A DNA stretch of 52,569 nucleotides from positions 1 through 52,569 of the forward strand of contig QHNH01000032.1 in NCBI GenBank assembly GCA_003218375.1, read 5' to 3'. Within the stretch, counting starts at the first letter, position 1. Each line of letters starts with the position of its first letter. The position numbers and the translations under genes were made by a program. The DNA comes from Verrucomicrobiota bacterium. Lineage in GTDB: Bacteria > Verrucomicrobiota > Verrucomicrobiia > Chthoniobacterales > UBA10450. Under the pieces are notes generated by a model, which saw only the letters and a list, made by a program, of their open reading frames with translations, was not told the origin of the DNA and made no database searches. This document shows positions 1 to 52,569 of the stretch, one piece after another.

Positions 1-2
1 AC

Positions 3-752
3 GTGATCAAGGTTGCGGCTGATGAAAATCTCACGGTTCCTGAACTTGGGGCGGTTATTGAAGAAGCGCACCGCAAGCACCTCAAGGTCGCCGTCCACGC
101 CGTCGACAAGACCAGCATCCAAACCGCCATCGATGCCGGCGCAGATTCCATCGAGCATGGCAACGAGACAACTGACGCGCAACTCAAGCAGATGCACGAC
201 AAAGGCATCTTTTTCGACTTTACACCCACTTCCTATGGCGACTTTTTTACAAAAATTGTCGATGGAACTATTGCGATGTCTCTCAAGCTGCGACCTGAGC
301 GTCGAGGTTCCGATGAGCGCACCCGGCAGCGCTACAACGATCTGGCGCAGCAGCTTTTGAAGGGAGCGGAATTTCCAGACGCGTCCGATGAGAGCAGGGA
401 TCGGGTGTACGACAGCTTGGTTCAGCGGGTGTTGAAGTCGGGCGTGAAGTTTGCGGCGGGATCCGACATGGGCTGGTTCTACCCCGGAAAAACACGCGGC
501 GAGGCGTCGATATCAAGATTTCCGACTTTGCATAAAGCCGGGATGCCCTCCCTCGACGTGATTCGTGCCATTACGACCAACGCCGCGGAAATGTTAGGCT
601 GGCAGGATCGCGTAGGCGCTATTGAGCCCGGGAAATTTGCTGATCTCGTAGCCGTTGCCGGAGATCCGATCGCCGACATTACAGAATTAGAGCGAGTTCG
701 ATTCGTAATGAAGGGCGGGCAAGTAGTGAGGAATGACCTTACGTCACATTGA
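3..752 (+). CDS. Amidohydrolase (imidazolonepropionase-like), 5' end outside window
   Basis: This is the C-terminal part of a metal-dependent amidohydrolase; the reading frame is open to the left edge, so the GTG at position 3 is probably an internal valine and not the start. Visible family features are the His in AVHAV, the Ser-Ile-Glu-His-Gly segment (SIEHG) typical of the second histidine pair, and GSDMGW with the metal-binding Asp. The end, with TNAAEMLGW and IEPGKFADLVAV, is the usual amidohydrolase closing strand. Members hydrolyse cyclic amides or act as Xaa-Pro/Xaa-Arg dipeptidases; the substrate cannot be read here. A secreted hydrolase follows after 48 bases on the same strand, so it may head a degradative operon. 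Confidence 0.88.
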   Translation: MIKVAADENLTVPELGAVIEEAHRKHLKVAVHAVDKTSIQTAIDAGADSIEHGNETTDAQLKQMHDKGIFFDFTPTSYGDFFTKIVDGTIAMSLKLRPERRGSDERTRQRYNDLAQQLLKGAEFPDASDESRDRVYDSLVQRVLKSGVKFAAGSDMGWFYPGKTRGEASISRFPTLHKAGMPSLDVIRAITTNAAEMLGWQDRVGAIEPGKFADLVAVAGDPIADITELERVRFVMKGGQVVRNDLTSH

Positions 753-800
753 GATACCATCCGACGCATTCGAACAACTCCGCCTAACGAGAGTAACTCA

Positions 801-2072
801 ATGAAACGAATACGAACCTTCCTATTGGTGGCGCTAACCACCTTTACCGCCGGCGCCCTGGGACAAGAGACAAGGAGCGTCGCGACGCCCAGCGCTACCA
901 CGCTGCCACAGTCGCAGCAGCCACCGGCTGTCCGTGTGGTTGACCTGAAGGCGTCCGACGGCACCATCCTGAAGGCGAGCTACTTTGCCGCGGCAAAACC
1001 CGGTCCTGCTGCTTTGTTGTATCATCAGAGCAACCGGACGCGTAAGGAGTGGGATATGGTCGCCCGCCAACTCGCGGCCGAGGGAATCAACACATTGACC
1101 GTCGATGTTCGCGGGCACGGCGAAACCGGTGGGCAAGAAAGCCGCGGTGAGGTAAGAAAGAAGCAATGGCCTCTCGACCTTGACGCGGCGTTTCAATACT
1201 TGATCTCCCAGTCGGGAGTAAAGCGCGATGTCATAGGCATCGGAGGCGCAGGCGTAATCGGCGTTGAAAATTCCGTCGAAACGGCGCGCCGGCATTCCGA
1301 TCAGGTAAAATCGCTGGTGCTACTTTCTGGAGAAACATCTCGCGACGGGTTGCAATTCTTGCGACAAGCGTCGCAACTGCCAGAGCTGTTCGTCGTGGCC
1401 GACGCCGACGAATACGCTCCCATCGTGGAAGCGATGGAACTGCTCTACATCACTGCCTCAAGCCCAGGCAGGAAATTCGTGCACTACTCCGCGTCGCACG
1501 AAGCGCCCTGGCTTTGGTATGAACCCTTTGATATCGGCAAAGTTCCCGCCAATGGGGGACACGGAACCGACATGTTCAAAGTCCATCCCGAACTTCCCGG
1601 CATCCTCGTGGACTGGTTTGTGACCACGCTGATCAAAACACCAGGTCACGCGCCGGCCGATACCGTAGCATCCGCGGCAATCCTCAATCAGATCGAGATG
1701 CCCGACGGAGTTGCGCAGGTCACGCAACAATTAATTGAAGCTCGCCGAAAAGATCCCCAGGTGCAGCTGTTCCCGGAAATTACGGTCGACATCGTAGCCT
1801 CGGGCCATTTGCGCCAGGGCGATGCGAAGACGGCAATTGAAATCTTCAAGCTCAACCTGCTGGCTTATCCCGATTCTGCCGACGCGCACAGCAATCTTGC
1901 CGACGCCTATTTGAAGAATGGACAGAAAGACCTGGCACGGCAGTACGCCGAGAAGGGGTTGGCCCTCCTGGATTCTCACGCCGCGCCTGCCTCATCATGG
2001 TCTGATACAGAACAGCGGCGCGGTGAGATTCGTAAGGACGTGGAGCAGGTCCTCAAAAAGTTAAGTCAATGA
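801..2072 (+). CDS. Secreted alpha/beta-hydrolase-like protein with C-terminal TPR; nucleophile missing
   Basis: A 423-residue protein with an N-terminal signal peptide (MKRIRTFLLVALTTF, cut near residue 21). Residues 45-280 follow the dienelactone/alpha-beta hydrolase pattern, including VDVRGHGETGG near 101-111. At the expected nucleophile elbow (residues 146-154) the sequence is GIGGAGVIG. Where active relatives have Gly-x-Ser-x-Gly, no Ser, Cys or Asp is present. Residues about 340-395 form tetratricopeptide-like helices (YPDSADAHSNLADAYLKNGQ). This suggests a periplasmic or extracellular binding or scaffolding role instead of ester hydrolysis, which is inference. The stop codon overlaps the start of the next hydrolase (ATGA), so the two are translationally coupled. 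Confidence 0.85.
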   Translation: MKRIRTFLLVALTTFTAGALGQETRSVATPSATTLPQSQQPPAVRVVDLKASDGTILKASYFAAAKPGPAALLYHQSNRTRKEWDMVARQLAAEGINTLTVDVRGHGETGGQESRGEVRKKQWPLDLDAAFQYLISQSGVKRDVIGIGGAGVIGVENSVETARRHSDQVKSLVLLSGETSRDGLQFLRQASQLPELFVVADADEYAPIVEAMELLYITASSPGRKFVHYSASHEAPWLWYEPFDIGKVPANGGHGTDMFKVHPELPGILVDWFVTTLIKTPGHAPADTVASAAILNQIEMPDGVAQVTQQLIEARRKDPQVQLFPEITVDIVASGHLRQGDAKTAIEIFKLNLLAYPDSADAHSNLADAYLKNGQKDLARQYAEKGLALLDSHAAPASSWSDTEQRRGEIRKDVEQVLKKLSQ

Positions 2073-3157
2073 ACGCAATCAATGGCGTACGACAGTTATC
2101 TGTCCTAGCGACTTGTCTGACGAGCATCGTGCTCACCGCGTCGGCTGACGACCTTCCACGGAAAACGAAAATGCCGCGCGAGAGCTACCCAGAAGTTGAC
2201 GTTATTTACGATTTCGTTACCGCGCCGGATGGCAAGCGACTAAGGACCATCATCACCAAGTCGCACAACGCGACCGCGAAATTGCCGGTGATTTTTGTAG
2301 CCGGCTGGCTTAGCTGCGATTCGGTTGAAGCGCCGGAAGGGACTAAGGATACGGCGGGTCTGGCATTTCGAGAGCTCGCGCAGCTACGCGATTTTTGTTT
2401 ATTCCGGGTGGATAAAGAAGGCGTCGGCGACAGCGAAGGTAATTGCGCAGAAAACGATTTCGCATCTGAGCTCGCAGGCTATCGCGCGGCGTTTCGTTCG
2501 CTGAAGAAGTACGACTTCATCGACCCGAGCAAAATCTACATTTTTGGAGTCAGCAACGGTGGCGGATTCGCGCCGCTGGTTCCCGAAACTGACGCCGAAC
2601 AAAGCCAGGTGCACGGTTACATCGTGGTGGGCGGCTGGGTAAAGACCTGGTTCGAGCATATGCTCGAGATCGAGCGGCGCCGCTTTGGCTTGATGGGCAA
2701 ATCGCCCGGAGAAGTGAACGATCGAATGAAGCTCGTCGCTAATCTTTATCATGACTGGCTGATCAAGAACAAAGCCATCGACGTCATTCTGCGAGAAAAG
2801 CCTGAGCTAACCGACCTTTGGCCTGAAGGAAAAGATCACGCGCATCTCTATGGGCGTCCGCTCGCATTCTATGAGCAGCTGCAAAGACTGAATCTTGCCG
2901 CTGCATGGTCGCGGGTAAGAGTGCCGGCTCTCATTCTGCACGGCCAGTTCGACTGGATCATGACCCGGGAAGATCACGAACTAATCGCGCAGTATGTGAA
3001 TGCCAACCGTCCGGGAGCAGCGCGCTTTCTCGAAGTTCCTGAGATGGGACACACCTTTCAGCATTACCTGAGTTTCACCGACGCGTTTCATGGCAAGGAA
3101 GCTCCCTTCGATCCTAAAGTCGCGACGCTGTTGATCGACTGGTTAAGAGGACAATAA
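2069..3157 (+). CDS. Secreted alpha/beta hydrolase (serine peptidase/esterase type)
   Basis: A 362-residue hydrolase with a weak N-terminal secretion signal (residues 1-26, ending TASADD). The catalytic triad is readable: nucleophile Ser162 in GVSNGG, acid Asp295 in HGQFDWIM, and His328 in EMGHTF. The order and spacing fit the serine aminopeptidase/prolyl-oligopeptidase-like clan of alpha/beta hydrolases. An oxyanion-type segment lies around VAGWLSCDS (78-85). It is coupled by a 4-base overlap to the upstream hydrolase-like protein that has lost its nucleophile, so the pair may be one active and one inactive partner. The substrate is unknown. The stop is followed within 35 bases by a truncated permease. 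Confidence 0.87.
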   Translation: MNAINGVRQLSVLATCLTSIVLTASADDLPRKTKMPRESYPEVDVIYDFVTAPDGKRLRTIITKSHNATAKLPVIFVAGWLSCDSVEAPEGTKDTAGLAFRELAQLRDFCLFRVDKEGVGDSEGNCAENDFASELAGYRAAFRSLKKYDFIDPSKIYIFGVSNGGGFAPLVPETDAEQSQVHGYIVVGGWVKTWFEHMLEIERRRFGLMGKSPGEVNDRMKLVANLYHDWLIKNKAIDVILREKPELTDLWPEGKDHAHLYGRPLAFYEQLQRLNLAAAWSRVRVPALILHGQFDWIMTREDHELIAQYVNANRPGAARFLEVPEMGHTFQHYLSFTDAFHGKEAPFDPKVATLLIDWLRGQ

Positions 3158-3191
3158 GCGAGAAGGGTTATGTCATTGCTGGCTTATCTTC

Positions 3192-4757
3192 GTGATCACG
3201 ATTTTTTGCGCAGCCGGCGCGGTTCTTCTCATCGGATGCACCAATCTCGCCGGCATATCACTGGCGCGCGCCGGAGCGCGGCAACGCGAACTGGCGGTGC
3301 GAACGGCGCTCGGCGCGACGCGCGGCCAGCTTACCCGTTTGTTGTTGGCGGAAAGCTTCATCGTGGCGCTGATCGGCGGCTCGTTAGGCCTGTTCCTCGA
3401 AGTTTGGGGCCAGGGCGCTCTTCTTCGTCTCGTCCCGACGGACTTGCCGAGGATCGAGAATTTCTCGATCGATTGGCAAGTGTTTGCCTTCGCGGGCCTC
3501 GTCACTTTGATCGCATCGTTGGTCTGCGGCCTCATCCCGGCGTGGTTGCTTTCGCGTTCCGACCTGCGCGATGCACTCGTGGCCATCGTGCTTGCCCTCG
3601 TTCTGCTTGCAAATGCCGGGTTGCTCTTTCGCAGTTTCGCGCGTCTGAACAGCGAACAGCCGGGATTCGCTGCTTCCGATCTTCTCACCGTGCGGCTCTC
3701 TTTGCCGCAGACGACCTACACCGATCGCGCCGCCCTTATTCAATATTACGAAAAACTTCAGCCGCGCCTGCTCGCTTTGCCGGGGATACAAAATGTCGGC
3801 CTGGTGTCGCTCCTGCCGCTCGCTCCCAAGAGCCAATCGACGATTCCGTTCACCCGGCCCGATCGGCCGCCGGCAAAACGAGAGGACACGCCGTCGGCGA
3901 ATTATCGAATCGTCAATCCGGATTATTTTCGCGCGATGGGAATTCCACTTTTGAGCGGCCGTTATTTTACCGAGGAAGATAATGGTGACCGGCCACCGCT
4001 TGCGATCGTCAGCGCGGTTTTGGCCGCTAAATATTTTCCCGACCGCTCACCGATCGGACAGCGCTTGATGATTGACGATACCGATGCCGAGCCGCGAGTG
4101 GTCGAGATCATCGGCGTCGTTGGTGCGGTAAAACAAAGCAATCTGGAAACGCCGGCGAAGGCCGACATTTACCTGCCGTTGCGCCAGGTACCAAAGGACG
4201 GTGTGCCGTGGATGCGCTACAGCACGTATTGGATCGTGAAGACTTCAGCTGCTGCGCCGGGGCTCGATCATCTGGTGCGCGCGGAAATCCGGAAGGTCGA
4301 TGCCGATGTGGCGGTGGGTGCAATTCGGCCTATGACTGAGGTGATGATGGCAGCGCTGGCCTCGCGCCGGTTTAGTTTGTTATTGGTCGGCTCCTTTGCG
4401 GCGGCCGCTTTGTTTTTGGCTGCGGCCGGATTGTATGCGGTGATCTCGTATGGAATTCAGCAACGGACCAGGGAGATCGGCGTGCGCCTCGCGCTCGGCG
4501 CCACCCACCGGAGCATCCTAGGGATGATTCTCCGCGAAGGCGCTCTGCTTCTGGGCACCGGCCTTGTAGCCGGCATCGCTGTTGCACTGATGATGGCGAA
4601 ACTGGTCGCGAACCAAATGTATGGAGTCAGCGCGCGCGACCCGTTTAGTTTTGTCGTCGTCAGTGTCCTGTTGGCGACAATTTCACTCCTGGCCTGCTGG
4701 ATCGCCGCCCGCCGCGCCCTGAAGGTCGATCCAGTAATCGCGCTTCGATCTGACTAA
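3192..4757 (+). CDS. Truncated MacB/FtsX-type permease, probable remnant
   Basis: This encodes about 521 residues of a duplicated-FtsX permease (MacB-PCD/FtsX repeats), the same type as the two 805-807-residue proteins near 37-42 kb. Compared with them it lacks roughly the first 270-280 residues: the first transmembrane helix and first periplasmic domain are gone, and the frame starts inside the first FtsX block (AGAVLLIGCTNLAG). A second loss lies near residues 125-135, where RDALVAIVLALVLL replaces the usual ~25-residue DGLKEGGRG...RKxLVGAQVALS linker. The second half (EIGVRLALGA, ending DPVIALRSD) is intact. There is no good start codon; GTG at 3192 is simply the first available one. I read it as a decaying gene fused near the hydrolase operon. 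Confidence 0.7.
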   Translation: MITIFCAAGAVLLIGCTNLAGISLARAGARQRELAVRTALGATRGQLTRLLLAESFIVALIGGSLGLFLEVWGQGALLRLVPTDLPRIENFSIDWQVFAFAGLVTLIASLVCGLIPAWLLSRSDLRDALVAIVLALVLLANAGLLFRSFARLNSEQPGFAASDLLTVRLSLPQTTYTDRAALIQYYEKLQPRLLALPGIQNVGLVSLLPLAPKSQSTIPFTRPDRPPAKREDTPSANYRIVNPDYFRAMGIPLLSGRYFTEEDNGDRPPLAIVSAVLAAKYFPDRSPIGQRLMIDDTDAEPRVVEIIGVVGAVKQSNLETPAKADIYLPLRQVPKDGVPWMRYSTYWIVKTSAAAPGLDHLVRAEIRKVDADVAVGAIRPMTEVMMAALASRRFSLLLVGSFAAAALFLAAAGLYAVISYGIQQRTREIGVRLALGATHRSILGMILREGALLLGTGLVAGIAVALMMAKLVANQMYGVSARDPFSFVVVSVLLATISLLACWIAARRALKVDPVIALRSD

Positions 4758-4763
4758 ACGGAT

Positions 4764-5759
4764 TCAGGCCGCGAAATCGAAACGGGCGCCGGAACGCGCG
4801 CGCGCAGCTTTTTCATAAACCGCCACCGCGGCGACCGCGTCTTCGATGGCGACGCCGGTGCTGTCGAAGACAATGATTTCGTCATCGGAGCTGCGGCCTT
4901 GCTTGCGGCCGGCAACGATCTCGGACAACTCGGCGTAGACATCTTCCTTTCGCATCAAACCCTGGGCGATGGCGTGGTGGGTATCGCCGATGGTGCAGGA
5001 TTGCTCGAGGCTGTCGGCAACGACTTTGGCGGACGCCATCAGCGCCGGATCGATCTCCTGTTTGTGAGTGTCATCCGCCCCGACCGCGGCGATGAAGGTT
5101 CCCGGAACGACCTCTTCTTTGCGCACGAAGAATTCGGTCGCCGTGGTGCAGGTCACGAAAACGGCGCTGTGCTGAAGGGCTGGCCCGAGATCGCGGACGG
5201 GTTCGATCTCGAGTTCTAATTCGTTACTCAGTTTGATCGCGAAGTTCTGGGCCGCGGCCTGGTCCAGATCGAAGACGTAAATTTTCCGAAGAGGAAGAAC
5301 CGCGCAGAGCGCCCGGAGCTGTGCCGCGGCCTGCTGACCGCAGCCGCAAATCGCGGCGGTGGAAGAATTCGGCCGCGCCAAATATTTCGCCGCCACCGCG
5401 GATGCGGCGGCGGTGCGTTTTATCGTGATGTCGATCGAATCAAGAACCGCCAGCGGCGAACCGTTCTCGCCGTCACATAACAGGATCAGGCCTTGAATTG
5501 TGGGAAGCGCCACTGCGGTTCTGTTGCGCGGGAAATTCGTATTGAGCTTCGCGACCAGATAGGTCCTGTCGTGCGGCAAGAGCGCCGCTTTGATGTGCAA
5601 GCCGCCGCCCGGCGCTTTCACGCCGAGAATGCCGGCGGGCGGGACCTTTCCTTCGCCCTGCATTCGGAACGCTTCCTCCACCGCGTCGATGCACTCCGGC
5701 AAGGTCAGCAGTTGCTCCACTTCGCTTCGGCGGAGCAGCAAAGTCCCCTCAGTTTTCAT
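4764..5759 (-). CDS. Ornithine cyclodeaminase/mu-crystallin family protein
   Basis: A 331-residue NAD(P)-dependent enzyme of the ornithine cyclodeaminase, alanine dehydrogenase and mu-crystallin family, of usual length. The Rossmann nucleotide-binding loop is GCGQQAAAQ (residues 139-147). Lysines in GLHIKAAL (57) and LVAKLNTNF (71) lie where the family places its substrate-binding and catalytic residues. Members cyclise ornithine to proline, reduce ketimines or oxidise alanine; the exact reaction is not decidable by eye. The ATG start overlaps the end of the upstream pepE gene by 11 bases, so both are made from one message. The pairing with an Asp-X dipeptidase suggests amino-acid salvage. 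Confidence 0.88.
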   Translation of the reverse strand: MKTEGTLLLRRSEVEQLLTLPECIDAVEEAFRMQGEGKVPPAGILGVKAPGGGLHIKAALLPHDRTYLVAKLNTNFPRNRTAVALPTIQGLILLCDGENGSPLAVLDSIDITIKRTAAASAVAAKYLARPNSSTAAICGCGQQAAAQLRALCAVLPLRKIYVFDLDQAAAQNFAIKLSNELELEIEPVRDLGPALQHSAVFVTCTTATEFFVRKEEVVPGTFIAAVGADDTHKQEIDPALMASAKVVADSLEQSCTIGDTHHAIAQGLMRKEDVYAELSEIVAGRKQGRSSDDEIIVFDSTGVAIEDAVAAVAVYEKAARARSGARFDFAA

Positions 5760-6468
5760 TCGGCGCGCCGACCAGGCGAGAGATCTCGTCGCCGGTTACG
5801 GCTTCGACCGGGCTTTCTCCGCGGCGAAAAATCCGGGCGCCGTTGGAACCGCCCAGAGTTACCTTGCCATTCTCGACCCGCACCCACGCGCCTTCGCGCA
5901 TGCCGAGCACGGGCGTTTCATTTTCCTCGAGGAATTGGAGGATGCGTTCTTCCTGCGTTTCGCCCATGTGCTTCGAAGTCGGATCGGGATCCTGAAAGTG
6001 CGGGCTGATCTGGAACGGGACCAGGCCCAGCGCATCGAAGGAGCGCGGCTGAACGATCGGCATGTCCTTCGTGGTCTTGATGGTCGGGCCGGCGACGTTC
6101 GAGCCGGCGCTGCTGCCGATGTAAGGCGTGCCATTCCGGATCCGCTGGCGAATCGGTTCGAGCAGCGCGAAATCCTGGAGCGCTTTCAGGAGCCGGAAGG
6201 TGTTGCCCCCGCCGATGAAAATTGCGTCCGCACTGGCCACGGCTTTTCGCGGATCATCCGCGCTGTGGGCGGAGTTCAGCTCGTAACCCATCGCGGCAAA
6301 GCGCGCCCTGGCTTTCGTCGCATAGCCGTCGCGGTCGTGCAAAGCGTAAGGAAAAAACAAAACCCGGCGCGCTGGGCCGAGGACATCCCGGATCGCTTCC
6401 TCGACGTGGTCGAGATAGCCGCGGCCGTGGAGGGTGGAGTTGCTCACCAGGAGAATATGCAAGTTCAT
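5749..6468 (-). CDS. pepE: Dipeptidase E (peptidase S51)
   Basis: A 239-residue cytoplasmic serine peptidase that releases N-terminal aspartate from Asp-X dipeptides. The family motifs are clear: GGGNTFRLL (87-94), GSSAGSN with nucleophile Ser120, KDMPI with Asp135, and SPHFQD with His157. These three positions coincide exactly with the Ser120/Asp135/His157 triad established for enterobacterial PepE. There is no signal peptide. It overlaps the downstream cyclodeaminase-like gene by 11 bases. Upstream, 6469-6568 is AT-rich over the first stretch and may hold the promoter; I see no clear operator. Confidence 0.95.
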   Translation of the reverse strand: MNLHILLVSNSTLHGRGYLDHVEEAIRDVLGPARRVLFFPYALHDRDGYATKARARFAAMGYELNSAHSADDPRKAVASADAIFIGGGNTFRLLKALQDFALLEPIRQRIRNGTPYIGSSAGSNVAGPTIKTTKDMPIVQPRSFDALGLVPFQISPHFQDPDPTSKHMGETQEERILQFLEENETPVLGMREGAWVRVENGKVTLGGSNGARIFRRGESPVEAVTGDEISRLVGAPNEN

Positions 6469-6568
6469 TGTTACAGATATAACACAAAGATATAAGTATA
6501 TACAAACGACGACTCAATCAACCAGATCGCTTCGATAGCCCGGCCTGCAACCAGTCGGAACCTGTCGG

Positions 6569-7042
6569 TCAGGGACGGGGCCGCGTATTGTCGTACACAG
6601 TTGGAAATTTTTGATCGATGCTCGCCTGGCTCGGGATCACGGGCGGTTGGCCGCTCAGGCTCGGGACGTAGGCGAAGACATACGGTTTATCGTCCTTGTG
6701 CCAGGCCAGCGCGGTGACAGCGCCTTCCGGGCAGCGATACCTTATGGTCGGAACCGTGGATGGTTCCGCCGCGGCTGCTTCCGTGGTCCAAGTGGCTGCG
6801 ATCGACACGAGACATGCTTCCACTTCTTCCGGCGCGAATTTCAGCGATGCACCCAGGGTTGCTTTGATGAAACAGGCATAGCGCGCGATGCCGTTATAGT
6901 AGCCGATTCGCACCGTCAAAGTTCCCCCGAAATCGTACTCCCACGCGCTTTCAACGTGGAACCCGCCGATCAAAGCCTGGGCGAACCGCTCTCCTGTAAG
7001 TTGCGCAGCAATCTGCTCTTTCGTCTGGGTAAGAATGTTCAT
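6569..7042 (-). CDS. Hypothetical protein, 157 aa
   Basis: I do not recognise a family. The protein has no signal peptide or membrane segment. It opens with a helical stretch (TQTKEQIAAQLTGERFAQAL), continues with a strand-rich centre (YDFGGTLTVRIGYYNGIARYACFIKATLG), and ends in a proline-rich tail (NTRPRP). The centre resembles a small alpha/beta domain. Codon use matches its neighbours and there is an ATG start. It is a single gene on the minus strand facing away from the secreted protein at 7136, and the 93 bases between them should hold both promoters. Confidence 0.75.
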   Translation of the reverse strand: MNILTQTKEQIAAQLTGERFAQALIGGFHVESAWEYDFGGTLTVRIGYYNGIARYACFIKATLGASLKFAPEEVEACLVSIAATWTTEAAAAEPSTVPTIRYRCPEGAVTALAWHKDDKPYVFAYVPSLSGQPPVIPSQASIDQKFPTVYDNTRPRP

Positions 7043-7135
7043 ACGTGATCGATATCATTCACATTTTCTTTCTGAAAAGAAGCCAGGAATCTCGGGATTC
7101 GCCAAGATTACCGACGTGGTGAAGAGTGCCGGCTC

Positions 7136-8197
7136 ATGAGAAAAATCGGCCTCATCGCGATGATCGCCTGCACGGCGGCTATCGTCCGCGCCGAGCCGCT
7201 CCTGCCGACGGCCGATGGCACCACCTGGCAATACGAATCGACCGAGGAGCTGGGCGGTCCGGACGCGGCCGCTCCGACGACGGTAACAATATCGGTGAGC
7301 GTTGGCCGGCAGACTTTCGACGGCAAAGAATTCCTCAACTTCGAAACGAGGACCGACGACGTCGTCACTCGAACAGAATTGATGACGCTCGATGAACATG
7401 GGTTGGTCTGTCATGTTCGTGGCGGCAAGGATGGACGCATGGCCAGGCTCGATCCGCCGCAAACGCTTGTTCCCGCCACGATAAAAGTCGGCGATTCCTG
7501 GGAATCCGACGGCGAGGTGGCCGGGATGGAAATGCGGCAGCGTTTCGGAGTGGTGAGCCAGGAACAGGTCCGCGTGCCGGCCGGCAACTTCCGCGCGTTC
7601 CACATCCATTGTGAAGACGCGTCGGTTATGTCAGTCGCGCTCGATCGCTGGTTTTTTCCTGGCGTCGGATTTGTGAAAGAGACCACCTTGGTCCGGGGAC
7701 CGACCGGTGGGTTGCTGCAACGGGTGACACTGGAATTGCAGAAACCGCCCGAGATTGTCGCCAAGCCTCAAGCGTCATCGTCCCCGACCGCGGCCCCGCC
7801 GCGTCAGACTCCAACGCCGCCCATCCGTGGCCCCGAAGTCCAGACCGAACCATCCCGTGCGGGCAAGAAGTTGAGCGTCGAAGTTTCCACCGATCCGGCC
7901 GGCGGAATGAAAACCGAATTCAAATCGGACGTGGAAAACATTTACGTCCGCTGGCATGGCCACGGTTTGCCCGAGCGTGCCCGGGTGCGAGTGGCCTGGG
8001 TCGCGGAAGATGTCGGCGATTTGGTGGAACCGAATTTCATCGTCGATGAAACTGAGAGCGTCGCCCCCGCTCCGGATGCGAGCGCGCGGTTTACCCTCGG
8101 CCGCCCGCCGGATGGCTGGGCCGAAGGCAAATATCGTGTCGAATTCTACGTGAACGACGAGTTGGAGGAGACGATCCGAGTATCGATCGTAAAATAA
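7136..8197 (+). CDS. Secreted two-domain protein of unknown function
   Basis: A 353-residue protein with a signal peptide (MRKIGLIAMIACTAAIVRAE, cut after Ala19). Residues 20-200 form a strand-rich domain beginning PLLPTADGTTWQYESTEE, reminiscent of periplasmic domains that start with a threonine-rich 'TxWxY' strand. A proline/serine-rich linker follows (about 207-240, QASSSPTAAPPRQTPTPP). The C-terminal domain (about 245-353) has strands such as NIYVRWHGHGLPERARVRVAW and ends KYRVEFYVND. Function is unknown. It sits 82 bases upstream of a TonB-dependent receptor on the same strand, so a cell-envelope role is plausible but inferred. Confidence 0.82.
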   Translation: MRKIGLIAMIACTAAIVRAEPLLPTADGTTWQYESTEELGGPDAAAPTTVTISVSVGRQTFDGKEFLNFETRTDDVVTRTELMTLDEHGLVCHVRGGKDGRMARLDPPQTLVPATIKVGDSWESDGEVAGMEMRQRFGVVSQEQVRVPAGNFRAFHIHCEDASVMSVALDRWFFPGVGFVKETTLVRGPTGGLLQRVTLELQKPPEIVAKPQASSSPTAAPPRQTPTPPIRGPEVQTEPSRAGKKLSVEVSTDPAGGMKTEFKSDVENIYVRWHGHGLPERARVRVAWVAEDVGDLVEPNFIVDETESVAPAPDASARFTLGRPPDGWAEGKYRVEFYVNDELEETIRVSIVK

Positions 8198-8252
8198 TTC
8201 TCGTTAGGATTCCGAAATAATTGTCTTGAGTGCCTAACGATCATCTTGCTAA

Positions 8253-8271
8253 TCCTTCGGGAACCGAAGGA
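8253..8271 (+). promoter_or_regulatory. Hairpin covering the ribosome-binding site of the TonB receptor gene
   Basis: A perfect 8-bp stem (tccttcgg / ccgaagga) with a 3-base gaa loop lies directly before the receptor start. Its right arm contains most of the Shine-Dalgarno AAGGAG at 8267-8272, seven bases before the ATG at 8280. Folded RNA would hide the ribosome-binding site. Whether this is a thermometer, a protein-binding operator or simply a stem that ribosomes melt cannot be decided from sequence. Confidence 0.5.
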
Positions 8272-8279
8272 GAAACATT

Positions 8280-11200
8280 ATGATCAAACCTAGATTGACC
8301 CATCTCGGATTTTTCCGAGCACCCCTCGCAGTCAGTTTGCCGTTCGTCCTCGCGACCAACATTCTTGCCCAGAACCCGGCGCCTACGACGACTGAAACAA
8401 GAGCCACGGTCCGGTCGTTCAATGAAAACGGCACGGAGGAAGCCACCACCGAACGCGTGTTCGTGACCGGGTCGGCCATTCCGACCGCGGCGGAAGTGGG
8501 ACCGAACCCGGTCCTCAACGTCACGCGCGACCTGATCAACAAATCCGGTGAGCGCAACACCGAGGAACTTCTCCGCAATCTTCCCGTGGCGAACGCGAAC
8601 GGCGTCCCGGTTTCCAACAACGAGAACGGATCGAACACCGCCGTAGGCGCGGCGACAATCGCGCTCCGCGGTTTCGACGCCCGGGCAACGCTCATCCTCC
8701 TCGATGGCCGCCGCGTGGCGCCTTATCCCACGGGCAACCGGCGCGTCGTCTTCATCGATTTGAATACGATTCCGGAATCGTCCATCCAGAGCATTGAGAT
8801 CTTGAAGGATGGCGCGTCCACCACCTATGGCGCCGATGCAGTGGCCGGCGTGGTGAACATCAAGCGCTGGCGCGATTATCGCGGCGCGGAGGCGAAGTTT
8901 GAGTATGGTAACACGACCGATAGAGACTCGGGCTCAATCAATACCGCGCTGACTTTTGGGGTGGGCGATGGGAATACCAACGTCTCCGGCACGATCAACT
9001 ACTACCATCGCAATTCGATCTTCAATCACGACCGCAGTTATTCGGCGGTGCCGCCATTCCTGAGCAGCAATGCGAGCCCGTACAATCTTCAGTTGAACAA
9101 ACTGGCGGTGGCGGAGGCTGGCGGCAGGGTCGTTCCGGGTGCGGCCGCGAACGAGTTTGCGGGTGCACCCACCGGCACAAACGGGTTAGCTCCGGCTAGC
9201 GCTTACCTCTACGATGTCAGGCGCATTAGAGCGTTCGGGGGGATCCTCCCGGGGTTTAACTTCAACGAGTTCTCCCTCTCGTTTCCGTCGTCCGAGCGCT
9301 ATGGCGGTTATGTCGCGATGGATCACAAAATCTTCGGCGATGCCCTCGTCGTTTACGGCGACGCGATGTATCAAAACGTGAAGACCCATAATGAGCTGGC
9401 TCCGCCGGCGACGGGAAATTTCCAAACTCCGGGGTTTGTCACGCTCGCGATCCCGCCACGGGTGGCCAATCCCGCAGGAACGACTCCGTTCGGCGGGCCC
9501 ACTTATGCCGATACCGGAGTGACTCCCGGCGCGTTCAACCCTTTTAACCCGTTCAACCAAATCATCTCCGGCGGAACGCGCGCGCGTCTCGCCGAATTTG
9601 GCAACCGACTTTTCGACAACGAGAGCGACGCCTTCCTCGGCACGATTGGTTTTCGCGGCGACAAGTTGTTCAACGGAACCTGGGGTTACGACGCAGGCTT
9701 CCGCTACAGCCAGATCAAAAACACCACCACCGGGCAGCAAGTATCCATCTCGCGTTTTAACCGCATCCTGAACCAGGCCGACCCGATATTCAGGCCAGGC
9801 TCGTCGGAATTCATCGGGACGACGGTCGCCTTCAACCCCTTCGGCGATTTCCGCGTTCCGATTCCGTCTAATCAGGCCTCGGTCGAATTCGCCCGCGTCC
9901 ATCCTCGAGACATCGATACCTCGAAACTGGCTACGGTGGATGCGACCATCTATACGACCGACCTTTTCGACTTGCCGGCAGGCGGAATTGGCTTCGCCCT
10001 CGGCGGGCAGTTTCGGCGCGAATCGCTCAACGAAGATCCCGACCAACTCAACATCAACGGCGATATCGCCGGCAACTCAGCGATCGCTCCCGCCCGCGGT
10101 GGCCGGAAGTCTTATGCCATCTTCGTGGAGACTCAAATCCCCATCTTCAGCGAGAAGAATGCAATCCCCGGATTTCACGCCTTGGATATCAACGCAGCCG
10201 GACGTTACGAGAAGTTCCTCAACAACGATACGGATGTAGCGGTGCCGAAGGTTGGGATCCGCTGGCAGCCGCTCGACGACTCACTCACGCTACGATTTAC
10301 CTGGGGCCTTGGGTTCCGCGAACCGTCGCTCGAAGAATTATTTTCCGCTCCCATTTCCGACATCCAGCCGTCGCACGATCCTATGAATGGAGGCGCGTTT
10401 GAGCCCGAAACTACCACCCTTATCCAGAGCACCCCGACTCTGGCGCCAGAGGATTCTGAGACATTCAGCGGCGGATTTGTTTGGACGCCGAAGTTTGTTC
10501 CAGGCTTGACCATCTCGACGGATATCTGGCAAATCGAACGGACCGGCGTGGTCCAGTCCGCGTTTCTTGATGCCGTGTTGGCGCGCGAACTGGCTGGCAC
10601 CTTGTTGCCGGGAGAGCGGGTCGAACGTCTGCCGGACGGCACCATCACCCGCATCGTCGTATCCAATCGGAATGAAGCGTCCCAGAAAGCAAACGGCGTC
10701 GATTTCGGCCTTCAATACCAGTACCCAACGGAGTCATTTGGCACCTTTACCTCGCTGACGCAGGTGACCTATCTCAACTCCTTTGAAATCCAGCGCGTCG
10801 CCGGCGGACCGACCGAACAACTGGCCGGCGTAACGACCGACCCTGGCCAGTCCCAGGAGGGTTATTACAGGTGGAGAGGCAATACCCGCCTGGATTGGGC
10901 CTACAAAGGCTTCGATCTCATCGGCACGGTTCGCTTGATAAGTGGCTTTATTGAGCAGGATCCCGACGGGAACACTCGGAACGTGGATAGGCGATGGCTG
11001 TTCGACCTGCAAGCCTCCTACGACTTTGGCGCCCTTGTTACGACGGCGGAGACCAGCCCCAGCTATTCCAAGAACGACAAATCCACTGCTTCCACTGACG
11101 CTTCAACTCAGCTGAGCTTCTGGGATCGTATGTTGAAGGGCACCACCTTTACCGTCGGCGTCATTAACGTCTTCGACCAGGATCCGCCGTTTTCTTCCGG

Positions 11201-11288
11201 GCAGGGTGGAAATGCGGTTGGTTATCCGGGCTACACCTACGACTCGACAGGGCGCTTCTACTACGTGCGCCTGACGAAGAAGTTCTAA
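8280..11288 (+). CDS. TonB-dependent outer-membrane receptor
   Basis: A 1002-residue receptor with a signal region (about residues 1-36, ending FVLATNILAQN), an N-terminal plug (about 60-190) and a long beta-barrel ending in aromatic YYVRLTKKF, the usual outer-membrane C-terminus. The plug is clear from RVFVTGSAIP, TIALRGFDARATLILLDGRR, and STTYGADAVAGVVNI. Such receptors import large or scarce nutrients (siderophores, cobalamin, oligosaccharides) using TonB energy; no ligand can be assigned. The start is supported by AAGGAG seven bases upstream. A 10-bp stem follows at 11317. No TonB/ExbB/ExbD gene is in the window. Confidence 0.95.
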   Translation: MIKPRLTHLGFFRAPLAVSLPFVLATNILAQNPAPTTTETRATVRSFNENGTEEATTERVFVTGSAIPTAAEVGPNPVLNVTRDLINKSGERNTEELLRNLPVANANGVPVSNNENGSNTAVGAATIALRGFDARATLILLDGRRVAPYPTGNRRVVFIDLNTIPESSIQSIEILKDGASTTYGADAVAGVVNIKRWRDYRGAEAKFEYGNTTDRDSGSINTALTFGVGDGNTNVSGTINYYHRNSIFNHDRSYSAVPPFLSSNASPYNLQLNKLAVAEAGGRVVPGAAANEFAGAPTGTNGLAPASAYLYDVRRIRAFGGILPGFNFNEFSLSFPSSERYGGYVAMDHKIFGDALVVYGDAMYQNVKTHNELAPPATGNFQTPGFVTLAIPPRVANPAGTTPFGGPTYADTGVTPGAFNPFNPFNQIISGGTRARLAEFGNRLFDNESDAFLGTIGFRGDKLFNGTWGYDAGFRYSQIKNTTTGQQVSISRFNRILNQADPIFRPGSSEFIGTTVAFNPFGDFRVPIPSNQASVEFARVHPRDIDTSKLATVDATIYTTDLFDLPAGGIGFALGGQFRRESLNEDPDQLNINGDIAGNSAIAPARGGRKSYAIFVETQIPIFSEKNAIPGFHALDINAAGRYEKFLNNDTDVAVPKVGIRWQPLDDSLTLRFTWGLGFREPSLEELFSAPISDIQPSHDPMNGGAFEPETTTLIQSTPTLAPEDSETFSGGFVWTPKFVPGLTISTDIWQIERTGVVQSAFLDAVLARELAGTLLPGERVERLPDGTITRIVVSNRNEASQKANGVDFGLQYQYPTESFGTFTSLTQVTYLNSFEIQRVAGGPTEQLAGVTTDPGQSQEGYYRWRGNTRLDWAYKGFDLIGTVRLISGFIEQDPDGNTRNVDRRWLFDLQASYDFGALVTTAETSPSYSKNDKSTASTDASTQLSFWDRMLKGTTFTVGVINVFDQDPPFSSGQGGNAVGYPGYTYDSTGRFYYVRLTKKF

Positions 11289-11316
11289 GCCTCTGCCGGA
11301 TTTATTTGCTAAAGAG

Positions 11317-11345
11317 CCGCTGGCGCGATCTTGCAGCGCCAGCGG
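11317..11345 (+). terminator. Stem-loop after the receptor gene, terminator-like
   Basis: A perfect 10-bp GC-rich stem (ccgctggcgc / gcgccagcgg) with a 9-base loop begins 29 bases after the receptor stop. No run of T follows (the next bases are agaacgttt), so intrinsic termination is only probable. It ends 14 bases before the TTG start of the next gene and could also affect its translation. Confidence 0.5.
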
Positions 11346-11359
11346 AGAACGTTTAGGGC

Positions 11360-14194
11360 TTGGACAAAGTGCGCGTCGCGATTGTCTCTGCTATTCTCTT
11401 TCTCTCCGGATGTAGCGCGCTTCTTTTCCAGACCCTTTGGCTCCGGCTCAGCGGTCTGGCTTTCGGAAATTCCGTTTGGTCCGCGGCTCTAATTCTTTCG
11501 AGCTTCATGGCAGGGCTCGCTCTGGGAAGCGCCATCGCTGCCTCGATGACGCTCTCACGGCGGCGACCGCTGCGGGTCTACGCCGGCTTGGAAATGATCG
11601 TGGCGATCTTTGGTTGCACTCTGGTGTTTGCGCTTCCCCTGCTCGGGGAATGGATGCGTCCGGTCTTCCAAGCCTTTTGGAATCATCAGCAGCTGCTCAA
11701 TGTTCTTCGTTTCGCGGTTTCGTTTTTGATCCTGCTAGTTCCGACCACGGCCATGGGATTAACCCTTCCCGTTTTGTTGGGAGATCCGCTTTTAAAACGC
11801 CAGGAGTTTGGCCGGAGCATGGGCATTCTTTATGGGGCCAACACCCTGGGTGCAATGGCTGGCGCGCTGCTCGGCGAAATTTATCTGGTCGAGAGATGCG
11901 GACTCTTGGGAACGGCATGGACGGCCGCGGGCGTGGGCTGCGCAGCTGCCGCCATTGCATGGACGTTCGCCCGGACCGGGTCGGTGCCAGTCGGGAAAGC
12001 TTCAACGCGATTCCGGTTGCGGCGCTCGTTGGAAACAAGGCTGCCATGGAGCCTGCTCCTCGTGAGCATGGGGGCCGGCGCCATCCTTCTCGGCCTCGAA
12101 GTGATCTGGTTCCGCTTCCTGCGTTTGTACGTTGCTTCCACTTCCATCGCCTTCTCCATCATGCTCGCGGTCGTCTTGGCTGGAATCGGTCTCGGTAGCA
12201 TTGGCGGTAGCCTGATTCCACACCGCGTCCTGCCGCGACGGCAACTGTTGCCCCTGCTCCTGATACTCTCCGCCAGCGCGACTCTTCTTTCTTATTTGTT
12301 CTTTCCGGTGCCGGTTCGCCCACCAAATATTCCTACGTTCGATCGCGCTTTCGCGCAGCAGGTGGGGCTGCTCTCATTGGCCTTAATGTTTCCTGTCGCT
12401 TTTCTGTCAGGTGCTCTGCTTCCAGCGATTGCGACCTGTGTTCAATCCGAGGTGACCGACCGGATGAACAGCTCAGGTCTCACCATCTTGTTCAACACCA
12501 TCGGCGCCGCCTGCGGGCCGCTGCTCGCGGGGTTTCTCCTCCTGCCTCGGCTTGGATTCCAGTCGAGCTTGATCTTTTGCGCAGCCTTTTACGCTGGGCT
12601 CGCTTTGCTAACGAGTCAAAAACAGAGCTGGTCCCTGCGGCGACCTTCTGGAATTGCAATGGTTTCGCTCAGCGCGGCCTTTGTTCTGATCCTGGCGATC
12701 TTTCCCTACCATCGCGCCGAAAACCATTTCGCGAATGCCCGTCGCCTATACGAAGTCGACGGTGCCGTCCTGTCTAAGAAGATCGAAGGCACCGCCGATA
12801 CCTTTCAACTATTGCGCCGCGATCTCTACGGTCAGCCTTACTACTATCGGCTAGTCACCAACTCTTATTCCATGTCGGGAACCGTGCCGCGCAGTCAGCG
12901 TTATATGCGAATGTTTGCCTACTTGCCTCTCGCATTGCGCCCCGAGAGCGAGAATGCCCTGTTGATTTGCTACGGCGTCGGCGTGACTGCCGATGCCTTC
13001 ACGCGCGATGCCCGACTCAAGCATCTCGACATCGTCGATATTTCGAAGGAGGTCTTCGACCTGGCTGATTCCTACACCGGCGCGGGTTACTTGAATCCTC
13101 TGCGCGATCCGCGAGTCACGACTTTCGTCCAGGATGGCCGCTTCTTTCTCCAGGCAGGTCCCGAACGCTACGACATTATCACCGGCGAACCGCCACCATT
13201 AAAGACGGCAGGAGCAGTCAATCTCTACACCCAGCAATTCTTTTCGCTGATGAAGGGCCGGTTAAAGGATGGAGGGATCGCTAGCTTCTGGTTGCCAATT
13301 TACCAAATTACTGTCGACGAAACTAAAGCGATCCTTCGCGCCTTCCATAACGTTTTCCCGAACGCGTCTCTCTGGGCGACCTCCGATATGGAATGGGTCA
13401 TGATCGGAATAAAACCGCCTGTGCGAACGCCGGACGAAGATCTCGCCCGCAGACTCTGGACCGACTCCAGTTCGGGGTCCGATTTAGTCCGAACCGGGTT
13501 CGAGGTCCCCGACCAAATACCGGCGTTATTCGTCATGGATGCTGAGGAAATCGACCGGTTGACACAAGGCGTCGAACCGCTGGATGATTTTTATCCTAAG
13601 CGGCTGACGGACGCGCAGCCCGATCTGAAACCGGTATTTCAGCTGAGTTATGCTTACTTCGAAAGGTCGGGGGCTCTGCAACGTTTTCTGGCTTCCTCTC
13701 TGATCCGCGATATTTGGCCTAACGAACCGAAGGAATCACTCGAGCCGCTCTTTCTCTTGCGCGAAACACGATACCGCGCGGTGATGTCCGGAAGTAACTG
13801 GTTGGCCGAGCTCGATTTTTACCTGCGTCGGTTGCGGCTGCGTACCCCAGTTTTGGAGGTCCAGAACAGTGACGAGTTTCGCGTTGCGCTCGCTGAGAGA
13901 TTAGCTGCTGACTCGCATTCTTTGCCGACCGAAGCGGTCCACGATCTCGTGGCCGGTGCGCTCGCGCGCCGGGATTTAGAGGCCGCCATTCGATTGCTCG
14001 AGGGCGAAAAAGACCGCGGTTTCTCGAACGTCAACGATCTCTTCCTCCTCATCTATCTCTACTGTCACAATGGGAATGTCGAGAAAGCGGAGGCTCTCGC
14101 CAGCGCCCAAGCGGAATCAATCCCAAAAGATCAGTTCGTTGGTTGGCTCTGGGGAGAATTGCAGGCGGAAACCGGATTTCGTCCTCCCCGCTGA
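11360..14194 (+). CDS. Integral membrane protein fused to a spermidine-synthase-like domain
   Basis: A 944-residue protein. Residues 1-455 hold about 12 hydrophobic helices with transporter-like pseudo-repeats (FMAGLALGSAIA; GILYGANTLGAMAGALLGE; FNTIGAACGPLLAG). Residues about 500-690 are spermidine-synthase-like: a Rossmann segment ALLICYGVGVTADAF, then LDIVDISKEV, VQDGRFFLQ and LFSLMK-type helices. In true polyamine synthases the glycine loop is GGGDG and a DxxDP motif carries the catalytic Asp; here these read CYGVGVT and TGEPPP, so polyamine synthesis is unlikely. The last ~250 residues are helical. Start codons are poor: TTG at 11360, directly after an in-frame stop, or GTG at 11369. The family is widespread but functionally unassigned. 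Confidence 0.85.
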   Translation: MDKVRVAIVSAILFLSGCSALLFQTLWLRLSGLAFGNSVWSAALILSSFMAGLALGSAIAASMTLSRRRPLRVYAGLEMIVAIFGCTLVFALPLLGEWMRPVFQAFWNHQQLLNVLRFAVSFLILLVPTTAMGLTLPVLLGDPLLKRQEFGRSMGILYGANTLGAMAGALLGEIYLVERCGLLGTAWTAAGVGCAAAAIAWTFARTGSVPVGKASTRFRLRRSLETRLPWSLLLVSMGAGAILLGLEVIWFRFLRLYVASTSIAFSIMLAVVLAGIGLGSIGGSLIPHRVLPRRQLLPLLLILSASATLLSYLFFPVPVRPPNIPTFDRAFAQQVGLLSLALMFPVAFLSGALLPAIATCVQSEVTDRMNSSGLTILFNTIGAACGPLLAGFLLLPRLGFQSSLIFCAAFYAGLALLTSQKQSWSLRRPSGIAMVSLSAAFVLILAIFPYHRAENHFANARRLYEVDGAVLSKKIEGTADTFQLLRRDLYGQPYYYRLVTNSYSMSGTVPRSQRYMRMFAYLPLALRPESENALLICYGVGVTADAFTRDARLKHLDIVDISKEVFDLADSYTGAGYLNPLRDPRVTTFVQDGRFFLQAGPERYDIITGEPPPLKTAGAVNLYTQQFFSLMKGRLKDGGIASFWLPIYQITVDETKAILRAFHNVFPNASLWATSDMEWVMIGIKPPVRTPDEDLARRLWTDSSSGSDLVRTGFEVPDQIPALFVMDAEEIDRLTQGVEPLDDFYPKRLTDAQPDLKPVFQLSYAYFERSGALQRFLASSLIRDIWPNEPKESLEPLFLLRETRYRAVMSGSNWLAELDFYLRRLRLRTPVLEVQNSDEFRVALAERLAADSHSLPTEAVHDLVAGALARRDLEAAIRLLEGEKDRGFSNVNDLFLLIYLYCHNGNVEKAEALASAQAESIPKDQFVGWLWGELQAETGFRPPR

Positions 14195-14264
14195 GAACGA
14201 TCCTGCGAACATCGCGGCATGACCTTCTCGTTTGCGTGGCGGTAACGGGGTCGTAGAGTTGTGC

Positions 14265-14543
14265 ATGAGAATGCTGCTCGCGACATGCGCGACGAGTTTG
14301 CTCACGACTGGCATCCTTGTCGGTTCCGCGCTTGGTGGTAAGCGGATCGATCCACCAGCGAACGAGCGGAGTGTCTTCGTGACCGGCTCGCTGATACCAC
14401 AACGGATCAAGTTAAAGCCAATCGGCACCACGACTGTCTCACCCGTGCGGATTATCGATCGCCGCGAAATCGACGCTAATGGCCGCCGGACGACTCGCGG
14501 AGCTTTGACCTCCGATCCATCCGTTCGCGTGGTAGGCCACTAA
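14265..14543 (+). CDS. Small secreted protein resembling a TonB-receptor N-terminus
   Basis: About 92 residues from ATG 14265. A hydrophobic leader ([20 protein letters not shown]) is followed by [26 protein letters not shown] and RRTTRGAL. The VFVTGSxIP block matches the receptor's RVFVTGSAIP at about residues 59-68, and the following '[11 protein letters not shown]...' stretch resembles the start of a receptor plug. It ends long before a barrel could form, and there is no frameshifted continuation downstream because metG occupies the opposite strand. The stop overlaps the metG stop by 4 bases (convergent). It could be a free plug-like protein or a truncated receptor; an upstream TTG at 14232 would add 11 unlikely residues. 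Confidence 0.65.
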
Positions 14544-16255
14544 CTCGCGCCGTTTTTCTTGTCGGGGCCGCCAAAGCGTTCGATCCATGTCGCTAGCTGT
14601 TCGTTCTCTATCTTGGCGAACAGGACATCTGGAACGGTAATGGTGGCTTTGGGCTTGAGCGTATCTGTCAGGTTACCTGGCCAGGCTGGGGGGCCTTCGC
14701 TTCCCGCGAAGGCCTTCCTGATTTTCGCTGAGGCGTCAGGGATGAATGGCTGAGCGATCGCCGCAAAAACCATCGCGAGGTTAAGCGCATAGCGAATCGA
14801 AACTTCCGCCGATACGGGATCGGTCTTCATCGTCACCCAGGGTTCTGCTTTTTGGAGATACTCGTTTCCGATTACCCACATTGACCGCAGTTCTGTCGCC
14901 GATTTGCGGAAATCCATCGCCTCCATCAGGCGAGTCAGCGTGGAGAGACGCTGCTCGAGCGCGCTTGTCGTTTCGGCCTCGAGGGAACCATATTCGCCTT
15001 TCTCGGGAACCACGGCTCCAAGACGCGCGGTGCAGAACTTGGCGATCCGATTGATAAAGTTACCGAGAACGTCAGCCAGTTCGTGATTGACCGTCGCCTG
15101 GAAATGTTGCCAGGTGAAATTCGAATCGTCTGACTCCGGTGCGTTTGCCAGAAGATACCAGCGCCAATAGTCGGCCGGCAATAACTCCAGCGCCTGATCC
15201 ATGAAGATACCGCGATTACCCGAGGTGGAGAACTTGCCTCCATAGTAGTTCATCCAGTTAAGGCCTTTGACGTAGTCAACAACCTTCCAGGGCTCGCCCG
15301 ATCCGAACAAAGTGACCGGAAAACCGACCGTGTGGAATGGCACGTTGTCCTTGCCCATGAACTGGACGTAACGAACATCTGCCGCGCCCTGATCCTCGCG
15401 CCACCAACGTCGCCAATTCTCCTTCGTCGCTTCCGCCCATTCCATGGTGGCGCCGACATACTCGATCGGCGCGTCAAACCAGACATAGAAGACTTTGCCT
15501 TCAAAACCGGGCCGGACCTTATCTTGATAAGCTACCGGAATCCCCCAAGTAAGGTCGCGCGTGATACTACGATCCTTTAACCCTTCATCCAGCCACTTTC
15601 TTGCGATCGAAGTAACCAGCACCGGCCAGTCTTTCTTGGAATCGATCCATTCCCGCAGCCGGCCTACCATCTGAGACTGCTTTAGAAAGAGATGCTTAGA
15701 ATCGCGCAGCTCGATGTTCGTCGATCCAGAAACCGCGGAGCGCGGTTTGATCAGATCGGCTGGGTCAAGGACGCGGGTGCAGTTCTCGCATTGATCGCCG
15801 CGCGCTCGCTCGTAGCCGCAATGAGGGCAGGTTCCAATAACATAACGATCTGGGAGAAAGCGCCCGTCACCGATTGAATAGACCTGCCTGGTCGTTCTCT
15901 CTTCCAACAGGCCATGCTGATCGAGTTGGTGATAGAAATGCTGGGTGATCTCGTGGTTTTGCGGCGAGTGAGAGCGGCCAAAGTGATCGAAGGAGAGGCC
16001 AAAGCGGTTCCCGAGATCCCTCTGGAGGACGTGCATCTGCGCGCAATACTCGTCAATCGGGAGACCGGCCTCATGGGCTGCCAGCTCAGCAGGCGTGCCA
16101 TGTTCGTCGGTCGCGCAAATGAACAGGACTTCGTTCCCGCGCGCCCGCTGGAAGCGCGCGTAGGTATCCGCTGGTAACATCGAGCCAACTAAATTGCCGA
16201 GATGCTTTACACCATTGATGTAAGGCAATGCCGATGTAATGAGGTAGCGGCTCAT
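14540..16255 (-). CDS. metG: Methionyl-tRNA synthetase
   Basis: A 571-residue class I synthetase that charges tRNA-Met. The N-terminal Rossmann fold carries the HIGH equivalent HLGN (18-21). A zinc knuckle is formed by Cys143, Cys146, Cys156 and Cys159 ([17 protein letters not shown]). The KMSKS loop reads KFSTS (341-345), a variant in which the fourth position is Thr; KFSxS forms are known in this subgroup. The helical anticodon domain follows. The C-terminal dimerisation/tRNA-binding domain found in the ~677-residue enterobacterial enzyme is absent, as in many bacteria. It is a single gene, convergent with the small secreted protein at its 3' end. Confidence 0.96.
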
Positions 16256-16261
16256 ACCAAC

Positions 16262-16352
16262 AGGTAGGGACGCGTTTCCGGCGCGTCCGACTTTGTCAGG
16301 CTTGGCGTTTTTACAGTTAAAAGTCGGACGCCTCGGAAAGGCGTCCCTACCT
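16262..16352. repeat. Paired palindromic repeat (family A)
   Basis: Two 32-base arms at 16262-16293 and 16321-16352 are inverted copies with three mismatches; each arm also folds on itself (gggacgc...gcgtcc). The outer ends read aggtaggga and tccctacct. The same sequence family recurs at 27241-27332, and a related form at 26537-26626. It fills the spacer between the M2 peptidase stop and the metG start and may act as a transcription-level structure or be a REP-type element. Confidence 0.85.
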
Positions 16353-16365
16353 GATGAGCTACCAT

Positions 16366-18162
16366 TTAGTCCCAGCCGATCTGGCGGCCTTTGTTTTGAG
16401 TCTCAAGCCATGACTGCAATGGCTTGAAGTATTCGACCATGGCGCGAGTGGAAAGGTCTTCGCCGGTAGCATCCTTCAACACCTTTCGCCAATCTTCGGT
16501 GCCGCCTTTCGCCATGATCTTTTTCAAGAACGCTCCTACTTCCTTGTTATCGGCGTAGTTACAGGTCTGCGGTGGCTGGTGCAGGATGTTGCGCGCGATG
16601 TAATCGTGGAGCTGGAATTTCAACACGGTCGCAAAGGCGTAGCTGTGATAGTAGCACGGGTTATCGTTGATGTGAGTCTTTGTCGCCGCGTCGCACCATT
16701 CTTCGCCGCGCGCCGCTGGGGGCTCGACGCCCTGCAGGTCGCGGACATACTGCCACCAGCGCGCGTTCCATTGCTCGGGCGGAAGGCCTTTCGCGTACAC
16801 ATCCGCTTCCCAGTGCGTCATCGTACCGGAAGCCCAGAACATGAACGGCAACGATTGGGCCAGAGCATCGTTGAGTAGGAACGCGGTCGCGTCCGGTTTG
16901 AAGTCAGCCGGCAAAACACCGCGTGATTGCAGGTAAGGCACCTGACTCGAAGCGAGCGAGATCAATTCGCCCATTCCCTCGTGGTAACCGGGGTTGGCGC
17001 CCGTCCGTAACAGGTACGGAACTTCCGGCCGGGTATAAGCCATGAAGTAATAGCCGTGTCCCAGCTCGTGATGAGCGGTATAGAACCAGCGCGAATTCGG
17101 CTCGATGCTTTGGAGCGAGCGGATGTCCTTCTCCAGGTCGACGTGCCAGCACGAAGCATGGGTGTTCTTCTTTCTCGGATCGCCCGGCTTGACCGGATAA
17201 AGATCGGACTTCGTCCAGAAGCTGGCGGGCAATGGGCCGAAACCGAGACCCGTGTAGAACTGTTCCGATGTCTTGATGATCCATTCCGCGGTCTTCCCTT
17301 TGAACCGATCATCGATGTTCGCGGCTTCGACGAGCCCGCCCCATTCCTGGCTCCAGCGATTGTTGATCCAGCGCGCCGGGATCCGTTTCGGCACTGGCTG
17401 GTGATACTTTTCGGCGAGCTTGTATTTCGTCCAGGTATGAAGCTGGAGATAAAGGGGACGTAACTCTTTAAGGAAGTCGTCGTGTAACTTCACCAATTCC
17501 TCGGTCTTCATTCCATACGCGGCGACCTGGAGCGCAAAGTAATCGTGGTGCCCCAGCTCCTGGGCACAGCCGTTACGCAGATCGCGCAGCTTCACCAGCC
17601 CCGGCTTTAGAGCTGGCCCCGATTCTTTCGATGCTTCCCAGACTTTGCGGCGTTCGTCGAGGTTCGTGCTGCTATCGAGCTTGTTATCGATGTCGTTCGC
17701 GGTAATCGGCGTTCCATCGAGCTTGAACTCAAAGCTGTTCAGGATGGAGGCCTGCCTGGTCTCGGCTTCAACTCGCGCGGCTACCAGCGAAGGATTGGTC
17801 ATCGGACCTTCGGCTGCGTTCAAGAGAAGTTGGTTGAGCTGGCGCACGGTCAGCTCGTTTAACTCGGCGCGGTGCGTGAGCAGTTCGCGCGCTTCACTGA
17901 TCAGCGCGGGATTGCCATTAAACGCCGCGGCGGCTTTCGCGGCGGTCTCGGCGGCCGCGTCATGAACCGGCGTCACATCGGTAACGGCGAGCCATTGGGC
18001 CTCGTTGTTTACCCGATAGAGCCCCTGGTATCCGGCGTTCGCGAGCGCGAGGAAACGATCGGCGCGCTCCTGGACCGGCGACGGCGCGGCCATCACAGAA
18101 AGCGTGGCGCCGAGGGCCAGGAACGCGATCGTCTTTCTCAACGACAGCAATGGATGATGCAT
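16366..18162 (-). CDS. M2 family peptidyl-dipeptidase (ACE-like)
   Basis: A 598-residue exported zinc peptidase related to angiotensin-converting enzyme. The signal peptide is residues 1-26 ([12 protein letters not shown]). The zinc motif is HELGH at 365-369, preceded by His364, and the third ligand is Glu395 in GYHEGMGE, matching the ACE layout (HEMGH, then Glu about 24 residues later). The length matches a single-domain bacterial ACE homologue. It removes C-terminal dipeptides in the periplasm or outside the cell. The gene stands alone; upstream (18163-18223) is a short spacer to a small gene on the same strand. Confidence 0.94.
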
Positions 18163-18223
18163 GGCGCAAAGTAATTTGCGCGCATCACAATGGGAAGCGT
18201 TCGTTTTTGGCCGTGCGGCGCGA

Positions 18224-18538
18224 TTACTTCAGCAGCGAAAGCGCGCGCACCATCGAAACGATCGGCCAGGCCGACACGCTGACGATGATGACGAAGCAAA
18301 ATGCTTCCATCAGGTAATCGCGTTTCGTTTCTTCGGCGAGAAATTCACTGCTGAGCTGGCGCAGCGATGGCGAACGCGCGGCCGCCGACCGTTGGGGGCG
18401 GTCGTTTGCTGCGCGGAAATTGCTCGCGGTCGCCTGGTAATGGCAATCGGTAACTGGATGCTTCGGTTGCAATCCGACCGGCATTTCCTTGCCGCGATGG
18501 GATCGACGTTCTTGTGAGATTTGAGATAGAGGTTTCAT
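18224..18538 (-). CDS. Small protein with one C-terminal membrane helix
   Basis: A 104-residue frame whose last 37 residues (EETKRDYLMEAFCFVIIVSVSAWPIVSMVRALSLLK) contain one strong hydrophobic helix. The first 60 residues are basic and low in clear features, so translation may begin later, at the Met of MPVGLQPKH. No homologue comes to mind. It lies 61 bases upstream of the M2 peptidase on the same strand. The amphipathic linker before the helix argues for a real small membrane protein, but coding status is moderately certain only. Confidence 0.5.
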   Translation of the reverse strand: MKPLSQISQERRSHRGKEMPVGLQPKHPVTDCHYQATASNFRAANDRPQRSAAARSPSLRQLSSEFLAEETKRDYLMEAFCFVIIVSVSAWPIVSMVRALSLLK

Positions 18539-18674
18539 ATAAGTATGGGCAGTGTTCGAGCACTACGAAATTGGTGAGCTGCGGCAGGCATGTCATGCCT
18601 GGCAGCGGGTTTTAATCTGAAGCTCCTCGAAGAACTTCAGGTGCGGCGATCTCGCCGGAGGAATGCTGACTTTA

Positions 18675-18863
18675 CTAAACGATAGGCTGTAACTGCGGAA
18701 GAGTGTCAGACGCCTTGGTCGAAGCTGGTCTGGACATACTTAACGCCCTTAAGTATTCCATTCTCTGCTTTTCTGTCAAAAACCGCGCGAGCGGGCCAGG
18801 CATAACTTCCTCTGCCCTGATGGGTTGCGCTGGTATAAATAATTTCACGACGGGATCAGCCAT
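18675..18863 (-). CDS. Small 62-residue protein downstream of the methyltransferase
   Basis: ATG at 18863 opens a 62-codon frame that overlaps the last 19 bases of the methyltransferase gene. The product starts MADPVVKLFIPAQPIRAEE and includes GPLARFLTEKQRMEYLRAL, a likely amphipathic helix. Composition is unlike the arginine-rich shadow frames around it. There is no recognised domain. The overlap suggests coupled translation at the end of the amt-porin-permease-methyltransferase series. Confidence 0.4.
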   Translation of the reverse strand: MADPVVKLFIPAQPIRAEEVMPGPLARFLTEKQRMEYLRALSMSRPASTKASDTLPQLQPIV

Positions 18864-19510
18864 CGTCCGATCCAGGTTCCCCATCCATAGAATCCCAGCG
18901 GCAGCAATCGCCCTTGCCCGGTCAGTTCGTCCACTTGCGCGCGTGTGGGTCCGGCTTTGTTGGTCGCGCTGATGTAATCGTCGATCACCATCCAACAGCC
19001 GTCGGCGAGGCGATCGCCGTAGCAATCGAGGTCGCGCCGGACATTGGCGTCCGCGTCGAAAATGAAGAGGCCAATTTCGGCGGGGCCGAATCGTTCTTTC
19101 ACGGTCGCGATGGTTGTCTCGTCGAACGACGAGCCGTTGATGAGCGTGACGCTTTCGAGCAAACCGGCGCGCGCGATGTGTTTCCTGAGGTCCTTAAAGA
19201 TGTCCTTGCTGGAGAGGCGATGATCTTTCAAGCGACCTCCCGGCTCGATACTCACGAACTTCTTTTCGATACCGGAAGCGCGCACCCCCAGGCCGGCGGC
19301 CACCGTCGATGCGCCCAGGAACGAGCCGATCTCGAGAATGCCTCCCTCGCATCCCTTCGCCATGTGATAGATGAGCACGAGCACATCGATATCGAGCATC
19401 GAATAATCGGCCGCTTTCATAAGCTGATGATGCAACGGCTTGTCGTAGCGGTACTCGATCAGCCGCTGCATCAACTCGAAACACTCCGCGATTTGGTCGC
19501 GAGAATTCAC
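18845..19510 (-). CDS. Class I SAM-dependent methyltransferase
   Basis: About 221 residues from the GTG at 19510; an upstream ATG at 19588 would overlap the preceding gene by 68 bases and is less likely. The Methyltransf_24-type fold is shown by GGILEIGSFLGAST (SAM loop), KFVSIEPGG (acidic strand-2 end), FIFDADANVRRDLD, and WMVIDDYI. Such enzymes methylate small molecules or glycans near glycosylation genes; the substrate is unknown. It begins 11 bases after the permease-UspA stop, so it is probably the fourth gene of the amt-porin-permease operon. Confidence 0.82.
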   Translation of the reverse strand: MNSRDQIAECFELMQRLIEYRYDKPLHHQLMKAADYSMLDIDVLVLIYHMAKGCEGGILEIGSFLGASTVAAGLGVRASGIEKKFVSIEPGGRLKDHRLSSKDIFKDLRKHIARAGLLESVTLINGSSFDETTIATVKERFGPAEIGLFIFDADANVRRDLDCYGDRLADGCWMVIDDYISATNKAGPTRAQVDELTGQGRLLPLGFYGWGTWIGRWLIPS

Positions 19511-19520
19511 GCGCTGCCAT

Positions 19521-21419
19521 CTAACCAAAGATAACGAGACGAATCGAGTCCGGCAGTTGTTGGGCCACACTGGTGACAACACTGCCACCGAGGAGTTTTG
19601 CCATCGCCGTGCGTTGCGAGGCGCCGATGATGAGGTAATCGACCCCGAGCGTCGCGGAGAGATCGAGAATCGTCGAGGCCGCGTCCTCGCTCACCGCATA
19701 GACCGGCAGGACCGGAATATCGCGCTCCGCCCCGAGCTTCATCGTCAACGACATGATGGCGGTCGCCTCCGGATCGTCCTGCCATTTCGCGCGCCCGACA
19801 GCGGTAGGACCGCCGGTGAAGTAAACCGAGATTTCTTTCACGTAGAGAACACAGAGCGTGGCTTTGCGCAGTTGCGCTTCCTCGAGGGCAAAGGCCAGCG
19901 CCGGCGTGACCCCGCGCGCGGCCACCATGATTTTCTGTCCTTCCTCGAGGCGCGGTTCCATCGTCGCCACGAGGTCCGGCGACACCATTGCCGCCACTTG
20001 ATGCGTAACGGTCATGGTGGTCAATCCCTGGCGTTTCTGGGTGTAAGCCCGCAAGGCCAGCCCCCCGAGAAGGACGAACACGACGAATCGGAGCGCGTCT
20101 GGCTTTGTCGATGCCAAAGTGATCTCGACGAGGGCGAGGATTGCAAATGTAGTGCCGAACAATGCGCGATCGTACCACGTGAAACCGATCCCGCGGTTGA
20201 ACGTGCACGATCCCAGGTTCACCGTGATGGCGCCGACCACACCAATGGCATAAAGGCCGGCCAACGATTCGAAGCTCGTTGCCGTGAGCAGGACAATGCA
20301 AGGCAGCCCCACCGCGATCGCGAGTGGGAAAAGAGGCACGCCATGTTTGTTCAGCCGCTTGAATTGCCGCGGCATTTCGCGATCGCGCGCCGTCATAAAG
20401 AGTAACCCAACCATGGCTACGATCGCGGTGTTGGCAGCGCTCAAAAGCAGGAGCAGAAAAACAATCCCAACGAGCCACCCGAAAACCATTCCAAAACCTG
20501 CGCCGAACGTGGCGGCTCCAAATTGCTCACCCATGAACCGCAGCATGTCCTCGTTCCGATGCCCCATGACTGCGGCGATTTGATCGTGGTGCATGGGCCC
20601 GATGCTCTTTTGCAACACGGCCGGCAGCGAAAGCATCGCCCAGCCGAGCAACGCCGTGCCGACCACCACTTCTATCGCCACCGGCGTAATCGCTTTGAGC
20701 GATTCCTTGCGGACCTTCGGTTTGTCGGGAGTCGATCCCGGATCGAGCTTCATCACTCCGGTGAGGTTGGCGATTGCCTCCACTCCCGAGAGCGCAAGGA
20801 TCACGCCGACAAACTGCACCCAAAGCTGTCCGAAACTCTCGTGACGCGGCTCGAGAAAGTGCGTCGTCAAATGAGGAGCCGATAGACCAACCAGGACGAT
20901 TACCACCACGACCGTTGGCAGGGCGAGCGCCACCGCGAGAGTCCCTGAATGCTTCGGTCCAAACCAATTGATGAAGCCCAGAAAAAGAAGCACTCCGATG
21001 GTGGTGAACGCAATGTGGTCCTTGAGGAACTTGAGCCACATCACGTGCTCCGCGCCGGAGATCACATAAGTGAGAGCAGACCAGCCGCTCAGCGCCGCGG
21101 TCACCGTAAGATCGGCCACAAGAAGCAACGCTCCCACCACCGCAAGCAATCGCCCCTGCGATTTCGCGGCTGAGTAAACTCCGCCACCATCCGGGAAATA
21201 GCGGCAGATAACCGCATAGTTGATTCCGACGACGCCCGTCAGCGCACAGACCGCGAGGATGATCGGGAGCGACGAAAATCCGGCGGCGACAAAGGCCAGC
21301 CCAATGACGTAGGCCTTGCTCGTCCCCCAATCGCCATAGAGCAACGCGGCGGCGCGTTTCCAATCGACATTACGCGGACGGTGCGCGGCCGCTGTCTCAG
21401 TCAGGATTAGATCTGCCAT
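19521..21419 (-). CDS. KimA-like APC permease fused to a universal-stress domain
   Basis: A 632-residue protein. Residues 20-470 form about 12 membrane helices of the amino acid-polyamine-cation superfamily, with LLYGDWGTSKAYVIG in the first helix, FPDGGGVYSAAKS, LSGVEAIANLTGVM, and SAANTAIVAMVGLLFMTARDREMPRQFKRL. Residues about 490-632 are a UspA-like cytoplasmic domain (VDYLIIGASQRTAMAKLLGGSV). This layout, including AANT followed by ARDxxMPR, matches the Bacillus potassium importer KimA, whose C-terminal domain binds c-di-AMP. Potassium import is therefore a good hypothesis; amino-acid transport remains possible. No riboswitch is seen in the 95 bases upstream. It follows the porin gene on the same strand. 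Confidence 0.88.
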   Translation of the reverse strand: MADLILTETAAAHRPRNVDWKRAAALLYGDWGTSKAYVIGLAFVAAGFSSLPIILAVCALTGVVGINYAVICRYFPDGGGVYSAAKSQGRLLAVVGALLLVADLTVTAALSGWSALTYVISGAEHVMWLKFLKDHIAFTTIGVLLFLGFINWFGPKHSGTLAVALALPTVVVVIVLVGLSAPHLTTHFLEPRHESFGQLWVQFVGVILALSGVEAIANLTGVMKLDPGSTPDKPKVRKESLKAITPVAIEVVVGTALLGWAMLSLPAVLQKSIGPMHHDQIAAVMGHRNEDMLRFMGEQFGAATFGAGFGMVFGWLVGIVFLLLLLSAANTAIVAMVGLLFMTARDREMPRQFKRLNKHGVPLFPLAIAVGLPCIVLLTATSFESLAGLYAIGVVGAITVNLGSCTFNRGIGFTWYDRALFGTTFAILALVEITLASTKPDALRFVVFVLLGGLALRAYTQKRQGLTTMTVTHQVAAMVSPDLVATMEPRLEEGQKIMVAARGVTPALAFALEEAQLRKATLCVLYVKEISVYFTGGPTAVGRAKWQDDPEATAIMSLTMKLGAERDIPVLPVYAVSEDAASTILDLSATLGVDYLIIGASQRTAMAKLLGGSVVTSVAQQLPDSIRLVIFG

Positions 21420-21514
21420 CGCACGTGAGGGGACTCTCCATCGTGGGCTCAGGCAGGGGCAAGCTCTTTCTCAAAAACCGCCGGGACTTTCCCGAATTCA
21501 ATCGAGCGGCTGCG

Positions 21515-22762
21515 CTAAAACCCAAGAATGACATCGATCGCCGCCGTAAACATGGTGTCGTCGCTCGAGTCGTTGAATGGTCGTGTATCGCTGAAGGAAT
21601 GATCGATCCGCAGCTCGGGGCGAATAGTCAGGCCGGTAAGTGGTTTCGGCACCGGCGGCTTGATGTCGAGCCCGATCGTCAGGGCGCCATATGTGGTCGG
21701 CCCTCCGCCGACGGTGCGCGGATCGATGGTGAACGCACCGCCGAGCGCCCGGATCGGATCGAGGGGATCGGCAAATTGGGCGGCATAGAAGCCTTTGTCG
21801 TCGCGCCAGATTTCGCCCCGAATCTTGGCCGTGATCTTGTCGTTAATCACGTAGGTGAAATACTGCGCCGCGCCATAGGCGCTGGCGTCCGCGCCGTCAT
21901 CGTGGGTGTAGTTGAGGTCGGTGATGGAAGTGAGCTTGTCGGTAACCTTCCAGGTCGTTGTCACCGTGTTTAGATAACGAAGGTCGCGATCGTTGCCGGG
22001 TGTTTCGGGACCGATGTGCGTCGCCGCCGAGATGACAAACTTCTCTTCGTTGAAATGCAGTCCAATTCCGCCATGGAAAGCCGGCGCGTCGTTGTTGTCA
22101 TCGATGCTGGTATTCACGCCGCGGGTGACGCCGGCCACGAGGTTGAGCCACTTGGTTGCGTAAAGCGTAAGCAGCGCGCCGGTGTGGTTGAACGGGATCC
22201 CGAAATTAAAAATGTAAGTGTGCGAGTAAAAGGGGTTAGTCCGCGGATCGATCGTTTCCGCTCCTTCCAGGGTCACGAACTTCCCGAGTTTCAGATCCAG
22301 GCCGCCTTCCGTGAACACAGGAAAGTGCAGGCTCAGGTACGCTTCCGGAATGTCCGCCTGATAGGAGCCGTTTCCCGCCCAGTGATTGCGCATCCCGAGC
22401 GAATGGATGAAACGTGCGTCCGTGCCGAAGAGAAATTGCAATTTGAATCCCCAATCGAAACCAAGCTTCGGATCGAGCACGCGTTCCCCGGTGATCACCG
22501 CCTGGTTCAGCACGAACTCGTTGCTCCGGTCGTCAAAAAGCCGGCCGAAGTTCTGGTTGTCTTTCGGAGCGTCGGCGTTGCCGGTAAAGCCGGTCTCGAT
22601 CCAGCCGTAAATGGAAAGGCGCGACTTGGCTTCTTCTTTTTCAACGAACTTCTTCTGGGCGTCTTCCTCCGCAGGGGTGAGGGTTTGCGCATTCATCTCG
22701 CCGGCCGCGAGCGCAATAAAAACGCCGGCGAGAAACGAGGAGAATTTGCGCATCAAGAACAA
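21515..22762 (-). CDS. Outer-membrane beta-barrel porin, OmpL-like (BBP2 type)
   Basis: A 415-residue porin with a signal peptide (MRKFSSFLAGVFIALAAGEMNAQ). A short charged helix (PAEEDAQKKFVEKEEAKSR) precedes the barrel, which opens LSIYGWIETGFTGN and shows alternating strands and tight turns through the end, AAIDVILGF with terminal Phe. This is the putative beta-barrel porin-2 pattern. It starts 23 bases after the ammonium transporter stop, so both are probably in one operon. Together they offer a route for small cations across both membranes; that is inference. Confidence 0.87.
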   Translation of the reverse strand: MFLMRKFSSFLAGVFIALAAGEMNAQTLTPAEEDAQKKFVEKEEAKSRLSIYGWIETGFTGNADAPKDNQNFGRLFDDRSNEFVLNQAVITGERVLDPKLGFDWGFKLQFLFGTDARFIHSLGMRNHWAGNGSYQADIPEAYLSLHFPVFTEGGLDLKLGKFVTLEGAETIDPRTNPFYSHTYIFNFGIPFNHTGALLTLYATKWLNLVAGVTRGVNTSIDDNNDAPAFHGGIGLHFNEEKFVISAATHIGPETPGNDRDLRYLNTVTTTWKVTDKLTSITDLNYTHDDGADASAYGAAQYFTYVINDKITAKIRGEIWRDDKGFYAAQFADPLDPIRALGGAFTIDPRTVGGGPTTYGALTIGLDIKPPVPKPLTGLTIRPELRIDHSFSDTRPFNDSSDDTMFTAAIDVILGF

Positions 22763-22785
22763 AGCAATTCCGCCACGCGCGCCAA

Positions 22786-24066
22786 TCAGAGTGGCTGGAT
22801 CGGCCGGACCACGGCTACATCCACTTCCACATAAGCGGTCTCGCCGTGGATCGCTTCGTCGAGTCCCAATTCCTCGTGCGCATCTTCGACCCGCACCGGA
22901 GTGATCCGGTCAATGAGCCACAGCATCCCGAGGGTAAAGCCGAACGCCCACACCGATGAAAACAGTCCCGCCGCGAGTTGCTTCAAGAAGAAACTGGAGT
23001 CGCCGGCCAGCAATCCGTTCACACCGCCGTTGGCTGCTGGATTCCACGCGGTCGATGCGAACACCCCGAGCAGAATGATGCCGAGAAAACCGCCCACACC
23101 GTGCACGCCCCAGACATCGAGGGCATCATCCCACCGCAGCTTGTTCTTCAACGCGCACGCGTAATAACAAACGACGCCCGCCACGAGCCCGATGATGACC
23201 GCGGTCGTCGGCGAGACGTAACCCGCCGCGGGCGTGATCGTGGCGAGACCGGCCACCGCGCCGGTGAGCAAGCCGAGGAACTTCGGCTTCTTCGAGACGC
23301 GCCAGTCCACGCACATCCAGGCGATCGCCGCGAATGAAGCCGCGATGTCGGTATTGATAAAAGCGACGGCCGTGGTGGAATCGACCCGGAACTCGGAGCC
23401 GGCGTTGAACCCGTACCAACCAAACCAAAGCAAGCCCGTGCCAAGCGCGACGAGCGGAATGCTGTGCGGCCCCCGATCCACGACCTTGCGTTTGCCCACG
23501 TAAAGAATGGAAGCGAGGGCGGCGATTCCGGCGATGTTGTGCACGACGATTCCGCCGGCGAAATCTTTTACGCCCCATTCCGCCAGCATGCCGCCGCCCC
23601 AGACCATGTGGACAAACGGGAAGTAAACCAGGATCAGCCACGCCGTCAGGAAAAGCATGTAAGCCTTGAAGGTGATCCGGTTCGTGAACGCGCCGGTAAT
23701 GAGAGCGGGCGTGATGATGGCGAACATCATCTGATAAGCGCAGAAGACGACCATCGGGATGGTGTCATTCGATGGCGAAGGCGTGGCGAGCGTGATGCCG
23801 CGCAGGCCCGCCCAGTCGAAGTTGCCGATGATTCCAAAAAAATCCGTGCCGCTTTTCTGATCGCCGGAGAAGCACATCGAGAATCCAAAGGCCCACCACA
23901 AGACCGTGGTCCAGCCCATCGAGACGAAGCTCTGCATCATGATGGCCAGCACATTTTTTCGTCCGACGAGTCCGCCGTAGAAAAATGCCAGCCCCGGCGT
24001 CATTAACATCACCAGGCTCGCGCAGAGGAGCATGAAGGCGGTGTTCCCAGTATCGAGATGCAACAT
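22786..24066 (-). CDS. amt: Ammonium transporter Amt
   Basis: A 426-residue Amt/MEP/Rh channel with 11 membrane helices. ATG at 24066 is chosen because a strong GGAGGG lies seven bases upstream; the frame runs on further upstream without coding character. Hallmarks are LAFFYGGLVGRKN, DFAGGIVVHNIAG (the structural Asp and the first pore His) and DVWGVHGVGGFLG (the second pore His). Amt conducts ammonium into the cell and is normally gated by a GlnK protein, but no glnK is adjacent. The porin gene follows after 23 bases. The 354-base divergent spacer upstream is shared with the riboswitch-bearing permease gene. Confidence 0.95.
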   Translation of the reverse strand: MLHLDTGNTAFMLLCASLVMLMTPGLAFFYGGLVGRKNVLAIMMQSFVSMGWTTVLWWAFGFSMCFSGDQKSGTDFFGIIGNFDWAGLRGITLATPSPSNDTIPMVVFCAYQMMFAIITPALITGAFTNRITFKAYMLFLTAWLILVYFPFVHMVWGGGMLAEWGVKDFAGGIVVHNIAGIAALASILYVGKRKVVDRGPHSIPLVALGTGLLWFGWYGFNAGSEFRVDSTTAVAFINTDIAASFAAIAWMCVDWRVSKKPKFLGLLTGAVAGLATITPAAGYVSPTTAVIIGLVAGVVCYYACALKNKLRWDDALDVWGVHGVGGFLGIILLGVFASTAWNPAANGGVNGLLAGDSSFFLKQLAAGLFSSVWAFGFTLGMLWLIDRITPVRVEDAHEELGLDEAIHGETAYVEVDVAVVRPIQPL

Positions 24067-24193
24067 AGTTATCCCTCCGTTAGGCCGCGAGTATTGGCTC
24101 GTTAGGGCGACAGCGTCAAGAAAGTAGACTTCCCCCGGAAAGCAGCCTGCTTGACCGGTGGAACAAGACGCCGGAATATCCTGCCAGTTCTTT

Positions 24194-24336
24194 GTTCTGC
24201 TTAATGGTTCCGCGGGTGCGGGTCCAGCGGGGGACCCAAATTCTAGTCCGGCAACCGCCGGAATGGATCGGGGCGAACGATGCGCGGCATCGAGAGCATT
24301 TAGTGGCTCTAGCCCGACAGCTAACCTCGTCAGCGT
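24194..24336 (+). ncRNA. Probable c-di-AMP (ydaO/yuaA) riboswitch
   Basis: The leader of the permease-UspA gene contains the conserved blocks of the ydaO class in order: gcttaat (24199-24205), gcgggggaccca (24227-24238), ggggcgaa (24270-24277), and cagctaacctcgtcagcg (24318-24335). In Bacillus ydaO the matching blocks are GCTTAAT, GCGGGGGACCCA, and CAGCTAACCTCGTAAGCG. The class senses c-di-AMP and turns genes off at high ligand. The Bacillus gene it controls is kimA, a homologue type of the gene 85 bases downstream. A possible expression-platform stem (cctcg / cgagg) lies near 24382-24396. Boundaries are approximate. Confidence 0.88.
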
Positions 24337-24420
24337 CATTAAAGGGCAGGGAGATCGGGGAATCGACTCCAAGATTGAGGCGCCTCGTCGCGCGAGGGTT
24401 CGCCTAGTTCGAGTAACCAT

Positions 24421-26163
24421 TTGATCGCAACCAACGTTAAGCGACCGCGCAACGTCAACGTTCCGCGCGCGGCCGCGATTTTGTACGGGGACTGGGGGAC
24501 GAGCAAAGCCTATGTCATCGGGCTGGCGTTCGCAGTCGCGGGGTACGCATCGTTTTGGTTGATCGCCGCGATGTGCGTGCTCACGGCGCTCGTCGGGATC
24601 AACTACATGGTCATTTGCCATCTTTACCCGGATGGCGGCGGCGTTTACGCGAGCGTGCGTCATCGCTCGGAAATTCTTTCCATCGTCGGCGCGTTTCTGC
24701 TCATCGCGGATTACCTGGTCACCGCGGCCATCAGCGCGCTCTCCGCGTTCCAATATCTCGGTGTGCCGCATCCGGAAAAATTCGCGGCTGCAGCCATTCT
24801 CGTCATCGGTCTGCTGAATCTGCTCGGTCCGAAACACACCGGCGGTCTCGCGTTTCTGATTTCAGTTCCAACGGCGATCGTCGTCATCACCCTCGGTCTT
24901 TTTAGTCTTCCGCATCTCGGTGAAGCGATGGGGCATTTGCAACCGCTCCATGGCGGTTTCTGGGGAAATTGGGCTGGCTTCGTCGGCATCGTGCTCGCGC
25001 TTTCCGGCGTCGAAGCGATCGCGAATGCCACCGGCGTGATGCGCCTCGATCCCGGCAGCACGGATGCACAACCTTCGGTGCGCAAGACTTCCACGCCCGC
25101 AATTCTCTGGGTGATGATCGAGGTCTGCCTCTTCACCGCGCTGCTTGGCCTCGCCATGCACTCGCTCGGCGGATTGCAGACCGCGAACGGCGACGTGAAC
25201 GCGCCCGGCGCCGAAGGCGTGCGCGACTACATGCTGCGCTACATGGGCAAAACCTTCGTCGGCGGCGCACTCGGTCCGGCGCTCGGCCACGCGATCACGA
25301 TTCAGTTTCTCATGGCGCGAGACCGCGAGCTCCCGAAAATTTTTCAGCGGCTCAACAAATGGGGAGTGCCCAACGCCGGTATGCTGCTCGCCACGCTCGT
25401 TCCGATGGCGCTTGTCATTCTCGTCAAAGACATGGCGGGGCTCGCTGATCTCTATGCGGTCGGAGTCGTCGGCGCCATCGCCACCAATCTGGGCGCGACC
25501 GCCACGGACTGGAAACTCTCGATCAAAAAATGGGAACGGACGCTGATGTTCTGCACCTTCATCGTCATGGCCGCGATCGAGCTGTCGCTCCTCATCGACA
25601 AACCAAACGCGCGCTACTTCGCCGTCACCATCCTCGCCGTCGGATTAATTTTGCGCGGCCTGGTCCAGGAACGCCGGATAAAGAAAGAAGCTCGAATGCC
25701 CGCGCCGCCTCCTCTCCAAATCTCAGCAGCCGGTCCGGAAGCGGCTTCGGATTTCACCACCGCCGAATCGATCCTTTGCGCGATTCGCGGCACCGGCCGC
25801 ACCCTCGACTTCGCCTTGCGCGATGCGCGCGAGACCGGGCGCAGGCTTTATCTTCTCTTTGTGCGTGAGCAACGTTTCATGACCGAGCAGGACACAAAAC
25901 GTAAATGGCAGGAAGACCCGGAAGCCGCCGAAATTTTCGCCGCCGCCAAAGAACAAGCGGGCGATCGTCCGCCACTTTATTGCTATGCCGTGAGCGAATC
26001 CGCCGCCGGTACCATCGTGGACATCGCCGCCACTCTCGGCGCCTCGCGTCTCATTCTTGGCGCACCCAGGCGTCATGGCCTCGTCAATATCCTCCGCGGA
26101 AACGTCGTCCGCGAAGTCTCCGATCTTCTGCCGGAAGAAATCGATCTCATCGTTTACGCATGA
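24421..26163 (+). CDS. KimA-like APC permease-UspA fusion with one helix missing
   Basis: A 580-residue paralogue of the 632-residue fusion at 19521, sharing AILYGDWGTSKAYVIG, LYPDGGGVYASV, ALSGVEAIANATGVM, and a C-terminal UspA domain (LGASRLILGAPRRHG). Around residue 285 the order is GGALGPALGHAITIQFLMARDRE, whereas the paralogue has about 25 more residues there, carrying a complete hydrophobic helix with SAANTAI. The loss is in frame. That helix contributes to substrate pathway and fold in this superfamily, so transport may be lost or altered. The TTG at 24421 is the first usable start; no strong ribosome site is visible. A c-di-AMP riboswitch lies upstream. The stop overlaps the next gene (ATGA). 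Confidence 0.86.
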   Translation: MIATNVKRPRNVNVPRAAAILYGDWGTSKAYVIGLAFAVAGYASFWLIAAMCVLTALVGINYMVICHLYPDGGGVYASVRHRSEILSIVGAFLLIADYLVTAAISALSAFQYLGVPHPEKFAAAAILVIGLLNLLGPKHTGGLAFLISVPTAIVVITLGLFSLPHLGEAMGHLQPLHGGFWGNWAGFVGIVLALSGVEAIANATGVMRLDPGSTDAQPSVRKTSTPAILWVMIEVCLFTALLGLAMHSLGGLQTANGDVNAPGAEGVRDYMLRYMGKTFVGGALGPALGHAITIQFLMARDRELPKIFQRLNKWGVPNAGMLLATLVPMALVILVKDMAGLADLYAVGVVGAIATNLGATATDWKLSIKKWERTLMFCTFIVMAAIELSLLIDKPNARYFAVTILAVGLILRGLVQERRIKKEARMPAPPPLQISAAGPEAASDFTTAESILCAIRGTGRTLDFALRDARETGRRLYLLFVREQRFMTEQDTKRKWQEDPEAAEIFAAAKEQAGDRPPLYCYAVSESAAGTIVDIAATLGASRLILGAPRRHGLVNILRGNVVREVSDLLPEEIDLIVYA

Positions 26164-26573
26164 ACGGCGGCCGCCGTCCCATCGGAATCGTCCTCCTCGC
26201 GATCTTCTTCGGGGCCGGCGCGCTGATCTGTCTGGTAACGATGCTGGCACTTGCCTTTCCGGGCGGAATCCTCGAGCCGATCTGGCGATTGCGGCCCGAC
26301 GCGCGTGCGGAATTTCAGAAACTTGGGAGCTGGTCCATCGCGCTCATGGCAACCGTCGGCACTGCATGCGGTCTCGCCTCGCTTGGTCTCGCCCGACAAA
26401 CCGAATGGGGCCGCCGCCTCGCCATCGGCATTCTCACCGTGAATCTTATTGGCGACACGTTGAATACATTTCTGCGCGACGACTTGCGCACCTTGATCGG
26501 TCTCCCGGTCGGCGGCTTGATGATCTGGTATCTGATCTCGGAGGGACGTGCTTCTGCACGTCCCAAATCATGA
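26160..26573 (+). CDS. Small integral membrane protein, 137 aa
   Basis: ATG at 26160 overlaps the stop of the permease-UspA gene by 4 bases, so it is co-translated and under the same riboswitch. The product has four hydrophobic segments (IGIVLLAIFFGAGALICLVTM; SIALMATVGTACGLASLGLA; LAIGILTVNLIGDTLN; IGLPVGGLMIWYLI). The C-terminal tail SEGRASARPKS is encoded by the left arm of a palindromic repeat beginning at 26537, so the original 3' end was probably replaced. No family is recognised. Confidence 0.75.
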   Translation: MNGGRRPIGIVLLAIFFGAGALICLVTMLALAFPGGILEPIWRLRPDARAEFQKLGSWSIALMATVGTACGLASLGLARQTEWGRRLAIGILTVNLIGDTLNTFLRDDLRTLIGLPVGGLMIWYLISEGRASARPKS

Positions 26574-26626
26574 AGGCGGAGCGGCAATTCAAAAAAGTCG
26601 GACGTGCAGAAGCACGTCCCTCCGAG
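26537..26626. repeat. Paired palindromic repeat overlapping a gene end (family A-related)
   Basis: Arms at 26537-26564 and 26599-26626 are inverted copies matching at 27 of 28 positions, with outer ends ctcggaggga / tccctccgag and an inner palindrome gacgtgc...gcacgtc. The left arm lies inside the coding sequence of the small membrane protein and supplies its last residues. It resembles the elements at 16262 and 27241 in size, spacing (about 28-35 bases) and the agtcgg inner end. Confidence 0.85.
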
Positions 26627-26631
26627 CGAGA

Positions 26632-26679
26632 TCATCCCCGCATCGTCTTCATCCCGATCGAAATGATCCGGTCGCGAGC
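26632..26679 (-). pseudogene. Remnant of an ATP-grasp gene 3' end
   Basis: On the minus strand these 48 bases read DRIISIGMKTMRG then stop, preceded by Ala-Arg. The intact ATP-grasp gene ending at 27377 finishes DRIIGIGMKTVRG and stop. Thirteen residues differ only at Gly/Ser and Val/Met, and 16 bases (cgtcttcatcccgatc on the plus strand) are identical. Nothing homologous continues upstream of it, so only the tail of a second copy survives here, next to a palindromic repeat exactly as in the intact locus. Confidence 0.75.
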
Positions 26680-26700
26680 GAGTCCCAACGGTGACTACCG

Positions 26701-27174
26701 ATGACCCATATGATCATTTATTCCCTCGCTATCTGCGTGCTCGGCGTGGTGCTCGAAGGTCTCTTTGCGGGTGGCGGCATCAAACAGCGTCTCGCCAGTC
26801 TCCGTCTGCCGTCGTATGCCGTTCCGTTCTGGGGCTGGATGGTGATCGGCGTCCTCTACTACGTGATCTGTTTCTCCATTCTCTATCGGCTCTTTCTCCT
26901 GCCGCCCTCTCCTTGGCGAAGCGCCGCGTTCGCTTTGGTCGGTGCGATCCTGTTCATCAACGCGCTTTGGAATTACTTCTTCTTCCGCACCCGCAACCTC
27001 CGCCACGCCTATCTGCTCGGCCTGCCTTATGGCGTAATCGCAATTTCCCTTTTCCTCCTTCTCCTGCTCCGGCTTGACCGCACGGCCGCGTGGTTCCTCC
27101 TCCCGTACCTCCTCTACCTCTTCTACGGGAATTTCTGGGGCTATCGCATTTGGAAATTGAATTCGCCGGAGTGA
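26701..27174 (+). CDS. tspO: TspO/MBR-family membrane protein
   Basis: A 157-residue protein with five membrane helices, the usual TspO length. Family features are FWGWMVIGVLYYVI (helix 2), the helix 3 segment ALWNYFFF (usually ALNxxWxxxFF), and the end LPYLLYLFYGNFWGYRIWKLN, close to the PYLxWxxxAxxLNxxIWxLN signature. Members bind porphyrins and cholesterol-like ligands and are linked to tetrapyrrole and stress responses. It is flanked on both sides by gene-end remnants and palindromic repeats, so it appears to have been placed into a duplicated junction. Confidence 0.85.
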   Translation: MTHMIIYSLAICVLGVVLEGLFAGGGIKQRLASLRLPSYAVPFWGWMVIGVLYYVICFSILYRLFLLPPSPWRSAAFALVGAILFINALWNYFFFRTRNLRHAYLLGLPYGVIAISLFLLLLLRLDRTAAWFLLPYLLYLFYGNFWGYRIWKLNSPE

Positions 27175-27188
27175 CTGGGATGACTCTT

Positions 27189-27239
27189 CGCGAAGTGTCC
27201 GATCTTCTCCCCGAAGAGATCGACCTGATTGTCTACGCA
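27189..27239 (+). pseudogene. Remnant of a permease-UspA gene 3' end
   Basis: Seventeen codons read REVSDLLPEEIDLIVYA, identical at protein level to the last 17 residues of the permease-UspA fusion ending at 26163. The DNA differs at eight positions, all third bases. The stop is lost because the sequence runs directly into the palindromic repeat at 27241. No upstream homology is present, since TspO ends at 27174. This is the tail of a lost paralogue that had evolved under protein-level constraint. Confidence 0.78.
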
Positions 27240-27240
27240 T

Positions 27241-27332
27241 TAGGTAGGGACGCGTTTCCGACGCGTCCGACTCTTTCGAGATAACGCGCGGCAGACAAAT
27301 AGTCGGACGTTTCGGAAAAACGTCCCTACCTA
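27241..27332. repeat. Paired palindromic repeat (family A)
   Basis: Arms at 27241-27272 (taggtagggacgcg...) and 27301-27332 (...cgtccctaccta) are inverted copies with a few mismatches and a 28-base spacer. The left arm matches the left arm at 16262 almost base for base. It lies between the permease tail remnant and the ATP-grasp stop. Confidence 0.85.
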
Positions 27333-27376
27333 GTTTTCGTCATTCCTCATGCGTCATTCGTCATTTCCGCGGCTGA

Positions 27377-28396
27377 CTAGCCGCGGACCGTCTTCATCCC
27401 GATCCCGATGATCCGATCGATCAATTGCGGATACGACAACCCCGCTTTCGCCGCGGCCTGGGCGAAGTCTTCGTCTTCCGCCAGGATCGGATTCGGGTTC
27501 GCTTCGATGAAATAAACTTTGTTGTCCGGCGTCAGCCGCAGATCGATCCGAGCGTAACCCTCGATCGTGAGCAACCGATAGATCCGTTTACAGATGTCCT
27601 CGATCTCCGCGATCAGCGCGGGCGCGAGGTCTTCCGGGAACTGGTTCAGCAAGCCCCAGCGCTTCCGATATTCGTTGTCCCATTTCGCCCGGTAAGTCGC
27701 GATCTTCGGTTCGTTAGGCGGCACTTCGCGGAAAACCAGCTCGCGAATCGGAAACACCGTCAGGCGCGCGTTCCCCATCACGCTCACGTAAAGCTCGCGG
27801 CCCTCGATGTATTCCTCCGCGATCACATCGCTGTCATGGCTCTCGTGAATGAACGCCACCCGCTCCCGGAACTGTTCGTCGCTGTTCACGAACGAGGCCT
27901 GCGAAATTCCGTAGGACGCCTCTTCCTTCACCGGTTTCACCAGGAGCGGGAACTTCGGCTTCTTCAGGCGCGCGATCCGCTGCCCGCGCGGGATCACCAC
28001 GAAATTCGGCACGTGGATATGGTGATAGCCGAGAATTTTCTTTGACGTCCCTTTGTGTTTGGAAAGGACGAGCCCGGTCGCGCCGCAGCCCGTGAACGGC
28101 ACGCCCTGCATCTCCAGGAGCGACGCGATGTTCTGGTCGAATCCGCGATTGTTTTTGAACTGGTCCGCGAGATTGAAAATCACGTCCGGCCCGAAGCCTT
28201 CCAATTTCTGCCGGAGCAAATCGAGATTATCGAAGATGGCGAGATGCTCGGTCGGATGGCCAAGCGTGCCGAGCGCGGCGAGAACGTTCGCCTCTGTTTT
28301 CCAATCCTCGGTCTTCATCTCCTTGCTCAGATCCTGGTCGATCTTGGTCGGCCGGATCGCGTCGAAGAGGGCGAGGACTTTGATTTTCTTCTTCAC
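27377..28396 (-). CDS. ATP-grasp ligase, D-Ala-D-Ala ligase-like
   Basis: A 339-residue ATP-grasp enzyme. The N-terminal domain runs to about residue 115 (GPDVIFNLADQFKN, GVPFTGCGATGLVLSKHKGTSKKIL). The central ATP-grasp domain has FPLLVKPVKEEASYGI (phosphate loop lysine) and DVIAEEYIEGRELYVSVMG; the metal-binding end is YARIDLRLTPDNKVYFIEANPNP. This is the D-alanine-D-alanine ligase branch, but the substrate loops differ from Ddl, so it may join other amino acids or peptides. A GTG start at 28396 follows the zinc-peptidase stop by one base, so the two are translated together. A fragment of its 3' end is duplicated at 26632. Confidence 0.9.
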   Translation of the reverse strand: MKKKIKVLALFDAIRPTKIDQDLSKEMKTEDWKTEANVLAALGTLGHPTEHLAIFDNLDLLRQKLEGFGPDVIFNLADQFKNNRGFDQNIASLLEMQGVPFTGCGATGLVLSKHKGTSKKILGYHHIHVPNFVVIPRGQRIARLKKPKFPLLVKPVKEEASYGISQASFVNSDEQFRERVAFIHESHDSDVIAEEYIEGRELYVSVMGNARLTVFPIRELVFREVPPNEPKIATYRAKWDNEYRKRWGLLNQFPEDLAPALIAEIEDICKRIYRLLTIEGYARIDLRLTPDNKVYFIEANPNPILAEDEDFAQAAAKAGLSYPQLIDRIIGIGMKTVRG

Positions 28397-28397
28397 G

Positions 28398-29420
28398 TTA
28401 TTTGGTGCGCTTGAATTTGCCGGTGAAAAGATAATTCATCACCAGCGTTGTGATGAACGAAGTGATGCGGAAATCCTGCTGCGGATCGTCGTTCAAGACC
28501 AGCAGATCGAGCTGATCGCAACGATCGATGAGACGCGAGAGCAGTTTATTCACCCGAAATTTCTTTTCGTTCGTCCACTGGCAAACGGAATTCAACAGGC
28601 GCCGGCGTCTTCGCCGGAGATAGGCCGCGGCCGTGATCCGTCCCGGGCCCGGCGCGGCCGAAAAGAGCTGGCGCAAATCGGCATCGTAAAAATCGGGGTA
28701 GGTATCCGCGTAGAGTTTTCGTTTTCGCGCGTAGTAGGTCTTCAGTTTCAGGTTCAAACAGTCGTAGTCCGCCGCGCGATACTCCGGCATGTGGAGCGGC
28801 GGTTTTCCCGCGAGCGAACACATCAGCTCGTCCACGTATTCGATTTTCTGAATCGCTTTCCAGCCGCCGTAGCGCTTCCGCCATTCTGCTTCCGGCGTCA
28901 GCCAGACCGCGAACGTCTCCGCGAAATCTTCGTCCGGATGGCTCTGCGCGTACCAGTCATCGAGATTCACCACGTAGCTGCGGCTGAAGGGCTGCGGGTG
29001 ATAAACATCCGGCGTCTGCTCGCGCGAGGTGCGTCCGAAAGCGTCCTGCCATTTTTTCTTCCGCGGCAGATGATAGGCGTAGCTGTAAGCGTGAGCCGCC
29101 TCGTGCCGAATCAGCCGCATGAACGACTCGGGCGTGCCGCCTTCGACTTCGAGCATCATCGTCTTCTCCAAATTACGAAGTCGATCGTGCACGAGAAAAA
29201 ACGGCACGAAGATCGCCGGGATCCCCACCGGGACGAACCATTCATCGCCGATATGACACGGCGGATGAAACGCGAGTCCCTTCGCCGAAAGCTCGTCGTG
29301 AAGCTGCTTGATGAGCGGCTCGAGCCCCGAGCCTTCCAGCCGCAAATCCAGCTTCGAGATCCGCCGCTCGAGCAGCTCCTCGTCATTCAACAATGCCCAG
29401 TCGGCGTCCATTGCGCGCAC
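28398..29420 (-). CDS. Putative zinc metallopeptidase (HEAAH)
   Basis: A 340-residue cytoplasmic protein with a zinc-peptidase core: RHEAAHAYSYAY gives His106, Glu107 and His110, and SHPDEDFAETFAVWL (160-174) supplies the likely third ligand (Glu164 or Glu168). An N-terminal helical region precedes it, with GDEWFVPVGIPAIFVPFFLVHDRLRNLE. The C-terminus is basic (LRRRRRRLLNSV) and helical. It resembles the 'putative zinc-binding metallopeptidase' families. Its stop lies one base before the ATP-grasp start, indicating a two-gene unit that could make and cut an unusual peptide bond; that pairing is inference. A second ATG (residue 4) could be the start. Confidence 0.82.
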   Translation of the reverse strand: MRAMDADWALLNDEELLERRISKLDLRLEGSGLEPLIKQLHDELSAKGLAFHPPCHIGDEWFVPVGIPAIFVPFFLVHDRLRNLEKTMMLEVEGGTPESFMRLIRHEAAHAYSYAYHLPRKKKWQDAFGRTSREQTPDVYHPQPFSRSYVVNLDDWYAQSHPDEDFAETFAVWLTPEAEWRKRYGGWKAIQKIEYVDELMCSLAGKPPLHMPEYRAADYDCLNLKLKTYYARKRKLYADTYPDFYDADLRQLFSAAPGPGRITAAAYLRRRRRRLLNSVCQWTNEKKFRVNKLLSRLIDRCDQLDLLVLNDDPQQDFRITSFITTLVMNYLFTGKFKRTK

Positions 29421-29448
29421 CGTAGCAGTGAAAACGCCGCGCTGTCAC

Positions 29449-29534
29449 GGTGGATCGAGCGCTCCGTCGCTCGATGTCGATTGTCGCGGCTTCGCCGCCA
29501 TACTTATCATCGCGCGCGGAGCGCACGATCCACC
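29449..29534. repeat. Palindromic repeat (ggtggatcg ends)
   Basis: The 86 bases have ends ggtggatcg and cgatccacc, inner gagcgctccgtcgctc and cgcgcgcggagcgc arms, and a central small palindrome gcggcttcgccgc. It sits between the esterase stop and the zinc-peptidase start and is a distinct family from those at 16262 and 50349. Confidence 0.75.
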
Positions 29535-29537
29535 AAC

Positions 29538-30368
29538 CTAAAACCCACCGAGCTGGCGGAACCAGCGCAAGCCCAGCTTCACCTCGGATCTTTTTAGCTG
29601 GTGCACGCCCATGAAATGTTCCAGGCGCACGCGCTTGAATCCTGTGCCCCGCATGGAGGCTTCTGCCTTACCTTCCAAGGAAGGCGTAGCGATGATGTCG
29701 TCCATGCCGCCGCTGATCCAGATGGGGATGTTCAGGAAATCGGCGCTGGGCTGATAGGTCTTGTAGGCCTCACTCATTTTGTCTTCGTTCATTCCGCTGA
29801 GAAAAAAGCCGCAGATATTCACCGCGCGCGCCTTGGCCAGCATTGCGCCGAGCAAACAGCTTCGCTTTGAGCCGCCGGAGAATCCGGCAAACGCGACCGG
29901 CCAATTCCGGCTTTGGGGCCAGTCCTTTCGCACCGCATCCAGGGCGGCGCCTAACATCGCGAGCCGCCAGGGAGTAGAATCATGTTGCGGCTTGATCGTC
30001 GCGTCGGGAGCGAGGAGCACCCAGCCTTCGGCATCTGCGGGAGGTTTGTAGGCCGGGGCGTCCATCGGGCTGGTAATATGAAAATCGGTCGTCGAAGTGA
30101 CGATCAAGATCGGCCAGCGCCGGGCCGGATCGAATCCCGGCGGAAAACTCAGGACCGCGCGTCCCATTTGCGGGCGCGGATTTCCACCCTGTGCGGCGAT
30201 GTCCTGGAAATATTTCGAAACCGGAAATTGAATTTCGACCAGCGGCCCCGGCTTCGCCTCTTTGCCGGCAATCGTGGCGGCGGTGACGCGCGCGGCTGGC
30301 AAAAGCGAAAAGCAGACAAGTAGTGTGACTGATCTAATCCGCGGAAGGTTTTCCACGAGAACAATCAA
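29538..30368 (-). CDS. Secreted alpha/beta-hydrolase (esterase-like)
   Basis: A 276-residue exported protein; the hydrophobic leader is residues 12-31 (SVTLLVCFSLLPAARVTAA). The nucleophile motif GFSGGS sits near residue 163 (WPVAFAGFSGGSKRSC), the acid is probably Asp in SGGMDDIIATP, and a His lies in FMGVHQLKRSE. The fold resembles feruloyl-esterase/PHB-depolymerase-type hydrolases that begin FPPGFDPARRWPILI. The substrate is unknown. The gene is isolated between two repeat elements. Confidence 0.83.
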   Translation of the reverse strand: MIVLVENLPRIRSVTLLVCFSLLPAARVTAATIAGKEAKPGPLVEIQFPVSKYFQDIAAQGGNPRPQMGRAVLSFPPGFDPARRWPILIVTSTTDFHITSPMDAPAYKPPADAEGWVLLAPDATIKPQHDSTPWRLAMLGAALDAVRKDWPQSRNWPVAFAGFSGGSKRSCLLGAMLAKARAVNICGFFLSGMNEDKMSEAYKTYQPSADFLNIPIWISGGMDDIIATPSLEGKAEASMRGTGFKRVRLEHFMGVHQLKRSEVKLGLRWFRQLGGF

Positions 30369-30426
30369 TCGGATTCTCCCGCCCTGCGCAATTCCGCATC
30401 CAATTGGCGAGGGTGTGCCGTCGATC

Positions 30427-30546
30427 CATGACCCTCATCCTAACCTTCTCCCTCAGGGAGAAGGAACTGTTTCGAAGGGTGAAGCGGTCAAAAGCCGGCG
30501 GTCGCAAATTCCTCTCCCTAAGGGAAAGGGCAGGGTGAGGGTCATG
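30427..30546. repeat. CCCTCA-type inverted repeat, MITE-like
   Basis: About 120 bases with terminal inverted repeats catgaccctcatcc / cagggtgagggtcatg and two inner hairpins (cttctccctcagggagaag; ctctccctaagggaaagg). Elements with this ccctcaccctgccctctcc core occur in many bacteria as short non-coding repeats. It separates the esterase gene from the hydroxylase gene; no coding frame is inside. Confidence 0.8.
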
Positions 30547-30585
30547 CGGCTGGCGTGACGCTGGGTTCACCGCGCCCAAAACAAT

Positions 30586-31446
30586 CTAAGGCTGCAGCTC
30601 ATCGGCTGGCCGCGCCTCTCGTTTGGGCACCTCGCCAGTCGGCAATTTCCAGGGCCGCTGCTCCTTGAACGGCAGGGTGAGCAGCTTGCCGACGGTCAAC
30701 TCGTGCTCATCGCGGAACGCCGCCACCCCGATCGTGATCTCGGCCTGCGGAACATCGCGCCGCAGACTGCGATGAATTTTGTCCCACCAGCAAAAGATGG
30801 TGCCCCAGTTCGAATCGGTCTCGCGCTCGACGATGGAATGATGAATCCCATGCATCCGCGGCGTGACGATGACGTGATTCAAAACCCGCTCGAGGCCTAA
30901 CGAAAGCCGCCAGTTCGAATGATGGAAAACGCTGGCCGATTCAAAAACGATTTCGAAGACCAGGTAAACCAGTGGCGGAATTCCAAGGAGCACCACGACG
31001 AGAAGCCGGAACGGAATCGAAAAAAGAATCTCGCCGAAGTGGAAGCGTGCCGCGGTCGTCACGTCGAGGTCGAGATCGGTGTGGTGAACATTGTGGAAAC
31101 GCCAGAGCAGCGGGACGCGATGGGTCGCGTAATGCCACCAGTAATACGCCCAATCCATAAGGAGAAACGCCACGATCGCCGACACGATCCCGGGCAGCTT
31201 GATCCAGTTCAGTAATCCGATCCCGTTACGCTGGGCCCAGAAGGTATGCGCCAATGGGATCGGCACCAGCGCCAGCCGCAGAATCACGAACGCCGGCACC
31301 GACATCACGAAATTGCGCACCAGCCGCTGCAGCGCTGAAAAATGCCGGCGTCGCAGCGGATATTTCCATTGCAGGAGAAGGAGCAGCCCGAAAAGCGTGC
31401 AGAAAATCGGACTGCCGATGTAATCGAGGAGCGGAATCGGTTTCAT
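30586..31446 (-). CDS. Sterol desaturase/fatty acid hydroxylase family protein
   Basis: A 286-residue membrane di-iron oxygenase from ATG 31446; the frame is open further upstream but there it runs through palindromic repeats. Four to five hydrophobic helices are present. The histidine clusters are HYATHR (105-110), RFHNVHH (116-122) and MHGIHHS further on, matching the HxxxH, HxxHH, and HxxHH set of the family. Members hydroxylate or desaturate lipids, sterols, or carotenoids. The substrate is unknown. The gene is divergent from the metallo-beta-lactamase-fold gene at 31630. Confidence 0.9.
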   Translation of the reverse strand: MKPIPLLDYIGSPIFCTLFGLLLLLQWKYPLRRRHFSALQRLVRNFVMSVPAFVILRLALVPIPLAHTFWAQRNGIGLLNWIKLPGIVSAIVAFLLMDWAYYWWHYATHRVPLLWRFHNVHHTDLDLDVTTAARFHFGEILFSIPFRLLVVVLLGIPPLVYLVFEIVFESASVFHHSNWRLSLGLERVLNHVIVTPRMHGIHHSIVERETDSNWGTIFCWWDKIHRSLRRDVPQAEITIGVAAFRDEHELTVGKLLTLPFKEQRPWKLPTGEVPKREARPADELQP

Positions 31447-31462
31447 CGCTGGAAATGAATTG

Positions 31463-31580
31463 TAGGGCAAGCGCTCCGCTTGCCGAAGAAATAACATGGC
31501 ACTGGAGCCGGCACGCCCTCGTGCCGGGGGCAAGGATGCAGCCGCGATTTCTCCCAACGGCCTGGGGACAGGCCGTCTCC
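31463..31580. repeat. Cluster of three short palindromes
   Basis: Three different hairpins lie within 118 bases: ggcaagc-gctcc-gcttgcc (31466-31484), ccggcac-gccctc-gtgccgg (31508-31527), and acggcct-ggggac-aggccgt (31557-31576). All are GC-rich with short loops. They fill the divergent spacer between the hydroxylase and the metallo-beta-lactamase-fold gene and so overlap its promoter region. Confidence 0.75.
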
Positions 31581-31629
31581 AATTTCGCGGTCTTGCGGTT
31601 GAGGTCGCTTTCATTCCATCTTTGATGTC

Positions 31630-32577
31630 ATGAATTTTCGGTTGGGATTTACAGGTTCGGCGATTTTGCTTCTTGGCTTCCTGTCTCCTTCGGCTCGCGC
31701 CCAAACTCCCACACCGGCGCCGACAACCTCTTCATCACGCACTCGGGTCGTGCTTCTCGGTACCGGGAATCCTTCCGCCGATCCGGATCGCTCTGGTCCG
31801 TCGGTAGCCATCGTCGTTAATGACACGCCTTACATCGTCGATTGCGGCCCGGGCGTCGTCCGCCGCGCGAGTGCTGCTTTTCACAAAGGCGTAGCCGGTC
31901 TCGCGGTCCAGAAACTTAAGACGGCTTTCATCACCCACCTGCATTCCGATCACACCCTCGGTTACTCAGATCTCATCTTTACTCCGTGGGTCCTCGGCCG
32001 AAAAGATCCGCTCGAGGTTTATGGTCCCACGGGTCTCAAAGCCATGACCGATCACCTTCTCGCGGCCTACAGCGAAGACATCGACATTCGCACCAACGGC
32101 CTCGAGCAAGGCAACCGCACCGGTTACAAAGTGAACGCGCACGAGATCAAGCCCGGCGTCGTTTACAAGGACGACAACGTCACGGTGAGAGCGTTCCTTG
32201 TGCACCACGGTTCCTGGCGCGAAGCCTACGGCTACCGGTTCGAGACGCCTGATAAAGTCATTGTGCTCTCAGGTGATTGCGCGCCCAGCGCAAGCGTGAT
32301 CGAGAACTGCGACGGCTGCGATGTCCTGTTGCACGAAGTCTACACCCAGCTCGGCTACGATGAGAGCAAGCCCGATTGGCGGAAGTACATCACGAACTTC
32401 CATACCTCCACGAAAGAACTGGCTGAGCTGGCCACGAAGGCGAAACCGAAACTGCTCGTCCTCTACCACCAGATGTTTTTCGGCGGCGCGAAAGACACCG
32501 AAGAAGGAATGCTGAAAGAGATCCGCGACTCCTATCCCGGCAAAGTCGTCTCCGCGCATGACCTCGACGTCTATTGA
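31630..32577 (+). CDS. Exported metallo-beta-lactamase-fold hydrolase (RNase Z-like)
   Basis: A 315-residue protein with a signal peptide (FTGSAILLLGFLSPSARAQ). The metal motif HLHSDHTLGY is the HxHxDH signature of the fold; a further His is in FLVHHGSW, Asp in VLSGDCAPS, and a final His in VLYHQMFF. The overall order resembles tRNase Z/arylsulfatase-type enzymes, but export argues for an extracytoplasmic ester or sulfate-ester substrate and not tRNA. Start ATG 31630. It is followed directly by a half palindrome and the mgtC-like gene. Confidence 0.9.
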   Translation: MNFRLGFTGSAILLLGFLSPSARAQTPTPAPTTSSSRTRVVLLGTGNPSADPDRSGPSVAIVVNDTPYIVDCGPGVVRRASAAFHKGVAGLAVQKLKTAFITHLHSDHTLGYSDLIFTPWVLGRKDPLEVYGPTGLKAMTDHLLAAYSEDIDIRTNGLEQGNRTGYKVNAHEIKPGVVYKDDNVTVRAFLVHHGSWREAYGYRFETPDKVIVLSGDCAPSASVIENCDGCDVLLHEVYTQLGYDESKPDWRKYITNFHTSTKELAELATKAKPKLLVLYHQMFFGGAKDTEEGMLKEIRDSYPGKVVSAHDLDVY

Positions 32578-32583
32578 TCTTTT

Positions 32584-32612
32584 CTGTAGCGGCGGCCTCT
32601 GGCCGTCGATTG
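32584..32612. repeat. Single hairpin with tgtagc end
   Basis: The bases ctgtagcggcggcc-tct-ggccgtcg form an 8-bp stem (one G-U pair) just after the hydrolase stop. The tgtagc(g/c)g start is shared with elements at 42702, 47280 and 50349, so this looks like half of one of those. It could also serve as a terminator. Confidence 0.6.
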
Positions 32613-32671
32613 ATCGCAATCCGGAAAAGACTTGCGCTCTGCCACCAGGTTCCGGCTCAATCCTTCCTGTC

Positions 32672-33148
32672 GTGTTAAGCGGAAATGAAGAGACCGCCCT
32701 GCGTTTGGGCGCGGCGCTGCTTGTCGGCACCGTTCTGGGATTGAACCGCGAGCTGCACGGGAAACCCGCCGGCTTGCGGACCCATGCTTTGGTTAGTCTC
32801 GGCGCGGCCATTGCCACGATCGTCGTCCTCAGATCGCCTGATGGTTCTTTCGCCACCGACCAGAACGCGATCGGGCGAGTGGTCCAGGGGATTCTGACCG
32901 GCGTCGGATTTCTTGGCGCGGGAGTGATTCTGCACGATCCCGCCGGCCACATCAGCGGCCTAACGACCGCTGCCACGATCTGGATCTGCGCGGTGCTCGG
33001 TCTTGTCTGTGGACTCGGTTACTGGGTTGTCCTCGGAACGGCTGTCGGTCTTATTGTAATTGCTTTGATTTTTGGTCGCCCGTTGGAACGCCTCGCCGAA
33101 CGCCTCTTCAAACGCCATTCCTCCAGTCCACCCGACCACAGCGTGTAA
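32672..33148 (+). CDS. MgtC/SapB family membrane protein
   Basis: About 158 residues from GTG 32672. An ATG at 32558 would add 38 residues read through the upstream gene end and a repeat hairpin, so the internal start is preferred. Hallmarks of MgtC are the first helix LLVGTVLGLNRELHGKPAGLRTHALVSLGAA and the following GRVVQGILTGVGFLGAGVIL, with conserved Asn/Arg-Glu and Gly-Leu-Arg-Thr. Members modulate magnesium/potassium homeostasis and F-ATPase. Four helices are followed by a short cytoplasmic tail (the ACT-like domain is absent). Confidence 0.87.
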   Translation: MLSGNEETALRLGAALLVGTVLGLNRELHGKPAGLRTHALVSLGAAIATIVVLRSPDGSFATDQNAIGRVVQGILTGVGFLGAGVILHDPAGHISGLTTAATIWICAVLGLVCGLGYWVVLGTAVGLIVIALIFGRPLERLAERLFKRHSSSPPDHSV

Positions 33149-33223
33149 TTTACCCGCCTGCCGCGATCATCGGCGAAGTGGCTTCATCTCTCACCTGTCC
33201 TGTGATAGATTTGCACTGCTGAT

Positions 33224-33421
33224 ATGACTGCGGAATCCCTCATTACCTGCGATCCAAACATTCTTGACGGCACGCCAGTGTTCAAAGGCACGCGCGTTCC
33301 CGTTCGCACGTTCTGCGACTATCTTTCCGATGGTCTTTCTCTGGAGTATTTTCTTGAGACTTTCCCCTCAGTGACGCGTGAGCAGGCGCGGAGAGCGTTA
33401 CATTTTCAATCCGCGAAATGA
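33224..33421 (+). CDS. DUF433 antitoxin-like protein
   Basis: A 65-residue protein with the DUF433 core: ITCDPNILDGTPVFKGTRVPVRTFCDYLSDG, then LEYFLETFPSVTREQARRAL, a winged-helix DNA-binding fold. DUF433 proteins are usually antitoxins of PIN-like (DUF5615) toxins. Here the next gene, overlapping by 4 bases, is not a PIN protein but a second antitoxin-like gene, while a PIN-like toxin with its own DUF433 partner lies on the opposite strand just downstream. Confidence 0.88.
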   Translation: MTAESLITCDPNILDGTPVFKGTRVPVRTFCDYLSDGLSLEYFLETFPSVTREQARRALHFQSAK

Positions 33422-33600
33422 GCCTCACGGAAATTAAGAGCGCTGTTCGCGAACTGTCGCCGAAAGAATTGGCGGAGCTCGCTGCGTTCATTTTGAAACA
33501 GGACAACGTTGCTTGGACCCGACAGATCCAGGACGACGCTGCGGGCGGAAAACTCGATTTTTTGTTCGACGAAGCTGACCGCGAACGTTCTGCGGGATAG
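33418..33600 (+). CDS. Small antitoxin-like protein, 60 aa
   Basis: ATG overlaps the DUF433 stop (ATGA). The 60-residue product has an N-terminal helix pair (TEIKSAVRELSPKELAELAAFIL) and a C-terminal acidic segment ending DAAGGKLDFLFDEADRE. This build, with 'xxxQIxxDxxxGKLDxLxxEA', is common in small antitoxins paired with RelE/ParE-type toxins. No such toxin gene follows; the next gene is convergent. It may be an orphan left after toxin loss. Confidence 0.7.
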   Translation: MSLTEIKSAVRELSPKELAELAAFILKQDNVAWTRQIQDDAAGGKLDFLFDEADRERSAG

Positions 33601-33614
33601 AAAGCAGACTTCAA

Positions 33615-33932
33615 TCACCGCGGCTGGAACTCGACGTACGAGCCGGGACTCACTGCATCTACGGCCATTGCGATGTCGGATCCGTGTGCTTGCAACTTCG
33701 GCCAGCTGGCAAAGGGCAAGACGAGCACAGCTATTTTTCTGTCCGCGAGATTCTGTTGATAACGCAGTTGTTGGTCGGTCGTGATGAAAACGTCGAATTG
33801 TTTTTCTGCGGCTAAGAGCAAATCACCGTTGGATAAATCGCTCCAATGCATCTCGAGCGCGGTCGCGACTTCGTGCCCGCGGAGAAACTCGCGAAGCGGA
33901 ACTGGCGTGCCTTGATCGAAGAGAACGCGCAC
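33615..33932 (-). CDS. DUF5615 PIN-like toxin
   Basis: A 105-residue PIN-like protein: MRVLFDQGTPVPLREFLRGHEV gives the first acidic residue (Asp6), DLSNGDLLLAAE the second (Asp37), and FDVFITTDQQLRYQQN the third (Asp53), the usual acidic metal-binding set of the Mut7-C/DUF5615 RNase fold. It lies nine bases downstream of its DUF433 partner on the minus strand. The likely role is a type II toxin that cleaves RNA. It converges on the orphan antitoxin-like gene. Confidence 0.85.
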   Translation of the reverse strand: MRVLFDQGTPVPLREFLRGHEVATALEMHWSDLSNGDLLLAAEKQFDVFITTDQQLRYQQNLADRKIAVLVLPFASWPKLQAHGSDIAMAVDAVSPGSYVEFQPR

Positions 33933-33941
33933 GTGATTCGC

Positions 33942-34160
33942 TCAGGATGCCGCCAAAGTGCGCTCGGCAAACTCGAGAACCGCTTGGGCCTGCTCACGCG
34001 TGACACCTGGAAACCAGTCAAGAAATTGATCGATCGTCGCGCCGGATTCGAGATTTTCAAAAAGCGCTTTCACCGGAACGCGGGTGTTCTTGAATACCCA
34101 CGCGCCGCTCACTTTGTCTTCCGCCCGATCCACTGCCGGGCACTCTTTCCAATCGAGCAT
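33942..34160 (-). CDS. DUF433 antitoxin
   Basis: A 72-residue DUF433 protein: CPAVDRAEDKVSGAWVFKNTRVPVKALFENLESG, then IDQFLDWFPGVTREQAQAVLEFA. It precedes the PIN-like toxin by nine bases in the usual antitoxin-first order. It shares the VFKxTRVPV and FPxVTREQA blocks with the other DUF433 protein 0.7 kb away, but the two are clearly divergent, so they are separate systems and not a recent duplication. Confidence 0.87.
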   Translation of the reverse strand: MLDWKECPAVDRAEDKVSGAWVFKNTRVPVKALFENLESGATIDQFLDWFPGVTREQAQAVLEFAERTLAAS

Positions 34161-34592
34161 GCCGGATTATACAGGTGGGCTCTGGTCTCAGCAATCTGCG
34201 ATCTCGTCGGCCGCGACCGCTCCGCATTGGTAGCGCGCAGCAGAATCGTTTCGCGCGTTATGAATCTCGTCACTGGTCACATGTCGGTAGTGGCTCAGTT
34301 CAAACTGAGCCACTACCGACATGTCACTTCCCTTGACATAGATGGGCAAATCCGAGAGGGCGAGCGGTCGGGAGAATGCGAGTCAATGGAGCAAACCGGT
34401 GAGCATCACAGTGGGCGAGTAGCGGAAGTCGGAGGCTCGAGGACGGAAGCGAAACCGCGCCCAAAGAATGGCGTTGCTAGGGTAAGCGCCGCGGTGTTGG
34501 TGATGACCTCCAAGGTCTCGGCTGACGTTGTGCCGTTTCCAACCGGGCCATCGTCATTGGATCAGCACGTTCAAAGGTGCTGTTGAACCATT
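34161..34592. other. Non-coding stretch with a perfect inverted repeat
   Basis: This 432-base stretch shows no gene I can support on either strand; the open frames across it are shadows with no start context. Apart from the perfect inverted repeat at 34279-34324, described separately, nothing recognisable was seen. It separates the toxin-antitoxin island from the Ntn-hydrolase gene. Confidence 0.6.
34279..34324. repeat. Perfect 22-bp inverted repeat with 2-base loop
   Basis: Arms acatgtcggtagtggctcag(tt) at 34279-34300 and their exact complement at 34303-34324 are separated only by ca. There is no mismatch in 22 pairs. No T-run follows, so a standard terminator is not indicated. Possible readings are a cruciform site, an operator, or a decayed transposon junction. 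Confidence 0.9.
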
Positions 34593-35321
34593 CTATACCG
34601 TCAAGTATCGACGCGCTGGTAACGAGTTGACCTTAAGGTACCTGTTGTTCCGATAAATTACTCCGAAGTATTTTCCTTCCGATTTACGAAAGAGCCCGCC
34701 CAGCTGTGGAGCGCCGCCCGAATAAGGGTCTTTCCCGACTGCAAGCGCGTCGCAAAAAGAACTAAAGACTGCGCGGCTTGTTTTCGAAACATCAGAACGT
34801 TGCCAGTTGGCATTTTCAATCAGGAGAGCGGTCGCGCCACTGCCATCCTCATAAAGCAGCTTGGAATACTCGGGCATTTGAATCTCTGATACCTGCCAGT
34901 TGCGTGCCGACGACCAACGAATAATCCATAATCGGAAGACCGATTTAAGGCCAACGCCTTCTCGCGCCGCATGTAAAATGTTAAAGGCAGATGCGTACTT
35001 GCCGTATGCAGTATGGAGAGTGTCGTGAAGGCGCGCGCGGAGGAAGTCAACGATCCTCTCCTGTCTGGCGTCTAAGTTGTCCTTGGGACTGAAGAACACG
35101 CCTCGGTCAATGTCCTTCACGAGCGATCCGATAGCCGCAGCAGGAAAATAGACCCAGCCGCAAAATCCAAATACGTGTGGTTCGTGGAGACAGACGTGTA
35201 TCTTTTGGCCGGCATCGTCAGCACGGCCCGTAACCGAATTTGTAAATCGACTATCGCTGACCAAATAAAGGGAAGCCACGCCTCGGGAATCAAGAGCTGC
35301 CCAAGAAGCTAGTGTAGTCAT
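34593..35321 (-). CDS. HslV/proteasome-beta-like Ntn hydrolase
   Basis: About 242 residues from ATG 35321, chosen because it places Thr directly after Met (MTTLASW), as in N-terminal-nucleophile hydrolases. Numbering from that Thr as 1, Asp22 lies in LVSDSR, Lys39 in GQKIHV, and the FGFCGW turn at 50-55. HslV has TTIV, Asp17 in GDGQ, Lys33 in VKKVR, and GFAGG at the same relative places. The remainder (FLRARLHDTLHTAYGKYA; DGSGATALLIE) extends beyond HslV (about 175 residues). No HslU or other unfoldase is adjacent. A longer start at 35396 would bury the Thr. Function is unknown. Confidence 0.75.
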   Translation of the reverse strand: MTTLASWAALDSRGVASLYLVSDSRFTNSVTGRADDAGQKIHVCLHEPHVFGFCGWVYFPAAAIGSLVKDIDRGVFFSPKDNLDARQERIVDFLRARLHDTLHTAYGKYASAFNILHAAREGVGLKSVFRLWIIRWSSARNWQVSEIQMPEYSKLLYEDGSGATALLIENANWQRSDVSKTSRAVFSSFCDALAVGKDPYSGGAPQLGGLFRKSEGKYFGVIYRNNRYLKVNSLPARRYLTV

Positions 35322-35624
35322 TCGAAGCAGGGTAATAAGCGAGCAGTTTTCTCGAAAAACTTTGCGATAGGTCGTGTCAGGCGGTGCGGAAAACAAAGCA
35401 GAAAAAGCAAAGCGAAATCAAATTCGTCACGTATTACAGGCGGAATAGAATTCGCTTCGTCGGTACGCAAAATTTGCAAGAGATCTAGCCCACTCTGAGG
35501 CGATGGAAAGCGACGAGCTTGGTTTGTTCCGCAATCATGTCCCCAATCCCATAAGAGAAGATCGCGCGACGCGATCGGAAAGTAAGAAGGAATAATTAAG
35601 AATTAAGAACGCCAGAAGAAGAGT
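35322..35624. other. Spacer without a recognised feature
   Basis: Three hundred bases between the Ntn-hydrolase start and the next minus-strand stop. A 31-codon plus-strand frame near 35502 is too weak to call. The segment 35580-35615 is AT-rich (taattaagaattaag) with no clear hairpin. No RNA or repeat was recognised. Confidence 0.5.
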
Positions 35625-36302
35625 TCAGGGTTTCTTCTTTTTTTGTTTTGGAGTTGGGGAACGCTCAGGTTCGGGGCGCGGGATGATTCGTGAGTAGTGA
35701 CGGGGATGTTGCAAGCGGCGGTAGAGTTCCTCTTTGTTTTCCGCCCACCGGAAAGGAGGGTCACCCTTGACCGGTCCCCAGACCAAACGTCCGCTGTGCC
35801 GCCAGTTATCCAGGACAATGCCCTGGTCAAAGGGCTGCCCCCGGGCGGTGACCGCGATGACGTTGTGCTCGTCGAACTCTCCCGGAGCGCATTCGGCCCA
35901 ATGTAACTCGAGCGTTCGCAGCTTCAGCGCGTCCAACCGAAGTAAGAGCTCGTTAGCGTATTGAAAACAGTGTCCGGCTTTTCTTGCTCCGATGTTGATA
36001 AGAAAACTCTGCACGGTCGGCGGCCACACCATCCGCCACTCGACGGCGAGTTGCCGGCCCGTGGTGTAGGCGGTGAAGGCGACGCGCCGGGCTTCGTCAG
36101 GACTAACACTGGGAGAGAGTCGAACAAGGCCCGCCGTCAAAGCCGGGTCGTGCTCGGAAGTAGCGGGGACCACGTCACCCCCAAAAAGACTTGCGTCAGT
36201 TGAAGGCGTGCAGACGGCGAGCGCCATCGCGGTGGCGCTGGCGACTATGGCAGGGTTGGAGCGAAGACGCGTAAACATCCGACGTATTTGGTTAGCACTC
36301 AT
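35625..36302 (-). CDS. Hypothetical protein with papain/transglutaminase-like Cys-His-Asx pattern
   Basis: A 225-residue protein with a possible secretion signal (SNPAIVASATAMALAVCTPSTDA). The core has GHCFQYANELLLRLDAL (candidate nucleophile Cys), HWAECAPGEFDEHNVIAV (candidate His), and VLDNWRHSGRLVWG (candidate Asp/Asn), the order of a transglutaminase/papain-like fold. The C-terminus is proline/lysine-rich (PTPKQKKKKP). The start overlaps the upstream gene's stop by four bases, so it is the second gene of a pair. The enzymatic call is inference only. Confidence 0.72.
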   Translation of the reverse strand: MSANQIRRMFTRLRSNPAIVASATAMALAVCTPSTDASLFGGDVVPATSEHDPALTAGLVRLSPSVSPDEARRVAFTAYTTGRQLAVEWRMVWPPTVQSFLINIGARKAGHCFQYANELLLRLDALKLRTLELHWAECAPGEFDEHNVIAVTARGQPFDQGIVLDNWRHSGRLVWGPVKGDPPFRWAENKEELYRRLQHPRHYSRIIPRPEPERSPTPKQKKKKP

Positions 36303-37036
36303 GGCAGCAAAGTCACGGCGATCGTGGTGTGGCTCTCCTCGCTGTGGCCGAAGCCGGAGCCGGAGTTTTCTTTGCTGGAAGAGACTGTGACCAGGCGGCC
36401 GGCGGCGCGCTGAAACTCGCGGGTCTCGTGCTCGTGGATTTTGAAGCCGATCAGGAATTTGCTGAACTTCGCTTCGATGTTGCGTTCCATGGCGATGGGG
36501 ATGCCGTCGCCATCGAGCCAGAGCTTTTCGATCGCGTCCGAGCTTTTGAGCGCTTTGCGCTCTTCTTCGTCGAGCGCGAGATCGATGTGAATGACGAGGA
36601 GTCGCGCGGGTTTTCCTTTGCGAGTGTCGGGCTTGTCTTCAAGGAGGACGGCTCGCTCCAGCCCGCGACGCAACGGGTCGGCGGCATCGAGGAGGTTGAG
36701 GGCGTGGCCGGGCTCGAGCGCTTTCAAGGTGGCGAGATCGGATTTCGGCGCGTCGGGATTGGTGGTCTCGCCCCAGGCTGCTTTCCGCGACGCTTTGATC
36801 TGGTCGGGGGACCAACTCAGTTTCAATCCGTCGGCGCCGCTCTCGACGATCACGGAAGAGACGCTGTCGGATTGCTTTTGTTTGCTGCTCTCGCCGCCGG
36901 AACGGCGGGTCTTGATTTCGACCCGCGCGCGAAGCGGCTGGTCGCTCTGAAGTTTCTGCAACGTCGCGCGCACGTCCGTGAGGCCGTCGGCGAAGAGGAG
37001 GGTGGGCGCGAGGAGGAGGAAGAAAAGGGATTTCAC
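36299..37036 (-). CDS. Secreted hypothetical protein, 245 aa
   Basis: The signal peptide is MKSLFFLLLAPTLLFADG. The mature part is charged and mixed helix/strand: LTDVRATLQKLQSDQPLRARVEIKTRR at the start, then a lysine/serine-rich insert (GGESSKQKQSDS), an acidic-basic helix (DLALDEEERKALKSSDAIEK), and strands WLDGDGIPIAMER and AGRLVTVSSSKE. The pattern resembles outer-membrane-lipoprotein-sorting-like half-barrels, but I cannot assign a family. It is coupled by a 4-base overlap to the downstream Cys-His protein. Confidence 0.72.
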   Translation of the reverse strand: MKSLFFLLLAPTLLFADGLTDVRATLQKLQSDQPLRARVEIKTRRSGGESSKQKQSDSVSSVIVESGADGLKLSWSPDQIKASRKAAWGETTNPDAPKSDLATLKALEPGHALNLLDAADPLRRGLERAVLLEDKPDTRKGKPARLLVIHIDLALDEEERKALKSSDAIEKLWLDGDGIPIAMERNIEAKFSKFLIGFKIHEHETREFQRAAGRLVTVSSSKENSGSGFGHSEESHTTIAVTLLP

Positions 37037-37106
37037 GCAGGCTATGACAATTGATCACGGCAAAGGTTCAAGCCGGAACGCGACGAAAATGCGGCTACGC
37101 CGCGTT

Positions 37107-37237
37107 AAGCTCCAAATTCCAGGCACCAAGCACCAGAGAAACACCAAGCACCAAACTTCGAAAAGCGCATGGCAACTTTCACTGGAACTTGGTTATTGGA
37201 GCTTCTCTGGAGCTTGGATGTTGGAGCTTGGAGCTTT
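37107..37237. repeat. GGAGCTTGG-type imperfect inverted repeat, copy 1
   Basis: About 130 bases. The left half carries units such as aagctccaaattcc and aagcaccagagaaac; the right half carries the complementary ttggttattggagcttctctggagcttgg (split by units of about seven bases). The two halves pair imperfectly. Related copies lie at 42352, 43583 and 51221. Together with short flanks it makes up most of the 312-base spacer between the divergent genes at 37036 and 37349; no gene is seen there. Confidence 0.85.
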
Positions 37238-37348
37238 TTGTAGCAACCGAGACGGAGGGCAGACAAAAATTCGGCGGCAGTATTTTCTTGGAAAGGGTCG
37301 GCGCGTGAGCCAGGATGCGGTCGCGGCCCCGCAACATCCTAATTAAAT

Positions 37349-39772
37349 ATGATGACTGACCTGCGCTTTGCGCTGCGGCAGTTGCGGAAATCACCGGGGT
37401 TCACGCTGCTGGCCGTTATTACTCTCACGCTCGGGATCGGGCTCAACACGGCGATCTTTAGTTTGATCAACGATCTGTTCCTCCGCGGGCTTCCGTTCAA
37501 GGAGCCGGACCGGGTCGTACACATGTATTCGAACGCGCGGGAGCGCAATCTCCTCGAGCTGCTGGTGTCGGTCCCGCGCTTCCAGCATTTCCGCGCGGCC
37601 CAGAAAATTTTTGACGGATTCGCAGGCGAGAACGCAGTTCCGTTTACCCTGACTGGACTCGGCGATGCCGTTCAGCTTTTCGGCGGCAAGGTGACATCGA
37701 ACTATTTCGAGGTCCTCGGCGTCCGGCCGATTCGTGGCCGGAATTTTTTGCCGGAAGAAGAAGAGACGGCCGACGTGGCGATGGTGACGGAAAATTTCTG
37801 GCGGAAACGCATGGGCGGCGATGCTAGCGTGATCGGGCGCAGCATCACGCTCGACGGCGTGCCGCACACGATCGTGGGCGTGCTCCCGAACCTGCCGTTC
37901 TCCTGGATCGGACCGAATGCCGAGATCTGGACCACGAAACCGTTTCTGGTTCCCGGACTTTCCAACGAACGAATCATGCGGGGCAGCGGTTTCCTGCGCG
38001 TGATCGGGCGACTGAAACCCGGAATGACGATCGAACAGGCACGGGCCGCGATGCCGCCGCTCGAGCAAAGTTATCGGGCGCAATATCCGGGCAAGATCGA
38101 CAGCTCATCGGTCATGACGCTGAAAACGTTGCCTGAAGATGTGACGGGAAATCTGCGGCCGGCCTTCGCGACTTTGCTCGCAGCGGTCGCGTTTGTTCTG
38201 CTGATCGCGTGCAGCAACGTGGCGAATCTTTTGCTGGTGCGTTTCAGCGGGCGGCTCCGCGAAATCTCCGTGCGGATGGCGCTGGGGGCATCGCGCGGGA
38301 GCGTGCTCCGTCTTTTTGTTTTCGAAAGCCTGCTCGTGAGTCTGCTCGCGGGAATCGTCGGCGCGGCGGTCGCGTGGCAGCTGGTGCCGCTCGTTCCGCA
38401 AATGGCGGCGAACTTTCTCCCGTTCGATCCCGCGACTCCCATCAGCATTTCGCTGCCCGTGCTCGGGTTCACCATTGCCTTGTCGATATTGACCGGAGTC
38501 GCGATGGGAATTTATCCGGCCTGGCAAAGTTCGCGCGCCGACTTGGTGGACGGATTGAAGGAAGGCGGACGCGGAACGAGCGGGAGCATGCGGCAACAAC
38601 GTTTCCGCAAGATCCTGGTCGGCGCGCAAGTCGCGCTCTCGGTCACGTTGCTGGCGGGCGCGGCGTTGCTCATCACGAGCTTCGTGAAATTGAGCCGGCA
38701 AAGCATCGGGTTTCGCCCCGAGAATATGTGGACCGGCCTGGTAACGCTGCCGCAAGCGGGCTATCCCGATTCCGCGACGCGCCAGCGTTTTGTGGAAAAG
38801 ACGCTGGCCGCGCTGCGCTCAATCCCAAGTATCCAAAGCGCCACGATCAGCGGCGACATCCCATTGATCGCCGCCGCCGCCAGTAACATGCTTTACACCC
38901 GCCCGGACGGAGAAATTTTGCCAGTGGATAAACGGGCCGCCGCCGCGTACCATCAGATCGCGCCGGACTATCTTAAGACCTTCGGCATACCCATCGTGGC
39001 GGGACGCGAGTTCGATGAGCACGACATTGCCGGCAATCAGAACGTGATACTGATCAGCCAGGCGGGTGCACGCAAAGTTTTCGGCAACGAGAACCCGATC
39101 GGTAAAACGCTTCTCATCTCTTTTTCGAGCACGCCGGTCGAGATCGTCGGCGTGGTGGGTGATGTGCGGACACGGAGCGTTGCGAATCCCGACGAAGTCG
39201 AAATCTATCGTCCGTGGGCCCAGGAGAATATTCAGTTCGCCGTGATCGCGGTGCGGAGCCCGCTGCGAGAGGACGCGGTGACGAAAGTGGTGCAGTCGGC
39301 ACTGGGCACGGTCGATCCCGGGTTGGCCATCGCGATTCCGCAATCGATGGACGCGATCGTGGCGCAAGCGCTGGGCGAGGCGCGGCTGATGATGTGGTTG
39401 CTGGGGATTTTTTCCGGCGCGGCCTTGTTGCTGGCAACGGTGGGGATTTATGGCGCGGTGGCCTACACGGTGGAGCAACGGACAGGCGAGATCGGGGTGC
39501 GAATGGCGCTCGGCGCGCAAACCAAAGACATTTTGCGGCTGGTGCTGGCGCAAGGAATGAAACCGGTGGGATTCGGATTGGTCGTGGGATTGGCGGCGGC
39601 GCTCGCGCTCGGAAGATTAATCGCCGCGCAACTATATCAGGTCTCGGTCTACAGTCCGTTGTTGTTGATCGGAACCGCGGGAACCCTCGCGCTGGCCGCG
39701 ATACTCGCGTGTCTGTTCCCAGCCCGGCGCGCGACGCAGCTGAATCCAGTCGATGCGCTGCGCGCGGAATGA
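37349..39772 (+). CDS. Duplicated FtsX/MacB-type ABC permease (ADOP-like), first of tandem pair
   Basis: An 807-residue inner-membrane protein with two MacB-PCD/FtsX units. It opens MMTDLRFALRQLRKSPGFTLL, with the first helix LLAVITLTLGIGLNTAIFSL, then a periplasmic domain (about 50-270), a three-helix FtsX block (LLIACSNVANLLLVRFSGR...EISVRMALGASRGSV), a second helix (LVGAQVALSVTLLAGAALLI), a second periplasmic domain, and a second FtsX block (EQRTGEIGVRMALGAQT) ending NPVDALRAE. It fits acidobacterial-type duplicated orphan permeases that lack an adjacent ATPase. It probably exports peptides, lipids or antibiotics; the substrate is unknown. Confidence 0.93.
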   Translation: MMTDLRFALRQLRKSPGFTLLAVITLTLGIGLNTAIFSLINDLFLRGLPFKEPDRVVHMYSNARERNLLELLVSVPRFQHFRAAQKIFDGFAGENAVPFTLTGLGDAVQLFGGKVTSNYFEVLGVRPIRGRNFLPEEEETADVAMVTENFWRKRMGGDASVIGRSITLDGVPHTIVGVLPNLPFSWIGPNAEIWTTKPFLVPGLSNERIMRGSGFLRVIGRLKPGMTIEQARAAMPPLEQSYRAQYPGKIDSSSVMTLKTLPEDVTGNLRPAFATLLAAVAFVLLIACSNVANLLLVRFSGRLREISVRMALGASRGSVLRLFVFESLLVSLLAGIVGAAVAWQLVPLVPQMAANFLPFDPATPISISLPVLGFTIALSILTGVAMGIYPAWQSSRADLVDGLKEGGRGTSGSMRQQRFRKILVGAQVALSVTLLAGAALLITSFVKLSRQSIGFRPENMWTGLVTLPQAGYPDSATRQRFVEKTLAALRSIPSIQSATISGDIPLIAAAASNMLYTRPDGEILPVDKRAAAAYHQIAPDYLKTFGIPIVAGREFDEHDIAGNQNVILISQAGARKVFGNENPIGKTLLISFSSTPVEIVGVVGDVRTRSVANPDEVEIYRPWAQENIQFAVIAVRSPLREDAVTKVVQSALGTVDPGLAIAIPQSMDAIVAQALGEARLMMWLLGIFSGAALLLATVGIYGAVAYTVEQRTGEIGVRMALGAQTKDILRLVLAQGMKPVGFGLVVGLAAALALGRLIAAQLYQVSVYSPLLLIGTAGTLALAAILACLFPARRATQLNPVDALRAE

Positions 39773-39923
39773 TCGCTGGAAAGTAGGAAGTAGGAAGTAG
39801 AAAAAAAGGGAACGCGGATAACGAGACGGAACTGAAATGCGACGGCGTTAATTAATTGAATCCGACAGCACACCCCGGCGCATCTCAACTTTGCGGCATT
39901 TGGACGCTTAACTCACCACGCTT

Positions 39924-42341
39924 ATGATGACTGACCTTCGTTTCGCGCTGCGGCAACTGCGGAAATCGCCGGGGTTCACGCTCCTGGCGGTGATCACACT
40001 CACGCTCGGGATCGGGCTGAACACGGCGATCTTTTCGCTGATCAACGATCTGTTCCTGAAAGGGCTGCCGTTCCAGGAGCCGGGACGCGTGCTCCAGGTC
40101 TTTTCGCATTTCAGGGAGCAGACGGTCGATTTTCCGCTCTCGGCGCCGCGCTACACCCATTTCCGCGACGGCCAAACCATCTTCGACGGATTCGCGGCTG
40201 AGAATGGACTGGCCGCGACGGTGACCGGACTGGGTGATCCGTTTCAAGTGCCGATGTTCAAGACGACCGCGAACTATTTCGATGTGCTCGGCTTACGCGC
40301 GACCCAGGGCCGGACTTTTCGGGCAGAGGAAGAGGAAGGCGCGGATGTCGCAGTGATCACGCAACGATTTTGGAAAGCGCGGCTGGGCAGCGACCCGAAC
40401 GTGATTGGGCGCGCGCTAACGCTCGATGGCGTGGCGCACACGATCGTGGGCGTGATCCCGACGCTGCCGGTTTCGTGGACCGGACCGAACGCGGATATCT
40501 GGACAACGAAGCCGTTTATCATTCCGGGTTTCTCGCACGAGCGCATGATGCGCGGGACGGCGTTCCTCCGCGCGGTCGGCCGATTGAAACCGAACATCAC
40601 GGTGGAGCAGGCCCGCGCCTCACTGCAGCTGCTCGGTGACAGTTATCGCTCGCAGTATCCGGAAAAGATCGACGCGAAATCCGGGACGGTGACGAAGACG
40701 CTGCCGGAAGCTGTGACGGAGAATCTGCGGCCGGGCTTCGCCACCTTGCTGGCGGCGGTGACATTTGTCCTGCTGATCGCGTGCAGCAACGTCGCGAACT
40801 TGTTGCTCGTCAGGTTCAGCGGCCGGCGCCGCGAGATTTCATTGCGGATGGCGCTGGGAGCATCGCGCGGAAGTGTGCTGCGGCTTTTCGTGTTTGAAAG
40901 CGTGCTCGTCAGTTTGCTCGCGGGAATTCTCGGAGCAGTCCTCGCCTGGCAGTTGGTCCCGCTCGTCCCGAAACTTGCGGCCAACTTTCTTCCCATCGAA
41001 GCCGGGGCCGCGACCGCGATTTCATTTCCGGTCCTGGCCTTCACGGTCGGGCTCTCGCTTCTCACCGGCGTGGTAATGGGTTTGTATCCCGCGTGGCAAA
41101 GCTCGCGCGCGGATTTGGTGGATGGTTTGAAGGAAGGTGGCCGCGGCTCGAGCGGGAGCGTGCAGCAGCAACGTTTCCGCAAAGTGCTCGTCGGCGCGCA
41201 GGTCGCGCTTTCGGTGACGCTGGTCGCGGGGGCGTCGCTGCTCATCGCGAGCTTCATGGCGCTCAGCCATCAAAATCCCGGCTTCAAGCCGGAAAATCTT
41301 TGGATCGGCCTGACGGTGATGCCGCAGGCGCAATATCCCGACGTCGCTTCGCGCAACCGTTTTGCCGACCAGATGACGAGCGCGTTGCGCGCGACGCCTG
41401 GTGTGCAGGAAGTGTCGATCAGCGGCGGTTTCCCGCTCTTCGGTGGCGCCGGCGCCACGCTCTACACGCGCGCTGACGGCAACATTCCCCCGGTCGCGGA
41501 GCGCAAAGGCGCGCCTTCAAACGACATCACCCCGGGTTGGCTTCGCACTCTTGGAATTCCGCTCCTCGCCGGCCGCGATTTCAACGAGCAGGACATCGCC
41601 GATCATCCGAACGTCATCCTGATCAGCGCCACGGGCGCGAAGACGGTTTTCGGCAATGAGAATCCAGTCGGCAAAACGTTGCTCATCACGAGCGGCAGCG
41701 TGCCCGTCGAAATCGTGGGCGTCGTCGGCGATGTGCGCTCCGTCCGGCTCGATCAGCAAAACGACATGGAATTCTATCGGCCGTTTGCCCAGGAAAATTT
41801 TCCGTTCCTCACCATCACGGTGCGGAGTCCTTTGCCGCCGGACACCGTGACAAAATCAGTCCAGGCTGCGCTGAAGACAATCGATCCCGGCCTCGCGCTG
41901 GTTCTGCCGCAACCGGTCAGCGAGATTATGGCGCAAGCGCTCGGCCAGGCGAAACTGATGATGACGTTGCTCGGCGTTTTCGCCGGCGTGGCGCTGGTGC
42001 TGGCGACGGTGGGAATTTACGGTGCGGTCGCTTACACGGTGGAGCAGCGGACGGGCGAGATAGGAGTGCGGATGGCACTGGGCGCGCAAACGATGGATGT
42101 GCTGCGGCTGATCGTGAAGCAGGGCATGACGCCGGTGGTGTTCGGGCTGGTGGTAGGAATCGGAGCAGCGCTGGCGCTGGGAAGATTGATCGCGGCGCAG
42201 CTTTACCAGGTCTCCGCGCATAATCCGATGTTGCTTGGGACGACGGCGGCCGTGCTGGCGCTGGCGGCGCTCCTCGCGTGTCTGTTTCCGGCGCGACGCG
42301 CGAGCCATCTGAATCCGGTCGAAGCGCTGCGGGTGGAGTAG
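39924..42341 (+). CDS. Duplicated FtsX/MacB-type ABC permease (ADOP-like), second of tandem pair
   Basis: An 805-residue paralogue of the preceding protein with the same start (MMTDLRFALRQLRKSP), the same domain order and the same end (NPVEALRVE). The first ~45 residues and both FtsX blocks are nearly identical to copy one, while the periplasmic domains differ more (EPGRVLQVFSHFREQTVDF versus EPDRVVHMYSNARERNLLE), which fits divergence of binding specificity after tandem duplication. It lies 151 bases downstream of copy one. No macA-like adaptor, ATPase, or outer-membrane channel is nearby. Confidence 0.93.
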   Translation: MMTDLRFALRQLRKSPGFTLLAVITLTLGIGLNTAIFSLINDLFLKGLPFQEPGRVLQVFSHFREQTVDFPLSAPRYTHFRDGQTIFDGFAAENGLAATVTGLGDPFQVPMFKTTANYFDVLGLRATQGRTFRAEEEEGADVAVITQRFWKARLGSDPNVIGRALTLDGVAHTIVGVIPTLPVSWTGPNADIWTTKPFIIPGFSHERMMRGTAFLRAVGRLKPNITVEQARASLQLLGDSYRSQYPEKIDAKSGTVTKTLPEAVTENLRPGFATLLAAVTFVLLIACSNVANLLLVRFSGRRREISLRMALGASRGSVLRLFVFESVLVSLLAGILGAVLAWQLVPLVPKLAANFLPIEAGAATAISFPVLAFTVGLSLLTGVVMGLYPAWQSSRADLVDGLKEGGRGSSGSVQQQRFRKVLVGAQVALSVTLVAGASLLIASFMALSHQNPGFKPENLWIGLTVMPQAQYPDVASRNRFADQMTSALRATPGVQEVSISGGFPLFGGAGATLYTRADGNIPPVAERKGAPSNDITPGWLRTLGIPLLAGRDFNEQDIADHPNVILISATGAKTVFGNENPVGKTLLITSGSVPVEIVGVVGDVRSVRLDQQNDMEFYRPFAQENFPFLTITVRSPLPPDTVTKSVQAALKTIDPGLALVLPQPVSEIMAQALGQAKLMMTLLGVFAGVALVLATVGIYGAVAYTVEQRTGEIGVRMALGAQTMDVLRLIVKQGMTPVVFGLVVGIGAALALGRLIAAQLYQVSAHNPMLLGTTAAVLALAALLACLFPARRASHLNPVEALRVE

Positions 42342-42351
42342 CCGCTACGCG

Positions 42352-42480
42352 GAAGCTCCAAATTCCAAGCTCCAAGCTCCAGAGAAACATCAAGCTCCAA
42401 ACTTCAAATGGCGCGTCGCAGATTGTTTGGAGCTTGGTTATTGGAGCTTCTCTGGAGCTTGGTGCTTGGTGTTTGGAGCT
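42352..42480. repeat. GGAGCTTGG-type imperfect inverted repeat, copy 2
   Basis: About 129 bases with gaagctccaaattccaagc at the left and ggtgcttggtgtttggagct at the right, plus an inner agctccagagaaac / gcttctctggagctt pair. It occupies nearly the whole spacer between the second permease and the RNA methyltransferase. It ends exactly at the methyltransferase stop codon (TAA at 42482-42480). Confidence 0.87.
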
Positions 42481-43577
42481 TAGCGGGCTTTCAGGTGCGC
42501 GACGGCTTCGATCTCGGCGGTTTGCGGGAACATGTCGAACGGGGCGATCGAGGCGACGGCGAAGCGCTGCTGCAATTCGGCGAGGTCGCGCGCGAGAGTG
42601 GGGGGATTGCAGGAGACGTAGATCATCGTGCGCGGCGGGGAATCGAGAATGACGCGACGCAATTCGGGGGAAAGACCGGTGGCGGGTGGATCGACGATCA
42701 GTGTAGTGGCGGGTGTCCCCACCCGCGGGATGTTTGGGTCTGCGGGTGAGACACTCGCCGCTACATCGTTTAGTGCGCGGCGTAGTTCGATGGCGATATC
42801 GCCGGCGATGTAAGTCTCGTTAGGCCGGGCGTCTTTGCGGGCGGCGTCGATCGCGAAGCGGTCCCAGTCGATGCCGAGGACGCGCTCGAATTGTGGCGCG
42901 AGCCGTTTCGCGAAAAAACCGGCGCCGCAGAACGCGTCGATGAGGAATTCGTTCTCGCTGGCCAGGATCGTCGCGATGAAATCAGCCAGGGCATCGGCGA
43001 CTGCGTCGTTGGTTTGCGCGAACACGCGAGGGCCGGAGTGGGCGCGCAAAGAGTAATGACCGTCGCGCGGCCGCGTGGCGCGCAACTCGGTGAGCGCCTT
43101 GTTCACTTCCGGCATCGAGATCGGGCACTGGGCGATATCCATCAGCTCGTGAACATCGCGCCGGTAAAAGCCGACGACGTCATCTTGGGCATGCACCGTG
43201 ATGCGGTTGCGATAGCCGTAAGAAAGAGGAGACGAAACAATCGGCCGCATCGGCGGTTCGGCGAGACGTGCGATGCGGCGCATCGCCTGTTCAACCTGCC
43301 GGGCCTTGAGTTCGAGTTGGTGGTTGTAGCTAATGTGCTGATAACTGCAGCCGCCGCAGCGTCCGAAATACGGGCAGGATGGTGCGACGCGCTCGGCCGA
43401 TGGCTCCAGCACCTCGATTAATTCGGCCTCAGCAAATTGCTTTTTTTCCCGGACGATGTTCGCCGTGACGCGCTCGCCTTCGATGGTGAATGGGACGAAG
43501 ACGGCTTTGCCGTTGTCGCGCGCCACGCCTTTCCCGCCGAAAGCGATGTCCTGAATTGTTAGGTCGACTGTGCGCAT
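42480..43577 (-). CDS. RNA m5U methyltransferase, TrmA/RlmD family, with repeat-encoded insert
   Basis: About 365 residues from ATG 43577; further upstream the frame only reads a repeat. A TRAM-like N-terminus (DLTIQDIAFGGKGVARDNGKAVFVPFTIEGE) is followed by an iron-sulfur motif CPYFGRCGGCSY plus AQCPIS, the Rossmann SAM site LIDAFCGAGFF, and the catalytic YVSCNPPTLARDL. The enzyme methylates a uridine in rRNA or tRNA. Before IVDPPATGL, about 21 residues (DVAASVSPADPNIPRVGTPAT) are encoded by a palindromic repeat at 42702-42765; family members have no such loop. If the insert is tolerated, the enzyme is still complete. Confidence 0.92.
   Translation of the reverse strand: MRTVDLTIQDIAFGGKGVARDNGKAVFVPFTIEGERVTANIVREKKQFAEAELIEVLEPSAERVAPSCPYFGRCGGCSYQHISYNHQLELKARQVEQAMRRIARLAEPPMRPIVSSPLSYGYRNRITVHAQDDVVGFYRRDVHELMDIAQCPISMPEVNKALTELRATRPRDGHYSLRAHSGPRVFAQTNDAVADALADFIATILASENEFLIDAFCGAGFFAKRLAPQFERVLGIDWDRFAIDAARKDARPNETYIAGDIAIELRRALNDVAASVSPADPNIPRVGTPATTLIVDPPATGLSPELRRVILDSPPRTMIYVSCNPPTLARDLAELQQRFAVASIAPFDMFPQTAEIEAVAHLKAR
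42702..42765. repeat. 64-base palindromic element inside the methyltransferase gene
   Basis: The ends are tgtagtggcgggtgtcc and agacactcgccgctaca, inverted copies with three mismatches, and the interior has cacccgcggg / tgcgggtgag. The tgtag...ctaca ends match repeats at 47280 and 50349. It lies within coding sequence, in frame, with no stop. This resembles coding palindromic elements described in Rickettsia, but the family here is different. Confidence 0.82.
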
Positions 43578-43582
43578 GTGGG

Positions 43583-43714
43583 AAAAGCTCCAAGCTCCAA
43601 GCACCAAGCTCCAGAGAAGCTCCAATAACCAAGCACCAAAGCAACGAGACGCGTCCCCTTTGAAGTTTGGAGCTTGGTGTTTCTCTGGAGCTTGGAGCTT
43701 GGAATTTGGAGCTT
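43583..43714. repeat. GGAGCTTGG-type imperfect inverted repeat, copy 3
   Basis: About 132 bases, left end aaaagctccaagctcc, right end ggagcttggaatttggagct, with the same inner ctccagagaagctcc / ttctctggagc units. It spans the spacer between the methyltransferase start and the histidine kinase stop, and its right end touches the kinase stop (TAA at 43716-43714). It therefore covers the methyltransferase promoter region. Confidence 0.87.
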
Positions 43715-45759
43715 TAGCCGGCGCTTGCCATTGCGCGCGCGATGGCGGCCTCGAGCTTCTCCAGCTTCACCGGTTTCACCAGATGTTCCGCAAAGCCGGC
43801 TTCGATGCTTTTTCTGATATCGGCGTCCATGCCGAAGCCGCTAATGGCGATACCGCGGATGGGTCGTTGAGCGCGCAGGTAGCGAATCAAGTCCATGCCG
43901 TTGCCATCGGGCAAGCCGACATCGCTGATAAGAAGATCAAACGAAACGCCCGCGCCCGCGACTTCCATCGCTTCGCGCATGCTGTGGGCGGCGGCGACGC
44001 TGTGGCCGCGCAGGGTGAGCAGTTTTTCCAAGGCGGCGCACGTGTCCGGATGATCGTCGACGAGCAAAATGCGGAGGCCGGCCGGCGGCGTTTGCGCGTC
44101 GAGCGGGCTAGGTTTGGTCGAGGCTTCGTCCAGTTCCGCGGTTTTCATCGTGAGCAGGAACGTGGCGCCGCGGCCGGTGCCCTCGCTCTTCGCAATGAGG
44201 GACGCGCCATGAGCTTGCGCGAGCGATTTGGAAATGGTCAGGCCGAGGCCGAGCCCGCCGAAGCGCCGTTGAAACGAGCGCTCACCCTGCTCGAACGGAT
44301 TGAAAATCCGCTCCATGATTTCCGGTTCAATGCCGATGCCGGTGTCGCCGACGGCGAGGGTGAGGATATGCGGTAGATGGTTCGCGGAAGAGATCGTAAT
44401 GGTGCCGTTCTCACCGGTGAACTTGATCGCGTTCTTGAACAGGTTCCAAACGATCTGCTGGAATTTCGCCGGATCGGCCATGATGCGGAAGTCGGTGGCG
44501 TGGAACTCGAGTTGGACCTGGAGTTTTTTCGCGTGCGCTTCCGAGGCGCACATTTCGAGGACGTTGCGGACGGCCTGATGCGCATCGACGGGTTCGAATT
44601 CCAAATGGAGCTTGTCCTTGGTGATGCGGGTGAGATCGAGCAGGTCGTCGATGAGCTGGCTTTCCAGTTCGATGTTGCGCCGCATCATGGCGAGCGTCGC
44701 CTCCACGTCTGCGGCCGGTTGCGGCTCGGTCTTCAACGTGTCGAGCGCCGCCAGCACCGGTGTGAGTGGCGTGCGCAGCTCGTGCGAGAGCATCGCCAGG
44801 AAATTGTCCTTGGTCCGGTTCGCGGCCTCGACGGTGGCGCGCTGTTCTTCGATGGCGGCCTCGGCCCGGCGCCGTTCCGCCATTCCGGCAGCCAGCGCGA
44901 CCGCCGTGATGGTGGTGAGAATATTGAAGCTTTGCAGAATGAGAAGCGATTGATTCTGGTCCGCGCGCACAAACGGCCCGTAGCGTTGCAGCGTTCCCCA
45001 GACGGCGATCGCGGAAAGAACAAAGAGCCCGGTGGCGGTCTCGCGGGCGGAAAGGCGAAACGCAGTCCAGACGATGATGGGCCCGAGGAGGAAAGCGATC
45101 GGGTAATTGAGGGTGCTAATCGAAAACCAACCGCCGAAGACGACTTCGCTGAGAAACGTCAGGAGTAGAAGTAAGATGGCGACTTCGATGTCGCGGGCTG
45201 GATTTATCCGGCGAAACGGTTGAGCCAGCCAGAGAACCAGCAGCGGCGCGAACATGACCACGCCGCCGAGATCGCCGAGCCACCACGTCAGCCAGATGGC
45301 GGGATAATTTGCCCAGTCGGCAAAGCTAGCGATGGCCAGTCCGGTCAGGCCGATTGTCGGACTGACGAGGGTGCTAAGGGCGACGACAAGAGCGAATTTG
45401 AAAACATCGTAAGCGCGATCAAAGACGCGCAGGCCGCCGGCGAAACGCTGGATGAGCCAGGCGCCGATCACCGCTTCGAGGGTGTTTCCTGTCGCGATTC
45501 CGAACGAGGTGAAAATATTTCCAGGCGTGGTGAGATTGACCAGGAAAGCGCCGATGAAAATAGCCGGCCAGAGACGGAAGCCGAAGAGCAACAACGCCGC
45601 GAGCGCGATGCCTGCCGGCGGCCAGACTGGCGAGGCGCTGGCGTGGAGGGACGCCAGCCTGAGGCTAAGTTTGCCCGCGACGAAGTAAACGACGGCGAGA
45701 ATTACCGCGGTCAGCGCGGTTCGGAAACGTCGTGAGTTGTCTGGCGGCGCCTGCTCCAA
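43714..45759 (-). CDS. MASE1-type hybrid histidine kinase with receiver domain
   Basis: A 681-residue sensor. Residues 10-295 form eight or more membrane helices of the MASE1 type (WPPAGIALAALLLFGFRLWPAIFIGAF; WLTWWLGDLGGVVMFAPLLVLW). The dimerisation domain has the phospho-His at His326 in MLSHELRTPL. The ATPase domain shows NLFKNAIKF (N box), GDTGIGIEPEI, FGGLGLGLTI. A C-terminal receiver follows: LLVDDHPDTC, phosphoacceptor Asp in LISDVGLPDG, and Lys in HLVKPVKLE. No Hpt or separate regulator is adjacent, so the final target is unknown. A signal sensed in or through the membrane is likely. Confidence 0.95.
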   Translation of the reverse strand: MEQAPPDNSRRFRTALTAVILAVVYFVAGKLSLRLASLHASASPVWPPAGIALAALLLFGFRLWPAIFIGAFLVNLTTPGNIFTSFGIATGNTLEAVIGAWLIQRFAGGLRVFDRAYDVFKFALVVALSTLVSPTIGLTGLAIASFADWANYPAIWLTWWLGDLGGVVMFAPLLVLWLAQPFRRINPARDIEVAILLLLLTFLSEVVFGGWFSISTLNYPIAFLLGPIIVWTAFRLSARETATGLFVLSAIAVWGTLQRYGPFVRADQNQSLLILQSFNILTTITAVALAAGMAERRRAEAAIEEQRATVEAANRTKDNFLAMLSHELRTPLTPVLAALDTLKTEPQPAADVEATLAMMRRNIELESQLIDDLLDLTRITKDKLHLEFEPVDAHQAVRNVLEMCASEAHAKKLQVQLEFHATDFRIMADPAKFQQIVWNLFKNAIKFTGENGTITISSANHLPHILTLAVGDTGIGIEPEIMERIFNPFEQGERSFQRRFGGLGLGLTISKSLAQAHGASLIAKSEGTGRGATFLLTMKTAELDEASTKPSPLDAQTPPAGLRILLVDDHPDTCAALEKLLTLRGHSVAAAHSMREAMEVAGAGVSFDLLISDVGLPDGNGMDLIRYLRAQRPIRGIAISGFGMDADIRKSIEAGFAEHLVKPVKLEKLEAAIARAMASAG

Positions 45760-45834
45760 AATATCTTCTCTTTTTCCTAGATTGAACCCCAGCTCAACGA
45801 TTCAGGGAGACAAAGAGGAGAGGAAAAGGAAGAT

Positions 45835-46239
45835 TTAGTATTTCCGAACGTAAGGATATTTCGATTCGTTGCCGAGCTCGGGCGGGAACTCTTCGTAGCC
45901 GCCGTGAATGTGGCGAATCTGGCCGGGAAGAATCGGATAGTAAGTGCCTTGATTGACCGGGAACGGGAAGCTGAACATCTCCCACAAACCGGCGTGGAAA
46001 CGCATATAGGTGCGGCCCAGTCCGCGAACAACACCGTAACTGAGCGCCGCGCTATTTCCCTCGCGTTCATTCACGCGCGCGATTTGCACGGGCAATTCGG
46101 CGATCCCGAAAACCACGTTCGATAGGCCGCGCCCGAGCTTGCGGGTCGGGCCGTAGTCGTTCGCGGGCGGGTCCTGGATATCAGCGAACGAAGTGGAGGC
46201 GAAACCGAAAACCAGCGCAGCAGCGAGCAACGTTTTCAT
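45835..46239 (-). CDS. Exosortase-associated protein, TIGR04073 type
   Basis: A 134-residue exported protein with signal peptide MKTLLAAALVFGFASTSFA. The mature part contains TRKLGRGLSNVVFGIAELPVQIARVNERE, then YGVVRGLGRTYMRFHAGLWEMFSFPFPVNQ, matching the small 'RGLxN...E(I/L)P...KGL...R...AGxxExxTFPFP' family noted in exosortase/PEP-CTERM-bearing genomes. No exosortase or PEP-CTERM protein is in this window. The role is unknown. Confidence 0.88.
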   Translation of the reverse strand: MKTLLAAALVFGFASTSFADIQDPPANDYGPTRKLGRGLSNVVFGIAELPVQIARVNEREGNSAALSYGVVRGLGRTYMRFHAGLWEMFSFPFPVNQGTYYPILPGQIRHIHGGYEEFPPELGNESKYPYVRKY

Positions 46240-46297
46240 GGCGCTTTGAGCTAAGCGACTTTTCCGCGAAAACGCAACCCTTCAGATTCGATCCCGG

Positions 46298-47230
46298 CTA
46301 CAACGGGGGAGGCGCGATGGATCGCTTCGTGGCGGCAAGCGAGACGCTGATCGTGACTGCAAGAATCAGCAGGATCACCAGGAGCGAGATCCAATTTGGA
46401 ATCGAGAACCGGTGGGCGACGATCATTTTTGTGCCGACGAAAAAGAGGATGAGGGCGAGGCCAGTCTTGAGATAGATGAAGCGATCCATCATCCGGGCGA
46501 GCAAAAAGTAGAGCGAACGCAAACCAAGAATGGCGCAGATGTTCGAGGTGTAGACGATGAATTGATCGGTGGTGATGGCGAAGACGGCCGGGATGGAATC
46601 GACGGCGAAGATGAGGTCCATGACGTCGACCAAAAGCAGGACCAGGAGCAGCGGCGTGAACTTGAGCCGTCCGTCGATCCGAATGGCGAAGCGACGCCCG
46701 TGAAATTCCTTCGAGATCGGCAGCAGGCGCCGGCACCAGCGCATGAAAAAGTTTTTCTCGAAGTCCATCTTGGCGTCGCGATCGAAGAGCATTCGGAGAC
46801 CGGTGAGGACGAGAAACGCGCCGAAGATGTAGAGGACGAAATGGAACCGTTCCACCAGGGTGACGCCGAGCCAGATCATCACCCCGCGCATGACGAGCGC
46901 GCCGAGGATTCCCCACACCAGAACGCGATGCTGCGAGCGCGGCGGGACGCGGAAGTAGGCAAAGATCAGGACGAAAACGAAGATATTATCGACGCTGAGC
47001 GAGTACTCGATGATGTAGCCGGTAAGAAAATCGAGCCCGGCCTCGTCGCCCTTCGATTTCCAGACGAGAAGATTGAAGGCGAGCGAGAGAACGATCCAAA
47101 TAAAGCTGCGCTGGATCGCGGCTCGCATGCTCAGCTCGCGATTGCGCCGCTTGAAACTGATCAGGTCGACGGCCAGCGCAATGAAAACGCCCACGTGAAA
47201 GGCGACCCAAAACCAAATATTCGTGGGCAC
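46298..47230 (-). CDS. TerC family integral membrane protein
   Basis: About 310 residues from GTG 47230 (VPTNIWFWVAF); the longer frame to 47272 would begin in a repeat. It has eight or nine helices with family motifs FLTGYIIEYSLSVDNIFVFVLIF and LLLVLLLVDVMDLIFAVDSIPAVFAITTD, including the conserved membrane Asp residues. TerC/Alx proteins move manganese or other divalent metals and help load secreted metalloproteins. The gene stands alone, divergent from the Gre factor across a repeat-filled spacer. Confidence 0.93.
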   Translation of the reverse strand: MPTNIWFWVAFHVGVFIALAVDLISFKRRNRELSMRAAIQRSFIWIVLSLAFNLLVWKSKGDEAGLDFLTGYIIEYSLSVDNIFVFVLIFAYFRVPPRSQHRVLVWGILGALVMRGVMIWLGVTLVERFHFVLYIFGAFLVLTGLRMLFDRDAKMDFEKNFFMRWCRRLLPISKEFHGRRFAIRIDGRLKFTPLLLVLLLVDVMDLIFAVDSIPAVFAITTDQFIVYTSNICAILGLRSLYFLLARMMDRFIYLKTGLALILFFVGTKMIVAHRFSIPNWISLLVILLILAVTISVSLAATKRSIAPPPL

Positions 47231-47279
47231 GGCGCAGACCGTCCCATGGGGCGCTCGCCGTCGCAACGGCAAAGCGCCT

Positions 47280-47363
47280 TCTTCTGTAGCCGTCGCCCTA
47301 TGGGCGACGTGATCGCGGCGACGATTTCACTCACGCTTCGCACAACGAAGCGGCTACAGAAGA
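47280..47363. repeat. Palindromic repeat with cttctgtagcc / ggctacagaag ends
   Basis: The left part cttctgtagccgtcgccc-tat-gggcgacg and the right part cgcttcgcacaacgaagcggctacagaag form two hairpins whose outer ends are complementary. A further ggcggctaca follows. It belongs to the same family as 50349-50440. It lies in the divergent TerC/Gre spacer and supplies the spurious upstream frame of TerC. Confidence 0.8.
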
Positions 47364-47445
47364 GGCGGCTACAGCGCGCTTTGCGGGCGCGCATCCAATT
47401 TCCATTCGCGAATACAACCCTTCTCCGTAACTTATCCGTCCCGCC

Positions 47446-49338
47446 ATGGATGCCGAATTGGAGAAACTCGTCGAAGCCGGAAAGCTCACCGCCCGGCAGG
47501 CGGACCACCTTCAGGAACTTCGCCCCGGCACGTTTTGCCTCCATAAAAGCTGGGGCTTCGGCCGGGTCGCCGAGTGGAACCTCCTCCTCAACCAGGTCCT
47601 GATCGATTTCCCGGGGAAAAAGGCGCACCCGATGCAGCTCTCCTACGCGGCGGAAAACCTGACCGTCATCCCACCGGCGCACTTTCTGGCGAAAAAGGCG
47701 ACCGACCTTCCCGGAGTCAAAGAGCTGGTCAAAAAAGATCCGGTCGCGTTGATGCGAAACGTTCTCGAGAGCCTCGGCGGTTCCGCTACGGTCACGCAGA
47801 TCAGCCAGATGATGCTCGGCGACATTTTCACCGAGCCGGAATGGAAACGCTGGTGGGACTCGACGAAGAAACTCCTGAACAAGGAAGGATATTTTTCCGT
47901 CCCGACGAAGAAGAGCGAGCCGATCCAGCTCCGCGGCGAGAAAGTCTCGAGAGCAGACGAGCTGATCAAATTTTTCAACCAGACCCGGCAGCCGAAGGAG
48001 CAGGTGGCGGCGCTGGAACAGATCATCAAATTTCACAGCGAGTTCGATCGGCCGGAGACGCAGCTCCAACCGATCGTGGCCGCGATCGAGAACGTGGCCG
48101 CGCGCAACCAGCGCTTGAACGCTCCGCTCACTTTCGAGCTGGTCCTGGGGCGCGATGATCTGCTGGCGCGTTGTCCAGGTCTCAAGACCACGAATTTGTC
48201 GTTGTCGCTCATCCGTTTGATCGAGGACGAGCAAGCACGATTGGTCGCGATCCTGCCGAAACTTCCGGCCGCGAAGGAGCGCCGCGTTTTGCAGGCGTTG
48301 CCGGCGGCGCTCGGTCCGGCCTGGACGACCCGCGCCCTGCAACTGATGCAAAGCCATCATGCCCGCGCGGTGATGCAGTTGCCGCGCGTTTTCGCCGAGG
48401 AAGGAAAACAGGATGAGCTGCGGGCGTTTCTAGAGCGGGGGATCCGCGACCACTCGGTGACGAGCGAGATCCTGGTCTGGCTTTGCAAGGAACGCAGCGG
48501 CGAATGGCGCCCGCTGATCATGCCCGACCTGCTCGGCGCGATCTTGTCGGCGCTCGAGCGCGACCAGCACAATGAGAACAGCCGCGGCAGCAAGCTGCGG
48601 GACCTGTTGCTCGACGATCGGGAGCTGATTCCCGACATGTTCGAAGGCGCCGAGCTTGGCGTGGCGCGCGATGCGATGCGCCGGCTCATGTTGACCCCGG
48701 TGTTCGATGAGCTGACGAAACGCTCGCTCCTGGCGCGCATCATCAAACTTTATCCGGAGCTGGAAAGCGTGATTACCGGCGAGCAAAAAGAGGAAAAAAG
48801 TGAGGCGCTCGTTGTTTCCTGGAGCAGCCTCGAGAAACGCAAAGCCGAATACGAAGAGCTCGTAAACAAGAAGATCCCCGAGAACAGCAAAGAGATCGGT
48901 ATCGCCCGGTCCTATGGCGATCTCCGGGAGAATTTTGAATTCAAAGCCGCCAAGGAAATGCAGGCGGTGCTGATGCGGCGGAAGTCTGAGCTGGAAACCG
49001 CGCTGCATAATGCGCGCGGCACCGCGTTCGAAAGCCCGGATACTTCGCAGGTTTCCATCGGCACCATCGTCGGGCTGCGCGATTCGAATTCCGGCAAGGA
49101 AGAAACTTATACCGTCCTCGGCGCCTGGGACGGCGATCCCGATCGCGGCATCATTTCCTATCAAACCGCGATCGGCCAGGCCTTGCTCGGCCATAAGCTT
49201 GGCGAAGTCGTCACGCTTACCGATCACGACGAGACCCGTCGGTTCGGCATCATCTCGATCGACCCCGCGCCCGTGGACGTCACGCCGCCCGATCCGTCCC
49301 TGGCCGAGATTGAAGCCGAGGCGGTGGTGGCCGAATGA
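47446..49338 (+). CDS. GreA/GreB-family transcription factor with long N-terminal extension
   Basis: A 630-residue protein. Residues about 470-545 are the Gre coiled coil (ARSYGDLRENFEFKAAKEMQAVLMRRKSELE) retaining the tip acidic residues Asp and Glu of the usual DLSEN motif; residues about 560-615 form the FKBP-like C-domain (SIGTIVGLRDSNSGKEETYTVLG). The first ~460 residues, far beyond the normal 158-residue GreA, begin with HKSWGFGRVAEWNLLLNQVLIDFPGKKAHPMQ, a small barrel-like domain, followed by helical-repeat-like sequence. Such long forms are known in Planctomycetes and Verrucomicrobia. It rescues backtracked RNA polymerase. lpxD follows after 11 bases. Confidence 0.92.
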   Translation: MDAELEKLVEAGKLTARQADHLQELRPGTFCLHKSWGFGRVAEWNLLLNQVLIDFPGKKAHPMQLSYAAENLTVIPPAHFLAKKATDLPGVKELVKKDPVALMRNVLESLGGSATVTQISQMMLGDIFTEPEWKRWWDSTKKLLNKEGYFSVPTKKSEPIQLRGEKVSRADELIKFFNQTRQPKEQVAALEQIIKFHSEFDRPETQLQPIVAAIENVAARNQRLNAPLTFELVLGRDDLLARCPGLKTTNLSLSLIRLIEDEQARLVAILPKLPAAKERRVLQALPAALGPAWTTRALQLMQSHHARAVMQLPRVFAEEGKQDELRAFLERGIRDHSVTSEILVWLCKERSGEWRPLIMPDLLGAILSALERDQHNENSRGSKLRDLLLDDRELIPDMFEGAELGVARDAMRRLMLTPVFDELTKRSLLARIIKLYPELESVITGEQKEEKSEALVVSWSSLEKRKAEYEELVNKKIPENSKEIGIARSYGDLRENFEFKAAKEMQAVLMRRKSELETALHNARGTAFESPDTSQVSIGTIVGLRDSNSGKEETYTVLGAWDGDPDRGIISYQTAIGQALLGHKLGEVVTLTDHDETRRFGIISIDPAPVDVTPPDPSLAEIEAEAVVAE

Positions 49339-49349
49339 TGTAGAGGCGC

Positions 49350-50330
49350 ATGCCTGCTGTCGCCATACGAGAAATCTCGGAGTTCGTCGGCGGCCAGCAT
49401 AGCGGCGACGGCAAAGGGTCCATCAGTGGCGTCGCCTCGCTCACCCAGGCAACCAGCGATCAGCTTAGTTTCTTGAGCAATCGCAAATACGCCTCTGATC
49501 TGGCCGCGACCAAAGCCGGAGCGGTTCTGGTTCCGAAGAATCTCGAGGGCACTGATGACCGCTGGATCCGGGTGGACGATCCCTACTTCGCCCTCGCTCG
49601 CATCATGACTCGCTGGTTTTCGAATCGGCCGTTGCCGCGCGGCATCTCGCCGAAAGCTGTCGTCGCGCCGAGCGCCAAACTTGGCGCGAACGTCTCGTTA
49701 GGCCATTTCGCGATCGTGGGAGACGACGTTGTCATTGGAAACAACGTTGCCATTTTCCAGGGCGTCTCCATCGAGGCGGGATCAACGATCGGCAACGACT
49801 GCATCATCTATCCGAACGCCGTCATCTACGACGGCACCCGAATCGGTAATCGCTGCATCATTCACAGTGGCGTCGTCATTGGTTCGGACGGCTATGGCTT
49901 TGCGACGCACGATGGTAAGCATCACAAGATCCCGCAGATCGGGATTGTCCGGATCGAGGACGACGTCGAGATCGGCGCCGGAACCACGATCGACCGCGCC
50001 GCGCTCGGCGAAACGGTGATCGGCGAGGGGACCAAGATCGATAACCTGGTCCAGATCGGGCACAACGTGAAGGTCGGGAAACATTGTCTGCTCGTCTCCC
50101 AGGTCGGCATCGCCGGCTCTACCGAGCTCGGCGATTACGTTGCCGTCGCCGGCCAAAGCGGTTTCTCCGGCCACCTCAAGATTGGCAATCGTGTCCAGGT
50201 CGCCGCCAAGAGCGCCGTCCTCGACGATGTCCCCGACGACACCAAGGTGATGGGTTCACCCGCCGTTCCCTTCACCGAGTTCGCCCGCCGCCACGCCGCG
50301 CTGAAAAAGCTCGCGCGGAGAAAGACCTAG
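49350..50330 (+). CDS. lpxD: UDP-3-O-acylglucosamine N-acyltransferase
   Basis: A 326-residue acyltransferase of lipid A synthesis that adds the second 3-hydroxyacyl chain to UDP-acylglucosamine. The N-terminal uridine-binding domain has [20 protein letters not shown]. Hexapeptide repeats run from about 105 to 290 ([22 protein letters not shown]). The catalytic histidine is in [13 protein letters not shown], and [19 protein letters not shown] is the usual insert. The C-terminal helix ([13 protein letters not shown]) is typical. This confirms an LPS-bearing outer membrane. It follows the Gre factor by 11 bases on the same strand. Confidence 0.96.
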
Positions 50331-50348
50331 CGCTCTTCTGTTGTCCCT

Positions 50349-50440
50349 TCTTCTGTAGCCGCTTCGCTGTGCGAAGCGTGAGAGGAAAGCTTGCTGCAAA
50401 CATCGCTCCCACGTCGCGCACAGCGCGACGGCTACAGAAG
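50349..50440. repeat. Palindromic repeat with cttctgtagccg / cggctacagaag ends
   Basis: The left half cttctgtagccgcttcgc-tgt-gcgaagcg and the right half cgtcgcgc-aca-gcgcgacggctacagaag are two hairpins; the 12-base outer ends are perfectly inverted. The right end provides the stop codon of the minus-strand methyltransferase (TAG within tgtag). It belongs to the same family as 47280 and, by its ends, as 42702. Confidence 0.87.
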
Positions 50441-51178
50441 GCACCCCACACGCACCGTCAGGGGCCAGACAACCCGCCGCGGTTCGCTGCCCCACGCCGA
50501 TCGCAACTCTTCCCCAACCCCTTCCAACGGATCGCGCCGCTCCGCCGCCATGAACCGCTGCGTCGCTGACCATGTTCGCAAATATCCGATGAGATGCTCC
50601 ACGTTCCACTCCGCCACCATTTCAAATGGCGGCGTCGCAATTTCAGGAAAGGGAAACGCCAGCTCCTCAAACTTTTCGACTAGCACACGCTCCGCTGGCC
50701 AGTAGGCGCCCACCACGTCGGAATAATAATGGTTAACCACCGCATCGATGGGAGACGTTACCTTCGCGAGCTTGTACGCCCACGCTGCCACGACTCCTCG
50801 CGGCAACAACACTCGTCTCGCTTCGGAATAGAAGCGCTCTGGGTCGAACCAGTGCAGCGCCTGCGCCACCGTGATGAGATCGACCGTGTTCGGCTCGATC
50901 CCGCTCTCCTCCGCGGGTGCCACTCGGTACTCGACGCGCGCGTGCGCCTCCGCGTTCGCGACCTGCTTCCCGCTCGCATCCGTCGCGATCACCCGCTTGA
51001 ACTGGTCCGCAAGCTCGACCGCCGCCTGCCCATTCCCCGTCGCGCAATCCCACGCCAAAGCGTTGCCCGGCGCAACGGTCGCCAAATAACGAAACAATTC
51101 CTGCGGATACCGCGGCCGGAACTTCGCATAATCCGCCACCTGTCGTGAGAAATGATCTTTGAATCCGCTTTCTGTCAC
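50432..51178 (-). CDS. Class I SAM methyltransferase (UbiE/Tam-like)
   Basis: A 248-residue cytosolic methyltransferase with GTG start at 51178. Motifs: ALAWDCATGNGQAAVELAD (SAM loop), VIATDASGKQVANAE, VDLITVAQALHWFDPERFYSEARRVLLPRGVVAAW. This matches the family that includes trans-aconitate-like and uncharacterised methyltransferases opening 'FxxxAxxYAxxRPxYP'. The last residues (RVGCLL) and stop come from a palindromic repeat, so the natural C-terminus has probably been replaced. The substrate is unknown. Confidence 0.88.
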   Translation of the reverse strand: MTESGFKDHFSRQVADYAKFRPRYPQELFRYLATVAPGNALAWDCATGNGQAAVELADQFKRVIATDASGKQVANAEAHARVEYRVAPAEESGIEPNTVDLITVAQALHWFDPERFYSEARRVLLPRGVVAAWAYKLAKVTSPIDAVVNHYYSDVVGAYWPAERVLVEKFEELAFPFPEIATPPFEMVAEWNVEHLIGYLRTWSATQRFMAAERRDPLEGVGEELRSAWGSEPRRVVWPLTVRVGCLL

Positions 51179-51220
51179 TCTATGACTTCGCGACAGCTCA
51201 CTCGGGTTCGAAACTGTTTA

Positions 51221-51270
51221 TTTGGAACTTGGAGCTTCTCTGGAGCTTGGAGCTTGGGATTTGGAGCTTC
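51221..51270. repeat. GGAGCTTGG-type repeat, half copy
   Basis: About 50 bases reading tttggaacttggagcttctctggagcttgg (in two blocks) and ggatttggagctt, equal to the right half of the 130-base elements at 37107, 42352 and 43583. The left half is absent. It lies between the ferritin stop and the methyltransferase start. Confidence 0.82.
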
Positions 51271-51286
51271 CGCGCCATCGGCGCGG

Positions 51287-51799
51287 TCATTCTTGTTTCG
51301 TCGCCGGCATCGTCTTCACTCCCACCCGCGCCAAGTACTCATCCGCCTGGAGCAAATCCGCCCCCGCCCGCTGCACGATCTTCAACAGATTATCCATCGA
51401 CGAAACCTCCTCGAGTTGTTCCGTCAGGAACCACTGGAGAAAATTGATCGTGATATAATCGTTCTCCGATCGCGCCAGCTCTACCAGCGCATTGATCTGG
51501 TGTGTCACCTTCACCTCCTGGTCGAGCGACAACTTCACCGCCTGCTCCGGGTTCTTGAATTTCGACTGCGGCGCATCGAGCGCCGGGATCACCACAGTTC
51601 CGCCCGCGTCCACCACATATTTGATAAACCGCAGCGCATGCGCCTTCTCCTCCTCCGCCTGCTGGAAAAAATGCGCCGATAACTGCGGCAACGCCTCCGC
51701 CGCAAAATGCGCCGCGATCGCGTAATACTGCATGGACGCACTGAATTCGTACCCGATCTGTTCGTTGATAGCATCGATGACTTTTTGACTTGTGAGCAT
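51287..51799 (-). CDS. Bacterial ferritin (non-haem)
   Basis: A 170-residue four-helix ferritin from ATG 51799, preceded by AAAGGA eight bases upstream; the frame further upstream is not needed. Ferroxidase residues are in EQIGYEFSASMQYYAIAAHF (Glu), FFQQAEEEKAHALRFIKYV (Glu, Glu, His), LDQEVKVTHQINALVELA (Glu), and FLQWFLTEQLEEVSSM (Gln/Glu). The enzyme oxidises Fe(II) and stores the mineral in a 24-subunit shell. No Fur box was recognised by eye in the short upstream region. Confidence 0.94.
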   Translation of the reverse strand: MLTSQKVIDAINEQIGYEFSASMQYYAIAAHFAAEALPQLSAHFFQQAEEEKAHALRFIKYVVDAGGTVVIPALDAPQSKFKNPEQAVKLSLDQEVKVTHQINALVELARSENDYITINFLQWFLTEQLEEVSSMDNLLKIVQRAGADLLQADEYLARVGVKTMPATKQE

Positions 51800-51880
51800 G
51801 GCAAAATCCTTTCGTTGTCCTTTCTCACTTACCCCGCTGTCGCTAATCGTCAATGAGCGGTAGCGATTCTCGCGGAAATG

Positions 51881-51918
51881 CAAAAGCCCCGCTGGAGATG
51901 AACCCAGCGGGGCTTTTG
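51881..51918 (-). terminator. Strong terminator after the rRNA operon
   Basis: A perfect 15-bp stem (caaaagccccgctgg / ccagcggggcttttg) with an 8-base loop lies immediately downstream of the 5S rRNA on the minus strand. The A/T flanks on both sides mean it could work in both directions. It isolates the rRNA operon from the ferritin gene. Confidence 0.88.
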
Positions 51919-51920
51919 TT

Positions 51921-52033
51921 CTGGCGACGTCCTACTCTCGCACAACCTATCGTCGCACTACCATCGGGGCTGCAGCGTTTCACTTCCGTGTTCGGAATGG
52001 GAACGGGTGGTGCCACTGCGCTATTATCACCAG
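51921..52033 (-). rRNA. rrf: 5S ribosomal RNA
   Basis: On the minus strand the sequence opens ctggtgataatagcgcag and ends gacgtcgccag; the ends pair as helix I (CUGGUG/CGCCAG). Inner landmarks are cccattccgaacacgg, aagtgaaacgctgc and gatggtagt, the typical loop C and helix III/IV segments. Length is about 113 bases. The 23S gene lies upstream in the same operon, with a 248-base spacer. Confidence 0.95.
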
Positions 52034-52070
52034 AACCGAACGGCGCGGGCGCCGCTCGGCTCTGGCGAAG

Positions 52071-52140
52071 TTTGAAGTTTAAAGTTCGAGGTTTGATTTC
52101 TCAATCAAACATCAAACATCGGACATCGGACATCAAACAT
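52071..52140. repeat. Short repeat block in the 23S-5S spacer
   Basis: The spacer holds gtttgatt-tctc-aatcaaac (8-bp perfect stem, 52091-52110) followed by catcaaacatcggacatcggacatcaaacat, a run of about seven-base units (catcaaa, catcgga). A separate GC stem cgtcccgc-ttgc-gcgggacg lies at 52239-52258. These may be processing structures, or an AT-rich relative of the ggagcttgg repeats. No tRNA is present in this spacer. Confidence 0.65.
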
Positions 52141-52281
52141 TCCGCTAATTCTCTGATATCTACATACAGGAAGTATTTACCACTTCAGGCTTCGTTTTAT
52201 TTAATTTTTTAGAAGTCATTCCTCTCAATTTGCCGCCCCGTCCCGCTTGCGCGGGACGGACCGGGTTAATTGAAAAGTAAA

Positions 52282-52569
<288 letters not shown>

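Follow-up and report, generated by a model that had tools for sequence, protein, structure and literature searches.

How a palindromic repeat comes to stand in the open frame of a core enzyme, and whether it arrived there as a mobile element or belongs to an ancestral loop of the protein, is the question raised by this locus. The window, by which the whole analysed stretch of 52,569 nucleotides is meant, carries at 42702-42765 a 64-base palindromic repeat, in frame and stop-free within a methyltransferase gene of the TrmA/RlmD type in a soil bacterium. This had been claimed in a preliminary description, and it is confirmed by the sequence, the fold and the TIGR00479 profile. The reading preferred here, with a probability of about 0.85, is that a REP/RAYT system supplies elements which would be read through as peptide and would thereby be kept in core enzymes, in loops that tolerate them.

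Features of the window to which the text refers:

42480..43625, minus strand: RlmD/RumA-like 23S rRNA (uracil-5-)-methyltransferase, a 381-aa open frame with a TTG start (profile match)
42702..42765, no strand assigned: REPIN of type A, two inverted GTAG-tagged REPs; the minus-strand reading gives residues 287-308 (DVAASVSPADPNIPRVGTPATT)
42702..42726, plus strand: left REP, a TGTAG tag and then the hairpin GCGGGTG-tccc-CACCCGC (sequence)
42727..42741, no strand assigned: 15-nt spacer between left and right REP (sequence)
42742..42765, minus strand: right REP, inverted (sequence)
47281..47362, no strand assigned: REPIN of another GTAG family (tgtagccgtcgccc...), its REP family being that which flanks the RAYT gene L016
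50350..50440, no strand assigned: second REPIN of the 47281 GTAG family (sequence)
32585..32608, plus strand: single GTAG hairpin (tgtagcggcggcctctggccgtcg)

The palindrome and its host gene

The element consists of a 25-nt left arm (tgtagtggcgggtgtccccacccgc), the spacer and a 24-nt right arm, in the order TGTAG, hairpin arm, spacer and inverted arm with a terminal CTACA. A GTAG-type tag adjoins a short hairpin, as is characteristic of REPINs, and in folding as single-stranded DNA the two inverted REPs formed one larger hairpin with an energy of -24.8 kcal/mol, in comparison with -10.4 +/- 2.0 for 200 dinucleotide shuffles, none of which was as good (z -7.3). The minus-strand reading codes 22 residues directly before LIVDPP. 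About 21 extra residues before IVDPP had been announced earlier; the net gain against congeners is 14. The 381-aa frame matched TIGR00479 (RlmD/RumA) with an E value of 1.3e-71 and 241.8 bits, passing the cut-off of 183.55, and NF009639 (PRK13168) with 230.1, under that profile's own cut-off of 458. Judging from the orthologue L018, which begins at the corresponding place, the ATG at 43577 (residue 17) seems the likelier start.

An AlphaFold model of the window protein, computed from a 13-row alignment, reached a mean pLDDT of 83, and its fold matches the solved RumA/RlmCD structures. The insert lies between the helix 277-291 and the strand 307-311, and pLDDT falls below 50 in 10 of its 22 residues (293-296 and 298-303). 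Taken by its sequence, the element is a REPIN that stands in frame between the predicted helix and strand preceding the DPP motif. Because the loop enters the strand ending in DPP from the far end, it should lie away from the active site, as far as topology indicates. Most likely, the peptide brings no new function and is a mostly disordered passenger that the enzyme tolerates.

In the genome to which the window belongs (52 contigs, 97.8% complete), 39 BLAST matches to the element with its flank and 38 to the element by itself were obtained at E<=10, counts which include the element itself and some places on both strands. Eight other places match nearly the whole element with 74-79% identity. 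These true relatives are located on other contigs than that of the window, so that the dispersal claimed in the preliminary description stands, albeit not with the copies it named. Those at 47280 and 50349 have nothing but the TGTAG tag in common with the element and were rejected as relatives, their REP family being that of L016, and that at 32584 is a single GTAG hairpin. The window as a whole gave 35 raw hits to GTAG, GGAG and GTGG hairpins, overlapping alternatives included, versus 0-5 in five first-order Markov sequences.

For the search for copies inside other coding genes, which had been proposed earlier, a scan was made of 30 repeat loci, some of them one place on both strands, and 20 of the 28 candidate frames were given to Pfam. 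On these 20 frames, most of which were without a Pfam match, type-A copies lie mostly outside genes, and the only Pfam-recognised genes with a repeat well inside are RlmD and a DNA ligase; one further copy stands at the end of a frame (L067). The ligase (L185) is ATP-dependent and fused to a metallo-beta-lactamase-like part, and its type-A REP adjoins the EDKFDG motif. Read by eye, the same gene (G000:C42:118500-122500) holds two REP-like stretches, one of them directly before EDKFDG.

One RlmD loop across the family

Matches to RlmD were found in 68 of the 83 genomes of the family. Sixty-six loci were examined, in 64 of which the loop is whole (L117 and L118 end at contig edges), and all 64 whole loops are in frame and without a stop. 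The script that picked the loops required two motifs in one frame and missed L039 and L103, which were read by hand and are also in frame; L121, a duplicate of L041, was left out, and L017, the same record as L031, was counted once.

Within the genus, six of the eight genomes carry a plain stretch of 30 residues (YVAGDVTTELRWLLQQSDLATTALIVDPPA and the like) without any element. Therefore, the refutation foreseen in the preliminary description, an ancestral loop, does not hold, and that candidate was dropped. The loop holds the type-A REPIN in the window's species and an unrelated palindrome, type C, in the sister G020, whose own genome gave 52 BLAST matches to type C (E<=0.001; some counted on both strands), many of them over 65-70 nt; one type-C copy in G020 lies inside a CT_A_B carboxyltransferase.

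The comparison with congeners, suggested earlier as the way to exact borders, located the flanks: the element sits between (..CTAAACGA) and (CTGATCGTCG..). A clean insertion is not what is seen, as about 22 nt of the loop are replaced rather than the element being simply added. Possible explanations of the missing nucleotides are later trimming or the replacement of an older element. No target-site duplication is visible by eye against the congeners. Transposition of single strands by HUH enzymes makes no target duplication, and its absence fits such a process.

In other genera the RlmD loop carries type B, A' or D. Type B is a 55-nt GGTAG element, of which many copies at 95-98% identity were found in G003, G005 and G045, and copies outside RlmD reach 98% over the whole element. 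It was present in 7 of the 8 genomes searched, with no match in the window's genome (E<=0.001). Having the repeat is not enough for a filled loop, since G022 gave 14 type-B matches and its RlmD loop is empty. When six frames per palindrome are considered, three are open in type A, two in type B and five in type C; with three of six open, the read-through of type A is in itself not improbable.

Local alignment of each loop, compared with 200 shuffles of itself, typed 62 rows as A/A' (6), B (11, with L100 weak), C (1), D (4) and none (40). On a gene tree built without the loop, at least 16 changes of loop type are needed, and no fewer than five palindrome sequences occupy this single loop in the family. 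By eye, more loops are palindromic than the typing counts, and 26 of the 40 untyped loops are plain; six loops had been assigned to type C by eye, of which the typing against shuffles upheld one. Hosts that are near-identical can differ in type, as exemplified by L052 (type D) versus L059 and L056 (type B), separated by host branches of 0.011-0.025 on a quick tree without bootstrap. A pattern search of the retrieved DNA found types D and A' at RlmD loci only and at no place outside them.

These data also bear on the idea that the loop is a fast-evolving, GC-rich disordered stretch, in which palindromes arose in place through hairpin-templated replication errors. Such an origin would agree with a loop length that varies by lineage, with the 40 of 62 loops that match none of the five palindromes, and with the roughly 20 nt of the old loop that are missing at the window's element. 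It is nevertheless quite improbable, as types A, B and C each have matching copies scattered over the genomes that carry them (for type B with up to 98% identity) and near-identical hosts carry unrelated types. Even less probable is that the palindrome was kept for an effect on the mRNA, either attenuation or stability, instead of having moved there and been tolerated. Passages of one study put forward roles of REPs in transcription termination and mRNA stabilisation as hypotheses (PMC3733652), but at RlmD the sequence, length and very presence of the hairpin differ between close relatives, and ribosomes would be expected to melt a hairpin in the middle of a frame. What the loop supports is the earlier suggestion of a mobile element able to create protein loops, given that a dispersed repeat stands in frame and that the loop has been refilled repeatedly across the family.

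RAYT genes within core enzymes

RAYTs, the transposases that accompany REPs, are HUH/Y1 nucleases acting on single strands. In the window's genome, Y1_Tnp (PF01797) gave 12 matches at E<=0.001, and one more when the threshold was relaxed to E<=0.01. Several are RAYT genes of the ordinary kind with REPs on either side, namely L014 (GTAG), L015 (GGAG) and L016 (the REP family of 47281 and 50350). The type-A REP pattern, with up to 2 substitutions allowed, was found at none of the 14 loci that cover all 13 matches. Three of the matches lie in long host frames:

CarB, 1335 aa: L182, G000:C52
MetH, 1492 aa: L183, G000:C25
RecG, 889 aa: L184, G000:C11

A genus-wide search reporting frame length, together with 14 further genomes whose stretches were likewise read, yielded 39 in-frame RAYT copies: 22 in RecG, 6 in CarB, 2 + 2 at two sites of MetH, 3 in Sua5, 2 in AlaS, 1 in ValS and 1 in ThrS. 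Among the RecG frames, that of G025 is truncated past the RAYT by the end of its contig, and the two from G065 and G053 are nearly identical. Beyond the 39, three damaged CarB-RAYTs were found: in G060 (L259, G060:C250) the break, real or due to assembly, is within the transposase and CarB lies in two frames, in G064 the frame breaks at a run of N, and in G073 there is one TAG. The frames L187 and L196-L199, from Y1 matches in frames of 310-381 aa, were set aside as they are not host enzymes by eye.

When seven chimeras were scanned with Pfam (E<=0.01), six showed the order host, Y1_Tnp, host, the Y1 matches in two of the six, the RecG and AlaS chimeras, being under Pfam's cut-off. The seventh, ThrS, had no Y1 match at this threshold and scored 20.5 bits in the frame-length search. 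No intein family was found at E<=0.01 among the Pfam matches of the seven, and an identity as inteins was rejected for want of a splicing domain in these matches. This result touches on the reading in which the insert is skipped or removed at expression, be it by ribosome bypass, by splicing of the RNA or by protein splicing of the intein kind. Removal is common among mobile elements that lie within genes, and the strong in-gene hairpins may be likened to known bypass elements. We regard this reading as highly improbable, however, because removal would not require the RlmD loops to be in frame and stop-free, as all 64 whole ones are, and because the chimeras lack intein families.

If the embedded transposases came as mobile units that are read through, their borders are of interest. 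For 22 embedded copies the two flanks were compared for exact inverted matches, and in 15 of them the longest one exceeded that of all 20 codon shuffles, with lengths of 11-32 nt against shuffle maxima of 9-13. Nine copies have a match of 16-26 nt, in most cases of the GGAG type GGGGAGCGCACGCGCCTCGCGTGC, and at ThrS it reaches 32 nt; the CarB-RAYT of the window's genome is bordered by a 15-nt inverted repeat. The seven copies that were not above the shuffles are L184, L243, L241, L189, L244, L250 and L193, and hairpins adjoin most of them. Of 29 rows, 27 retain the HUH motif as well as the YxxxNP (tyrosine) motif, the exceptions being L208, without HUH, and L204, without the tyrosine; the AlaS copy of G080, read later, has YVH.

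The genomes are fragmented drafts, and the three publicly named ones are metagenome-assembled. In G026 (95% complete) the ThrS chimera is the sole full ThrS, with one further match of 61 residues, and in G080 (90% complete) the AlaS chimera is the sole AlaS match. By this gene content, both enzymes would have to work with the insert, unless the assemblies miss a second copy.

At the ThrS loop that holds the RAYT in L195, four other species of the genus (L263, L265, L266 and L268) have inserts of 75-88 residues which look mutually unrelated and not REP-like, and the loop of G020 has 24 residues. In L183 and L188 the second half of MetH includes a further in-frame stretch that resembles a REP (GSARASRAGDGASPSR); it precedes the activation domain, and its position is the one occupied by a whole RAYT in G065 and G042. 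In L249 (G042:C65) a frame resembling histidinol-phosphate aminotransferase, named by eye, runs into a C-terminal RAYT, possibly a terminal fusion.

The distribution of these chimeras is broad and uneven. With the RecG chimera as query, a RecG match was obtained in 151 of the order's 157 genomes, and in at least 21 the alignment continues through the RAYT; those listed belong to the families f1, f3, f6 and f7 of the order. Many other genomes of the order have RecG without a RAYT. The CarB chimera gave, in the 83 genomes of the family, 16 single matches over the whole length (that of G073 with its TAG) and 9 partial ones through the RAYT, so that CarB-RAYT is found in at least 25 of the 83. Within the genus, direct reading showed the CarB site to be occupied in G000, the window's genome, and in G026, with 296 and 267 residues between two CarB motifs, and to be empty in G021 and G025, with 24; in G020, G022 and G023, CarB matches as split, shorter frames.

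At RecG, the sister species differ: the window's genome carries a RAYT of type I, G020 one of type II and G026 none, these types having first been named by eye. A similar case is that of G013 (type II) and G017 (type I), whose host parts differ by dN 0.03. In the RAYT tree the copy of the window's genome groups with other type I copies, and G020, G021, G022 and G013 stand together; the tree of host RecG disagrees, joining G000 to G020 and G013 to G017. Both trees are quick ones without bootstrap. From the RAYT tree L201, a copy of L200, was left out, and 11 of the 27 free RAYT loci were not recovered for it; the RecG-RAYT of G025, type I by eye, is unplaced in it. The RecG of G024 (L218) has no RAYT; where other RecG genes hold one, it has a peptide of REP-like sequence (SQLAVSGSRSDT), possibly what remained once a transposase was lost.

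For 14 overlapping pairs of RecG-RAYTs, which are not independent and do not include the near-identical G065/G053, pN was 0.085-0.222 and pS 0.59-0.87, and for the host parts the values were 0.071-0.186 and 0.48-0.67; synonymous sites are near saturation, and dS is therefore not well estimated. As pN is far below pS, purifying selection on the RecG-embedded transposase is strong and comparable in degree to that on RecG.

Such selection could also mean that the RAYT domains in RecG, CarB and the other enzymes are domesticated enzyme parts kept for function. RecG is a branch-migration helicase and a plausible partner for a single-strand nuclease, and the wide presence in RecG and CarB and the mostly intact HUH and tyrosine motifs would suit domestication as well. 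We consider it unlikely, though the strongest of the alternatives, because close relatives lack the domain or have a different RAYT at the same site, because RAYTs are found likewise in unrelated enzymes such as CarB and the aminoacyl-tRNA synthetases, and because the RAYT and host trees partly disagree. Under the preferred reading, of mobile elements that persist as translated parts of tolerant loops, RAYTs turn over at the same RecG and CarB sites and are probably translated as a part of the enzyme.

Proposed mechanism and known systems

It is proposed that RAYT proteins act on single-stranded DNA, where they would cleave REP hairpins and rejoin them, bringing REPINs and sometimes the whole REP-RAYT-REP unit to new sites. 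Most landings would fall outside genes, and a landing within a gene would survive only under three conditions: no stop in the REP ends, an undisturbed frame and a loop that can accommodate the peptide. Once within a core enzyme, an element would be protected, since an imprecise deletion would break the enzyme, and an embedded transposase could be produced from the host gene. The RlmD insert would then represent the small, non-autonomous end of a series that extends up to the embedded RAYTs. We infer that the elements are translated, that the enzymes are active and that the elements are mobile.

A bolder proposal, to which we give somewhat better than even odds, is that complete REP-RAYT-REP units of the order are "read-through" transposons, whose ends and body would constitute one open frame and which would transpose in one piece to loops of core enzymes. 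Such an enzyme would work with the inserted transposase domain, the host gene would offer both shelter and promoter, and the REPINs would be short relatives of these units, the whole being intein-like without splicing. Inteins and similar nested elements are kept in core genes where their imprecise loss is harmful; unlike them, the seven chimeras scanned show no splicing domain among their Pfam matches, and the loop would retain the transposase as a domain.

With REPINs, GTAG REPs and RAYT (TnpA-REP) genes, the locus shares tagged hairpins, inverted doublets and many copies, as well as RAYT genes of the same genome flanked by their own REPs, but the RlmD copy differs in being in frame within a gene. 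REPs were sought as extragenic sequences in the part of PMC3116915 that concerns them, and genomes with REPs but no tnpA-REP gene are mentioned in a passage of a survey (PMC6006769). Intragenic GTAG and CGTC REPs have been described, most of them in Opitutus terrae and Rickettsia conorii, with in-frame dimers coding 20-30 residues in enzymes, among them repair and RNA-modifying enzymes, with a DNA ligase in O. terrae and the RNA-modifying ones in other species; in recB, two Xanthomonas species have different REPs at about the same site (passages of PMC3733652). As in-frame GTAG REPs had already been reported there for a verrucomicrobium, O. terrae, the novelty of a "different phylum" put forward in the preliminary description is lost, and the RlmD insert itself belongs to a known class.

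The parallel with Rickettsia drawn in the same description holds as a likeness of working, palindromes adding in-frame peptides to proteins, and not as membership. The intragenic RPE-4 and RPE-6 of R. conorii are counted as CGTC repeats in the same passages (PMC3733652), while the RlmD element is GTAG-tagged, a separation made by tag. In comparison with the REPs of that study, one RlmD loop is here refilled in many species with unrelated palindromes, which could be followed on a tree.

As for the transposases, RAYTs are characterised in passages of PMC6006769 and PMC8266576 as domesticated, usually with one full-length gene per REP type, and their units as apparently non-transposing. The 2018 survey describes, in the sections concerned, a tnpA-REP subclass 2.4, which shares the insertion of a REP with the frame kept; there the REP lies inside the transposase, whereas here a transposase with its REPs lies inside host enzymes. 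In the same survey, a small number of TnpAY1 proteins of unexpected length were excluded, being regarded as fused genes or as faults of annotation (PMC6006769). The intragenic-REP section and early discussion of PMC3733652 make no mention of a complete RAYT gene inside an enzyme, and a description of RAYTs in frame inside enzymes was not found in the openly licensed literature. What is new is the recurrence at one RlmD loop and, to a greater degree, the presence of in-frame transposases within core enzymes.

If true, this would amount to a way for transposons to live inside essential proteins without splicing, would provide proteins naturally with new loops and inserted domains, and would account for some enzymes being misannotated as "fusions". 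It would also make it testable, through sister species with a difference at a single site, whether RAYTs are still moving REPINs and why they are kept.

Around the RlmD gene of the window, repeats of the AAGCTCCAA/TTGGAGCTT type lie on both sides (42353-42481 and 43583-43723) and recur at 37098-37238 and 51216-51288, forming long imperfect inverted repeats. The window also holds a tandem pair of MacB-like permease genes (37348-39777 and 39923-42346), about 72-81% alike over the matched parts.
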